Source: Aphelenchoides besseyi (taxonomy: Eukaryota > Nematoda > Chromadorea > Rhabditida > Aphelenchoididae). From it: DNA of 64,000 nt. The notes under the pieces are model-generated. The model saw only the letters and a list, made by a program, of their open reading frames with translations. It searched no databases and was not told where the DNA came from. Within the stretch, counting starts at the first letter, position 1. The number at the start of each line of letters is the position of its first letter. This document shows positions 1-64,000 of the stretch, one piece after another. The translations under genes and the position numbers were made by a program. The DNA lies in NCBI GenBank assembly GCA_024699855.1, contig JAMPIQ010000001.1, positions 14,322,001 to 14,386,000 of the forward strand, written 5' to 3'.

Positions 1-983
1 ATCCGGGCTGTAAGGTGGCCACGGATATGGAGCAACAAAATTGCCTCCACCACGACCCATCCAACGCCCCGGGAACTGATTGTTCAACCAATCACGAACT
101 CGAAGTGTGAAATGGACCGGGGCCCCATCGTGCATACGCACGACGAGGTCTTGGAGTCCCCAAGATTCGAGAGTGGGGTAGAACCGATCTTGGAGTAGTC
201 GAAGATACGATTTGCCGTTCACGTTGTCACGCGTGGAAAACGGCCCGACCACTCCCATTTTCCCGATTGCTGCCCAAACAGTCAGTCGAGAAGAATGGAG
301 AGGGGCTTCTCGGTACCTGAGTTATGAGATTGCAATCTTGTTGTTGATTGAGACTTGCCAGTTGGGATTCGTATCTGACCAATAACGAAAGTTATGCCGG
401 TTTACGGATCCATGAACGGCAAAATGCGCATCGTCCGAAAACATCAGATTCGATAGAAAATCGTGATTGTTGTTGAGAAGTTGCAATTGAGAACGAGAAA
501 AATTCACACGAGTAGTACAATTTCCAGGGGTTAAAGCTTGAAGCACACGCATCTTGTATGGATGATAACCTTCATTCTGAACAAACAGATGATTCAAACA
601 TTTGGACTTGCCGTTAGAATTTGATGAATCGTTGATTTTGACGGCATTCCCTCAAGTCTCGCGAGTGCTCGAACCGATAAATTAGCGTTCTCACGAATCA
701 AACGGAAAACTTCGGCTACCGTATCTGGTGTTCTAGCCGTTCTGAAACAAGAGCAGTCAAAGATGAAAGGACTGTCAAACCTTTCATGTTCTCGTTGCTT
801 CTTTTCAACGTTCCTCTGCTCCAAGAATTTCTTAAGCCAAATCGGAAAGCTTGCAGTGTCAGGAACAGGAGCATGTGCACTGAGGTTAAAGTGACGTCGA
901 AAAGCTCGCTGTACCGTAATCGAACTTTTTGACTTTGCATATTTGATCACACAAAATGCCTTCTCTTCATTTGACCAACCCAT
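1..983 (-). CDS. DD41D transposase, 3' end outside the window
   Basis: Cut-and-paste transposase. The start at 983 gives MGWSNEEKAF, a helix-turn-helix N-terminus (DUF4817-like). Joining exons 983-781, 741-612, 576-359 and 316-1 keeps one frame through the first catalytic Asp (MFSDDAHF), WAAIGKMG, the second Asp and the third (WPPYSPD at the window edge). Exon lengths 203, 130 and 218 nt are identical to copy 2, which fixes the intron positions. The second intron (577-611, 35 nt) and third (317-358) both begin GCAAGT, so they are GC-AG introns. No internal stop is seen in the visible part, so the copy could be intact. The remaining C-terminus lies left of the window. Confidence 0.8.
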
Positions 984-1218
984 TTTTAAGGAAGAAATCG
1001 TTTCGAATGCTCATCATTGGGAAATTTCGTCAAATTTTGCGGCTTTTCGCCAAAATGCAAATTTCCGGCATTTGCCGTTGAAGATTGCAAATTTTCTCGA
1101 TGCCAAACAAAACTGCTTAGTTTAATTTATCAACAACAAGAAACTGCATAAAAAACGGTTCAGAAATAGCTGAGATATAAGCATTTCAAATCGCCCGATT
1201 GTGGCTGAACACCCTGTA
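1..1218 (-). mobile_element. DD41D mariner-type (rosa-like) DNA transposon, copy 1, cut by the window edge
   Basis: The right terminus reads CCCTG at 1212-1216 followed by TA (1217-1218), the target dinucleotide of the Tc1/mariner superfamily; the inverted sequence CAGGGTGT matches the ends of the two related copies at 8884-10570 and 15974-16893. The element runs leftwards out of the window, so its other end and its target duplication cannot be seen. It carries the transposase described at 1-983. The copy is more diverged from copy 2 than two recent insertions of one master would be. Confidence 0.85.
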
Positions 1219-1374
1219 CTCAATTTCCCAACCAAACAAAAAGCCAACAAAACTTCCATTTATTTCTTTTATACAGACAACCGGATCAAAGTTTCGGTCA
1301 TCGCTGTCCACGACAAAGATCAGGCTTAAAATCGGAACTTGTTAGTTAGCGCCGCAAATTCAAAGATAATTACC

Positions 1375-1746
1375 TTATTGCTGTGGAACTGGATCATTGT
1401 AGCCGACGGAACCGAGACGGACCAAAAACTTTTCATATTCGCGCTTGTCCGTGAATTCTAGCTTCAAATCAAAGCTATAGTACTCGGAGTCCTCGTCGTC
1501 GATGACCTCCTAAAAAAGGGGCTTACAAAAGCAACAAAAAATACTAACCTCCATGACCATGCCCTTCAAGACCACTCGAATTTTGGAACGAAGTGAAGTA
1601 ACATTGTAGCGTTTGAGCCCATGCAAGAATTTGTGAGTCACACCATCACCGGTTACCAAAATCGCGTCATCATTCACCTCATCAACTTTGACGTCCAATG
1701 TGAGCATGGTAGTAGCTGCGCACTTGAAAACTTTGATCGGCTCCAT
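1375..1746 (-). CDS. small conserved-looking protein of unknown function, 110 aa
   Basis: Two exons, 1746-1549 and 1509-1375, joined in phase 0 across a 39-nt GT-AG intron (GTTAGT donor, TTTTTTAG acceptor). The start is chosen because a TTTTTCAG site lies about 16 nt upstream with no paired donor, as expected of a spliced-leader acceptor. The protein begins MEPIKVFKCAATTML, is acidic in the second exon (EVIDDEDSEYY) and ends in NDPVPQQ. There is no signal peptide or membrane segment. I do not recognise the family. It sits immediately right of transposon copy 1 and is transcribed in the same direction as the transposase. Confidence 0.6.
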
Positions 1747-2042
1747 GATGAATTCAAAACTGAAAAAGGGCAGAATGAACGACTGGTTGAAAACCGATCT
1801 TAAGTGAATTCCAAATGAAAATTCCAAATGAAGCGAGAAAATTCAAATTTTATTCAAACTCACTCTTCTTCTTCCTTTTTTATGTTAAATTGTTGTATTT
1901 TATCAATTAGTTCTTGCTTAATGTTAAAATCCATTTTTGGTGAAGTAGATATAATATTTAGCTGCAAACAAGTAAGATTTTAACAAGACGCAAAACACAA
2001 GAGCGAATAAAAGTGCTCACGAAGCGAACAAAAATCGGGTAA

Positions 2043-3146
2043 ACTGCGCTTTATCCGTGCCACAAGAAACTGTCCAAGGGTACCCTCATTCAATGCGTCT
2101 CAACGAACTGATTCGAAATCATATTAGTACCATGCTGCGGAAACGCCTCCGAGCTGAGATATAGCCATCTGTATATCCAGCGCGCAGCAGGCGCCCATGA
2201 GCGCGCAGGAAGCGCACATCAATAAGTTCAGTTAACAAAAAGCAACATTTATTACGAAAAACGCGCTTAAAAGACAAAAAACAGTTTCGAGTACTTACTA
2301 CTCTAATAGAAGCCCCCGCTACTAAACCCAAAACAACCAACCGCCTTAGTCAACGCCAGGCTATTACAATTCAAAATCCGAATTATCATTGTTCTCCAGC
2401 TCCTCAATAGCCAAATCATCGAAATCACGAAGGATCAAGAAATCTGGGTTGTCTGGATCCGTGGTGTATCCAACAGATGGCTCTTCACCTTGCTCATCGT
2501 CATTAGGAATTGCAAGCTCGTCTGGTAAGTCGAGTTCTGACAGTTCAATTCTCAGTGTAGCATAATCCTGGAGTCGACGAGCCGCTTCTTCTGTCGTCTG
2601 GTAAAAATCAACAAATCGGAAAGTTTCAGATGTGATTGAGATGCCAGCCACTCGCTTCTGATGGACACATGTGTGTTGCACTTGCTTCTTTTGCGATTGT
2701 TGACGGACACCATTGCATTACAACGCCAAGCATATTTATCCGGTTGCAACGACATGGAATTTCTACAACGGGGACATGGCGGTGGGTTATCATCAGAGCG
2801 AACCACACCAAGGTGTTGGGTAAGTCGGATAAGTTCCTATGGACCACGCGTTTCTTCCATCAAAATACGGCGAACGTTGATAAAAGAATCCATTTGGACA
2901 CAAAAATGATGACAAAAAACAGAGTTTCTCATATGTTATTGGTGTATATACGCGGGGGAGGGGGGTGGCAGCGCTTTTTTTGGCTTCCTGCGCGCTCATG
3001 GGCGCCGCTGGATATACAGATGGCTATATCTCAGCTGGGAGGCGTTTCCGCAGCATGGTACTAATATAATTTCGAATCAGCTCGTAGAGACGCATTGAAT
3101 GAGGGTACCCTTGGACGGTTTCTTTTGGCGCGGATAAAGTGCAGTT
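2043..3146. mobile_element. inverted-repeat element with ~165-bp arms, holding a Merlin-like fragment
   Basis: The arm at about 2043-2213 (from ctgcgctttatcc) recurs inverted at about 2984-3146 (ends gataaagtgcag). The arms are roughly 90% alike and include the shared blocks gggtaccctcattcaatgcg and gctgcggaaacgcctcc. The interior carries the transposase fragment at 2364-2866. The right arm abuts the broken Harbinger coding sequence, so this element probably inserted into it. I see no clear target-site duplication. The arms are much longer than the short termini usual in the Merlin family, so it may be a composite foldback structure. Confidence 0.65.
2364..2866 (-). pseudogene. Merlin/ISXO2-like transposase N-terminus, broken
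   Basis: Read leftwards, the fragment contains the zinc-ribbon pattern CPRC ... WRC ... KC near PPPCPRCRNSMSL and KYAWRCN, followed by SIRSEWLA and a run like the start of the Merlin/ISXO2 domain. An in-frame TAG interrupts the 5' part (near 2845). A one-base loss in a T run near 2606 shifts the frame before YQTTEEAARRLQDY, and the tail is acidic. The DDE catalytic domain is absent. It is therefore a dead fragment; the family call rests on the Cys spacing and the general layout and is moderate. Confidence 0.5.
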
Positions 3147-3656
3147 CGTCCTCTAAGACAATTCCATTTACAAATATTCCATCAATTACTGCACATATCG
3201 AAGGAACTCCAGGCATAGCATGAAATTCTCGGCTTATACTGCGATTATCGTTTTCGGATTCCGGCCAACAAATAGTTCCTTGCAACCTCTAATTCACGAT
3301 TGAAGTAACTTGACAGATGGCACGACAGACGCTGCCTTCATCAAATCCTAAAAATACGAATAAGCCGAATGATCGAAGCAAGTTGCAAAACTATCATGCA
3401 TATCTCCGTCGTTGTAATATTCGACGTTTGTCGCATAAAACCGCAGAGCAACCATTAGCTTTTCTTTAGCGCTCAACGCCATAGAATTGTTTTTTGGGAG
3501 CTGAAGATGTTGACCGACTTCACGAAGAAGCAATTCGAAAACGCGAGGTGTGAAGCGATAGCGCTCGCGAAATTGAGTAGAATCAGTGATCATTCGACGT
3601 TTACCATAAATATACAGACAGATTTCATCACTTAAATCACTCTCATTGCTAGACAT
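3147..3656 (-). pseudogene. PIF/Harbinger (HARBI1-like) transposase, truncated
   Basis: The start at 3656 gives MSSNESDLSDEICLYIYG. Next come the HARBI1 hallmarks RERYRFTPRVFELLLREVG and SAKEKLMVALRFYATN. A 44-nt GT-AG intron (about 3357-3400) joins DMHD to RFDEGSVCRAI. Further on are ICWPESEND, FHAMPGVPSICAVIDG (equivalent to the GAIDG catalytic block) and LEDELHFI. An in-frame TAG follows SIVN near 3292. The coding sequence stops exactly where the inverted-repeat arm starts (3146), so the 3' half with the other catalytic residues is lost or displaced. No Harbinger coding is visible left of 2043. Confidence 0.7.
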
Positions 3657-4584
3657 CAAATAAGCGCAAAAATATTTGCAAAACAACAAGAATCGAAGAG
3701 AAACTCAAAAATTTTGAGTTTTGGTTTTTTGGCCATAACTTGGCTAATTCTAAATATGGGCACTTTTTACTACCCATTCCATGATCACCACATTCAGGGG
3801 CATCGTTTAATACCAAATTCGGCCAAATCCCGTTGCGACAAGTCAAAAGATTTTCTTGTGAGTCCGAAACAAGCAAAAAGCACGTGACAAAAGATTTCAT
3901 TTTCGTTGCCTAAAAACCCGTTCTCAACAGACTATCTAATGCGTACGTTAATTCAACGGTTAGCCTTTACGCTTGTATTGATAACATCACGTGCTCCAAT
4001 CCAAAGCAATTTCTGCGCAGTTCTGGAGCGAATTGTCGCTTTGGCGAAGCTAAAAGGACGTTTCTTACCGCCCCCGAACCGCACATTTCCGTGTGGCATC
4101 TTGTTTTATGTATTGTCCGGTCGTAAGCCGGAGAGTTGCGTTCGTTTTCAGTTGCAATAAACTTCTTTCTGAATGGCAATCGCTTTTCTATTTGTGGCTC
4201 CGACCCCACAGAATAGAAATTGTTGTGTCCCGAACAGAAGCAGAAATGTCAACCGCGTCCTTTCCCTTGGAGACAACAGGAAGCGCGCAAGAGGTCTTGG
4301 TTAATGGTTGTTATTTTTGTAAGCGACTGAGTCCGCCAATAAAGGATTGTTTATCAAAGGTTTAGGACCGAACAGCACTTTTGATTGCATTAAAATTTCT
4401 CCACACTTTCGCCACTTATCGCGTTTTGTTGGTCGGGCAATGTCGTGCTCATAGACAATCCACTCGACGATTGCCGTCCGCCTCGTTCAGCTCAAACAGT
4501 CAACACGCCGTTACGCACCTTGATTTGGCGGCGGTTCCATCTACGACTCGGCAACCACACGGTTACGGAGATTATTCGATCGAT
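3657..4584. other. no supported gene
   Basis: About 0.9 kb between the Harbinger remnant and the possible gene at 4585. Open frames here are under 95 codons, mostly lack ATG starts and show no recognisable motif or convincing splice pattern. A low-complexity, AT-rich stretch at 3680-3740 lies next to the transposase. Confidence 0.5.
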
Positions 4585-5016
4585 ATGTCCGCAGAGACAA
4601 ACATTTTTTCCGATTTTGACGCGTCATGTTCATAGACTTATTTGATTACTTCATGTTCAGGGTGTTTCCGAATTATGAATAATCTCATTAGCAGTGTGTG
4701 CGAACTCGGAAGAAACGTTTCGTTACTTTGCTCGCAAAGAGCACTCGGAAAGATTATTTATAATATTTACGATGTGAACACGGCCCTAAGTGTGGTTAGC
4801 GAGCAGTTTACTGAAATGAAATCGTGGATATTTTTTGCCTTCATGTTTGTTGGTTGGATTTTAGCGGCGATCTTTGCTTTCACGTCTATGCGTGAAGTTG
4901 CGATTATCTGTTTAAGTAAGTAAATACCCTCAAGTAATAAAAGAAAATTTAGATCAACGAGCAAACCAAAAACAAAGATTGCAAAAGGTCGGATTTAAGA
5001 AAGTCCTTCGTGAAGT
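4585..5016 (+). pseudogene. possible small membrane protein gene cut by a Tc1-like insertion
   Basis: Three exons can be joined in frame: 4585-4627, 4661-4915 and 4953-5016. The introns are short (33 and 37 nt) with GTTCAT/GTAAGT donors and TTCAG/TTTAG acceptors. The product would start MSAETNIFSDF, carry one membrane segment (WIFFAFMFVGWILAAIFAF) and continue into a basic tail (NQRANQKQRLQKVGFKK). The frame then runs straight into the left end of the Tc1-like relic at its TA target. It may be the surviving 5' part of a gene whose 3' end was displaced. The family is unknown and expression is uncertain. Confidence 0.35.
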
Positions 5017-5899
5017 TACAGTACTGGCCAAAAATCCAGAACACCTTGAGAAAACGTCCAGTTTCTTCCTGTTCTTTCATTTCTATTGTTTCTTTTTGGT
5101 GTCTAATTGTATCTACGGATAATTCTCTCTGTTTTTAGATGCTAACCGAAGAGAAAAGAAATGAAATTTGCAAGCAATACGTCCTTTTGAAAAGTTATGT
5201 AAAGACTGACAAGAAACGCAACATAGGACGATCAACAGTGCAAAAAGTCATTAAGAACGTCAAGTAAACGAACGGCGATGTTCGTGGAGAACCGGAAACA
5301 ATCACAATTTGAGATCAAAGACGAATTAAACAACATGTAGTGGTCGAATTCGCAAGCAAAGCATTTCGTTAACTCGTTCAATCAAAGAGGATTCGAATTT
5401 GAAAGCCAGTCGTCGCTGTCTTAATGACTAGATATCTTCTGTTCGTCTGCAAGCAACTTTAAGTAACAAAACGGGTTTTATTAGCTGAAGAGAAACGTAA
5501 TACAATAATATCAACAAGCCACAAAAACTTCCCCACAGCAGAGAGAGGCAAAACTTCGTGTTAAGACTGCTCAACGATTAATGCGGAAATAAAACGAAGA
5601 AACGTACATCTTTTTTCATTACATCACAAAGAAACTACCGCTCACACAAGTCCACCGTCAAAATCGATAAACTTTGCTCGGAGACATTTGGTTGCCGAAA
5701 CCGATTTTAAAAATGGACGGAAAGAGATTCTGTCTTGACGGTCCGGACAACTTGGGTTTTTACAAGACCAATAACGTTTAATTGAATGAGTGAAGCGTCA
5801 AACGGAAGGTGGGTCAATCATGTTTCTCGGAGCAATTTCGTCAACAGGAAAACTGCTGTTAAAGATAATGAAAAAAACGAGAATGCGGAAACAATGTCA

Positions 5900-6715
5900 A
5901 CGTTGAGCGACCAATGGTTCCAAAGGCCGTGTTATGTTCGTTGACAAGAGTTATTCCAACTATGTTAAGACTACGGCATGCAGTTGCGTTTTCGAATCGG
6001 TTTTATGTCGAACCTTCAAAGCACCCAGACGAAACTTGCAATATTCTCGAACATTTCGGAGTGCATACTTCAAGTTGCACGAATCAAAGTCAATAGAAAT
6101 CAAGTGAACGCGGTTGACAAATTCATTTACTTGGGCCAACTTCTCACCTTTCCACGAAACCGCGGATGTGAAATCGGCAAAAGAACTGGAGCAGGCTGGG
6201 CAGCATTCAACAAGGCACGCGAGTTTTTGATCGATCGGAAAGTTCCGATGAAGCACAACCGCCGATACTTCAACATGGCCATCCTCCCATCTCTCACATA
6301 TGATTGTGAAACGTGGGCACTGAACAAGGACGCACGAGTCAAACATCGAGTGTGTCAAACGAAGATAGAACGAAAAGTGCTCAACATCAAGAACACCGAT
6401 CCCAAAGACCCGAACCACAAGTCCCGAGAATGGATTCGCCAAAGAACGAACTTCAACGACGTCATAATCACCGTCAGAAAACGCAAGTGGAGACACACGT
6501 AGCGAAGATGATGGGCCGACAACTAAAAGAAAGATGGGAGGTGCGACTGCTCAACTGGATTCCTGCACGAAAGCGACCTGGACCCGGAGCCCCAGCAAGA
6601 AGGTACACTGACGAATTTCGGAACAACGCAACGAATCGATGGCAAACTAAAGTGACAACCAACGAATGGGCCCACTTATTGTATTCCTTCACAAGTAAAG
6701 TTGTTGATTAAAGGA
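5900..6715 (+). mobile_element. RTE-type LINE 3' fragment (reverse transcriptase C-terminus)
   Basis: An open stretch encodes the end of a non-LTR retrotransposon polyprotein: VDKFIYLGQLLTFPRN, RTGAGWAAFNKAREFL, LPSLTYDCETWALNKD, EWIRQRTNFNDVI and, after a frameshift near 6497, HVAKMMGRQLKERW and WIPARKRPGPGAPARRYTD. This order (YLGQ, GAGWAAF, LTYxCETW, WAGHVAR-like, RGRPxxRW-like) is typical of the thumb and C-terminal region of RTE-class elements. It lies inside the intron of the Tc1-like relic and is 5'-truncated, as LINE insertions usually are. It ends with a TAA near 6710 and an AATAAA-like run. Confidence 0.75.
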
Positions 6716-6879
6716 ATAAACTAAACTCAACTTTAATTTGGTTTTTGGTTCTACTAAAGAGTTTTGGTTATTTTAGGAATGCGCAGACAAGTACATAGCC
6801 GTCGACTATTTTCCGATTTAAAAAGCACCTTCATTCCGTGGGCCAAAGCCGAAATAAAGCACAAGGTCTAGGCGTAGTA

Positions 6880-7085
6880 GCAGAATCAGGCACTCTGTTG
6901 AGTCCTTCGATAGTTCCGCGCGGCACTCTTGTGTTTTTGGCTTTCTGATTTTCCCGGTCGGCCCGCGGATGACCGGCCCTCCGATCTTTGTATGTCTCTC
7001 TCCCCCTGCTATGGACGACTTGTTATTTATTGTAATTGCACCCAATAAACCTTTCTAGTAACTTGGTCAGGACCCTCTTCGGGCA
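6880..7085. other. GC-rich ~200-bp insertion inside the Tc1-like relic
   Basis: The transposase homology stops after CACAAGGTC (about 6865) and resumes just before CCCATACACACTGCT (about 7092). The intervening block is noticeably more GC-rich than its surroundings (ggtcggcccgcggatgaccg) and ends with a polyadenylation-like CAATAAACC. It could be a short retroposon or the end of another element. No coding or tRNA-like promoter is evident. Confidence 0.35.
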
Positions 7086-7369
7086 AAACACACCCATACA
7101 CACTGCTCAAATCATTTCCGATTATTTCAACGAACAGAATTTGACTGTCAGTGATTGGCCATCACGTTTACCCGATCTATCACCAATCGAGAATGTCTGA
7201 ACGTTTTCAGAAAAGGAAATCTACCGTCACGGCCAATTTAACACAAAAACACAAGTTCGCACCATGATCAATCGCCAAAATCAAGCCTCAAACAATTAAA
7301 CAACACTTTAGCTTCATGAACAAACGTCTTTTGGACGTAATCCTTGCCAAGGGCGCTCAAATCTTGTAA

Positions 7370-8363
7370 TTGTTCGGGTTTGATAGAATTCCCCTTTTAT
7401 CATTCCTCGCTGCTGTTGTCGCGATCGCGCGAAAATCAATGAGGCGCTTCCATCTAGCATTAATGAATGGCATTCATTCAAAACATCACAACAAAAACAA
7501 TGAAATGTTGGATGTTGTCGAGAAATTGGTCAATTCTCGAGTTATAATCGTACTGTAATTGACATTCTGATCTTTAATCTCTGTCTTCATTGTATAGTTC
7601 TTTGTTGTTGATCGCTGATCTTTCTGGCGATCATCCAATCTTCTGTTACAGCAATCACTGGAGAGCGAAGGTATTACGCGGCTTGTCGTATCGAGTGGTA
7701 CGCAGCGGCACCAAGCCAACCGTCTGCCATTTGCCTTTTTGCCTCTTTATCTCCCGTCGTAAATAAACTTCTTGAATAATTTGTGAATTTGATGGAAAGT
7801 GTTGTGTAACATAGAAATTATTTTCGGTTCAGTTTGATGAACAATCGATGAAAAGATCAATGTGATTATTACGTGTTCTATAAACAAATGCGATGCGACA
7901 AACTTGATGAATTCATTTGCTCAAGATATCTAATAATATTTGGCATGAAATGCGAACAAGAGCATAAAATCGATAGGAACAATTTACTAGCGTCTATTCA
8001 CAAATTCTCATCGACAAATTGCGTGCTGGTGACCAAACGAGCGGTTTTTGTTGTTTTGATGCTCAATGTAAAGCCACAAGTTTGAGTAAATTTTTTAGTG
8101 TAAACTGCGATTTCTGTTTTTAAAATCGACGGTCACATTCCAACCGTTTTGGGGCAGAGAGAATCTTGCAGCGCTTTTGCATGTGGAGCGGACACAAAAA
8201 ATGCAAGAAAAAGAAGAGCCACGTTATCATTTCTCCGAATCAACGCATGGCGTTTAATTCTCTTTCAAACCGCTGTCAGCACTCATAATCGACGTCTCAT
8301 ATCGATCAGAAAACTCGTGCACGGCGTGAAATAAACTGCGCATTTTTTAATTGTGTGTTTCAG
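7370..8363. other. no supported gene
   Basis: About 1 kb between the Tc1-like relic and the small gene at 8364. There are only short open frames without recognisable domains. An AATAAA-like site (GTAAATAAACTT, about 7758) suggests a transcript end or retroposed tail, but no gene body could be joined to it. Confidence 0.45.
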
Positions 8364-8581
8364 ATGGCCATTTGCTATCGAGAGTTTGAAATGGCCATGT
8401 GGGCCGTGGTGATCGCCAACAGCATTGTGCTGTTTGCGCCGGCGGTGGCCAATGAGGTTCGATAATAATCACTAACTATTAATGAGCTTTTTTTTAGAAT
8501 GAACAATTTGATCGACGAATCGGAATAGGGAGATCACTGTTGCCTTTCAATCGCGGCTCTTCGACTGACCACGCCAGATAA
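8364..8581 (+). CDS. possible small secreted or peptide-precursor protein, 58 aa
   Basis: Exon 1 (8364-8456) starts with ATG directly behind GTGTTTCAG, the position expected for a spliced-leader acceptor. A 41-nt GT-AG intron joins in phase 0 to exon 2 (8498-8581). The N-terminal half is hydrophobic (MWAVVIANSIVLFAPAVA), resembling a signal peptide or anchor. The second exon is short and basic and contains a dibasic RR followed by IGIGR and SLLPFNRG, a layout seen in neuropeptide precursors. No known peptide family is recognised. The GC-rich codons of exon 1 stand out from the flanks. Confidence 0.5.
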
Positions 8582-8883
8582 GCCAACAAACAACTTATTG
8601 ACCAGCTGTAGCGTGTTCTTCCGCCCGATTCTTTGTTTGTGCACGTTCGAAAATAGAACGCTTGAAGCTTTGTAAATCGTTGGGTTCTGTTTGAGGTCCG
8701 CTCAAATTGTGCGTGGTTCTTTGTGCGTACACTTCGCAATGAAAAGCCCGAGCCTGTGTGACTTGTGGGTTCTGTTTGAGTTTTTGTTTCTGCCAGAGCA
8801 GACGAGTGGAAGTGTAGAGGCATTATTTTGTTTTCGGTCGGCATCTGCGATACGATCATTGTTAACGAGTTGTTTTAGTTATA

Positions 8884-9121
8884 CAGGGTGTCTCTCCACA
8901 AACTGACGATTTCAAACGCTCACTAAAAATCCATTTCTTAACCGATTCTCATGCAATTTTTTTTAATCGATAGAAAAAAAAGCGGAATCTTTGTTCAGCA
9001 TCTCGAAATTTGCCAAATTCGACGGCACAACCGAGAAATTTGCATACTGGCAAAATGCGTCAATTTTTCCAAAAATTTGCACACAGTTAAGGGAATGCGT
9101 GTGGTCTTTTCTTTTTTTCAA
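8884..9121. repeat. left terminal inverted repeat of copy 2
   Basis: About 238 bp. It matches the complement of 10333-10570 apart from a one-base length difference in an A run near 8986; the match ends where the transposase 3' end begins. Confidence 0.9.
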
Positions 9122-9133
9122 CATTTTTATCGT

Positions 9134-10329
9134 TCAAAGTTCGACGTGTTTTCCACCATTTTCAATCACTTTTTGGAGACGACGAGCGTAACCGTCGATT
9201 GAACGATCAATGAATTCTTGACTCAAATTTGCAAACTCAACTTCAATTCGAGCTTCCAACTCATCGAGATTTTCGTGTACGGTGCGGTACACGCGTTCTT
9301 TGATGTAACCCCATAAAAAAGTCGCACGGAGTGAGATCAGGACTGTATGGTGGCCATGGATAAGGAGCAATCAATTCACCACCGCCGCGGCCCATCCATC
9401 GTCCAGGAAAGTTTTCGTTTAGCCATTGTCGCACGCGAATTGTGAAATGAGGTGGTACACCGTCGTGCATAAATGTGACAAACTCTTCGAGAGTAGTGGC
9501 TTGAAGCGACGGAAACACACGATTTTGCAACATTTGAAGATACGAATCTCCGGTGATGTTTTCGCGTGTAAAAAACGGACCAATGACGCCAATTTTTCCA
9601 ATTGCTGCCCATACGGTTAATCTTGGGGAATGAAGGGGCTTTTCGCGATGCCTGGCATTGAAAGATTTTTTGAGTTTTTGTTTTCTCATACCATTTGGGA
9701 TTGGTATCATTCCAGTAACGAAAATTGTGGTGATTAACATCACCATTAATCGAAAAATGAGCTTCGTCAGAGAAAACCACACTTGAAAGAAATTCGGGCG
9801 AATTTTGGATAAGCGTCAATTGAGATTGAGCAAAAGAACGTCGAGTCAAGCAATGCTCAGGTTTCATTTCATGAACCAAATTCATTTTGTAGGGGTGATG
9901 ATTTTCGTTCTGAATTCACGTTTCATTAACGATTTGAACAAAAAAGGAAATTTGCCTTCAAAATTCGGTGGACTGTTGACCTTGACGGTGTTGTTTCAAG
10001 ATTTGCAAGCGACCGAACTGATTGATTCGGATCAGCAGCAATCAAACGAAGAACTTCGGCCACAACTTCAGGTGTTTGGGCCGTTCTGAGAAAGCAAATG
10101 AGTGAAGAAACAAAATTGCAAGAAACTTCTCATGAATTCGTTGTTTTTTGTTGCAATGTCCTCGTTCCAAAAACTTATCAAACCAAATCGAAAAATTCGA
10201 AGTGCTAGGAACAGGAGCATGTTGATTCAATCCGTAATGTCGTCTAAATGCTCGTATGACCATGACCGGACTTCTTGTCTTCGCATATTCGATAACACAG
10301 AACGCCTTTTGTTCGGCAGACCAACTCAT
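9134..10329 (-). pseudogene. DD41D transposase with one frameshift
   Basis: Exons 10329-10127, 10085-9956, 9909-9692 and 9651-9134 have the same lengths as in copy 1. The N-terminus is MSWSAEQKAFCVIEYAKTR (helix-turn-helix). The catalytic Asps lie in VVFSDEAHFSI, TFMHDGVPPHF and WPPYSPDLTPCDFF, with 41 residues between the second and third, hence DD41D as in rosa/VS-type elements rather than mariner DD34D. The second intron (9910-9955) starts GCAAAT, again a GC-type donor. A missing T in a run near 9315 shifts the frame after CDFF; the lost frame resumes as WGYIKERVYR and runs to the stop. A sequencing error in the homopolymer is possible. Confidence 0.88.
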
Positions 10330-10332
10330 GTT

Positions 10333-10570
10333 TTTGAAAAAAAGAAAAGACCACACGCATTCCCTTAACTGTGTGCAAATTTTTGGAAAAATTGACGCAT
10401 TTTGCCAGTATGCAAATTTCTCGGTTGTGCCGTCGAATTTGGCAAATTTCGAGATGCTGAACAAAGATTCCGCTTTTTTTCTATCGATTAAAAAAAATTG
10501 CATGAGAATCGGTTAAGAAATGGATTTTTAGTGAGCGTTTGAAATCGTCAGTTTGTGGAGAGACACCCTG
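10333..10570. repeat. right terminal inverted repeat of copy 2
   Basis: Reverse complement of 8884-9121. The start codon of the transposase lies immediately inside this repeat. Confidence 0.9.
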
Positions 10571-10740
10571 TATGTGTTTATTGCGAGCAGTTTGCTTCTT
10601 TTGCAACGAAAACTTTCTAATTGTTAGTAAAATTGTAGTTAATGATCCTAATATTGCAATTGATTGATCAAGAAGCGATTGCAATCAATTATAATTGCAA
10701 AAAGTTGAAAGTTTAACTGATAAAAAGCAAAATGCGTTTG

Positions 10741-10835
10741 AGCGACTTCAAATCGCTACTTGACCGCTCTGTGGTTTGAACCGCTCACTGATCAGTGCAA
10801 TTCCAAACACTTAACCACTGGACTAATTTGTACAA
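10741..10835 (-). repeat. tRNA-like sequence (SINE or tRNA relic)
   Basis: On the minus strand a polymerase III box A-like TAGTCCAGTGGTTAAG (10810-10825) is followed about 30 nt later by a box B-like GGTTCAAACC (10773-10782), the spacing of a tRNA gene. The surrounding arms do not fold into a clean cloverleaf with paired acceptor stem, so it is more likely a tRNA-derived SINE or decayed tRNA than a working gene. It sits between transposon copy 2 and the nuclease-domain gene. Confidence 0.45.
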
Positions 10836-10917
10836 CAACCTTGATTGTGTACGTCTTTTTACTCTTTGCTACATATCGTAAGTTTTACGGGAAGACATAA
10901 TAACAATTATTTTATAG

Positions 10918-11406
10918 GCAAGAGGCCCGAAACCAGTTGTACGTTAAGGCAGCGGTTGGACCTCAGAACCTTGATCAAGATAGCGATGTTAAGAAGCCAC
11001 GAGTAATTATCAAAACTTATTCGGAAGTTTGTTTATTTAGTGTTTTGTAAATTCACTAGATTTTAGCCGTGCTTGTCCGATCATAGCGGACACATCAGAA
11101 GGGAAATCGGAGGCTTGGGAGAGCCGTACAACCTCTTCGCTCAATCGGGATCGGTACGTTTTCTTGATCAGAAATGCGATTACAATTAATTCTTTACTTT
11201 AGCTGAACATGAGATCATGGAAGCGCGTAGCAGATAAGATCACCAAACATCTAAGGCAAACTGAGAAAGCGGAATGTGCTAACTTTAGAGCAAAAACAAG
11301 TAAGCATATAATTCAACGGTAAGACAAGTTCTTACAAACATTCCAATGACGCAATTTTTACAGAACGACAACTATTGAAATGGCGTTTGTTTACAACGAG
11401 CCTTGA
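10918..11406 (+). CDS. DNA/RNA non-specific endonuclease (EssD/Endonuclease_NS_2-like) domain protein, 5' end unresolved
   Basis: Exons 10918-11002, 11067-11153, 11203-11318 and 11364-11406 join in frame and end in TGA. The core reads DHSGHIRREIGGLGEPYNLF and then LNMRSWKRVADKITKHL. This matches the pattern DRGH...GG...INL.PQ...LN...W of the bacterial-type non-specific nuclease family, in which the His of GH and the Asn of the NL motif act in a metal-dependent beta-beta-alpha active site. The canonical DRGH is DHSGH here. The last exon (RTTIEMAFVYNEP) fits the family's closing strand. No ATG is found in the first exon; an exon ending at 10877 can be joined but runs back into the tRNA-like repeat without a Met. 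The gene may have an upstream exon or have lost its 5' end. Confidence 0.6.
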
Positions 11407-12385
11407 TTTCCATATTGTTCAATTTGCTTCTACTACATATTTAAATTGTATGAAGATGGGACTAGGGCCAAGATGATGTTGGGGAAATTCGACAATGTCA
11501 ATCACAAATACGTCGATTTAATTGAGTGCGGCATTGATTGTGGTCACCAACTATTTGAAGTCAATGAATCTGATGAAAGACATGCAGCACTTCAAACCTG
11601 TGATGTTGCAAATCAATAGAAGCATTTTTTTGAATCATAAATTCCAAACATGTAGTTGCAATTTTCTAAATAAAAAAAGTTATGTAACAATTAGTTTGTA
11701 TTTTGATAAAACTTGTGAAGATTCTTTGCGTTTAGCAAATTCATCTTTTATTCGCGATTGTCATTCCTGCCAGCAGAACGCTTGGGAGTTCCTTTATTTC
11801 GACGTTCTTTTTGTCCGTTCGGACATATGTTACATGAGAACAGCCGAACGGACAGAGACGTGTGATAACTCACTTTTTTCGATGATCCGTCTACAGAATT
11901 TATTTTGAGATTTCGGTTGTCACGCATGAATAATCTCAAGGTTTTTGCTTGTTACACTATTACACATCAATCAACGTGAAATTACAAGAGGAAGATAACG
12001 GTGTAATTGTCTTTGAGTATAAAAACCGAATACGAATGCGATTTAAGTTGGATGATCGTAGAAGTCAAATGTTATGATTGAAAGCTTTTAAAAAATTTGC
12101 GTGAGACTTCACGAGAAATAACTGTCCGCAAAAGCGATCATTCATACGAAATATTTTCGACTTAACATTTATCATTCAAACAAAAGATTTGCGTTATTCG
12201 TTATTTCGATCGTCTACTACTACAAAGATCCGAATTAACGTTGAATCTCTTGGACAAGAAATTGAAGTTATTTCATTATAGCAGCTTTAAACGCGGAAGC
12301 TGAAAATGCAAACTTTCAAATTGACAACTTGGAACTTTCAGTCGTGTTTTTGCTTTAACGAAAGTCGGTTGGTTTCGATTTTGAG
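11407..12385. other. no supported gene
   Basis: About 1 kb upstream of the cullin gene. On the minus strand around 11760-11940 a 39-codon two-exon model can be drawn (RDNRNLKINSVDGSSKK then NVEIKELPSVLLAGM), but nothing supports it beyond open frame and splice dinucleotides. The rest is AT-rich without motifs and probably includes the cullin promoter. Confidence 0.4.
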
Positions 12386-15068
12386 ATGAGCCCACGAGTT
12401 ACCCGCGAGACTTTGATTCGTTGGTCTCAATCGTTTGATGGATCGAACGTAAGTCAGAACCTGAATTCTTAATCACCGCCCTTCTGCAGGATGATGCGGC
12501 AGCCTTGAACGATATGGTGGCTCGTGATCAAATGAAATACAACGGTAGAAAAGAAGTTGGTTCATAAGTGCAGAACGAATTTTGATCGAGTTTTTCAGAC
12601 TGCAGTAATGAGTGACCGTTTGAAGGAATATGCGCAGTGGTTAGCTTCAACTGCTTTAAATGTCTTGAAATCAAAGAACTACAAGAACTTGAACAAAATG
12701 ACCATCTACCAATACACGCGAGACATTCTAGCAAACGCCGCAGCTTTCAAGTTCTACAGCGACTTGTTGTCCGAAGTAATCCGTTTGCTTTGCGTTGATC
12801 AGTTCGAAGAAATCGGCCCAAAAGTTAATGAATCGTTCGATCTTTGTGAACTGCAAAACATTTTGAACGATCACAATCGCATGGTCACAGATCTCATCAG
12901 CAATTTTGTCATTCCGGAAGCTTCTGGTCGTCAGTTGATTGCTATTTTGGAGGAAGCTGCATTGAAATCCTTCAAACAGAATGTGCTCTTCGGTACCTCG
13001 TTGGGTCATGAGGTTGTTCGTCGTCTTCAAAACGGACCGATAACTTCGTAGGTTTCGTTCGAACGAACTTCTTTAACGGCTTTCATTTCAGCGAAGAAAA
13101 GATCGCAGTAATGAAAGTGTTGAATGCAGTTGATGGCGGCGAATTTTGTAGTCGACATGTGGATCAAGCCTGTGGATCGTTGGGTCTACGTTTACGTGAA
13201 TTGGAGAACGATGGAATAGCAACCTCAGTGATTGTTTCCGAAGTTGAACGTTGGATTCATACGGAATATCGTGCTCTGGAGTTGTTTTGTAGCAATGGAA
13301 TTCAATTGCAAAGAACGGGCATCGAAATTGCCAAGGCAGTCGTTTGTCAAATGTTGGCACCATTTCTCGAACGTTCGGATCATTTCGGCTTATTGATGCG
13401 TGAGGAGAACCTTGATCTCGACAGTAGGTTGATTTAAATGATTGTTTTATTGAGTTTTTAGCTCTTCGTTTACTCTACAAACTCTTTGGACTTGTACCCA
13501 ATGGACGAGCTCTGTTACTCGAAATGGTGGGCACATTCGTGGAACAAGGACCAAATTTGCCGTCAGATACCGAACAAGCAGCTGAGATGATTCCAACGCT
13601 TCTGAAGTTCAATCAACGTCTTCAACTGGTGGTCAAGGAGTGTTTCAACAATGATCCTGAGTTTCTCAACTGCATCACTGTCGAAATGCAACGTATTTTT
13701 TGGACTGAACCACAATCCATCAAAAAACTTGTGGCTTTATTCGATCGTCTTCTTCGTCAACGTTGCACTTCGGACGATATCGACGGTGCTATTGGACTTT
13801 TACGTTACATTCGCGATAAAGAAGGTTTCGAGGAGTGAGATATACACTTAAGATCGATCTTATCTAATGTCTTTCAGAGCTTATGCAAGTGCAATGGCAA
13901 TGCGTTTGGTCAACATTCAACCGGCCGATTCGATTCGAATTCAAATGGAAACTGAAATCGTGGACTGTTTCTTGAAAGAGCATCAAACAATACAAGCTCG
14001 AAAGATGTTACAAATGCTCAAGGATGTAAATGATTCTCGCAAATTGGTTGATAGTTTCGCTCAATCAAATGGATCGGAAATGACTGAAGACGGTTGGGCT
14101 CGAATGAACGGTTTCGAATTTGCGGTCACCGTTCTCACTCACTCATTTTGGCCCTCGATTTTCTGTGAGTCTGCTGCATGTCCCTTGCCGGAACCCGTTG
14201 GCTCAATGGTTGAACGTTTTCAACGTTTCTACATCGAAAACCACAAAGAACGAAAGTTCCGTTTGTGTGCCGGAGCAAGTGCCGGTGTTTTGAAAGCTCA
14301 ATTCTTTGGCTTAAAAGCAGCGGTTACGACTCGTCAACGTGTTATAGAGGTCAGTTAGCATAACAGAAAACAAATTCGGGTCTTCAGAAGAACGAACAGC
14401 CAATCAAATTGGTTGAAGTGAACAAACAGGTCGAATTGTTGGCCAATTCCTATCAACTGGCAATTCTATACCTCTTCAACGATCGTTCTTACTTGGACAT
14501 TTCGGTTGGTTTCTGAGGAGTTCAATGACCAAATCGCTTTAGGAACTGCGCAAATTGGACTTGCCGGACACTGTTTTTCAACGTGCTATCGCTCCGATTT
14601 TACACAATCAAATTGTTCTTTGCATCGACGAAAACGGTGTCTTACAAGACGAACCAAACTTCTTAAGCGACTCAACTCACTTGTTTGTTGTCAACGACGA
14701 ATTTCAACCTACGAAGTCGCGTATCAATTTGCGTCGTAAAATCAATTCTTTCGACGTAGCACAAGCTGCCCAGCCAACTCAACAGGATCAAGTAATCTCC
14801 AGTCCTTGAAGCTTTTTCATTTCTTTGTCTTCAGGATACTTTCAAACGTACCGTTACGGAGGCTGCGATTGTTCGTTTGTTGAAACGTTCCAAACGTCTT
14901 TCACACTCGGAGTTGATGGAACAAACAGTTGCGGCAGTTGAGCGTTTCTGTCAAATCGACGAGACCTATTTCCGTGAACGCGTTCAACGCCTGATCGAAG
15001 CTGCGTACTTGAAACAAGAGACAGCGGAAGATGAGAATGCCGAAGTCTTTTACGTCTACTTGAACTGA
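12386..15068 (+). CDS. cullin-family scaffold of a RING E3 ubiquitin ligase, 784 aa
   Basis: Nine exons: 12386-12448, 12490-12555, 12599-13047, 13092-13423, 13462-13834, 13878-14349, 14388-14504, 14543-14791, 14835-15068. All introns are GT-AG and 37-51 nt long. The N-terminal helical repeats include LRLLYKLFGLVPNG and CFNNDPEF, close to the cullin YKLFSRVPNG and SFNND motifs. The cullin-homology domain is seen in FAVTVLTHSFWPS, ERFQRFYIENHKERKF and SYQLAILYLFNDRSYLD. The C-terminal neddylation region is AAIVRLLKRSKRLSHSEL, with the Lys of VRLLK as expected modification site, then RVQRLIEAAYLK and the final FYVYLN. The length is normal for the family. Sequence is divergent; it looks nearest CUL3/CUL1 and I cannot assign the subtype. 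Confidence 0.93.
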
Positions 15069-15973
15069 GAGTGTCAATGCTCAAATAAACTTTAAAAATT
15101 ATCCCACATGACAGCCTATTAATCATTAGTTTTGATTGTAGTTTTGATCATCAACCAATCGACTAGATCTTTTTGCTGTTTTTAACCTTTGACAAGGAGA
15201 GATTCTGAGTGGTTCCCGCCAGTTTTGGCTGAATTATATATCGGTCTGAGCGCGCTGATTTTGAATATCATGCTCATTTCTGCCCAATCGCGGAATTGGC
15301 CAAAAAACAAAAACACTAAAATTGCTAAAATCGTAGTATCGACCATGCTGATTATCGTGGTGAAGCCCGTTTATTTTCATCTCACTTCATTATGGAGATA
15401 TTGACCGCTTTGTTAGGCCAAAATTCATTCCGAGTTATAGTCCGATTACCTCCTCTTGGAAGTTTGAGCCGCAATAGTCGAGTGAGTAAGTGATTTGCTT
15501 GCCAACTCTTTTGGAAATTGCAGGTTCAATTCTCTCTGTTGTCGAATGCAAGTTGCTGTCTTGTATCCACAAAGCAAAAAAGCGAATAGCAGGTGACTAC
15601 GAGAGATCCAATCGACTTTTTTCTCACTGTTTGGAATCGTTTCGTTAGAACGCAACACTTGAAAAAGACAATCGAAGAAACCGAACTCCCAACCTCCAAA
15701 AGAGTTGGCAAGCAAATCACTTACTCACTCGACTATTGCGGCTCAAACTTCCAAGAGGAGGTAATCGGACTATAACTCGGAATGAATTTTGGCCTAACAA
15801 AGCGGTCAATATCTCCATAATGAAGTGAGATGAAAATAAACGGGCTTCACCACGATAATCAGCATGGTCGATACTACGATTTTAGCAATTTTAGTGTTTT
15901 TGTTTTTTGGCCAATTCCGCGATTGGGCAGAAATGAGCATGATATTCAAAATCAGCGCGCGTATACTGACATA

Positions 15974-16893
15974 CAGGGTGTTTCAGTGAAAATTGACGTT
16001 TTGAAACCGACATATCTCTTTTCAGAGTTGACGAATTTTCATGCGGTTTTTTGTATTAGGTAGCTCGAGATTGAAATTTCTGATAGAGGTAACTTTCACT
16101 TCTTCAATATACTGCGAAGATCACAAAAATTGCAACCTTCCGAAATTTCTCATTTTTCCCCACATTTTTGGCTTTGAATAATTTGTTTCGAGATTTTTGG
16201 AACTCAATTTTGTCGCTTAGAAAAACAAAACAAAAAAGCTTTTTATTAGATTTCAACGTGCCAACCGTTGTTTTCAACAACTTTTTCAAGACGATTTTTG
16301 TATTCATCAATTGCTCGATCGATCATCGCTTGATCCAAATTCCGAAACTCATTTTCTATTCTTTCTTGCAATTGATTCAAACTTGCGGGCTTTGTTCGAT
16401 AAACCCGGTCCTTAACATAGCCCCATAGCCAAAACTCACAAGGTGTGAGATCAGGACTATAGGGCGGCCAAGCAAGTGGGGCGGGAATTTGTTGGTGCTG
16501 ACCTTTTTCTTCATATTCAGACAACCATTGTTGAAAATTATCGCGACTGGGAACTGCAGTCTTGGATGATAAACCAAAATGACGTCGAAGTTGCCGTTGA
16601 ACAGTCGTTGGACTACGGGCTTCAACAAAACGAAGAACACAGAATGCTTCATGTTCATTAGACTATTTCATTTCGAAATTTCGAACTAACCACACAAAAA
16701 AATGTGGGGAAAAATGAGAAATTTCGGAAAATGGCCATTTTTGTGATCTTCGCAGTAAATTGAAGAAGTGAAAGTTACCTCTATCAGAAATTTCAATCTC
16801 GAGCTACCTAATACAAAAAACCGCATGAAAATTCGTCAACTCTGAAAAGAGATATGTCGGTTTCAAAACGTCAATTTTCACTGAAACACCCTG
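15974..16893 (-). mobile_element. DD41D transposon, copy 3, internally deleted (non-autonomous)
   Basis: A 920-bp element bounded by TA (15972-15973 and 16894-16895) with CAGGGTGTTTCAGTG at the left and its complement at the right. The terminal inverted repeats are over 200 bp long and closely matched (left about 15974-16180). The interior keeps only the two ends of the transposase. It is nested in the right arm of the foldback element, so it is the younger of the two insertions. Confidence 0.9.
16246..16671 (-). pseudogene. deleted DD41D transposase (HTH joined to C-terminus)
   Basis: From the ATG at 16671 the third codon is TAG where related copies have Trp. The frame then gives AFCVLRFVEARSPTTVQR and FGLSSKTAVPSRDNFQQW (helix-turn-helix region). 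It passes directly into LAWPPYSPDLTPCEFWLW, the third-Asp block, and the normal C-terminus WGYVKDRVYR to NNGWHVEI. About 200 central residues, including the first two catalytic Asps and all three introns, are missing in frame. The protein cannot be active. Confidence 0.88.
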
Positions 16894-16912
16894 TATAATT
16901 CAGCCAAAACTG

Positions 16913-17930
16913 CTCATCGTATTCGAAGCAATCCGTTTCTTACAACTCTTGTTAACGTTTTCGAAAAACCCGTCCAGCAAGTCATCCACCGACCATCAAC
17001 AGCCGTTTCTCAAGACGTTCCAAAACTCTCTTGTTTCATCGTTTTCATCCTCGACTAACAATTCTTGTCGGTTCTTTTTCGTCTAAACTCAGCTGATCAA
17101 CAACTAAACTCGTCGCTTAACATCTCTTAACATCTTTTGCTACCCCGTCGACTACCGGAATCTTTTCATTCACTAAAACAACGACCATTACAAAACCACG
17201 TACATCTTCATGATCTCGTTGTTTCAATATCACAACGATTTCAATCACTTTCAAATCACCCCTAAACAACTGGACAACAACATTAACGTTTGTTGTCACC
17301 AACCGTTTACAACAAACCAATTCATTTTCATCAGGTTGCATTAAACTCCAATCTTCAATTCGCAAAGTTTTGTGATGAAATCGAAACATCAACTTTCAAT
17401 TCTTCGATTTCGTGAACATTTAATTTCGAACAATCGACACAAATTTCCACAAGAAGAGTGCTCATCATTCGAAAATAAACGTGCACACGAATCGCTCATT
17501 CTCGATACAGGCAAACTTACTCGACTCTTTTAAGGGGTTTATTATTTATTCAGAGTTAGATGGTTATAACGTTTACTGACGACTTTATTGATATCGATTC
17601 GAAAATAAAACTCAATTCGTCATTGCGACTAAAACTGCAAAAACTTTTGGATGATTAACAGGTGCAATGAAGCGCAAAAGTCGTAAGTTGATGGCGAAAG
17701 GGTATTAAGAACCGCGCATAAGTTAATGAAAACGCTGCATCGAGGTTGTTGGGGTGTCACTTTGATACGTGAAATTTTAAGTTTCAAGCGGGAGGTTATT
17801 TGAATCGCTTAGAAATTCCATTTCCGCTTTTTACTTGGTATTTGAAAGGTTAGTTTTCGATGTTACGTTGCGATTTGCATTTTTGACTTCTGATTACTCA
17901 GTTTTCTGTTAAACGATTGGTCGCAAGAAG
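16913..17930. other. no supported gene
   Basis: About 1 kb between the foldback element and the chemoreceptor. It is rich in simple aac/tcg-type runs without extended frames; presumed intergenic and promoter sequence of the chemoreceptor. Confidence 0.5.
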
Positions 17931-19317
17931 ATGTCAAGTGAAGTGCTTGGTACAACAAACATCAATTGTCCGCAAACGGGTAGTCAAATCTACTACGCGA
18001 TTGTGAGTGGAACATCAATTCTGTTGAACACTGTGCTCATTCTTCTTGTCAAATCACAAACACCCGATCAATTGAGACCCTATTCGGAGGTTCTATTGAT
18101 GTCAGTGATAATTGATTTGCTGTCTTCGATCTTACAGTTCTTAACGCAGGCAGTAGGTTCGCTGTGTTGGTTCGAAGTGTAACAAGTTGGTTTAAGCGTC
18201 CAATTCTTCTGGGAGAGAAGCATATTTTAACGTTCAATCTTGATGGTTGGCTGCCGCGATTAGTTCAAAATTGGTCACTTTTCAATGGTGGAAATTTGAA
18301 TTACATTATGGTAGGAGTTGATATTATCTCCACCACATCAATCGACTTATTTGAGATTCCGGAATATATTGCTTGTTATTTCTCCGTCTGTTTCTGTTGT
18401 GTGCCGTTTCTTTTCCGCTATTTCATGGTGTGTTGGAGTCGTAGAATGAAACGATGGGAACTTGTGCTTATGATCTACGTACTATTTGGGTTCGTCACCA
18501 TTTCATCGGTTTCCGTCAATTATGCGGCTGCTAAGATCTACGACGAGAACATACAACTTCTACCAAAAGCGAATTCGAGTTGTCTTCGATTTCTGCCGCA
18601 GTTCAGTGAACGTGAGAATTCGTATCATGTGGTAAATAAAAGCAGAACGAATTATAATCACAAATTTGAAGGATCTTCTCGGTGTTTATCGAGTGTTCTA
18701 TTACTCGCTTCTATTAATCGTCTCTACCTACCTACTCAATGGATTCTGTGCACTTAAAATTCACTTGTTTTTGCGAAAACAAGTTCATATGTCGCGAGTT
18801 TTGCAACGATTGCAATCTCAAGTCTCATGGACTCTTGCAATACAAGCTGTCAGTACAGAGTTTCTAATGATAAACCAACCGTTTCAGATAACTCCACTTC
18901 TTGCTTTCTATGGTCCCAATATTGCATCGATGATTCTGTCAGAACTTCACGTGAACAACACGTTTGTTTTTGAGTTGATTTTCATTTTCTATTCACTAGT
19001 CCCGTTGCTCAATAGTATCGCAGCAATTTCACTAATGGAATCTTACCGTAAAGCTTTTCTATTGAATACGTTTGGATGTTTGGCCAAAGTTTTGAAAAAA
19101 GTATGTGACGAGCAGGTGTCTAACCAAAGTTTAGCCACAGTGTTTAAAAGCCCTTGGTTAGACACACGAGTGTGATGCAATGCTCGAATCTGTAGCTAAT
19201 GAATTGCAGGTAGGACTTGAAAGATGGACACTAAAACCGGCATTTCAATTGTTGATTACCGGAAGCACAGGAAGTTCAAATTCTGTGGGCACAATGAGTG
19301 GCAATTTTGTCGGTTGA
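17931..19317 (+). CDS. nematode-type 7TM chemoreceptor (Str/Srd-like GPCR)
   Basis: Exons 17931-18152, 18197-18631, 18672-18848, then 18888 onward. The protein shows successive hydrophobic segments: IYYAIVSGTSILLNTVLILL, VLLMSVIIDLLSSILQF, ACYFSVCFCCVPFLF, LVLMIYVLFGFVTISS, YSLLLIVSTYLLNGF and later LLAFYGPNIASMILSEL. The junction reading WTLAIQ-AITPLLAFYGP is the conserved QAxxP motif before TM6 of this receptor superfamily. It likely acts in chemosensory neurons. The 3' end is ambiguous: exon 4 may stop at 19100 or run to 19115, where a hairpin-bearing intron (GTGTCTAACC...GGTTAGACAC) follows. The final exon ends SGNFVG at 19315-19317. The third exon is 59 codons, as in the receptor at 38262. 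Confidence 0.8.
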
Positions 19318-19450
19318 ATGACGTCAACTTCCAGACTTGTAGCTGATTAGTTATTTATTGGAGTGGTTTGTGTTCTTTGGATTCATAATAAACTCGGTTC
19401 AATTAGTTACAGGCTAAAAAAGTAATCGGGGGTGTAGAAACGCTGCAAAA

Positions 19451-21619
19451 TTAAGACAACGAGAAGACAAACAAAAAGCTTAAGGACAATGTGGAGAACG
19501 CAAATATAACACCGCTGGCACCGTTCTTTTTGAAGGTCGATTCCAAAGACAAGTGATAATAGATTTCGTTGAAGAAGATGGCTCTGGTCTCATTCAATCC
19601 TACTGGCTCTCCATCGTACATCCCGTACATATCGGAACAATGCTGAAAACAAAGCACGTAAATGAAAGATCAAGTAAACTTTACCGCAGCTTTTGGAGTC
19701 AAATGGCTTACGCGATGATCGCTGTTCGAGTTGTCCTTGACATAGACGCCCAATGAGCTCCTAAACAGTCAATTTGAGATACGTACAATTGGAACACAAA
19801 CCAGGGATCGTAGCCACCGTTAGGCAAGTAAACGTTCGTTCCGTTGTAATCTTCTGGATAACCGTATCGCTGCAAAGTGTTTTTGATATTGTTCGCGATT
19901 GTGGTCGCATTCAAAGTGTTGTCAAAGATGTCGGCACATTGCTTAATGTACAACGAAATGGGTACAACATCGCCGAAAAGATCGGAGTTTGCTGTACTTT
20001 GCAGCCAGCCCCACTGATTGCAGCTAAGCCAAAGCCATCCGCGCATGTCTGCTTGGTCTAAAAAGAAGGTACTTAAATCGGAAATCGTCGTTTACCTCCA
20101 TGAATGCTCGTATTCAAAAATGGCGCAATCGATCGTTTATAATCCGAAATGAACGGATTATCTTTGGGATCGCCGTTTGCCAACACAAAAACTTTGTATA
20201 GACGATCAAGCAAAGTGCCCATTGTAGTGTCAGTCATCAATTGACATCCATAAGCAATATTCTGTCTTTTTCCGGTCTTATTCTCAAATCGATCGGCCTG
20301 AAATGAAAGGTTATTTTAAGAATTGAAATTTTAACTTACTGCACCATCAAAAGTATATTGGATTATACCTTGGAACGCAGAGAACATGCTCGATGTGACT
20401 GTTTGAATGTCTTCGAGTAGCGGTGGTTCGCTCAGACCCGGTACGAGACTAAAGTCAATCCTATTTAAAAGTTAATTAAGTGTAAAATACTGGAATTTGT
20501 CGTTCAATTCTTTTCGTCCACTTTCAGTCAACGTTTTGCTGACCATTTCGCGGAAAGCTGCTTTCACTGTGCTGTAGCAAGCCATACTTGTGTCTCGAAT
20601 TGTGCTTTCCATAACTTGGGCATATTCTGAATTTATATCAATCAAATACGAGCATCTTATGAGCTCACCGTAGAAGTCAACTTTAGGTAAGAGCGGAGCT
20701 GAACTGGCTATGTTTCCTTGAGTGGCATTCGGATAGAGAACGCGCATTAGTGCAGCCATAGTGCCCTGAAATTCAGAAGTTAAGACTGCCATTTTTAGTC
20801 AAAATTTTACAGGATAACTTCCGCCAAATGCAATAACCTTTGGATTAGTGAAGTTCTTGACAAATCCGGTGATAAAGTTATTCAAATCAGCAAGAGCCTG
20901 TTCGGTGGTCAGGTACTTCAGGTTGGCAGTTGATAAATCGCTAAAATAGACAGTGATTTATCCGTTGTACGTGACTAACTCTGTTCCAATATTGGCGCCA
21001 AAGAATCTGAAATTCATCGGTTGAGTAAATAATCTTTCAGTTTTCAGATCTAATGGTTTAAGACTAAATCGACTTACCGATGCTCGACTTGAACAACCAA
21101 GGCGCTGTAGTTTTTCGCACTTCTCATGTAGGTGTAATTGTCGTAGCAAACCCATTTATTATTAATTGGCCCTTCGCCACCAATTTGAATGAAGATGACT
21201 TGTTGGTCGAGACTTGCGTTGAAATATTTTCGTTGAACTTGATAGTGCTGAAATAATTACCAGTTAACAATACCAAGGCTTTAACTCACTTGCTGCCACG
21301 TGTTGTTGTTGTTCGAATCGAAGTTATCGAGTTTTTGGGGCCAATATTTGACCTCAATTGGCGAGTTGTCATTGGCACAAACCTGTTCGTTATACTCAGA
21401 AGCTGGGCGAATATTCATCATACGATCGAAAATCATATCGCGTCTGGTTGTACCCAGATATTTCCCCCAGAACATTTTGAGTGACCGATGATTCTTCGTA
21501 TCTTCGTTCGCTACACACGGGTAAGTGGAGATAATGGCCAACAAACTGATGATCAGCATCCTCGTAGTTAATCGGTTTGTCCATTCCGCTCCGCAAGAAC
21601 CTCTCATTCTGAGGTTCAT
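19451..21619 (-). CDS. peptidase family S28 serine carboxypeptidase (PRCP/K12H4.7-like), 583 aa
   Basis: Eleven exons (high to low): 21619-21290, 21247-21078, 21006-20980, 20940-20811, 20765-20669, 20626-20491, 20460-20340, 20297-20096, 20057-19787, 19760-19685, 19642-19451. The frame is continuous. The start lies 2 nt behind TTTAG, a likely spliced-leader acceptor; LIISLLAIISTYPCVA is the secretion signal. The catalytic Ser is in FGGSYPG (split by an intron after Pro), the Asp in GGYDPWF and the His in AAHCSDM, so the triad is complete. A hydrophobic C-terminus (VIFAFSTLSLSFLFVFSL) suggests a GPI anchor. S28 enzymes cleave after proline at the C- or N-terminus of peptides. Exon 3 is only 27 nt; two introns are 30 nt (20461-20490) and 26 nt (19761-19786). 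Confidence 0.92.
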
Positions 21620-22663
21620 TGCTAAACAAGCATCTATTTATGGGTTGTGAACGCGAGAACTTTGTTCGAAACGCCCCATACAAACGGTCATTCGATCAGA
21701 TGAAAAAGACGAGCAACAAAGTTCGAAAACTGTATTTGTTATTGTGACAACGTTGAACTCATCTGAGATTCATGTTGCACTCACGCGCAAACGGTTTTAC
21801 GAGTCTTTTTGCAGCGTCGAGAAAACCATCGAGGATGTTGGGCTTATCAATCGACTGTTTTCAATAATGAACTTGATGATCGAAGTAATAAAAAGCTTTT
21901 GGGCGTCTTCATAAAGCAATTAAAAATCGAGACTTTGAACCGATCGACGACAAAGTTGAACAGAAATACCGATTCTCGATGTTCACTCTTCCAAAGCAAT
22001 GAAATTGCCGTCGAAATGTCAACAATGAATGTCACACTTCAGAGCTACTCGAGAGTCTGAAACGCAAGTACAAAGAAGACATTTGCCATCTGAATGGACG
22101 TAACGTTCAGTTTCAGCATATTCGTTTTTGTGTCACCAAAATCAAAAATCAAAAACGAGAAATCAACTAAGCCGTAGACTGATTTGTCTAATTGACGAGA
22201 ACTCCCGGTTCCCAGTGTCTGATAGGAACTACAACGGTTTTCCCGCACTACACGGAGCTTATCAACAGCCCTCTTTTGTTAATCATCCTTTTCGACTCGG
22301 ACTCGTTCTGTGCAACCAAAAAACGTGATCAAATTGCAACTAAACTGAAAGAATCGTTTCAAATTTTTGTTTGTTTTTATCTTAAAACGGAGCTTAAAAG
22401 ACGATTCCAATCATATGACCATTCGTTTTTGTGTGTGCGAGTGATTAGCCGCTATTTTCAAATATCAACATTAAAGCGATCTGATAACTATACGGAAAAA
22501 TAACTCAAAGACACTAATTTGCATAAAATTAACAAACTTTGAGCTAAAAAAGAATGCAGAGATCAATTTGAGATTATTTTTGGTCTTTGCGTTCGCTCAG
22601 GTGAGTTGTCTTCCTGCGACCACCGGGATTTGACTTCCATTGGACAACTTCTTTCAGACTAGG
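21620..22663. other. shared upstream region of the two divergent S28 genes
   Basis: About 1 kb between two head-to-head S28 genes, presumably holding both promoters. Open frames on both strands are short and lack motifs. No repeat or RNA gene is recognised. Confidence 0.5.
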
Positions 22664-24688
22664 ATGCTCATCTGTAGCATTCAATTGACTGCCGTTTTGG
22701 CGTTTTGCTTTCTGTTCACCAACGTTCATGGCCATCGAATTCATCGCTACGATCCGAAAGACGGAAAGACGAATGGAGACCCATCGTTTGCTGAGACTAC
22801 CAACGACAAGATCTGCCCGGGAGAAAGCGTCGAAACAATCAAAATCGGTTACATGAAACAAGTTCTCGATCATTTTGGCGACAACAAAGCCATCTGGGAA
22901 CAAGTGAGTGAACATGTCATTTGCCTGATTGTTCTATTCGCTCAGTACTATCAAGTTAACGATCGCTATTGGAACAATTCGACAGTTGGAACGCACGTTT
23001 TCTTGCTCTTAGGTGGAGAGTACACCATCATAAATTCTTGGGTTTGCAACGAAGTAAGTAAACTTCAAAAATCTCTGTATACTCGTTTTTAAGGGCTTGA
23101 CATACATACGAGCAGCAAAGCAACACGGCGCACGTATCGTTCAGATCAGTCATCGTTATTTTGGACCCAATCGCGGCCTCAAGTTAGTCGTTCGTAATTA
23201 CACAGTCTTTAGTTCATCTTTTCAGTGATACTTCTGTTGACAATCTGCGTTATCTCAGTCTTGATCAATCACTTCAGGACGCATATCATTTCATCGAAAA
23301 GTTTAACAAACAAGAGAACATGACCAATCCGAAATACGTTCTTTTTGGAGGAAGTTGGCCTTTAAGTACAGGGATGATCGATCATTTCGATTTCTGAATT
23401 TTAGGGCAACATGGCCGCCTACATGCGCGTCTTCTTTCCGAATGCATCTCAAGGAGCGATCTCAAGTTCTTCGGTTCTCTATCCTACGGTCGAGGCATGG
23501 CAGTACGCCGAGATCATGGAGAATGTGATCACAGAGACAAGCAAGCAATGTGCTGATGTCGTAACGAATGCTTACGCAACGATGTGTTCACTAATTTTGA
23601 CTGATGAAGGACGAGCGAACATTTCGGGGGCTTTTCAGTGAGTTAAGTCTACTAACACTGAAACAATTGGCATTTCAGTTTGAATCCTCCGTTTGAGAAC
23701 AGCACGAATTTGGAGGACGACAAGAGTTTGGTTATGAATTCCATCTTTGATGCGTTTCAAACAATCATACAGTACACGTACGATGGACGGGTAGGCGATG
23801 TGTTGTTGAGGAAAATTAATGTGTTTCAGAACAACGACACGAAAGTTGGCGGCAATCTCACGGCCTCAAAACTCTGCGAAAAAATGACGACGAATAAAAC
23901 GGATCTCGACAAACTCTACGACGTTTATTCGTTGGTTCATCATGACAAACAAGGAAACCCCGTTCCAATCAATTCGTCTTACGCGCAGTTTGTGGACGCT
24001 CTCAAAGAAACAAGTTTTGATGCACGTAAGTCTGCTGAAATGATTAACATCTATTCTTTATGTGCCAACATTTTTAGCAGAAGCTTCCAATCGCGGATGG
24101 TTGTGGTTATCGTGCAATGGCTTTGGTTTTCTTCAAACGACGAGCAACAGCAAAATGTTCGGAAGTGCCACAACTTTGGGTTACTTGAAAAAACTGTGTG
24201 CAGACATCTTTGATCAACGTATAAACTCGTCGACCATCGAACAAAGTGTTAAGGAGTCTCAAATGAAGTACGGGTTTCCATGGACCTACAATGTGAGTTT
24301 CGTGGTCTGTAATTAAGCTTATAATCGTTTCAGGGTACAAACGTCGTCTTTAGCAGTTCACAATTTGATCCATGGCATTTCGGTCGCGTGAATACTACCA
24401 ACGTTGAAACCCATGTGATCTCGATTATGACTCCCGGTACCCACTTCTACTTCTGCGGTTCATGACGAAATTTCAGGAGTTGCTCATTGTGCTGATATGT
24501 ACTCCATGTATGAAGGCGAGCCAGCGGGATTGAATGCCACTCGTCAAGTTGTTTTTGGCCAAATTGATTACTATTTGAGTCTCGAATCCACTTGGAAAGA
24601 ACCGACCGCAAAGTCTGTAGCTGCGAGTTTGGTTGTTGAAAAGGTGGTTTTGATCTTGGTTGTTGTTTCCGTTTTCCTCTTGAAATAA
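22664..24688 (+). CDS. peptidase family S28 serine carboxypeptidase, second copy, 547 aa
   Basis: Ten exons: 22664-22903, 22946-23053, 23094-23182, 23226-23361, 23405-23637, 23679-23790, 23830-24025, 24078-24292, 24334-24436, 24477-24688. The ATG follows CTTTCAG by 6 nt (likely trans-splice site), and LTAVLAFCFLFTNVHG is the signal peptide. The triad is Ser in GGSWPGN, Asp in FDPWHF and His in VAHCADM. The C-terminus (VVEKVVLILVVVSVFLLK) looks like a GPI-anchor signal. Intron positions match the neighbour, showing tandem origin by duplication. One oddity: the intron at the GGSWP|GN site (23362-23404) begins TTAAGT instead of GTAAGT, while the neighbour has GT at this place. If it cannot be spliced, the protein stops or shifts at the active site. 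Confidence 0.88.
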
Positions 24689-25757
24689 ACTTTTTTCCGT
24701 CCATTCTTGACATTTTTGTTTAAACTTGGTTAAAACAGCAGTTATATAGTTACAATGTGCAGTAGTGTTTTTGCACTGATCGAATAGTCTCAAGTTCAGG
24801 TTTTTGGTTTAAAATGTCCAAACGACAATAAAGTTAAGAGTAAAAGCCATTTAGCCAATCAATAAAAAAACAAGATCAATTAACTGACGATTCTAACTGA
24901 AACCGATTTTTACGATAACTTTCCATTTAGACACAAACTAAACTTCTTTCGATTTGAGCTGATCGCAATCCACGAGTTTAAAAGGTCAACAACGTTTAAT
25001 ATCAAACCAACGACAATGCCGCTTGTTGGAAATCGATCAAAGTAGACAAACATATGCGTCAAAGTTGCCTTGTGTTCTAACAGAATTGTAAGTATTCTGT
25101 TAGTTTTTCTTGTATAACAACAACACAACTTTGTATCCGACTTTCAGTTTGAGGAATGAAATAAGAATATTCATCGAATCTATTCTACTCGTTATCACAC
25201 AGGTAGTGACGAGTTTCCAAGTAAAGCGATGTCTCAGAAATCACTATTAACCAGACATCGTTATTAGTTGATCAGTGACCCTTTAACGAACACAACGGTC
25301 ACACTTAAACGTTCGGTTGACAAAATTCGTGTTTGAGAAACTTCCGTTTAGGTCTGAACACAAAGTCGGAAATAGAATGCTCGTATTTTTACACTTTTGG
25401 TTCACATGCGAGTCGTCGTAGAATAAAGTCAAGACCGAATTACTCGCCTAACTTCCGTACTATTTCGTTAATTAAATTGCCACCCGGTGAATGAACGGTT
25501 TAATTGGTTCGGAGAATAGAAAGATTGTCGCTTAGTGTAGCAACAGATGACCGAGCACGTAGTTCCGTATTCAACCCGGAACAAAATTGTTCGCTGAACC
25601 CTCTAAAGATCGTTGTTTTAACTTACAATTGGCTTTTTGATTGCCAATTACACGAAACTAAAAGACTGGATTGCGAATTTAATGTTCTAGAAATTTGGTA
25701 CTTAAGAGCGATGAGTTGAAAGTCTTCAACAACCCAGCTTTCCAGTCACAATCTAAG
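24689..25757. other. no supported gene
   Basis: About 1.1 kb between the second S28 gene and the YG peptide gene. Short open frames only; the AT-rich sequence near 25640-25740 probably includes the peptide gene's promoter. Confidence 0.5.
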
Positions 25758-26114
25758 ATGTCTTTGATCAACGCAACTGTTCTTCTTGCATTGCTTCTCG
25801 TTATCGGTGCCTTCTTGATTTCAACAACTGAAGCCTATGGATGTAAGTTGACTACGGTTTTATGTTAAAATGACAATTTGTTTTAGATGGTAGAGGATGT
25901 AAGTGGTTTTAGAAGCTTTCGGGTTTTTAATTTATTCTTTCATCAGATGGATACGGCTACGGCGGCGGTTGTAGGTTTTAAATGAGTGTATTAGCATGAT
26001 AAATATTTTTAGACGGTGGATGGGGAGGTTATCGTCGTTACGGTTATGGCGGTTGTGAGTTATCATGATTTAGTTTGCATTCTAATGTTCTTAGATGGCT
26101 ACTACGGTCGTTAA
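25758..26114 (+). CDS. YG-rich secreted peptide, NLP/caenacin-like antimicrobial candidate, 60 aa
   Basis: Five exons: 25758-25842, 25887-25898, 25947-25970, 26013-26054 and 26095-26114, i.e. 85, 12, 24, 42 and 20 nt. All four introns are GT-AG, 40-48 nt, and split the first base of a Tyr codon (phase 1). The signal peptide is LLALLLVIGAFLISTTEA. The mature part is made only of Y, G, R and one W: YGYGRGYGYGYGGG, YGGWGGYRRYGYGG, YGYYGR. This composition is that of nematode YGGW/YGGYG peptides (NLP-29 and CNC groups), induced in epidermis by infection or wounding. Each repeat block sits on its own symmetric micro-exon. Function is inferred from composition, not homology along the length. Confidence 0.8.
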
Positions 26115-26596
26115 TCTCTGCACGTTATCTCAGTGTTCATTCCGAGTGCCAAACGGTTTTTGTGTACCAGAAAATGTACTTATCTTTACATGTTGATATA
26201 TATAAACACATTTAGCATTTGAAACGTATTTAACATTGGAAATCAAACGAAACCGTGAATTCATGACTGAAAACAAGCGACCAATTTATCATCGAAACTC
26301 CCAAAATTGAGATCAAATGGCATTCTCCTACAATTGAAACGGAACTCTTCGATGAGATGGATATATGGTCATTAAGTGAAGGTAGTTAGAGAAGAGGAAA
26401 AGAGCACGAGTCAAAGATGAGGCTAACGAGTGAAGGAAGGTTTCTACACCAAGACGGCCGTTACCGTCCGTCTAGTAGGAAAACGAATTCGAAAACAAAA
26501 GGAATTTCAAATGATCAATTAATATACAGAATGAACAACATATTATCACGGCACAAAAGAAACCGGAATAATGTCTCGTTGAAACATTTCCCTTCA

Positions 26597-26755
26597 CTTA
26601 ATAGTACTGAGCGAATAGAACAATCAGGCAAATGACATGTTCACTCACTTGTTCCCAGATGGCTTTGTTGTCGCCAAAATGATCGAGAACTTGTTTCATG
26701 TAACCGATTTTGATTGTTTCGACGCTTTCTCCCGGGCAGATCTTGTCGTTAGTCT
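26597..26755 (-). pseudogene. inverted partial copy of the S28 gene at 22664
   Basis: On the minus strand this stretch repeats the end of exon 1, all of intron 1 and the first bases of exon 2 of the second S28 gene (source about 22800-22955). By eye the match is complete over roughly 145 bases (26607-26750) and fades on both sides. The intron is retained, so the copy arose from DNA, not from mRNA. There is no start, no active-site exon and no open frame to extend it, so it is a dead fragment. Confidence 0.9.
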
Positions 26756-27169
26756 CTACAACAGAGGATACGAAAACCGACTATCTCATTGGCGATGTAC
26801 TTCTACGCTTTCATTGCATTTACTTCAACCTGTTCATCAGAAAGACTAGTATTGGTCTTAGTAGACTTTTCATAAACTGAAGGCAAAATGAACGCTTTTC
26901 GAAAACAAAGCTTGTTTTAAGTTGCAAGTAAAAGTCAAAATCGATTGTTCGTTTACTCAGCTCGCACTTCGTTTGCAATCGGCTGAAGGATCGTTTAGGT
27001 TGAAGACTCTCCGGTTTGTGATGTTACAAATCATCTGGATCCAACAATTAGGTTAATTGAGGTATAAGATTATTTTTTTCAAATGAACGTGCAACATCCG
27101 AAAACCGAGTTTTTGTTTTGACGATCGATTTCCACGCGAGTTTTGTGTGCAAGTGTATTATCGATTTAG
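26756..27169. other. no supported gene
   Basis: Sequence between the S28 fragment and the helicase gene; it probably holds the promoter of the helicase-CDK7 pair. Confidence 0.45.
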
Positions 27170-29242
27170 ATGACAACAAAACCGGCACCGCGTTTCGCGG
27201 ACTTCGACATGGACGAGCGACTTCTGCAGGTTGTAGTTTGATAGAAACTAGTGTTTGAACGGACATTTAGGCCGTTAATGAAATGGGTTGGGAAAAACCA
27301 ACCACCGTCCAAGGTGCCATGATTCCGCAGCTTCTTCAGGGATCAAATATGTGCGCTCGAGCTCGAACAGGAACCGGCAAAACGGGCGCCTTCTTGTTGC
27401 CGTTGATTCAACGGGTTTTGCAATGCACAAACGTGAGTAGACTTGCCAAGAACTTTTCTACTTGGTGGTTTTAGGGGCCTGAAAGTGAACAACTCGATGG
27501 GCCGTTTGCGTTGGTTTTGGCGCCCACCAAAGAATTAGCCAAACAGATTTTCAACGTACTCTCCCAACTAATCGCTCGGTTTCCGTTTTTACAAGCGTTG
27601 AATTTGTCCGAACAAGAAAAAGCGACAGAAGAGTTGGCAATGGAATCCACAATGGACATTTTGATCGCAACACCGGCAAGATTGATCGAAGTGCTGAAGA
27701 AGAAATCGAAGTTGCTGAAGAACGTCAAGTACGTGGTTTTGGACGAAGCAGATCTTTTTGTTTCATACGGTTATCGCGACGATTTGATGTACGTTTAGCA
27801 GTTTTTAATTCTGTTTTTATTTCGTCTTTTCAGACAATTAAAAAAAATACTCCCGTCGAAGTTCCAATCGGTTATGACCTCGGCAACGTTGGAAGAAGAT
27901 CTAAACGAATTAAAGACGATGTTCGCATCCGGAAAAGTCATGTCTTTGAAACTGAAAGTACGTTTACAATCTCGAGTTTTTCTTCTATTTATGAGTTTAG
28001 GAGAGTCAGTTGCCGTCTGCTGATCAGTTGTCTCAATATCATGTGTATGTGGAAAACGACGAAGAGCGATTTGCAATCGTTGTATCACTACTGAAACTCA
28101 AACTGTTGGTCGGAAAAACAATTTTCTTCGTTGGATCTGTGGAACGTTGTTACAAGTGAGTTGACAAGTTGAAGGTCCTTAATATTTTTTTTCAGATTAC
28201 ATTTGTTTCTTCAGGGTTTCAAGATCAAATCGTGTATTTTGAACTCTCAAATGCCGGCAAACAGTCGTTCACATGTGATCAACGAATTCAACGAGGGAAA
28301 GTATCGATACATCATCGCATCTGATGCACGTGATGCAATTGGACCCTCAGAAAATGACGAAGAAGACAAAGAAACAGAAGATACAGAAGGAGCAGTAAGT
28401 TGTATTTGAAATTGCCACGATCACTATTTGTAGTCGTCGAAGAAAAAGAAACGAGCCAAAAAGCAGCGTATTGCATACGACAAAGAATCAGGAGTATCTC
28501 GTGGAATCGATTTTCATTTCGTATCGAATGTCGTCAATTTCGATTTTCCGTCAACTACCGATCTCTACATTCACCGTGTTGGGCGAACGGCTCGCGGTTA
28601 CAATCGCGGAACAGCGATTTCCTTCATTTCACCTCATGAACGTCAGAACTTCGAAAGCGTTCAGGAAGAAATCAATGCTCAGAGTAAGAACAGAGGAAGG
28701 TATTTAATCAACTTGTTTCTAGTGGGCGAGAATGCAATTGCACCCTACGAAGTTCGAATGTCCGACTTCGATGGCTTCTTCCTGAGATCACGTGTAAGTT
28801 CACAAGCTGACATTTTGAGTTTCTATTCTATTTCAGGAAGTGTTGTCTGCAATCACAAAGTCAGTTGTTCGAGAAGCGCGATTATCGGAGATCAAACGAC
28901 AACTGTTGGAGTCGAAACGATTGGAAGCGTATTTCGCTAAGAATCCACGAGAGAAAGAAGCACTGGAAAACGATCGTGGGATGTGCGGCTTGCGACTTTA
29001 CTCCACGGGCATTGCGGATGTTGCCGATTACATGGGTCAGTTTCTGTTGCATATTCAGGCTTATCTTTTGTTTAGTTCCCAAGCCACTACGTGGACAGAA
29101 TTTCAAAACCATCGACGAGACTGGAAGTTCAAATCAACGGGGTCGTCGTGGTCGGAAACGTTCAGCTTTTGGTGGTGCAAGTGGACCGAAACGAAAGTTC
29201 GCTAAGAACAGCAAAAATCCACTACGAACGTTTACGATCTAA
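27170..29242 (+). CDS. ddx-56: DEAD-box RNA helicase DDX56/DBP9, 566 aa
   Basis: Ten exons: 27170-27229, 27271-27432, 27475-27788, 27834-27957, 28001-28155, 28196-28394, 28434-28683, 28723-28793, 28837-29035, 29076-29242. ATG lies directly behind GATTTAG, a likely spliced-leader acceptor. Helicase motifs in order: Q motif GWEKPTTVQ, motif [11 protein letters not shown], Ia APTKELAKQ, Ib [21 protein letters not shown], and [21 protein letters not shown] near the start and the ending LRTFTI behind a basic Arg/Lys/Gly tail are as in DDX56/DBP9, which acts in the nucleolus in assembly of the large ribosomal subunit. The length is close to the human protein. The region before motif VI contains a Lys-rich and an acidic insert. 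Confidence 0.94.
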
Positions 29243-29315
29243 TAAAACCAAGTTGTTACTGTTTGTTGTTGAATTTCAATTGTTTTGTTGTTATAGTCAA
29301 AGTTATTAATTGGGA

Positions 29316-29321
29316 AATAAA
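29316..29321 (+). promoter_or_regulatory. AATAAA polyadenylation signal between ddx-56 and cdk-7
   Basis: AATAAA 74 bp behind the helicase stop codon. It is followed about 100 bp later by the GTTTTTTCAG acceptor before the CDK7 start, the usual layout between genes of a nematode operon. Confidence 0.6.
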
Positions 29322-29410
29322 GCAAATATACTCATCATTAGACATCTTTTTCATCAAAGTATTCGAAAACTTCGATATTTACGTTCAGAAGTCCGTTGCT
29401 TTCTAAGTTC

Positions 29411-29420
29411 GTTTTTTCAG
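29411..29420 (+). promoter_or_regulatory. probable trans-splice acceptor of cdk-7
   Basis: GTTTTTTCAG with no usable upstream donor in the gene, 5 nt ahead of the CDK7 ATG. In a nematode operon this site would receive the spliced leader. Confidence 0.55.
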
Positions 29421-29425
29421 CAGAA

Positions 29426-30737
<1,312 letters not shown>

Positions 30738-30918
30738 ACGGAAAACCTATTCAATGTCTCTTACAAATGTATCTTAAGTTTTACGTGAAAATTTGTGTGA
30801 TGTAAACTACTTCATTTAAATAAATATTTAGGCTAAGCGTATTCTTTCACTTCTAAAAGACAAAAAACAAACCAAACAAGTTTATACTCAAAACAATAAT
30901 CTACGGAGCCTAATTCTT

Positions 30919-31676
30919 CTATGTCGATCTCAACATTTTTGCTGCTTTTTTGTCAGCAAAGGCCTGAAGTTGGGCCTTGACTACATCACGTCGCTCGTCC
31001 AAGAACGCTTGCAGTGTTGTCGGATCCAAATCTTCGTATTGAACTTTGATGCCCATGTTATTGCATGTCTTAATCAACTGCATGCAAATATGCTAAACTA
31101 CGAAGTTAGAAAGGAATAAATAGATTGAAACAACCTTTAATGGAACACCGACAAGCACTTTGTCTTTGGATTTGATTTTTGCGATTTCGTAAATGTGCTT
31201 CACAGAAATTATCCCCGCCGTCTCATCTAAATCGAAAGTTCAATTCGTATTACGATTTCAACTCACGTCTTGATTCGCTACCACGTGTAATTCCTGCTGC
31301 TCGTTTGAGTAGCCATGAACTTGTGGGAGTGCAAATTTCTAAATCGTATGTTCGATCGGGTTTGATGTCAATTCGCGTGGGCAAAAGAACACCTAAAGAA
31401 GTTGTTGTTGGAATGAAAGGATCATTGCTGCTTACCAGGTTTAATGTGCTCTGTATTGCGATTGAACTCTTTGCAGAAATTCGCCACATTGACACCTCGT
31501 TGACCGAGTTGAGGTCCCAATGGAGGTGCAGCACTCGCCATCTGAGCTCTGAAATAGTGGAGATAAACGTAAAAAGAACGAATGAGAACGAACCTGATGT
31601 TAGTTTTAAGGAAGGTGTTATGAATGACCTTGACAACGTCCTTTTTACGACCTTTTTTCACCAAATTTGCCGCCAT
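30919..31676 (-). CDS. mrpl-11: mitochondrial large-subunit ribosomal protein uL11 (MRPL11), 195 aa
   Basis: Exons 31676-31594, 31548-31436, 31392-31267, 31226-31135, 31092-30919. The L11 hallmark [20 protein letters not shown] is followed by [30 protein letters not shown], the Pro-rich linker [13 protein letters not shown] and the C-terminal helix region [14 protein letters not shown]. The tail after LHPTTL-type sequence ([14 protein letters not shown]) is the mitochondrial extension. L11 forms the GTPase-associated centre of the ribosome. No long N-terminal presequence is visible, which is common for this protein. It is convergent with CDK7; the two stops are 182 bp apart. Confidence 0.95.
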
Positions 31677-31907
31677 TCTTACACTCCAGATCACTATAAC
31701 GTCAAAATCTCAACGAAAAAATTGCAAGGATGCAATGAGTGAAAAGTGTTTCTTACAATCAAGCCATGTGTTTGTTTGTTAGCTTTCTGCAGATTTGTAA
31801 ACGACATTTAACTGATGAGTTTATTTCGTTTGTTGGGAAATTGATTGTCAGTAATCTAATTGATTATTTCGTATCAATGTAATGCGATTCGACGATCGCC
31901 GAGCAAA

Positions 31908-32967
31908 CTAATTTTCGAACCTCCTGTAAAATCCAGTTTCCATCAAGCTCTGGAAAATGATACAAACCTCCGGATCAGCGTAGTTCTTGATTGTCTCGTG
32001 TTGCATTTCAGTTCGCTCGGCCAAATTTCGATGCAATCGTTGCCAATTTGGATTGCGATACGAATATGCCGTTTCGATGGCGACGAGCAATTTGGGAACC
32101 TCAGCAACAAACTCGACGAACTGTTGAATAGTCTCCAATTCATTTGCATCGGTCGGATTGTAAATTAACAATCCGGCATCAATGACACTGGTGCATGAAA
32201 GAACGTAGAGATCGCTTAGACTGGTGCATGTGTAGATCGTCAGTTTGTACGAACGAGCAAATTTGATGTTGTCCGTTTTCGTAATCTTGGTTCCTTTCTA
32301 ACTAACATTCGTTATACATGGAATCGAATCATTACACTTACGATTAACTGTTGAATGTATTGTTCTTCGATGCCGTAGGAAGTGGCCAAAATGCGCTCGA
32401 ATGTTTTTACCAGCGGGTTGTTTGCTACTCCAACGATCACAAGACGAAAGATCGTCGAGTTGTCAACTTTGGTTTCAACACGTTTCGGTACTCGAACAAC
32501 CGGTGCAGCAGTTTTCTGTTCGAACAAACTTGCCCGACGAATTGTTGGCAAACTCGGCGTGCGTTCAAACGAAATGTAACTGTCCGTTGGCTGCGCATTC
32601 TCGCAGTCTGCATTCACCGTATAGATCTATAAATACTCGCCATCTTAACTTCAACAGAAATGATGATACGTGTCGACTGCTTCGACGAATCCTTGTGATC
32701 ACGTTCTTGACTGGAGTAAGCAAACGGCGAAAACTGCGTCTCGGTTGAAGACGCGAAGAAGCTCTGGATGCACGTGAATTACTCGTCTTTTGAGTTGAAA
32801 AGTGAGATCGTGGAAGAACCTGAAATGAAGTTCTCTATGGAAATACAAAAAAGTCAATTTACAGGTTTAATCACAACTTCCTGATTTTCTTCCATTGACA
32901 GCGTGTCACTTGCGGGTCCAACCGTCGACGAACGGCTATCAGTGTTCAGAAGCGCAGATTTCCGCAT
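31908..32967 (-). CDS. degenerate small-GTPase-like protein, RGK-like layout, 309 aa
   Basis: Exons 32967-32863, 32819-32670, 32626-32342, 32297-31908, in frame throughout. The N-terminal third is basic and Ser-rich (RRSFRRLLTPVKNV, RIRRSSRH). The core then has a beta-strand FRLVIVGVANNPLVKTFERI at the P-loop position, a central IDAGLLIYNPTDANELETI resembling the strand after switch II, and VPKLLVAIETAY where NKxD would be. The P-loop is not GxxxxGK(S/T) and NKxD is absent, so nucleotide binding is doubtful. Basic extension plus unusual G-boxes recall Rad/Gem/Rem proteins, but the family call is tentative. It starts 167 bp behind the homeobox stop, with a TTTTTGACAG acceptor 14 nt before the ATG. 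Confidence 0.6.
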
Positions 32968-33134
32968 TGTCGAGAAATTCGCTGTCAAAAACAAGTAGAC
33001 TGTTCAAAAGCAATGCAACAAGAAAAAAGTTCGATCTCATCGAAACGTTAGTTTTGATTCATTTTATGCAAACCCACTGAATTTCAATATCAAATGTTCA
33101 TTCTACTCAAACAACTACAAAGTTTACATTTCTA

Positions 33135-34265
33135 TCAAAAAACATCCGGAAAAAGACTCGCATTATTTTCTATGCTTGGTGTTTTCATTTGTTTCGAAAC
33201 ACGAATACGATCGTGCATACGTCTATTCCAGAACCATGTGTATATTTTCTGAAACCTGAAGTTATCAGACGTCACAAAAACTATAAGACCTTTTCATCCA
33301 AATTCATTTGCTTGGACAATTCGGCACGACGCTGGACATCGACATGCGAATTTTTGGCGTATTCAGCAGTAAGAGCTTGTTTCTGCTGTTCGGACAAAAT
33401 CTGATAATTCGAACGTTTTTCTGCTGCTGCAACGTTGATCGAACTCGATTGGTTTGGCTCACCCTTAACAAGAAAATGTACAAGAATCATCAACCAACAA
33501 ACTCACGGCATATTTGCGAAGAAACTCTCTCAGAGTCTTACCCATTCGCAAATCATATTCCAACTTGCGATACCAATACTCGAGCGGTATTTTGACTTCT
33601 TCCATCTTCTCGATCGTAAGTTGTTTGTTTTCAAACTGTGATAGCGTTGAAACGGTAAACATCGTTCGACACAAGTAATTCATTGATCGCACAAGCACAT
33701 CTTCCGTAATACCTGAAAAATACTGTGAAGAATCGAAAGAGAGGCGAACCCAAAACGAGACGAAGGTCTTTACATTTGTCGGCAATTTCTCGTATTTTCA
33801 TACGATCATCAGCCGTCGCCTCACGATAATAAGCTTTGATTTAGACAATAAAATAAGATAACCAGTACAAGACTTACGATTTTGTATATTTGTGTTCGAA
33901 AAACTGTCTGTTGGCAAAAATGCTTCAGATCGTCTTACCGGTCGAATTGTCGGCGGCTTCATTGTAATCGTTCGTTTATCATCGACCTTTGCTATCTTTT
34001 GATCTTCTGTTAAGCTTTCGTACATCATCGTTTCGTTATTTGCCACCTCCGATTCATTGCAACTTTCAGAAGAATCGGAACTAAGAACCGGAAAATTTTG
34101 TGGCTCTGATGCGTCGGTCATTCCATGTGAATTCTGAAATTTACAACAAACAAAATTGACGGCAACTTTATCGACTGAAGTAAACATATCTGTGGGACTA
34201 ACAAACTTTAGAAGCGGCAAACGTCGCTTTTTCATCACTCCATCTGTTAAGTTCGACCGTTTCAT
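33135..34265 (-). CDS. homeodomain transcription factor with Trp at position 50, about 317 aa
   Basis: Exons 34265-33878, 33833-33762, 33712-33507, 33463-33290, 33248-33135. The homeodomain runs from about KRSNYQILSEQQ through LTAEYAKNSHVDVQ and RAELSKQMNLDEK to KIYTWFWNRRMHDR, 60 residues without gaps. L16, L40, W48, F49, N51 and R53 are in place; position 50 is Trp, where Gln, Lys or Ser is usual. The preceding exons encode a helical region (ITEDVLVRSMNYLCR, IEKMEEVKIPLEYWY) that could be a POU-like or other accessory domain. The N-terminus is acidic and Ser-rich. Exon 1 could contain a further intron starting GTTAGT near 34190. I cannot place it in a named class. Confidence 0.8.
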
Positions 34266-34563
34266 TATGTTCCGAAAAAATCAGAATGAAATTCCCGACT
34301 GACAAAACAAAAAGTGGAAGAAAGGAAGTGTATCTGCTTAATTGCTGTACTGTTAACTTTACAGACATTCACTCTTTTCTTCTTACACCGATTTCATTTG
34401 ACCTCTTAATTTTGAAAAACTTTTATCGAGAAGTGATAAAATGAGCGATTGATTGACAATGAGCTGAATGTTTCGGCAACTTAATGGTCACATGCAAACC
34501 AAGACCTCGGTTTTGCTTTTTAACTTTACAATCGTTCTTGAACAAAAAAGAACAAAATATTGC

Positions 34564-34635
34564 TGGAGATATGGGGAATTGAACCCCAGCCCTCTCGCAT
34601 GCTAAGCGAGCGCTCTACCACTGAGCTATATCCCC
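34564..34635 (-). tRNA. tRNA-Ala (anticodon AGC)
   Basis: On the minus strand GGGGATATAGCTCAGTGG opens the gene. The anticodon arm is CTCGC-TTAGCAT-GCGAG with AGC, and box B is GGTTCAATTCC. The acceptor stem GGGGATA pairs with TATCTCC and includes the G3:U70 wobble that marks alanine tRNAs; the discriminator base is A. There is no intron. Confidence 0.97.
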
Positions 34636-34692
34636 GACGTCAACTAGGCAATTATATGCGATCATAACATCCGATCGCTAAAACAATTCGTA

Positions 34693-34893
34693 CAGTGCTG
34701 GCCAAAAGTTTTGGGACAGCAGGTATCTAGAAATCCACTAGACCGTTTCGCGTCTTTTTTTCGGTACAGATCCTGCGACCGAATTCTAACATTATTGCCG
34801 CAAAAAGTTTGCAAACAAGCGAGAAATTGAAAAAATTTATGTGAACAGTCGAAAATTGCCTGGACAAAAGTTTTGGGACAGGGAAGAAAATCG
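34693..34893. repeat. left terminal inverted repeat of the Tc1-family element
   Basis: 201 bp, complementary to 36008-36208; one difference noted (cgcgtc versus cacgtc). Confidence 0.93.
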
Positions 34894-34983
34894 ATTGCAA
34901 TTACATTTCTTCACATTGAAATTTGGCTTGATTTTTTCTTGGCGTTGACTGGCAAAGTCATCAATTTTTCTTGCTTTACCAAA

Positions 34984-36006
34984 ATGTTGACCGACCAAGA
35001 AATTGCGAAGATCCGTCAACTCTACGACCGTCTCAAGTCCTATCGAGAAGTTGCCAATAAACTCGGACATTCGAAGAACACAATCATGAGCGTGATCAAA
35101 CAACAACCGCGTAAGCCCATGGGTCGTCCAAAAAAATACACTGCTCGCCTTCGCCGTCGGATTAAACGTCATGTGATCTCCGAACTCCGCTCCAATCGCC
35201 TTGTCACTTCGCGTACCATCAAGGAAAATTTGGAGCTGGATGTGAGCCGCCGAACAATTCGACGATGGTTAAACCGTGACAACATCTTCTATCATCTGAT
35301 CAAAAAGAAACTTCCGTTGACTTTGACGCATCGTCAAAATCGCCTTAACTTTTCCCGTCGTCACCTAATTGCTGGCACGGACTTTTCAACTTGGATCTTC
35401 TCCGATGAGAAACGATTTTGTTTAGATGGCCCTGATAATTTTGGATCATACGAAACCGAGGATGTTAATTTGGAGCGCATTAAACGCCAAATGGGCGGCG
35501 GATCAGTTATGATACTTGGTGCAATTTCATCTACCGGCAAACTCTTGATTACGGTGAGTTTTTTGGACCATCTATTCAAAATTTATAAACACGGTCTTTG
35601 CTTTTAGGAGTGCAAGAGCAAGTACAAGGCGACTGATTATCTCTCCGACCTTAAAACGACGTTTATCCCATGGGCCAAGAAAGAAATGAAGAACAAGAAG
35701 TGGGTTTAGCAACAAGATCGCGCCCCAATTTATACCGCCCACGTTGTTTCCGCCTACTTTCACGATCAGAACATCACCACTGCTGACTGGCCGTCACGTA
35801 GTCCCGATTTGAGTCCGATTGAAAATGTATGGAAGCTGATGGAAGACGTAATCTACAAGAAAGGCCAGTACAACACAAAAGCTCAACTTCTGGCCGCCAT
35901 CAAACGATCCACGCAGAAAATCAAATCCGAAACGATTAAGCAACTCTTTCTCGGTATGAACAAACGTCTCTTGGAGGTGGTCGAAGCAAAAGGTGGTCAA
36001 ATTTGA
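34984..36006 (+). pseudogene. Tc1 transposase with one in-frame stop
   Basis: Exons 34984-35553 and 35608-36006, joined in phase 0 over a 54-nt GT-AG intron (322 codons). Start MLTDQEIAKIRQLYDRL leads into the paired-like HTH; KKYTARLRRRIKRHV and VSRRTIRRWLNRDNI are the second half of the DNA-binding domain. Catalytic residues are Asp in WIFSDEKRFCLDGPDN, Asp in QQDRAP and Glu in SPIENVWKLM, the last two 34 apart (DD34E). A TAG at 35707-35709 stops translation two codons before the second Asp; everything else is open. A single base change explains it, so this copy was active until recently or the stop is a read error. Confidence 0.9.
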
Positions 36007-36007
36007 A

Positions 36008-36208
36008 CGATTTTCTTCCCTGTCCCAAAACTTTTGTCCAGGCAATTTTCGACTGTTCACATAAATTTTTTCAATTTCTCGCTTGTTTGCAAACTTTTTG
36101 CGGCAATAATGTTAGAATTCGGTCGCAGGATCTGTACCGAAAAAAAGACGTGAAACGGTCTAGTGGATTTCTAGATACCTGCTGTCCCAAAACTTTTGGC
36201 CAGCACTG
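36008..36208. repeat. right terminal inverted repeat of the Tc1-family element
   Basis: 201 bp, reverse complement of 34693-34893; begins two bases behind the transposase stop codon. Confidence 0.93.
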
Positions 36209-36210
36209 TA

Positions 36211-36920
36211 GATCAAAAGTGATCGTTTTCCATGTCACCTTAGATCACTTCTACACCACGCAAGATCAGGAGTAGAAATAAACTAAAGCGAAACGGTAAA
36301 CCATCCCTTTAAATAGTTAGATTGGAATATAGTCGAATAAACCGAATGGTCATCCCGCATGTAGATTACCGCTACTAGTCGAAACTTCACAGTAAACGGT
36401 GATCCGTATGCTCATTGAGCAAACGACTACTGGACGAAGGAATAATAGAGTGAACTCTGTTCCAGAGTTTATATACTCCTCGAAAGTCAGTAACGCTTTT
36501 CCTCAATCAACAATAAGGCGGGATTCAATTTAAAATACACAAAGACATATTAAGCGATTTGACTCGCGGAAATGGCTTGTCTCTCACGAAACAAAACATG
36601 ATATTTCGCCGCCAAGTTATTAACATGTCTCTAGGGGTTTTATTTGTTATAGATACTTTGTGTGAAGAATACGAATGATTCTCCGAGGGAATTTGCGTAA
36701 ACCAATCAGATCTTATAAGCGTTATTGTACAGTTTTATACTATTGTTTCAGTTTTTCACCAGCAGATTAATCATGGTTGCTAGATAGCATTCGATGTTGA
36801 CAGAATAGGAATCTCATTGGACTTCAAAACGAATTTTGTGTTCATGTAAATCATCCGTAGTTTTTTCACTGATCGTATTGTCAAAGAAATTTCACGTTTA
36901 TTGATTGTTTTATAAACAAT
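36211..36920. other. no supported gene
   Basis: About 0.7 kb of AT-rich sequence between the Tc1 element and the small membrane-protein gene. No extended frames, repeats or RNA motifs were recognised. Confidence 0.5.
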
Positions 36921-37296
36921 TCAAATCGGATAGAAATTTCTCATCTTCCAAATCAAAAGTTTCAGTTTGGCTTGAACGTAAATAAAGAGAAGAAAAGTGT
37001 CGACGATGCCCAACAAAATAATGAAAGTGACGTTCGCTTGCAGAACGAACATGTACAGATCGACGAGATCCCATGACATGTATATCGTTTTGTCTTTTGT
37101 TTGATTGTCCGACGCCGAACGACGCTGACGAATCAGTTCCTTCTCATCCAACTGTGGAGTGTATTTGTTGTGTAAACCAGCAAATGTCGATGAACCAATA
37201 AACGGTATCGTCTAAACAACGTGAAACCAATAGTGATTGAAGACTTACCATGTTGATCACGAGTAACGAGCACAAAAGAAACGTTGAAACGCGCAT
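36921..37296 (-). CDS. small two-span membrane protein of unknown function, 112 aa
   Basis: Exons 37296-37249 and 37211-36921 joined in phase 0 over a 37-nt intron. TM1 is about VSTFLLCSLLVINMTIPFIG. A polar loop follows (LDEKELIRQRRSASDNQTKD), and TM2 is about FIILLGIVDTFLLFIYV, with a short basic tail. The frame stays open upstream to an ATG at 37527, but that would overlap the first exon of the opposite-strand gene at 37460, so the shorter start is preferred. I do not recognise the family. It is divergent from the secreted-protein gene with 163 bp between the starts. Confidence 0.6.
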
Positions 37297-37459
37297 TTCA
37301 CTCGCAAAGACCGAGCAGTTTGGGTTGTTAGAAATAATATGTACGGAAGCTTTTGAACTTTCCAATTCTACATAAATCGATGGTTCAAACAAATTAGAGT
37401 TTTCTTTTTTGTCAGAACTCTTCTCGAAAGACGGTCGATTTGTTATTAGAGAATTTGAA

Positions 37460-37932
37460 ATGTTGAACTTGTACACCGTTTTTGTGGCCGCATTCTTCCA
37501 TTCGCTTCTTCTGATTTTTTTCACCATCGCGTGTTTGAATCAACAACCGGCAAAGACCACGAAAATGCCGTTAGTCGAAAAGATGACCACGAAGGTAAGT
37601 GGGGTATCAGAACATTTTGATTTTGTTTGACAGTCTTCCAAAATTGATAGAGTTAGTGCACAGAAAAATGTCATCGGGAAGACGGATGAAAAGTCGATCA
37701 ATCGAAATTCGAAGACAATCATTTCAACGCCCAAAACAAAAGCTTTGCAATTTGAGGTAAGTTTTTATTTGTTCCAAGATTTTATTGTTTGTTTTAGAAG
37801 CTGAAGGTGAGCAGCGACGAAGTGGACGTCGAGCCAGAACACAGTTTTTACGCTTACGAGATCAATGGCAAATGGCATCACGTGAATTTGAGTTCAAATC
37901 GACCGCATGTGACTCGCAGTGGAGTTGTTTGA
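37460..37932 (+). CDS. small secreted or signal-anchored protein of unknown function, 130 aa
   Basis: Exons 37460-37594, 37634-37756 and 37798-37932, all phase 0. The ATG lies behind TTATTAG (possible spliced-leader acceptor). The first exon encodes a long hydrophobic stretch (LYTVFVAAFFHSLLLIFFT) ending in IACLNQ, a signal peptide or anchor. The middle is basic and Ser/Thr-rich (KTDEKSINRNSKTI). The last exon reads EHSFYAYEINGKWHHVNLSS, a compact hydrophilic domain. No family is recognised. Confidence 0.65.
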
Positions 37933-38261
37933 TGCTGAGAATAAATTGGAAACTTGCACTCCTTTATTGGTCTTTGAAAGTTAAATTATGTGAGTATAGA
38001 ACAGCTGATATAATTCGGTTTAAGGTGCTAAACTTTGAGGTTCGGTGTTTGAAATAACCTTTTCCGGCTACAAGAATAATCGGATTTTTGATTCTTTGTC
38101 CGACAAACAGATCATATTTGTGTGTGCACTCAAAAGTATGCAAATCTAATTGGTTTTTTTAATTAAGTTGTCAAGAACTAAGATTAAAGCAATCCAGTTA
38201 GCGTATAAGATAAAAGTGCGACTGTGCGAACAAACTATTCAGTGTTTACTTTTCCGTCAAG

Positions 38262-39382
38262 ATGTTGAATTGGCATTTAATTTGTTTGATTTATGAAATT
38301 TCGATGTCCTCTATCTCATTGATGTTGAATGCATTAGTTGTCTCGTTATGCATTCATAAACTTTCTGATTCGATGCGTTTGTATAGAAAATTCTTCATCT
38401 TTGGAGCAACCATAGATTCAATTTATGCGGTGATCACTATCCTTACACATATGGTACTGGAGATTCAATCCATAAATAATCGACATAATTATAGATGCTA
38501 GTCGACCACGGCACGAAAATGATCTTCGTCTTGGACTCGCCTTTCCTTCCAGCAACTTCATTATGTGCACGAATCTCGGCCGCGTTGTTGGTTTTCTGTG
38601 CTCATCTGATGATTTGGAGCGTATGTATTCAGTTCGTGAATCGGATAAATATCTTTTGCTGGCAAAACTACTATTCGATGGGTCAAATTATTGGCTTTGC
38701 TGCCATATACTTACTGTGGGTGATAGCTCATGGTTTTATTGCATTTTTTGCGTTGGACATACACGATGATCCAACGACAACACGTGAACTATCGCTCAAC
38801 CCAGTCTTTGTTGGTCGAAAAGTGCCGCCATATAGCGCTGGAGACACAGTAAGTTGTGACAGTATGAATTTCACGAAGGTTATTTTTAGTACAATGGGCC
38901 CATGATTTTTGTTCTAATCGAAGTCCAAATCCTATTGAGCTCCTATTATTCGCTAATCTTTTATTGTGGCTATAAAATTCGTCAGAAACTGCGTGAAGAT
39001 AGAGAGGTGCTACAAACGAAAACGATTAGAATACAAGCCCGACTGACACGAATTCTCACAACACAGGTAGCAAGATTTAAGTTTATTTCTCAAGTTGTCC
39101 GATTTTCAGGCTGTGCTTCCATTGATTACCGTGGTTTGTCCCATAGGTTCGATGTGTGTTCTGCCGTTAGCTGGAGTTTCATTTGAATATCTGGGCGTAT
39201 TCACTAAACTAACCATCAACATTTTGCCTATAATTAATCCTCTTGTCATCTTGATCACAATTCCACGTTTTCGCAAATCTCTTTTGTTCTTTGCGAACAA
39301 ACGTTTTAGTGCTAGTATACGTCCGAGTGTTATTTCCACATCCTCAATGAATCGAAATCACCCAAACCTGTCTTCTTTCTGA
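38262..39382 (+). CDS. nematode-type 7TM chemoreceptor, second gene, 331 aa
   Basis: Exons 38262-38453, 38495-38848, 38890-39066 and 39110-39382, every junction phase 0. Hydrophobic segments: MSSISLMLNALVVSLCI, FGATIDSIYAVITILTHM, ARISAALLVFCAHLMIWSV, IIGFAAIYLLWVIAHGFIAF, MIFVLIEVQILLSSYYSLIF, LPLITVVCPIGSMCVLPL and LTINILPIINPLVILITI. The motif TRILTTQAVLPLI before TM6 and PIINPLVI-plus-IPRFRKSL at the end of TM7 are typical of Str/Srd-type receptors. The 59-codon third exon has the same length as in the receptor at 17931, pointing to a shared ancestor. The Ser/Asn-rich tail would be cytoplasmic. Confidence 0.85.
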
Positions 39383-40836
39383 TGATTCTCCCTGTAATGT
39401 TGCGATAAAAGTTATAATTTTGACAACGGAAACACTTGTGAAACAATTCGATTAGAACGAAGAGAACATTGAACTCGACAAATATTAACCGGCAATCTAA
39501 TTATTTCAGCAGATGACCAAATACCTGAAGTAAAAACTGAGCGTGTAGCAAGTGTAGCTAATTTCCGGGGTATAAAGTCAAACGTCAGAGTACAAGAAAT
39601 TTGAAGGTCGAGAGATAAACATAACCGTACTCGATAAGGAATCGACTTGTTTAAAAACCAAAACATGTTATTTGTAGGATGAATATTCTTTTCAACCTAA
39701 CGAACCAAATGTTTTCGACCAGTTCAAACGAACCAAACTCATGTTGTTGCTGGTCAATCTTAATCAAACGAGTGCTCCGAATTCCAGACGTCTTCAGTCA
39801 GAACATTTATAATGAAAACTAGACGGCGAGCAGTCGCAGAAGTTATTTTGCTCCCGTTCGTAAGATTTTGATCTGCAATCCACTTTCACTTGTCGTCATT
39901 CCCTCTTTTCCTACGGTTCTCAACAATTGTTTCAGTTTTTTAAGGTCCTGCAGTTTCTTCTTTCCGTCTACACTCTTGATGTTCGTTTCAATAAGCTCGA
40001 AAGATTGTGACAACATTTGTTTCCAACTTGTCTTCAAAGTCTGCGCGTGTAATTCGATCGAATGTCAATTGGTTCTTGAATATAAAAACACTTTTAATTA
40101 AAGTTCTATTGTTTCTTTGAAGGTCCTTAGCTCTCAAATAAACAGTCTCATAGAGCGGTTGAATAGACCACAAAGTTTGATCGTTGGAAGACTCTTCATC
40201 GGCGCAAAAGTCTCTGGTAAACTTTGAATTTCAACTGATCATGAAACAAAAAGCAGAAGAAGATCGGATTGAAATTTCGTTTGAACGCGGGCGGCAATCG
40301 ACCAGTTGCTGCAATCTACGGAACGCAAAGTTCTGGCAGCTCAAACTCGAAGTCGGCTTTGAAAACGAGAACTCGAGCGGTGCTTATCACGACTAAAACT
40401 CCGCATTTTTTGCCATCCGTTTAACATCCCAAAACTTTACACCTCGTACCCACTTCTTTTTCATGTGCGACCGTTGGATCAAAGGCGGATGTGTGCGTGT
40501 ATCCGTTTGAAGTCATTCGCTCTTTTTAGCCGCGGATCAACGACTGATGTGTCGGAGCCATTGCGATTTTTCACTTCCGTTAGATTTTTGTTCTGAAGAA
40601 AAATTTCCGTTGCTTCGATCTCTGATGTTCACTTCTTTGTGGTATTCAAATGAATCCGTTTGACTTTAGATTACGTCTAATCAGTTTGACTATTCTCGTG
40701 CTTTACAGTTACTTCTTATAGTTGAAATTATCCGCTTTCTATGATTCGCGTGAACATCTTCAGTTTCAGGCGTTGGCCTTTTCTGTGGGTCCATCTTTTG
40801 TTCCGCCGGTGTTCTTCAACGATCATTGCTGTCAAG
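39383..40836. other. mostly unassigned; a possible minus-strand exon at 39843-40173
   Basis: About 1.45 kb. On the minus strand 40173-39843 contains an open, Lys/Leu-rich stretch (QMLSQSFELIETNIKSVDG, KKLKQLLRTVGKEGM) ending in a stop at 39843. An upstream frame (DLQRNNRTLIK) could belong to it, but the two could not be joined in phase with canonical sites. No family is recognised. The remaining sequence shows nothing supportable. Confidence 0.3.
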
Positions 40837-42062
40837 ATGTCTTCACTGTTCAGCTCAGCCAGTCACCATTTGATATCGCCGTTGACTCGTGGACGTTCGC
40901 GCAGTTTGTCAAATTCATCTTTTGGAGCAAGTGCACTGCGCCGGTTCGTTTTCTTTCTCTGTGATCGTCTAGTTTGAACTTCAGAGCGAATTCCTATACG
41001 GCCACATCTTCTGGCGGCTTTACAAGGCCCAGTTACGGATATGGTGGAGGTGCAACAGAATGCTAGTGAACTCATTTACGCTTAAATTTGCAGGTTACAT
41101 GGCACGTTCCTTAAGTCGCACGGGTGAGTAAATCAAAGATCAGTCATGTACATCTTGATTATGAACCTGAAATGAGTTACTGTTTAATTGATAGTCTTTG
41201 CACTAACCATTGATTATGCTAAAGAGGTTTTTTGAGAACGAAAAGTTCACGTCGCTTTTGTTCCGCAAACTCACAGGGCTTGCGGACGTTTATGTGTCCG
41301 AGTGGCGAAGTGGTTTGTTTGTGGAAGAAAAGCGCGATGATGAACTCCTTTTCGGGAGGGACGTAATGCAGAACAAATATTGATGAACAATACTTACTGA
41401 GCGCTTGTTTTTGACTCTAACAACTTGCAGGAAGTCTTTTTGGTCGATCACTCAGTGCCACTGCTTTGGACAAGACTCCACCGTTTTCGAACATCGGAGT
41501 TCAACGTTCTACTCCCCATTACTCTGATAAGTATCCGTACGTGAGATACTCGTATGGCAACACCGACACCGCTCTTTCGGTCTTAACACAAACCGAGTTG
41601 GTGAGTCGAAATTGTTGTTATAAATAACAATCCTATGTTCAGAAAAGCCCACAGATTTACGGCATCAAAGATACGGGAACAAAAAGATGGTTGGAAGGAC
41701 GCGTGAATATCTACAACACCACGTTGTTTACTCGTCCTGACACAACAAAACGCGTGGAACGACCGTTGGCTCCTACTCGAAGTTACATTCGGTATATTCG
41801 CGCATTTTTGTATTCGATGTTTATTGAAATTATATTCAGGTACATGGGCGTCGATGATGCAGTCGATATGTATAAGAGTAAATATCTTACCGTTGGAAAT
41901 TTATCGAAGTACTGGCTGAGTCCATCGACTTCTCATTCTCGTCGTGATCGTGATTTGAATGTGAACGTCAAAATGTCGACTAATGACTATAATTCGTACA
42001 ACACTCGCTTCGCTAACCGACCTGCCTACTATTCGAAAGTCGCCCATCGGCTTCAATACTAA
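40837..42062 (+). CDS. Ser/Tyr/Arg-rich protein of unknown function, 247 aa
   Basis: Exons 40837-40943, 40985-41049, 41094-41123, 41431-41600, 41643-41791 and 41840-42062, in frame. Exon 3 is only 30 nt and is followed by a 307-nt intron, long for this window. The N-terminus is low-complexity (LTRGRSRSLSNSSFGASA) and then GGFTRPSYGYGGG. The second half is more ordered: IKDTGTKRWLEGRVNIYNTT, RYMGVDDAVDMYKSKYL, NDYNSYNTRFANRPAYY, closing HRLQY. There is no signal peptide or membrane segment. The arrangement suggests a structural or cytoskeletal protein, but no family is recognised. Confidence 0.7.
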
Positions 42063-42284
42063 ACTCGACGTTCCTCAACGACTCTGTCGGTTTTATTCTT
42101 CAATTTGTTTATGATCGTTTTTCCGAGTAAAAGAACCTTATGAATTCGTGGATTAGAGTTTAATAGTAACAGGTGGATTAAAGGCACAATCGATCTAAAT
42201 GACAAGATAGATGGCAAACTTGTAGTTTTCGTTGTTGATTATGTTTGAATAAGTTACGACAAATTGAACTATATGGTTGATGGC

Positions 42285-42849
42285 TTATTGGCGCTTCAAA
42301 AAACGTCGACATTTTACGTCTCCTTGAGTCATAGTCTAAACATACGATCATCGAAGGAAGATCAAAAATTGAGCTCACCAAAACCAAATAGTCGTTTTCA
42401 ATGGTATAAGCGTAAGTTTCTCCTGCATCTCCAGTCATATTCAAACGAATGTGACGTTCAGTCAACGTGTCAGGATCAGCCATTCGAAACATGATCTGTA
42501 ACAAAAATCGTAGTTTAGAATGTGAGTTCATTCACCTTGTGCATGTCGCCATCAAAGCCCTTGGCTTCGAATTCTTCTCCGAGCTTCCAATCGTTGTATT
42601 TCAAGTTCATTTTCGGTGCCACATTCTCGAAATTGTACGTGTTTGGAGTCGTACCTTTGGAGATGATTTTCGTAATCGAAGACAACTGAATCATTTTTCG
42701 AAGAAACCAATTGACGCCTAAGAAAAACAATAGGAATCGAAAGAAGATTGAAGTTTACCGCGTTTGGATAAGTATTCATCGAATTTTTCGCTTTTCTCCA
42801 ATTTAAATGAACCGAAAAACTTCTCGGGTACCTCTTGGATTTCGGACAT
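42285..42849 (-). CDS. fatty-acid-binding protein (intracellular lipid-binding family), 146 aa
   Basis: Exons 42849-42759, 42717-42536, 42495-42379 and 42335-42285. The opening PEKFFGSFKLEKSEKFDEYL and then GVNWFLRKMI are the FABP N-terminal signature (G-x-W/F at strand A and the helix-turn-helix lid). The barrel strands continue with EEFEAKGFDGDMHK, ERHIRLNMTGDAGE and YLVLTMTQGDVKCRRFLKR, whose last Arg-x-x-hydrophobic pattern is at the usual ligand-carboxylate position. The length is slightly above the usual 132-140. It binds long-chain fatty acids in the cytosol; four exons is the classical FABP gene layout. No signal peptide is seen, so it is not one of the secreted nematode FABPs. Confidence 0.93.
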
Positions 42850-43212
42850 TGTAACTGAAATTCAATTGCAAGTCAGTGGAACTAAACACGAAAATTATTG
42901 CAACAGATGATCGAAAAGATAGCAAACGAACATCACTCTTATCTTATCAAAACGACAACCATAGTTCGCCTTTCCAATGCAATTTACTTTGAAATGATCT
43001 TGGGTTTTTGAAAGGAATAGAGATGCCTCCAGACGGCTTGCCAGAAGTGGGATCATCCAATGCATTAATACGAAGCAGCGATGAAAAAAAATAAAAATAG
43101 CCTTTAAAATCACTGCAGTCGATCCGCAGTTTGCAAACAACAATTCGAGACGATGGAGTTGTCGAGATTGTTACTGCTGATTTGACGACTTTTCTATAGC
43201 GAGTCGATCATA
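42850..43212. other. shared upstream region of the FABP and UTP6-like genes
   Basis: 363 bp between divergent start codons. It should hold both promoters; no distinct element was recognised. Confidence 0.5.
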
Positions 43213-44278
43213 ATGGCCGAGTTTGCTGAAGAATCGGTGGAGAAATTGGTTCCAACCTTCGAGTTGATTCGCGCCGCTGGTCTCATTCAGAGCGATCAGC
43301 TGGCCGAGTTCATCAAACGCTGTGGTCGTTATGAGTACCGACTGCAGAAGAGAGTAAGAATGTATGATTTACCTCTTAAATAAACTCGCTTTTAGACAAA
43401 GTCAGTGAGCGATTACAACACGTACATTCAGTACCTGAAAGACTTTCTGGAGTATTGGCAGCGACAGAGGGCTTTGAAGAAGCGATTTTCGAAAGATCGT
43501 GTGCGAAAGAATATACAACAGAAAATCTGTTGGATCTACAAGGTTCGAAGTGAACGATTCAAGGTTTGTTTTCGACTTTTGTTCTTCGTTTTACTTTGAT
43601 TTTCAGAAGAAGGAGTTCTATTTGGAAGCTGCCCGATTCAATAAATCGAACGAATTGATCAACTCGGCCAGCGAATCTTACAATCGACTACTACAAGTGA
43701 GTTCGCCTTTCTATCTTCGATTTTGTTCTCCAGATTCATGGCACACATCCCGAGTTCTATGCTGAAGCCGCAGAATTTGAAGCTCAAAAGAACAGAAGTT
43801 GGGAGAATGCGAGGACGATTTTGCAGTTGGCGCTGAGAAAGTTTCCGACCGACGTTTTGTTGTGGACAACGATGCTAAAAACCGAATTGGCTTATGTCAA
43901 ATAGTGAGTTTGATCTTATGCTTCTAATCCAATGACACTGTTTAGCATCAGAGCCCGACGAGAGAAGTTGGCTGCTGCCGAAACGAAGACGCCGAAAAGC
44001 GAAGGAGTTGAAGAAACGGAGAAACCGAAGAACAAGACGGCAATCGATTCTGAAGCCGAAGATGCGGTTCTGCGAATGGACGTTGTGCGAATTGTGATCG
44101 AAGAAGCAAAGACCGCAATTCCATCGGAGAAACTTGAAGGTAAGAGAACAAGTTTGTCTTATTCTTTTCGTTTTCAGAGTTCTCAACGAATCTCAAAGAT
44201 CTGGGAGACCAATTTGCTTTTGCAAACGATCTGCTTTCCGCCTACAATCCGAACATTGAAGTGAAGAAACCTGAATAG
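43213..44278 (+). CDS. utp-6: UTP6-like U3 snoRNP protein, short form, 287 aa
   Basis: Exons 43213-43353, 43396-43563, 43607-43696, 43734-43903, 43946-44139 and 44178-44278. The N-terminal block MAEFAEESVEKLVPTFE, LAEFIKRCGRYEYRLQKR and SDYNTYIQYLKDFLEYWQR matches the UTP6 domain. HAT-type helices follow (HGTHPEFYAEAAEFEAQ, SWENARTILQLALRKFP, LLWTTMLKTELAYV). The protein acts in the small-subunit processome for 18S rRNA maturation. It ends with ANDLLSAYNPNIEVKKPE at a stop that is followed by an untranslated-looking region, while UTP6 is about 600 residues in yeast, plants and vertebrates. So this is about half length: shortened in this lineage, or the 3' half was lost. Confidence 0.8.
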
Positions 44279-44487
44279 TCTGTTTTGAGTTTATTGTTAT
44301 TTGTTGGTCATAAAAACGTTTTTTTTGTTTTCGTAGATTCGTTTAAAGCAAAATGGCTATTCGATTAACAAATAGATGGGTAGTGGCAAGAGGAAGAAGT
44401 TAGGCAGGAGAAATGAGTAGACAAGAAGTGGGAGGACAAAAAGATTGCTGTGATCGCTAGAACGCGAAAATGTGGTTGAAGTGGAAT

Positions 44488-45839
44488 TCATGGTAATCGT
44501 TCTTCTTTGATCTCAACACTCACAACTTCGAAGTTTGGATTTGTGGCGGTGGCTTCGCTGATTGCGATTTTCAGCTCCTAAATGTGCGATCAATCAAAGC
44601 AATTCAACGGCAAACCCACAGATGCATGAATGGCTTCAGGTCCGTTGATTGTAATTCGATGCTCCAAAGTCGTGTGCACTTTGCCGTTTCGTAGTGTTTT
44701 GTACTTTAAACGAAAATAGTAGAGAGCGTATAGTTAAACTTACGGTGATCGTTTCGATGGTTCGGTTCTCTTTTTCGATCAGATTCGTGCTCATCACCGA
44801 GTCCTCACCGAACTGCTCGTCGTTTCGTGGTGGTCGTTCCGCATCTTTTCCGTAGACCAAAACATAAGTACGAGCTCGTTCGGAGTGTAAATCGGTTGGA
44901 ATAATCGAAGTGATCGGTATGACCGATTGAATCAAACGTTCCAAATTATTTTTGGCTGAAGGCTGCTCCTGCAAAGCCACTAATTCGAACCATTACATTG
45001 AATCTCTTACCGTTTGTGTATCGTCAACAACAAACGTCTGGTAAGTCTGTTTTTGAACCGTGTGTTTGATCTGTTCGTTGTTCACAGTCTTTCTGCAAGC
45101 CCGACGGTTATTCTGTTTATTGGACTGTTTACTTACGTAAACACGATTCCACGTTGATCAACTGTCGTTGACACTTCCTCAGGTTTGATTGTCGTTTCTT
45201 CGCATTTCGTTAAGGTCGTATGTGGTGGTGAAGTCTCCTAAGAACAATTGTATTATAAGTGCGAAAATGGGTTTACTTGAACGATTCGTGGTGGTGGCAT
45301 TTTCTCTTCCAACTTCAATTGTCGTGAAATCAATTTGATTTTCGGTACCGAACCATTGTCCTCGGCGCACTTTTCAAACGTGCTGACTAATGACTGAAAT
45401 CACGTGCTGTGAATTAGTTCGAGCAAACATTCAATTTTGAACTTCGATCTTCCAATATTGTCTTAGAGATCGATTCGACACTCAGAAATGTTCCCAATGG
45501 GAAAACTAGTCAATTTTGCTCAAAGATCATGATAAGAGATTTTCGGAGATGTTCGTTTTTAGACTCAAAAAATGAATAAACTCCCGAGGGGTATTCAACA
45601 AAACGTCTATTCTTTTGAAGTTTCTTATAAACCAAATTTGATCAAAGAAAAGAAGCTCGACTTACGGGATCTGACGGATCTATCGACGGTATTCGACCCG
45701 CACCGCTGATTCGATAGACGTGTTCGACGCGTTCTGTTCTAATAACTCGACCGTGTTCTTCGTCGTTAGCTTCGGTGTATGGCCCTGCTGGTGAGCCATT
45801 CAGCTCGTTGTCCGAGTACTTGGTTATTGTGGCAAACAT
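44488..45839 (-). CDS. band 4.1 C-terminal-domain protein without FERM domain, 290 aa
   Basis: Exons 45839-45666, 45393-45277, 45237-45137, 45092-45011, 44968-44744, 44703-44620 and 44577-44488. The C-terminus reads LEHRITINGPEAIHASVELK, ISEATATNPNFEVVSVEIKE, the 4.1_CTD pattern (RIxITGD...AIxEAxxxNPxxxVxxVxV). GIVFTKTVNNEQIKH and a linker with QPSAKNNLERLIQSVIP precede it. The 4.1 CTD of proteins such as coracle binds membrane partners and NuMA-like proteins. There is no FERM or spectrin-actin domain, and the ATG follows TTTTCAG by 5 nt, so the short form looks complete. A FERM-coding part further upstream was looked for up to 48800 and not found. Confidence 0.75.
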
Positions 45840-48801
45840 TTCAGCTGAAAATGTCAAGATAGCCAAGTGATTATAGCAATCGAATGTTGAGATGATATTA
45901 GCGAACAAGAAGCCCGGACATTAGAATCGTACTCGAATTGTCAAGCCCCCCAAGGAATGACAAGCAATTGAACTCGATCGTTAACATGAACACCGCCATC
46001 CAATCGCTCAATCAATTCGAGCCATCGGAGAACAAACCAAAAGTCACTTTCGATGGCGCCTGTTTAAAAACAAAAAGTGGCAGAAGTTCCATGAACAAAG
46101 AGTATGAAAGAGAACCAATTGGTTCTTGTTATCAAATGTCTCCATCTGAAAGTTTGTTCTAATCGATCTCTGAAGATTTCCTTAGGGACTTTAATCTTCC
46201 ATGTTCCAAGAAACCGAAATAAAAACGATTCAAGAAACCAAAGAATAGTCGCAACATTTTCGTTTAAAAGCGAATAACGATGGAACAAAAATGTTTTGAC
46301 CTCTCATCTTTCGACCCACGAGACCGCTCGATTGTTGTCAATTTGGCGACAAGAACGAAATGTAGTGGCTAAATCGAGAAAAAAAGAAGCCCGGAAGTGC
46401 AGTCAATTTCCATGCAATTCAACCAAATGAATCTCCGTCGACTACTTAGTTCGCGACGGACCACGAAATCGACTGGAATATTGAAGTGGTTTCAGGGTTC
46501 TTTGCTCTGGAACACAGTTCGGTTATCGATTACAGTAATTAGATATGCAGTGGGAAAGTCGACCGTCCGAGGAGCGACTGAATGAAGCCTTCGAATCAAG
46601 TTGTTTTCATTGAAAACAACTCGACATCTTCCGTTCCGTTCTGTTGCATTTGGTTGCTGGGAATTCGCGAAGATCGTCTGGGGAGTTGTTTATGGCGACT
46701 GTTACTCAGCGTACAAGATGAATTGGTTTCAACAGCCGATTTTAACAATCAGACGAAAAGCCTTCAGACGTCGAGCATCTCCAGAGTTCCACGTTCGTTT
46801 GAAGTTGTGTGCGGAATATCGTGTCTATTTTCGGTTTGCGACCATACACGAATGAGTGGCGGATTCGAATGATAAATGAGTCTCCAACTAAGACAAATGG
46901 TATCTTGCGGAGCGTCGCGAATCCCCAAGTTGGATTGAAATTCGACGAAAATTCGAGACAACGTTCCACTTCCGTTTACTATACGAATTTTCTATTCGAG
47001 GCCATTAAACCGAAAGATCGATAACCACAGATGTTGAAAGCATGAAAAAACTCGACATGATTAACGAGCCTTTCCACGGAATTTGAATTTTCAATTTTCA
47101 TGTATTCGATTTGTTGGTGCCCTCAGATTGACGATAGAGTAGAAAAAGCAAATCGCACGTAAACATTTTTTATTAGCTATTCGGCAAGTAATCCGAGTCA
47201 AGACAGACACCCATGGATTAAACTTTCGTCCCGGTTTCCTAAGACCGAAGTTTGTACACATGGTACTTAGTCGTCTTCTTAGTTAAGTGACCAATTGATT
47301 AAGACGTTTCTTCGGACGAGAGAATTGACGTGCGAGAACTAAGAATCGTTGAATTGGAACAAATGACGAGTTCGAACGTAATGGGTCGTTGAGCTCCGTT
47401 ACAAATACGAATTTGGAACGATCAGTTTGATTAATGGAAAAACGGATTTGAACGAGCGACAATCGTGGATTCGTTTGTCGACGTATCAAAGCACAAAAAC
47501 GAGGAAGTCGAGTTTGTGGATATTACTTGTATCATAAAACTTCCGATGCGTCAACCAACTATGAAGGAACAGCAACGTACGAGGCCAATCAATTCGTCAT
47601 CCATTTTAACATATCCGCTAATCCCGATCGTCTATCCGCCTCCATACCTTAAAAGACAAAACGATTGTGCCACCGGATTACGGTGACTACCCGAAAAGCT
47701 TATTAGCGAAACCAAAAAGTCTGCAAACATTTAACCATACGGTTTTTGTAGCCCGAAGATTCATTCGTGGGTTTCTTCTTTACGTTTTGTTGAATACCAA
47801 AAGAACTGTTTTTTGCGTTATAATCTGATGTACCCGAATGATACAGTAAATTGGAATTCGATTACAAACGATGTGTTCGGTCTTTTGCGTTGTTTAATCG
47901 ATTAGTATCGTGTGTGAAAGCGTAGGAAGAAAAGCTGGTCTTTACGTATGACTACAATGATTTCAGCTGTTGCCGCAGGTCTTAATTAGTCGTAAAGTGT
48001 AGGCAAATGATAGTGTTTAATATTTCGAACTGATGAAATGCGTAAAGACTTGTCGCGTAGTCATCGATTGTTATCGTTTATGTACGATAACATGTGCTTT
48101 TTCGCTCCAAAAGTCTCGTGCGTCTTTCACATGTCCGCTTGTAGGTGGAAATACGACCCAAATTTTTGAACCATATCATCGATAAGTGAGCACAACCGCT
48201 CGATCACGAAGGCACAGTTGTACGATCAAAACTACTCGATGACAATTAGCTTATATTTGCATAAGAACAGAATTCCGATCAGTTTTAAGACGGAAACGAA
48301 GTACGAATTCCGCAGTTTTCTTACCGATACATGTCAACACGACAAACTTGTGCTCAAATTGATTACAAAACTTTAAAACAAAGGATTCTGATTAGCCTGG
48401 TCCTCCGATTCAAATTCTTTTCGTTGCTGCTCTTACGAATTGGCTTCCGAATTGCATATTCGTATTTTTATTACGCTACGACCAAAGTAAAAGTGTACAA
48501 ACAATCTGAATACCAATGACTAGAATTTCGTAGAATGCACAAACACCAGTAAGTAAGTGATATAAACAAAGAAAATGACGATAACAAAGGAATAAAATTG
48601 CTACAAAACAGTTTGAGAGAGACTAAACGAATGGAACAAGTGTTAATAGGTGTTGTTTAAAGATTTGCATTTAATCACGAGTCTGAAGACCGGTAGTATG
48701 GAAGATTGTTGGGATTACAAGAGGAAAGGCAAGTTAAATAAACCGGGAACTGTTAACCGAATTGGAGGGGAATGCACAATAATTGATGAGATAGAAAGCG
48801 T
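45840..48801. other. no supported gene (about 3 kb)
   Basis: Between the 4.1-domain gene and the 3' end of the nuclear receptor. Several open frames of 60-95 codons occur on both strands, but none has a recognisable domain, a good start or splice partners. An AATAAA-rich stretch near 48580-48600 may serve the nuclear receptor on the other strand only by chance. No repeats or RNA genes were seen. Confidence 0.45.
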
Positions 48802-51169
48802 TCAGTTTTCATCGAACAATTCGATAACATGAGGATTGAAAATTTTGCCTATAATCACCGATTCGCTAATTTGTTTCGCAATCATCTGAAATGTCCAATC
48901 GGTTTAATAAACGTTGAACTTCGATTATTACTTACGTTCAAATCATGCAGCAAACACAACAACGAGCCCATTCGAGCACCAGTTTCGTTTACACCGTAGG
49001 TTATGATAATGTTGCTGTGTAGTTCGGAGTAAATACGATCGCGAATTTTGTCAGTATTATCGTAGTTGCACGCGATAGCCACTTCGTTCCACAGCATAAT
49101 ACCCGCCATTGCAGCGACTTCGATTTCCCGCACCGCCAATTTTCGCATTTTGTTCGTTAAATGTAAACAACGAGCGTTGATCTCTTTGCAGATACTGAAA
49201 TTGAAAGATTGTTAATCAACAGTTCGCACGGATAACCTACTTTGCCGAGGCTGAAGGATCCTTGTCTTCTTGGAAGAAGTATTCCAACTTGTTACTGTCG
49301 ATCAACTGTCCGTAGTGTAGAACGAAACGCGAATCGTTCATTTCGCCGAACGCTTGCATTGTCTTAAAGCACTGATCCAAATGCGAGAAGATTGCGGAGA
49401 AAGCACGAAGAACGTGAACCTAAAGATCGATTGTTATATAAAGTAAATATACTCTTGTTTACCTTGAGATCGTGAGCGAGAGTATCGAATGGTTGAAACC
49501 AGTCGTTGACCATCGAATACATCAAACTCAAACATCCTCTTTCCATCTTGATATGCTCTGATCTCTTGACAAGTCGATACTAAACATTTGAAGTCAATTT
49601 TTATTCTTGTTATGATTATGTTTACCGATTCGGTCGAAAAAACGTTGTTTGGATACATCACGGTGTACAGCGATTTCTGTGATGACTGGTAATTCGCGTA
49701 ACCTTCGTGCATTCGTTGTAATAACGAAGGTCCTGGAAGTGGTGCGTATGGGATGAGAGCAATCGAAGGCGACGATGCTGAAGTTGTTGGTGTTGCGATT
49801 TCGGTTGATTGTGCCGATGAAACGTTTGCAATTGGATTGGCGACATCTGTTGAAGAAACAGTGGGAATTGATGGAGTTGAAATTAAAGAGAAACTGGTCG
49901 CTTGCTGTCGTTCTTGTTGTTCTCGTTCGGCACGTTCTTGTTGTGCTGCAAGTTCTGCAATTGTGGCGTTTTGAATCAAAGTCATTGCAGCAATATGTTG
50001 TTGAGCTTGAAGCTGTTGAGCAGCTAAAGCGGCTGCGTTTACGGCCGCCAATTGATTCGCGGTGGTGGTGGCGATTTGCGCGGCATTGAACTGTTGAGAG
50101 CTGACCAATCCGGCACTAACCGAATTCATCAATTGATTCGGAATTGATGTTGAAGCAGACACAAAGTTGGTTGAAGCAGCTGACGCAGCAACCGAGTTCA
50201 TCAATGCTTCGTTCAATGCAAACGGCATTGGTGACAAATTGGAGGATAAGGAGATTGGTGGTGTCAAGAGAGAGGTTCCATTTGATAAGGTCGATTGGAA
50301 CGGCGAAGAGAACAACGAAACAGCAGGATTTGACAGTTGATTTGCATTCAAAAATGTCGAAGCTCCCAAATCCATTTGTTCACCGGCAACCGATTCAGTC
50401 GACAGATTCGAGATCACAGACGATGTACCACCATTTATTGTCGTAGCACCATTTATTTGACTGTTCGGTGAAACAGAAGAAATCGAACCGTTTTCACAGC
50501 AGCTCGTCGGTTTCACACAACACTCCACAGTTTGCGGTTGCATTTCGTTTTCCATTCGTTTGCCCAATGGTTCACGATTCATTTGAACATCTGAATAAGG
50601 TCGGAATTATTGCTCGATTTGAAGTGACTAACCATTCTGATTCATGCCCAAACTAACACACTTCCGGAAACGACAATATCTGCACGTGTTTCTCATATCC
50701 TTTCGGATGGCGCAATTGCAGTTTTGTCGGCACTTGTAAACTTTCTTTTCGGCTACAGTACGACGAAAGAAGGCTGCAAAAGGAAAAATTTTAATCAGAA
50801 TTCGGTCTTGCAATCGATAGATGCATCTCAAAGTTTTTTTGAGATGCAACTGTAAAAACCAAAACGCCGTGTTTACCTGCACAAGCTCTGAAAAGAAGAA
50901 CAGTTAGAGGAATGATTGGAGAATCAGGTAACTAACCGACAAGCAAGAATCCCAAAATGATATCCGTGACTGACATGTCCGCAAATCAAACACGACTTTC
51001 CATCATCGTTATTCGGATCGTGTTTGTAATCCTCGACCGAACCCAAAACAGCATATGGAGCAACTTGTTGATGTGCGTGATCGTAAGCTTTTTGCAACAT
51101 TTTAATTGATGTTGTCGTCGAATCGGCGGGACCGTGGGGCGACTCGCTCAAACGACCCGATTCAGTCAT
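48802..51169 (-). CDS. nuclear hormone receptor (nematode NHR), 662 aa
   Basis: Exons 51169-50937, 50887-50877, 50773-50633, 50590-49626, 49579-49463, 49419-49241, 49194-48936 and 48885-48802. The DNA-binding domain has finger 1 CLICGHVSHGYHFGILACR joined through an 11-nt exon to ACAAFFRRTV, and finger 2 KCRQNCNCAIRKDM then CRYCRFRKCVSLGM. CRACAAFFRR is the P-box form found in nematode supplementary receptors. The hinge is a long Ser/Asn/Gln/Ala-rich region of about 300 residues in one exon (for example QQLQAQQHIAAMT, QQERAEREQQERQQ). The ligand-binding domain includes FDTLAHDLK, FFQEDKDPSASAK and GIMLWNEVA with MIAKQISESV near the end. It is a nuclear, DNA-binding regulator; the subgroup is not assigned. 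Confidence 0.92.
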
Positions 51170-54100
51170 TTCACCGCTTTCAAATTGTGGAATAATCTTG
51201 AAGAACGTTTTGAATTGAACGATGAAAACACGTGAAGCTGTTTAGTCTGAAACGATTTTCTATTAATTGCAGTTGAACAGAAAAGGACTATATTAAGTAC
51301 GTTAATTCGACTACGAAACACGCGAATTGATCAAAACACAACGCGAACGCGACGAAAATCGAATAATCGCAAACGAAGATCAGAGAACGATTATCAGTAT
51401 TTCGATCTACGGTAACTAATGATCAAAATAAAAACTCCCATCTTTCACACGACTCTTACATCTCATGTGTCTAATGAGCTTAATCTATCGAAATAGAAAA
51501 AAGTCTTCAGCCCAATGACTTATAAGAATAAACGTGGACTTTTTCTCCTGGAAGTCAAGTGTCGGGGATTTAAGCGAGAAAACGGATTGCCTCAGCACCA
51601 GCCACGCCCTTCAAATACGAAATTTGTAGGTAGGCGGAGTGAAGCAAAAGCATTATAGTCGGAAAGAAAACGGGTTCGTTTGATAAAGAATACTGTGGAA
51701 ATAGCCAAACAACTTCGCAACACATGATCGTTGAAACGATCGAAATTTCTTCAGACAAAAGTGCCGAACAAAAAACTCTCGTTAGCTAATTTCATTCGTC
51801 TCATCAAAAACTTCTCATTGCAACAGAAACCAAATTGGCCCAATTCACCGGCACCACGCGTTCGTACGGTCATTTGCGATGGTTATGATTTTCAATTTCC
51901 GCTCTCTAACGACTCTAATGAACTTTCTTCCGACTGACTACGAACTTTAGCCACGTCATTCGGAAAGAACGCGATCATTGGGAAAACAATCAAATGAAAG
52001 TTGAACCCGGTGGTTTGTGTTTGTACAACTTACAAAGATGTTTGAAAGGAAGTTTAGATCGAGAACGTTTTCTCGTTGAAAAGATAGAAAACGTCATCAA
52101 GCAAAATCTGGCTAGTTGTTGATCGTCGATCAATGTTCTCAGTCACAAAGACGTGAATTCGAAACCGAAAAAATAAGATCGTGGGTTTTTTGTTTAGATT
52201 TCGTTCACAGTTTTAACGACTTCGTCTCTCCACCCACTCTCGGCTAATAAACGCCTGACATTTTCGATCAAACTCAAAACGATTGTAATCATCGGATCCA
52301 GAAACCAAAGAGCGGGACCTTCGATCGACTTCTTTCCTAATCTCCAAGTTCACGCCTGTCAGAGTGGAAATTCATTTCACAAAGTGAGAACATTGATGAA
52401 TGATCAGAAGAATCAAAACGACCTTTCACTCTTTTTTGTTTGAGTTAATGCACTCATTTGAGTTGCAAAGTCGTCATCAAAAGCAACGATAGCAAACGCC
52501 GCCCACCGGCAATTCAAGATCAAAACTTCTCGCTGTCGACTGATTACAATTCGCGGCTTCTCGACACAAACGACCCCAGTGTTCGCGAAGCACAAAAGAG
52601 CACAATCCACTGGGTGTTTTGCGACTCGCAATTTCATTCTGACGCACAAAAATCGAACCCAATGCTCTAAAGTTCACTTTTCCGCAGCTCAAGAGCAGGA
52701 ATCCCGATGACGTGAAAAAAACCCGATTCGTAACCTACGGATTAGATTGCTGTATCAAAATAGCAAAAATTACAATATGAATTAAAAAGTATTCAAAGAT
52801 CAATAAGCATATCGAAGCAAAAAGAAAGAACTTGAAACTCACGAAGACAACAAGCAAATGAAACGAAATACGTGAGCGCAATGGGAACTTAAAAGGTATT
52901 AAAAGACACGATAACCTGTAAGAACAACCCTCGGTTCTTTGATTAGCCGCAACTTATATATACAAAATTATGAAGTAGATCACAATCAAGTGAGCAAGTT
53001 GTGCATAAGAGAAGACGACATTCGGATCCGCCCATCAGACGCATTCCCGTTCTTCGTCCGCAAACATTGCTGTTTGGTTGACTAAAAACTACGCCGAATT
53101 TCGTAGTCGTCCGCAGGAAACGTTTTGATGCTTCTGCCGGAGGCTGATCAACAGAACGCTCCGTCACAGTCATCGGTTCTCGGGCGAAACGACAGAAAAT
53201 GAAGTTTGTGTTTTCGCGTTTCATTTTCTACCTCGTGCTCACCATTCGGGAGCTTGTAAGAGGTGTACAACAAGCACAAAGTTCGCATAATTTCATCAAC
53301 CCACGAGCACAACGAGGAAATTAAAGCGAGGTCATTAGTTGATAAAAAGCACGTGGTGTAAAGAAAAGTTGGGGGAACAGGATCAAATTAATGGCAAATG
53401 TTGCCGACAATCGCAGTAAAATTGGTTGGAAATTGTCTCCGGATTCGAGAGCAACGGAATCAAAGAAAATACTTGAAGAGGAGTCCAATGGAAAAGATTT
53501 TCACAACAAAATTCCAATCCGAGATCATAGTCAAGATGTGCTCTGAGCTCTCAATGAACTTGCAAGGTGGATTAGAAGCCGATTGACCGGATCCACTGAC
53601 ATCTTTTTGGAATATACCGTAGGATAGAGAACCAACCGATTAGCAATGGAACAAACGTCAACCTCAAATCGCACTTCAATGACCCTTGAACCGAATAAAC
53701 GTTGTTGGACTTCGAATTTACACTTTACGGTTAAACTGATTATCGCAATTGCGCCGTTTTCTGCACCCAAAGCTCCCAACGTATGTCGACAAAAGTATCG
53801 ATCTACATTGAAATAGCACAAATCAAATAAAGGAACAACCGTATGGTCGTCTTCTCGCAAGCACCGAACATACAAATTGGATTTTATGGTCGTGAATTCG
53901 AACTAAAAATTCGCGCAAACGCGTTTGATAAGCGAAACAACTTCGGTATTCGCAGGCAAGTAGTGATTACACGTTTTATAAAAACGAAATCGTCTTGCAG
54001 TTCACGGACGATGAGTGTTCTCTTCAAATTCGTCCAATCACATAAACTTCTCCGTCTTGGGAAATGACAAGTCCGCCAAATTTGGTAACACACACGATGA

Positions 54101-57100
54101 TTCTCGTTGAACGTGTTGAAATTCGCATGTTTTCATCGACTCACCATCACACAATCATTCTTTGAATCATGACCTGAAAATTGACGAATCGAAATGACGC
54201 GCAAAACCATTGCGCGCACGCGCGTGTGTGTGATCGACGTGCTCGTAATTTGTTCAGACATCGACCACAGAGTTTAGATTGCCAACAAAACCTCCTCAGC
54301 AGACACAACAAACGTGATTCCTGATCCTGAGGTCGACGATCGGCAAATCGAAGTTCAGATCGTGAGTGATGTCAATATACGAGAATTAGAAGATGACTTG
54401 CGCAATAACTGAATAGTCACTTGTGACTAATCGATCGTTCACATCATGATCACATAGCAGTCAACTAAAGCATCTGAAAACTACAAACGTTTCTACAGAG
54501 CGCTTTCCGAAGATTTTTGATCCGAATATCGAAGTTTGTCCTCGTTGTAGTTTGTGTTTCTGAACGAAACCACATTTGAAAGCCAACAATAAACGTATTT
54601 GTTGTGTCGACTAAGACCACCCACCACTCGAAACGTACTATTGGTTAGTGTCGTATTTGACTTCGAGCTCAAACAGTTCAAACCCACGTGTTTGCTCTTC
54701 AAATGAACACGCGAACGAGTAACAAACGTTACTCGAATTTAAATAAAAATGTTAAGTAGAAGAACAGAAAAAGTATTATCAATTTCGAACCAATCCGATT
54801 GATCTTTGCAACAAAGATCGAAGTGAAGAGCAACACACAATCGGTGCTAAACTTGTAAGATGGCTCGACAAGCTCGTTTTTATAAGAATAGTAATCTTCT
54901 CTGAGCATTCGTGGACAATTCGGTATTCTTATTTATACTACGATAGAGCTTAAAACACAGTCGGAACTCTCTTTGTTTCATTCGTTCTGCTCATTCGAAA
55001 CGATTGCCGACGTTCATCGAAACGTGCAAATCGAAGGTTGAACGCTCGGAATACGATGAAACGTCGATTCGCTTGTTGTGCTCATTAACTTCGAATGCGT
55101 GCCCATTCCCAGAAACGTCGTGGTCAGTTCTTGATTGGAAATCTTGTGCACACTTCTGCACAGAACACACGATCAAACTACACGGTTTCTTCGTTCAAAC
55201 CACTTCATTAAACCAAGTCGAGAGACGCGCAGCTATTACGACCTTTTAAAATACTTTGCGTCGCCGTTCCTCTGCAAACCATCACAACGATTATAAGGTC
55301 ATTCGATTTGCGAGTTTCGTTCGCATCTCAAATGTTCTTTTCGAAATCTCTTAATGAGAAGGGGATTGGCGTCGACTACTCGATTGGCAATTTTCGGCTC
55401 AAACTTTGAATTGTCATTGACGAAAAAGTTAATGAGCACAACGTACGAGCTCTTTCGTCCAATCCCCCCACAAAAACTTTCGTTTGTTTGGTCAACGACA
55501 TCAAGTGACTTATGAAGTTTTAATTGACCAAACAACACAACAAAAGATCGACGAAAACGGAATCCGTTGGCGGCGTTCTTTTGTTCGAATTGTTGTTTCC
55601 GATGGCTTTTTGCGTACAAAAGCAGAACGTTTCATTGAATATCGATCAACCGACACAATTCTTTCGTTGGCAAACAAAAACCTCTCGAGTTCAAATGAAA
55701 ATTTTGAGGAAAAACTCGAGTGGTTTCTTTGAACCAGTCGCTTCAACGGTTAAATACGATGACCGGTCAATATGTTCGACTTTTGACGCAATCGAATCGT
55801 CAAAATGTGTCGTTTGATCCTCAACTTCAGCTAAACAGCATAACCGGATGCAGTTTGTTTAGTCTGCAAGTTGCCAAAAGATTATCCAAACAGGAGCTCA
55901 TTGATGGGACTGTAATCTTTGGATTAAACACAAATTTGAAGAATTCAAACATTCACCCAAAAATGCCAATCGGTTGAACACAAATCCGTTTTTGTCAAAA
56001 GATTTTGCTTGTTTACGTAACAACTGTTGCAAACCGATCTGTGGACGAACGCGGATGAGAAGAGATTATTTGCGAATTTTTATGAAAAGTATGATTCAAA
56101 GACAAATACACACACTTTTGAGTATCAATTTGTCTGAAAGGTCCGATCATTCAAGATATTGGATAGAAGACAAATGGATACTCGGATTAGAAACAGCACG
56201 GAGTAGGGCAATATAACAACTTCGATATGATTCTTCAATTACCAATCGCACCCACAGCGAGAGATTTGTAGCTTTTAATCCGTTGAAACAACAGTAGAGG
56301 GTCAAGATCGGCGAATGTAAATCGGATCGTAAAATTTCAGCACGTGACTTTTTTGGAGTTGAATGAACGTACGCGACTTCTAACATACCATGATCCGTTT
56401 AGCTATTGGCGTGTTTAAGTAATCACGAGAATTAAGGACGTTGTTTTCCTCGCCGGATACTGTAGAGATTGATTATAAGCGAAATATGTTTGAGGTTATG
56501 TAGGTGGTGAATGATCAGGTTATTTGACGAGAAGCGATTACGAAAGATCAACAAAAAATCCTAACCTTTAAAGTCCGCTTATATCTACGTGTCATTTTTA
56601 AAGTTGAAACCGCGTGTGATCAAATAGGGATTGTAGTTGATCGGATTTGCGAAAATTTCCGGCCAAATTTCTGTTTCTAATTCAAAGATCCGGCCAATGA
56701 TCAGTGGTCTTGTGAAGTCCACAAAACTTGGAAAGAATTTTTATTGTCAACAACGCGCACTTCTTGAGTACCAACATCGAAATGACGAGTCTCGGAAACA
56801 AATACAGAAAGTGCAATGATCTTAATCAGTGGTCTTTTCGCTTTATTGAAATGGAGATTTTGATGCCAGAAAGGAGATTGCGTGCTTCAAACGAGAACTA
56901 CGACCGACTATATTAATAACTTTAATTGGGGATTTGCGAGTTCAAAACACCTCGAGTTTACGAACCATCTTCATGACGTGCAAAGTGAATGGATTGTAAG
57001 AATACGATTATTTGTGTTTTCCTCCATTAAACTCTGTACTTTTATGCTCGTTACAAGCATCTATACGCCCGCGTTCCTCAACTTTGTTCGTGAATAAACA

Positions 57101-60100
57101 GCTAATTAACCGAACTCTTCAGTCTAACTCAGCCGTTTAACTCAAAACTCGTAATCAAGAAAACTTGCGGGTTACATAAAAGACGAATCATCAAATTGCC
57201 CACTTGAATCACGTTCCAAGTACCGAGCTTATTTTCGCCAAACAGCCGCTTACTTGATTAAACTGCGTGGGGTTTTGAAATGTTAAAACCGCCGTCCAAT
57301 TGGTTTATATGGCATACAAAACAAAAGAATGTTTATCCCTTGAAAGTAGAAGACTGCACGTAAACCGCGTGTTATCAAACGATCGTATGATTCAGTGAAT
57401 GTTGTCGGGTTGATGAGTAAAGGTCATGCAAATAATCGAATAGCAGAAGAAAACGGTGAAGATAATTGACGTTGTTTGCATCGCACGTTCAACTGTTTAC
57501 CAAACTTGTGAGGAGTACGCGCAAACAAACAAACCGAATTCATGCAACAAACAAACGTTTATGTGCTCGAATTTGTTGTTGATTCGAAAATAAGATTATT
57601 TGGATCAGACAACTGAGTGGTTGTTGCAATTCGGAGTGTTGGGGAACGACTGGATCGGGACAAACAACCAGATCTTCCCAACGATTATCTTCACAGCAAA
57701 CTGCACATCGAACGGCTTTCGAAGTTATGATATCAAATCGAAATACAAAAACTGAAGGATAAGTTTACGTTTTGAACTTCTGTTTCAACGATCGATTTCA
57801 AGCGGCGTTTCGATCAAAAACTGTCGGCTTGATTCTTGCACAATCGTCAAAATTCGAAACTCCGCCATTCACGCCCTTCCTCCGATCAGAAGATACGTTT
57901 TTGTGTAAACTTTGAGCGTAAATGAGAAGTTTACAATCGACATCATTTTGTTGACAGGAATCGTGATATGAAGCGTTGAAGTGTTCTAGAACCATTTTTC
58001 GGCATTTGAATCAGCCCTTTTAGCTGTTAATCTTCGACGACTTCATCAAATTTTATAGCACAAAATTCACGTCAACTCGCCGTTGTATCAACGACGGTTT
58101 TCGCTCATAAGTCGACGGATTGAAGAAAATTTGCGGAATTACGAAAAGAGACGATCTTTGTATTTGGAATCCAACTGACGTATATATTCAGTTGCTCGTA
58201 ATTCTCCGTCTGTTTCCGCAATCTTCTCTTGATCTGTCGAGGAGTGCGAAATGACTATTCTCGTTTCACCAACGTCGAGATGATCAAAACGAATTACGGT
58301 CACCGAGAAAACCCAATGAACCACACACGTGTGTCGGGAAGAGTCGAAAGCTGATTGTTATCGAAAGGGCAACCAGCCAGACGATCATTGTGTTTTGGAG
58401 TCGAAGACGCAAAACGAAAAGTTAAAAAAATAAGTGGACGAAGCGAATAGGAAATTGAAATTCCAATACTTCCGCTGCAAAACCACAAAGAACAAAAAGA
58501 TTCGAAAGAAGTCGACATGCACTTTGACCTTTTGCACTTTCGTTCTTTCGCGTCGTAACCGCCCCGTTCAGTGTTTGTTCACGGGGCACAATGTTCGGAA
58601 CACGAAAATCAGACGTTCGTGACACGCGGATTTTGGTTTAATAAATGAAGCAAATGTGCTCTTCGAAGAGACGTATAATCAGAACGAGTCTGGAAGCCCA
58701 GACTGACGACTTACCATTGACTCGATGTTCTGTTGAATGGTTGTATAAGCGTGAATACTACGAAAAAAACAACGGCGAATTGATCGTACGCAGTTTCCAC
58801 TTGTAGTCTCTGCTCGTCAACTTTGCATTCTGATTTCGATTTGTCGTTTTTATCACCTTCAAGTCGTAAACCCCTAAGCACACCGTAGAACGACAAATCA
58901 CGATCAGCTCATTTGAAATTGGTCGTCATATCACACGAAAGGCAAACTTTTCGTAGGCTCAATTAAACATAAGGTAGAAAGAGAACAAATCGACAAAATT
59001 GATCACAGAGCACAACGCTTGTGTCCGTAGAAGAAGAACGATGAGAAGCGAAAGTCGTTAAGTTCGTAAACAACCCGGCACTAAACCCTCAACATTTGCA
59101 CTCTAAGCTTCCAAACAACAACTTCTCTGTTAACCTGATTAGCGTTGTGAACAATAAGAATGAAGAGTTCGATTCGAGGACTTAAAACCGTGTGTTCGGG
59201 GGGTGCAAAATTCGAATTCTGCAGTTCGCGTGTTTGTTCATGCTTGAAATTTGTGAGCAAAAATGCAGAGTCCGAAAGGACAATAACTCAACAACTATAA
59301 GGACGCTTGAAAGACGTTTTTTCTTCCCAACAGAATCGAAGAGTAAACGGTAGCAAACAAAAAAAGCAACTATAGATTCGAGCATAAGATCTTCATCAGA
59401 ACATCCGACGTCCAGGTTTAAGGTTTCTAATGAACAACCGGAAACGACGAAACAAAACGTTGGCACCAAAACACAAACCACAAAAAAACCACACGACAAA
59501 GATCGACCGACAGGTGAGTAGTTGATTAGAGCGAACAAACAACCAAATTAGCTACACGACATTAGCTTCGACAATAGCACCTTCGCAGCCAAAATGTTTT
59601 TCGAATTCACTCTCTTCGTAGCGAACGTCCGCGTAGTTTGAGCGCACTTCCACGAACTAAACTACATTATTCATTCACAACGAAATTCGCCCGAGTTGTA
59701 GTTTGATGTCACGTCGGTGTTCAAGGTTCTTTCTTTTTTTATTGAAAAGAAGATTGATTGCAATGGGAACGTTAAGTTTAAACCCGTTTGCAATCGAGCA
59801 CGGTAATCAAGAGGAAGTTCTTCTGTCGATTAACCGGCAATCAAATGACAACAAGAAGCCAAATTTAGGATTTCAACGAAAACTCCACGGTCTCTGTTTG
59901 TTCAACATTGTAATGCGCAATAGGCACCGGGTTTCGATCAGTTGAGCGTTTGAATGGGCAGAGCACAATTCGTTGATCATTTTGCTCTGCCCGTGGGCTC
60001 AAAAATAAGCGCAGTTCTGTGGCCGGTTTCACGTTTTGTTATCGAAACTCATGCGTAAACATTGCGAATGGAATTCGAGCTTAAAAGTCGAGAGAAGACG

Positions 60101-63100
60101 ATCGTTGATATTGACAACTCCGACGGCATCAAAAAACGTCACCGGAGCCTCCGCTTAAAAAAGCAAGCAGAAAGCGAAGATGCTACAAGCTTTTTGGTTA
60201 GCACAACATTTCGATCGGAGAATATGTAATCGAAATTTTTGCACCCTACGATTATGATCTTTCAAATATTCAAAGTCAAACGGTTTTTGGACTCACAAGC
60301 TTTTTGATGTTCAGGTCCATCATTGACGAAACAATTGAAAACCTCTCGCCATCGTTTCGCCAAAGGCCCGTCATCCACTCGTTTACGTTTTGTGCAAAAA
60401 TTGTAAAATAAATCGTTGTAAACGAATGCAGCGACACGTACCGATTGGTTGCGTTCAACGACTTTGCGTTGATCATCTTCTACAAACAACCGGATCGCTG
60501 CTAATTGTGATAATCCATCTTTCCATTCATTGACGGCAGTCCAAGTGCACAGAACAACAAAAAACACAACGTTGTTCTTGTGCAAAAGTCACCATCCAAA
60601 CAAGATTAAACGGTTAATTGTGTTCGACCATACCACGTGTTCAACAGTTTTAAGGACCATGACAGTAACCTCTCTGTTGAATTGGATTCCAGAACACAGA
60701 AATCGAGAATCCAAACACCTCTTTTTGTGAATTTAAATATGCAGACGAAAAAGCTTAGAATTAATTTGTTAGACATCGCTCTTGAACCACAAATTAACCT
60801 CAAAGCATTCGGACGTTAAGGTACTCGACTTCCACTCACCAGCTACTTTCACTTGTCGATTAGAAACGTTGCATCAATCGGATTGATGCATAGAAAACAT
60901 CTTCTATGCTTTTGATATTGTTGGATCGACAGTTCAAGGTTCAATAGTCTCGGACAAGTGAATCAGCGGAGTAAGTTTCGACAATTTTTTGGTGGCAAAG
61001 CACATGTTTGAGGAAAAGTGTTTAGACACAAGTAATTGAGCAAAACAACAAATAAACTTGAGACTTCTCGCTAGAACATCAGAAATGAAATAATTCGAGG
61101 TTTTGGACTGATTGTGTGCTAACACAATAAAACGTCAGTTACTTGGACTCAAGATCAAAAATCGAAATAGATTTTGGATGTTGACAATCAAAGTTCTTTT
61201 GCATAATCTTTTGATCGACCTAGGTTTTGATATGCCCGATGTTCCTAAACGGCTATTTCAAGAGTCACAATAGGCCGAGTGCATAGTTTCTGTGCTTAAC
61301 GTAATCTTCGGAAAACAACCCAGGATTTTCGACTTTGAAACCAAAACGTTTGGACAAACAACAATCATACAGTCGCTGCAAGCAGTGCTCCTTTGAACAA
61401 CAAACTGCACAAATTGCATCCAAAATTTCTGTTGTCGATTTCAACTTACGATCACTCTCGAGCCAAATTCTTATTTCCGTTTATAGTTTTAGCTAAAAAT
61501 GTTTATCGTATTGTTTATTCAGCTTTCGAGCAACATCGAGAATTGGACTGCGATTTGTGAGCTATAAAAGTGAATAAGTTTGAGGCTTCAAAATACCGTT
61601 TGAGCCACGTTATCAATACTCTTCGTTCGAAGGCACGCACAATTGAACTCGAACTTCTGATCAGCAACTTTGTATTTTGCTTCTCTTGTTTCCGTTGTTC
61701 GTGCTGATTACGTTGACCCGACAAACACGAGCAACCTTTTCGTAGGTCGTCAACAATTACACTCATTTTGATGGAACAAAACGTTTTGAGCAATATCATC
61801 GTTCCAATTCGGAGGCATCAAAACAAACAGTCAGGGGAGAGTGGGTGTTTAAAACAAAAAAAAAGTGGAAACCGTCGCTTAGAAGTCGTTGGAGAAGACA
61901 GCGTTCTTAGCAGCTGGAAAATCAAGCTTCCAACGAACTTCCTCATTCGTTTCTACTAATGACAAAGCTCACTGCGAAAAGCTGACGAATATAAAAAACA
62001 ATTTCGGCATCAGAGTTCTTGACACGAAGCCCAAGGTCAAATCTGATGATGAGAATGAGTTCAAATGCGCATTTGAATGACGAAAACAACTGCTATTTGT
62101 GAGTCAGTTTTTTTCGTTTATTGTAAACTACTGAGCAAGATTGTAGTCAGAGGTTGTTCTTAGCCGATAACAAACCGCTGTCTGAGCACATTAATGTTCA
62201 AAAGAAAGCTTATACAAACTAAAACTACGCTTTGATACTCGGAAAAAACAAACATCACAAAATTGATGTTTATTGTTCGAATGGTTGTAGTCCCTCGAAC
62301 AAAAGTTTAAGTCGAACGGTCAACTTGCGGTTGAAAAGTTTTACAGTGTAAAATAATAAGCTTATACTTTATTAGACTCAAAAACACCTTTACTCGATTT
62401 ACTGGCTACACAAAAAGTAAGGTCCAACAAACTGATTTTCATTCGCAAATATAATCTCAAAAACGACAAGTTTCGATCAAACACGAAACTCCAACTCTCA
62501 AAAATGACGAATAATAAATAAACTGCCCATTAAGATAAGCGCAAAGTGTCGACTAGATAATCGACATGTCGGTCCGTGAACGAAGGTGTACAACAGAACT
62601 CAACAAAAACATTGGTTTTGAGTCCAAAAGAATTGAATCACGACATCAAACACGTGCTCATTTCATAGGGAGATTATATGATTTTCTCTAATTGTAAAAA
62701 GTGATGGTTCCGTTGAGATGAAATTGCAAGTCAAAACATAGAAAATGTTTCGTGTCTGCGTGTGCGATTTCAAGAACAATCCGGGCATTGAATTCCGAGA
62801 TAATCATCAGTAAAATGCCATTTGATTACTTTCAATTTCATTGCAATTTGTTTTGTAATGTTGAATTTCACGTGTCCACAGTGAACGTACTGTTCTTGGT
62901 CGTTAGTTATAGATCTTCAAAAAAATGGACTAGGAGATGGAAATCAGAAGTCGTATAACTGGTACGCGTAGCTCGATAGGAGGAAATGGATTGACTACAC
63001 ATAGCGAGCAAAAAAACGTCTATAAGACCCAACTCTACAAACCCTAGTATCAGTTACATGACGATCTTCGGTCGCAAATTCATCGACTCCGCGTCGACGC

Positions 63101-64000
63101 ACTTCACATCTTTGAGACATGAAACATCGGAGATGTGAATTCACGATACGTGCATCGTAAAATTACTTGACTCGTTTGCAATAATTCAAACATCAGTTTT
63201 AATTGACGTTAAAGCAACCGTGAGAGCTGAGACGATAAGATCACTCGATAGAAGTCGGCAGGCTTGCGAGAGATGAATTTGGAAGAACACAAGGAAGTGA
63301 ATAGCTACAAGTCGGCGCTTTCAACGAACATCATCTTCGGGGATGATCGAAGATAAAACTCTAAACTTTTTTACTGCGCGAACAAAACCCCTTCGAGTTT
63401 AATGCAATTCGTCAGCAAATTTCTTCGAAACCAAAATTTAGTTCCATTTGGTATCAGCAGGTGTTAATACTACTTCCCGTTTGTCAAAAAATCATGGAGT
63501 TCAAATTTACAGATGTATTTCAAGACTTGTTAGAAGGGGAGATTGAACATGACGGAAAGGTCGTAAGCCTCTTCAACGTGAGAACAATTGCTGTACACGC
63601 AGTTGATCAATGATTGGCAAATATAAGAATAAAAGTTCAATTGAATTCGACTTAATCTCTACAGTAACGAGCAACACATTTGAGTTAGAATGAGCAGAAG
63701 ACTGCAAAGGTTTGATGTTACGAGAAACATTTAGACTACAATTTCTATCGTATTCCTCGACCACACAACCAATTAGGTTTCACTGCTGACGTTGTGCTTT
63801 TTATACTCGAAATCGGTACAATTGAGTGCTCTGAATTGTTTTCGACATTTTGAGTTCAACTTGTAATCGTCAAAGCTTTCAAGCAAACTATTCAGGCTTA
63901 AGGAAAAAACAACGTCAAATGTCGGCTGTAGTGAAAAGTCGAACCGAAGTAGAAGATTTAATTAGTAAAGCGTTCAGCTCATTTACGATTGGAACAAAAT
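51170..64000. other. 12.8-kb stretch with no supported gene
   Basis: Upstream of the nuclear receptor to the window edge. Open frames are short (up to about 118 codons), scattered on both strands, and none joins into a multi-exon model or shows a known domain. Splice-like sites occur (for example GCAAGT at about 53957 with TTGCAG at 54000) but the frames on each side have no coding character. No transposon ends, tRNA boxes, tandem arrays or rRNA were found. It may hold distal regulatory sequence for the receptor or genes too fragmented to see by eye. Confidence 0.45.
54211..54232. repeat. alternating purine-pyrimidine tract
   Basis: A 22-bp run of GC and GT dinucleotide alternation inside the large gene-poor region; sequences of this type can adopt Z-DNA. 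It is also a simple repeat, so it may have no function. Confidence 0.5.

What the first reader, a model, noticed from the sequence alone, without database searches (positions are those of the whole stretch)
25758..26114. YG-rich peptide gene built from symmetric micro-exons of 12, 24, 42 and 20 nt
Each YG repeat block lies on its own tiny exon and every intron splits the first base of a Tyr codon, so blocks could be skipped, gained or duplicated without frame loss. This is a ready-made way to make peptide variants. Known NLP/CNC-type YGGW genes, as I recall them, keep the mature peptide on one or two exons, so the arrangement looks unusual.
Basis: partly seen in the sequence, partly recalled or inferred. 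Interest (0 to 1): 0.8.

Follow-up and report, generated by a model that had tools for sequence, protein, structure and literature searches.

The report
Tyrosine-glycine peptide on tiny exons
A nematode carries a pair of small, probably secreted tyrosine-glycine peptide genes whose mature parts are spread over a string of tiny, frame-neutral exons, and the two copies differ by whole exons, so the layout seems to let the peptide change in blocks.

Summary
Gene A (25758-26114, +) has coding exons of 85, 12, 24, 42 and 20 nt and GT-AG introns of 40-48 nt; every intron splits a Tyr codon after its first base. It encodes a likely signal peptide plus 34 residues, 85% Gly/Tyr, with YGGWG. A scan tuned to such chains finds no other in the window, in 200 kb of background or in 100 shuffles. 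The genome, of Aphelenchoides besseyi type, gave one paralogue, B, on another contig, read here as 88, 9, 30, 42, 30, 18 and 20 nt, all phase 1; exon differences are multiples of three and two exons are extra. Two word-based protein searches gave no significant relative. Best reading: an NLP/CNC-like secreted cationic peptide in a micro-exon layout like that of flatworm MEGs and aphid bicycle genes, changing by exon gain and loss between copies. No RNA data were available.

The parts
25250..25757 (+). Upstream region shared with paralogue B (promoter and 5' leader, inferred)
   Evidence: 71% identity over about 500 bp to the region upstream of B, no third match in the genome at E <= 1; 223 of 299 and 158 of 199 aligned bases identical in two sub-stretches; exact blocks at 25282-25300, 25370-25384, 25386-25397 and 25417-25429
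25758..25842 (+). Exon 1 (85 nt): likely signal peptide MSLINATVLLALLLVIGAFLISTTEA, then YG and the first base of a Tyr codon
   Evidence: 74 of 85 aligned bases identical in B. Signal peptide and cleavage site read by eye, no predictor was run
25843..25886 (+). Intron 1, 44 nt, phase 1, GTAAGT...TTTTAG
   Evidence: in-frame stop if retained
25887..25898 (+). Exon 2 (12 nt), Y-G-R-G
   Evidence: 9 nt in B, 6 of 9 aligned bases identical
25899..25946 (+). Intron 2, 48 nt, phase 1
   Evidence: in-frame stop if retained
25947..25970 (+). Exon 3 (24 nt), YGYGYGGG
   Evidence: 30 nt in B, 19 of 24 aligned bases identical
25971..26012 (+). Intron 3, 42 nt, phase 1; holds GCATG at 25994, also present in B intron 3
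   Evidence: in-frame stop if retained
26013..26054 (+). Exon 4 (42 nt), YGGWGGYRRYGYGG, with the YGGWG motif
   Evidence: a YGGWGGY-type pattern matches only A and B genome-wide, backward control 0
26055..26094 (+). Intron 4, 40 nt, phase 1
   Evidence: in-frame stop if retained
26095..26114 (+). Exon 5, terminal coding exon (20 nt), YGYYGR-stop
   Evidence: 18 of 20 bases identical in B, same peptide end
26115..26230 (+). 3' flank / probable 3' UTR shared with B
   Evidence: 90 of 112 aligned bases identical

Best explanation
A and its paralogue B are real genes for small secreted, cationic Gly/Tyr-rich peptides of the NLP/CNC type. Each mature peptide is built from a chain of phase-1 micro-exons that are joined, by default all of them, through intron definition across very short introns. 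Because every internal exon is a multiple of three in the same phase, exons can be added, lost or lengthened without harm, and the gene pair has changed in that way since duplication. Shown: exon and reading-frame anatomy, paralogue, difference in exon number, multiples of three, YGGWG motif, charge and composition. Inferred: secretion, splicing in the animal, constitutive inclusion, a defence or surface role.
For: Exact anatomy and open frame. Paralogue B, read as 7 exons, all phase 1, similar start and same YGYYGR end. Aligned exons 1-3 differ by +3, -3 and +6 nt and the extra exons are 30 and 18 nt, while introns 1-3 differ by -1, -2 and 0 nt. 10 of 10 introns in A and B carry in-frame stops if retained, and all 8 and 32 skip forms stay open. 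Upstream and 3' flanks are shared. Mature parts: 85% and 73% Gly+Tyr, net charge +4 counting K, R, D and E, no acidic residue. YGGWG and YGGYG are called likely to typify NLP and CNC peptides (PMC6780910, passages). Introns of about 40 nt are normal for the one neighbouring gene looked at, and small exons with shorter introns depend less on PRP-40 in C. elegans (PMC8378409, passages).
Against: No transcript or peptide evidence. Introns 1-3 of A and B are 79-84% identical, about as conserved as several exons, so conservation alone does not single out the exons. Exon borders in B were chosen by eye for an open frame; B exon 5 may begin 48 nt earlier and would then not be YG-rich in that part. 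The genome-wide YG micro-exon pattern matched A and B only, but its backward control also gave 2 matches. Relationship to NLP/CNC rests on composition and a short motif; no significant sequence match was found, and Gly/Tyr-rich stretches arise often.
Confidence: 0.6

Rival explanations
1. One reading: the micro-exons are cassette exons that are regularly skipped, so one gene yields many peptide variants, as reported for flatworm micro-exon genes.
For: All 8 skip forms of A (34-60 aa) and 32 of B (35-78 aa) stay in frame. A GCATG element lies in intron 3 of both genes; GCAUG as an RBFOX-type site is recalled. Flatworm MEGs are said to use this layout for variant proteins (PMC4350168, passages; PMC7653826, passages).
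Against: Introns of 40-48 nt favour intron definition; dependence of small exons on PRP-40 falls with shorter flanking introns in C. elegans. GCATG is shared inside introns that are 79% identical anyway, so it is weak. No transcripts seen.
Confidence: 0.2
2. A structural Gly/Tyr-rich secreted protein of cuticle, eggshell or gland lining, in which repeat length matters more than exact sequence.
For: Composition of the mature part; repeat length differs between A and B while the style is kept.
Against: Short, cationic and with the YGGWG motif called likely to typify NLP/CNC peptides. Not separable from the best explanation by sequence.
Confidence: 0.15
3. A protein secreted towards the host plant, with a layout convergent with flatworm MEGs and aphid bicycle genes, which are also thought to act at a host interface.
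For: Small symmetric exons behind a signal peptide in MEGs (PMC4350168, passages); small internal exons almost all of one phase in bicycle genes, putative gall effectors (PMC9168663, passages, and abstract start). The closest named helicase is from Aphelenchoides besseyi, called the rice white tip nematode in a paper title (PMC3956754, listing only).
Against: No gland expression data; only two gene copies found, no large family; bicycle genes have phase-2 exons and on average about 17 exons.
Confidence: 0.12
4. No functional gene: a chance string of splice-like sites or a decayed copy.
For: No significant match in the protein set although named Aphelenchoides proteins are held there. The chain scan was loosened after its first form missed the gene.
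Against: No such chain in 6.4 Mb of shuffles or 200 kb of background; second copy with multiples-of-three changes; no stop or frame error in either as read. Absence from protein sets is unsurprising, since small exons are described as a challenge for gene finding (PMC7653826, passages).
Confidence: 0.05

Closest known systems
NLP/CNC (YGGWG/YGGYG) antimicrobial-type peptides of nematodes
   Same: Likely signal peptide, short cationic Gly- and aromatic-rich mature part, YGGWG motif, duplicated gene
   Different: Mature part split over 3-5 symmetric micro-exons plus exon 1 end and terminal exon (exon layout of the known genes not tested here); no contiguous array matching the YGGYG-type pattern tried in this genome; no significant sequence match; paralogues on different contigs, not a cluster; induction unknown
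Micro-exon genes (MEGs) of schistosomes and tapeworms
   Same: Small symmetric exons behind a signal peptide; B, as read here, meets the counting rule used for the Hymenolepis genome
   Different: Nematode, not flatworm, and no sequence relation claimed or tested; A fails the counting rule (5 exons, run of 3); B fails it if exon 5 starts at its upstream acceptor; variant transcripts not shown
Bicycle genes of aphids
   Same: Small internal exons in one single phase, putative secreted effectors (PMC9168663, passages; abstract start)
   Different: Phase 1 here, phase 2 there; 5-7 exons against an average of about 17; no sequence relation claimed or tested; two copies found here
PRP-40-dependent neuronal microexons of C. 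elegans
   Same: Very small exons (27 nt or less there) spliced in a nematode (PMC8378409, passages; abstract start)
   Different: Those are alternative exons, mainly in neuronal genes, most dependent on PRP-40 when introns are long; here several follow one another between very short introns

Membership tests
NLP/CNC peptides | YGGWG or YGGYG motif | tested here: met
   YGGWG in exon 4 of A and of B; motif rule from PMC6780910, passages
NLP/CNC peptides | Short secreted, basic, Gly- and aromatic-rich peptide | tested here: met
   34 and 52 residues after the presumed signal peptide, net charge +4, Gly+Tyr 85% and 73%; the signal peptide was judged by eye, so secretion itself is inferred
NLP/CNC peptides | Significant sequence relation to known members | tested here: not met
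   None of 361 candidates at E <= 0.1 for A alone; with A+B, 15 of 7979 scored candidates at E <= 10, best E 0.061 to a JGI hypothetical protein, a Caenorhabditis FIP-related protein at E 2.8; A has two Pfam hits at E 1.3 and 1.9, far below cut-off, B not scanned. The search needs shared 5-residue words, so distant members can be missed
NLP/CNC peptides | Epidermal induction by fungal infection or wounding | not testable with these tools
   No expression data
Flatworm MEG | At least 7 exons, at least half of them under 70 nt and divisible by three, a run of at least 4 (rule of PMC7653826, passage) | tested here: inconclusive
   A not met (5 exons, 3 micro-exons, run 3); B met as read here (7, 5, run 5) but not met with the alternative exon 5 start (7, 4, run 3)
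Flatworm MEG | Signal peptide ahead of symmetric small exons | tested here: met
   signal peptide judged by eye
Flatworm MEG | Flatworm lineage | tested here: not met
   Neighbouring helicase is 97% identical over its length to an Aphelenchoides besseyi protein
Flatworm MEG | Variant proteins by exon skipping | not testable with these tools
   No RNA data; skip forms stay in frame
Aphid bicycle genes | Internal exons almost all of phase 2, minimum of 5 exons | tested here: not met
   All internal exons of A and B, as read, follow phase-1 introns; rule from PMC9168663, passages

The most novel reading that the evidence does not exclude
Nematodes have independently evolved micro-exon genes: a secreted defence-type peptide whose mature part is assembled from interchangeable phase-1 micro-exons, varied between gene copies by exon gain and loss and perhaps also within one gene by regulated skipping.
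Probability: 0.25. Interest if true: 0.72.

Novelty: new variant of a known kind. Interest (0 to 1): 0.5.

Why it matters
Flatworm MEGs were said to appear restricted to platyhelminths (PMC4350168, 2015, passage), and aphid bicycle genes have a similar layout. A nematode case in a short peptide gene would point to a more general route by which secreted peptides change in blocks, and would suggest that such genes are missed by gene finders in compact nematode genomes. The A/B pair, with whole-exon differences at modest divergence (dS about 0.27 in 28 codons of exon 1), makes the gain-and-loss question testable in other Aphelenchoides genomes.

Tried and rejected
Chance or pseudogene: rejected by shuffles, background and paralogue. 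The scan was first run with a stricter acceptor rule that missed gene A (40 shuffles then gave two chains of 2 and none of 3); the rule was loosened with the gene in view. In the final scan B shows as a chain of 3, since its intron 4 exceeds the 60-nt limit. Exon duplication inside A: none of 6 intron pairs is more alike than shuffles (fraction of shuffles at least as good 0.295-1.0); exons were not compared in this way. Extra members: DNA, protein (matching exon 1 only), upstream DNA, a YG micro-exon pattern and a YGGWGGY pattern each return only A and B; the backward control of the micro-exon pattern also gave 2 matches, that of the YGGWGGY pattern 0. A contiguous YGGYG-type pattern returns 0, backward control 1. 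A multi-copy intron-making element in B: a 197-base query with all of B intron 4, the end of exon 4, exon 5 and the start of intron 5 matches only itself. The 148 bp between the two 14-bp repeats hold an imperfect inverted repeat and a weak resemblance to the reverse strand of B's 3' part (1 of 8 comparisons; 0.002 of 500 shuffles reach it), left unexplained. RNA fold of the gene: nothing unusual, z = 1.20, 91 of 100 shuffles fold at least as well. GATAA sites in the compared upstream stretches: none in either gene. Pfam for A: two sub-threshold hits. Papers: listings for nematode micro-exon genes showed no nematode MEG in the rows seen (20 of 115, 16 of 16, 10 of 209). Organism by paper search on genome size: nothing useful. 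Genome-wide frequency of single micro-exons: not obtained; in 200 kb of background one place passes the scan as a single micro-exon.

Full report
What is there. Reading the + strand from 25758 gives an ATG, a 26-residue stretch that looks like a signal peptide, and five coding exons of 85, 12, 24, 42 and 20 nt separated by introns of 44, 48, 42 and 40 nt. All four introns are GT-AG, all lie after the first base of a codon, and all four split codons are Tyr. The product is MSLINATVLLALLLVIGAFLISTTEA followed by YGYGRGYGYGYGGGYGGWGGYRRYGYGGYGYYGR. The mature part has 17 Gly, 12 Tyr, 4 Arg and 1 Trp in 34 residues.

Is it more than chance. A scan for chains of at least three exons of 6-45 nt, each a multiple of three, in one open frame, between introns of 36-60 nt with plausible splice sites, finds this locus alone in the window on both strands, nothing in 20 background stretches of this genome (200 kb, about 0.4% of it), and nothing in 100 dinucleotide shuffles of the window. 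With exons up to 66 nt and a looser donor, window and background give the same; the 10-kb stretch around B added in that run gives only B (no shuffles were run there). The scan is not blind: its first form, with a stricter acceptor rule, missed gene A and was loosened with the gene in view. A pattern for a YG micro-exon after an acceptor has one match in the window, in gene A, and none in 100 shuffles. Retaining any of the four introns meets an in-frame stop. The splice style is that of the one neighbouring gene looked at: a DDX56-type helicase gene from 27170 has 9 introns of 39-45 nt, but exons of 60-314 nt and mixed phases. That model was made by eye; its product is 97% identical over its whole length to one Aphelenchoides besseyi protein and 89% over 91% to another that is annotated as fused to a kinase, which names the likely kind of organism.

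The paralogue. The genome (47.4 Mb, 31 contigs) gave one other copy, B, on contig C3 at about 8664817-8665408, minus strand. I read its exons as 88, 9, 30, 42, 30, 18 and 20 nt and its introns as 43, 46, 42, 135, 48 and 41 nt, all phase 1, with five of six split codons Tyr and one Cys. The protein has 78 residues, again with YGGWG and again ending YGYYGR. Aligned exons 1-3 differ by +3, -3 and +6 nt, and the extra exons are 30 and 18 nt; introns 1-3 differ by -1, -2 and 0 nt. If exon lengths were free, five such changes all divisible by three would be expected about once in 243 (my arithmetic), but B's borders were chosen with an open frame in mind, so this is not a clean test. All six B introns also carry in-frame stops if retained, and all 32 skip forms stay open, as do all 8 of A.

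How the copies changed. Identical bases: exon 1 74 of 85, exon 2 6 of 9, exon 3 19 of 24, introns 1-3 34 of 43, 38 of 45 and 33 of 42, last exon 18 of 20, two upstream stretches 223 of 299 and 158 of 199, 3' flank 90 of 112. Exons are thus not clearly more conserved than introns. Exon 1 has dN 0.10 and dS 0.27 over 28 codons, so point change is modest while the mature part has gone from 34 to 52 residues or the reverse. Two differences stand out. B has an 18-nt exon that A lacks; by eye, in the gapped alignment, the start of A intron 4 resembles the start of B intron 5 and its end the end of B intron 6, as after a whole-exon gain or loss with both ends in introns. Taken whole, A intron 4 matches B intron 5 at 27 of 38 and B intron 6 at 24 of 40 aligned bases; 36 of 40 against the long B intron 4 comes with 95 gap columns and means little. 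And B has two exact 14-bp copies 162 bp apart, one in exon 4 and one across the start of exon 5, with 148 bp between them. A 197-base query with all of that intron matches only itself in the genome. Which state is ancestral cannot be told without an outgroup. B intron 4 also holds an acceptor-like site 48 nt upstream of the one I used; exon 5 would then be 78 nt, still open and in frame, but partly not YG-like.

Genome-wide uniqueness. DNA of the gene, the protein (which matches by exon 1), 518 bases upstream, a pattern for consecutive YG micro-exons, and a YGGWGGY pattern each return A and B only. The backward control of the micro-exon pattern gave 2 matches as well, so that pattern alone is not specific; the YGGWGGY control gave 0. 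A pattern for contiguous YGGYG-type arrays returns none (control 1). These tools score only the best candidates, so this is not proof of absence. A general count of micro-exons in the genome was asked for eleven times and never answered, so I cannot say how rare single micro-exons are here; the 200 kb of background show one candidate place.

Relatives elsewhere. In a 5.8-billion protein set none of 361 candidates matched A at E <= 0.1. With A and B as a profile, 15 of 7979 scored candidates reached E <= 10; the best had E 0.061, and the list includes mite and metagenome Gly/Tyr-rich proteins and, at E 2.8, a Caenorhabditis FIP-related protein. I take none of these as homologues. The search needs shared words and lengths of 33-105 residues. 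Since proteins of three Aphelenchoides species are in that set, the gene seems not to be annotated there in that length range; small exons are described as a challenge for gene finding (PMC7653826, passages).

How it most likely works. The YGGWG motif, size, charge and composition fit the NLP/CNC kind (PMC6780910, passages), and I think a secreted defence or surface peptide is most likely; this step is inference. For splicing, the C. elegans work on PRP-40 (PMC8378409, passages) reports that small exons need that factor more as flanking introns get longer, and that the exceptional micro-exons that do not need it have unusually short introns. With introns of 40-48 nt, I infer that all exons of A are joined by default, so that the frame-neutral layout matters for change over generations more than for variants within an animal. 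B intron 4 (135 nt) is the place where I would look first for alternative forms. A GCATG element in intron 3 of both genes is a lead for regulated splicing and no more, since the introns are similar throughout.

Comparison with known kinds. Flatworm MEGs have most of the coding region in very small symmetric exons and a signal peptide, and were said in 2015 to appear restricted to platyhelminths (PMC4350168, passages). By the counting rule of the Hymenolepis paper (PMC7653826, passages), A fails, B passes as read here and fails with the alternative exon 5. Aphid bicycle genes share the single-phase small exons but in phase 2 and in larger number (PMC9168663, passages). So it resembles these in layout but is shown to be a member of neither; it resembles NLP/CNC peptides in motif and composition, without significant sequence match. 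DeMarco 2010, the founding MEG paper, was not held and is known here only through papers citing it.

Verdict. The feature is real as sequence, sharply defined, and repeated in a paralogue with whole-exon differences. I score it as a new variant of a known kind, of moderate interest.

Noticed in passing
window 27170-29242 (+): DDX56/DBP9-type RNA helicase gene with 9 introns of 39-45 nt; one relative in Aphelenchoides besseyi (P0018) and one in Ditylenchus dipsaci (P0054) are annotated as cyclin-dependent kinase 7 with helicase domains, which may mean that the two genes are neighbours or co-transcribed.
   Followed up: partly
L002 minus strand, B gene positions 272-447 (exon 4 to exon 5): Two exact 14-bp direct repeats 162 bp apart, with an imperfect inverted repeat between them; no second copy in the genome for the 197-base stretch tested.
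   Followed up: partly
L002 minus strand, B intron 4: An acceptor-like site 48 nt upstream of the one used would give a 78-nt exon 5, open and in frame, with a Cys/Lys/Glu-containing addition.
   Followed up: partly
window 25994 and B gene position 240: GCATG in intron 3 of both genes (TGCATG in B), a possible splicing-factor site (RBFOX link recalled).
   Followed up: no
window 25250-25757: About 500 bp of upstream sequence shared with B (71%), with exact blocks of 12-19 bp between 25282 and 25429; no GATAA site in either compared stretch.
   Followed up: partly
window 26095-26114 and last exon of B: Both peptides end in Gly-Arg (YGYYGR), which could serve C-terminal amidation (recalled rule, not tested).
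   Followed up: no
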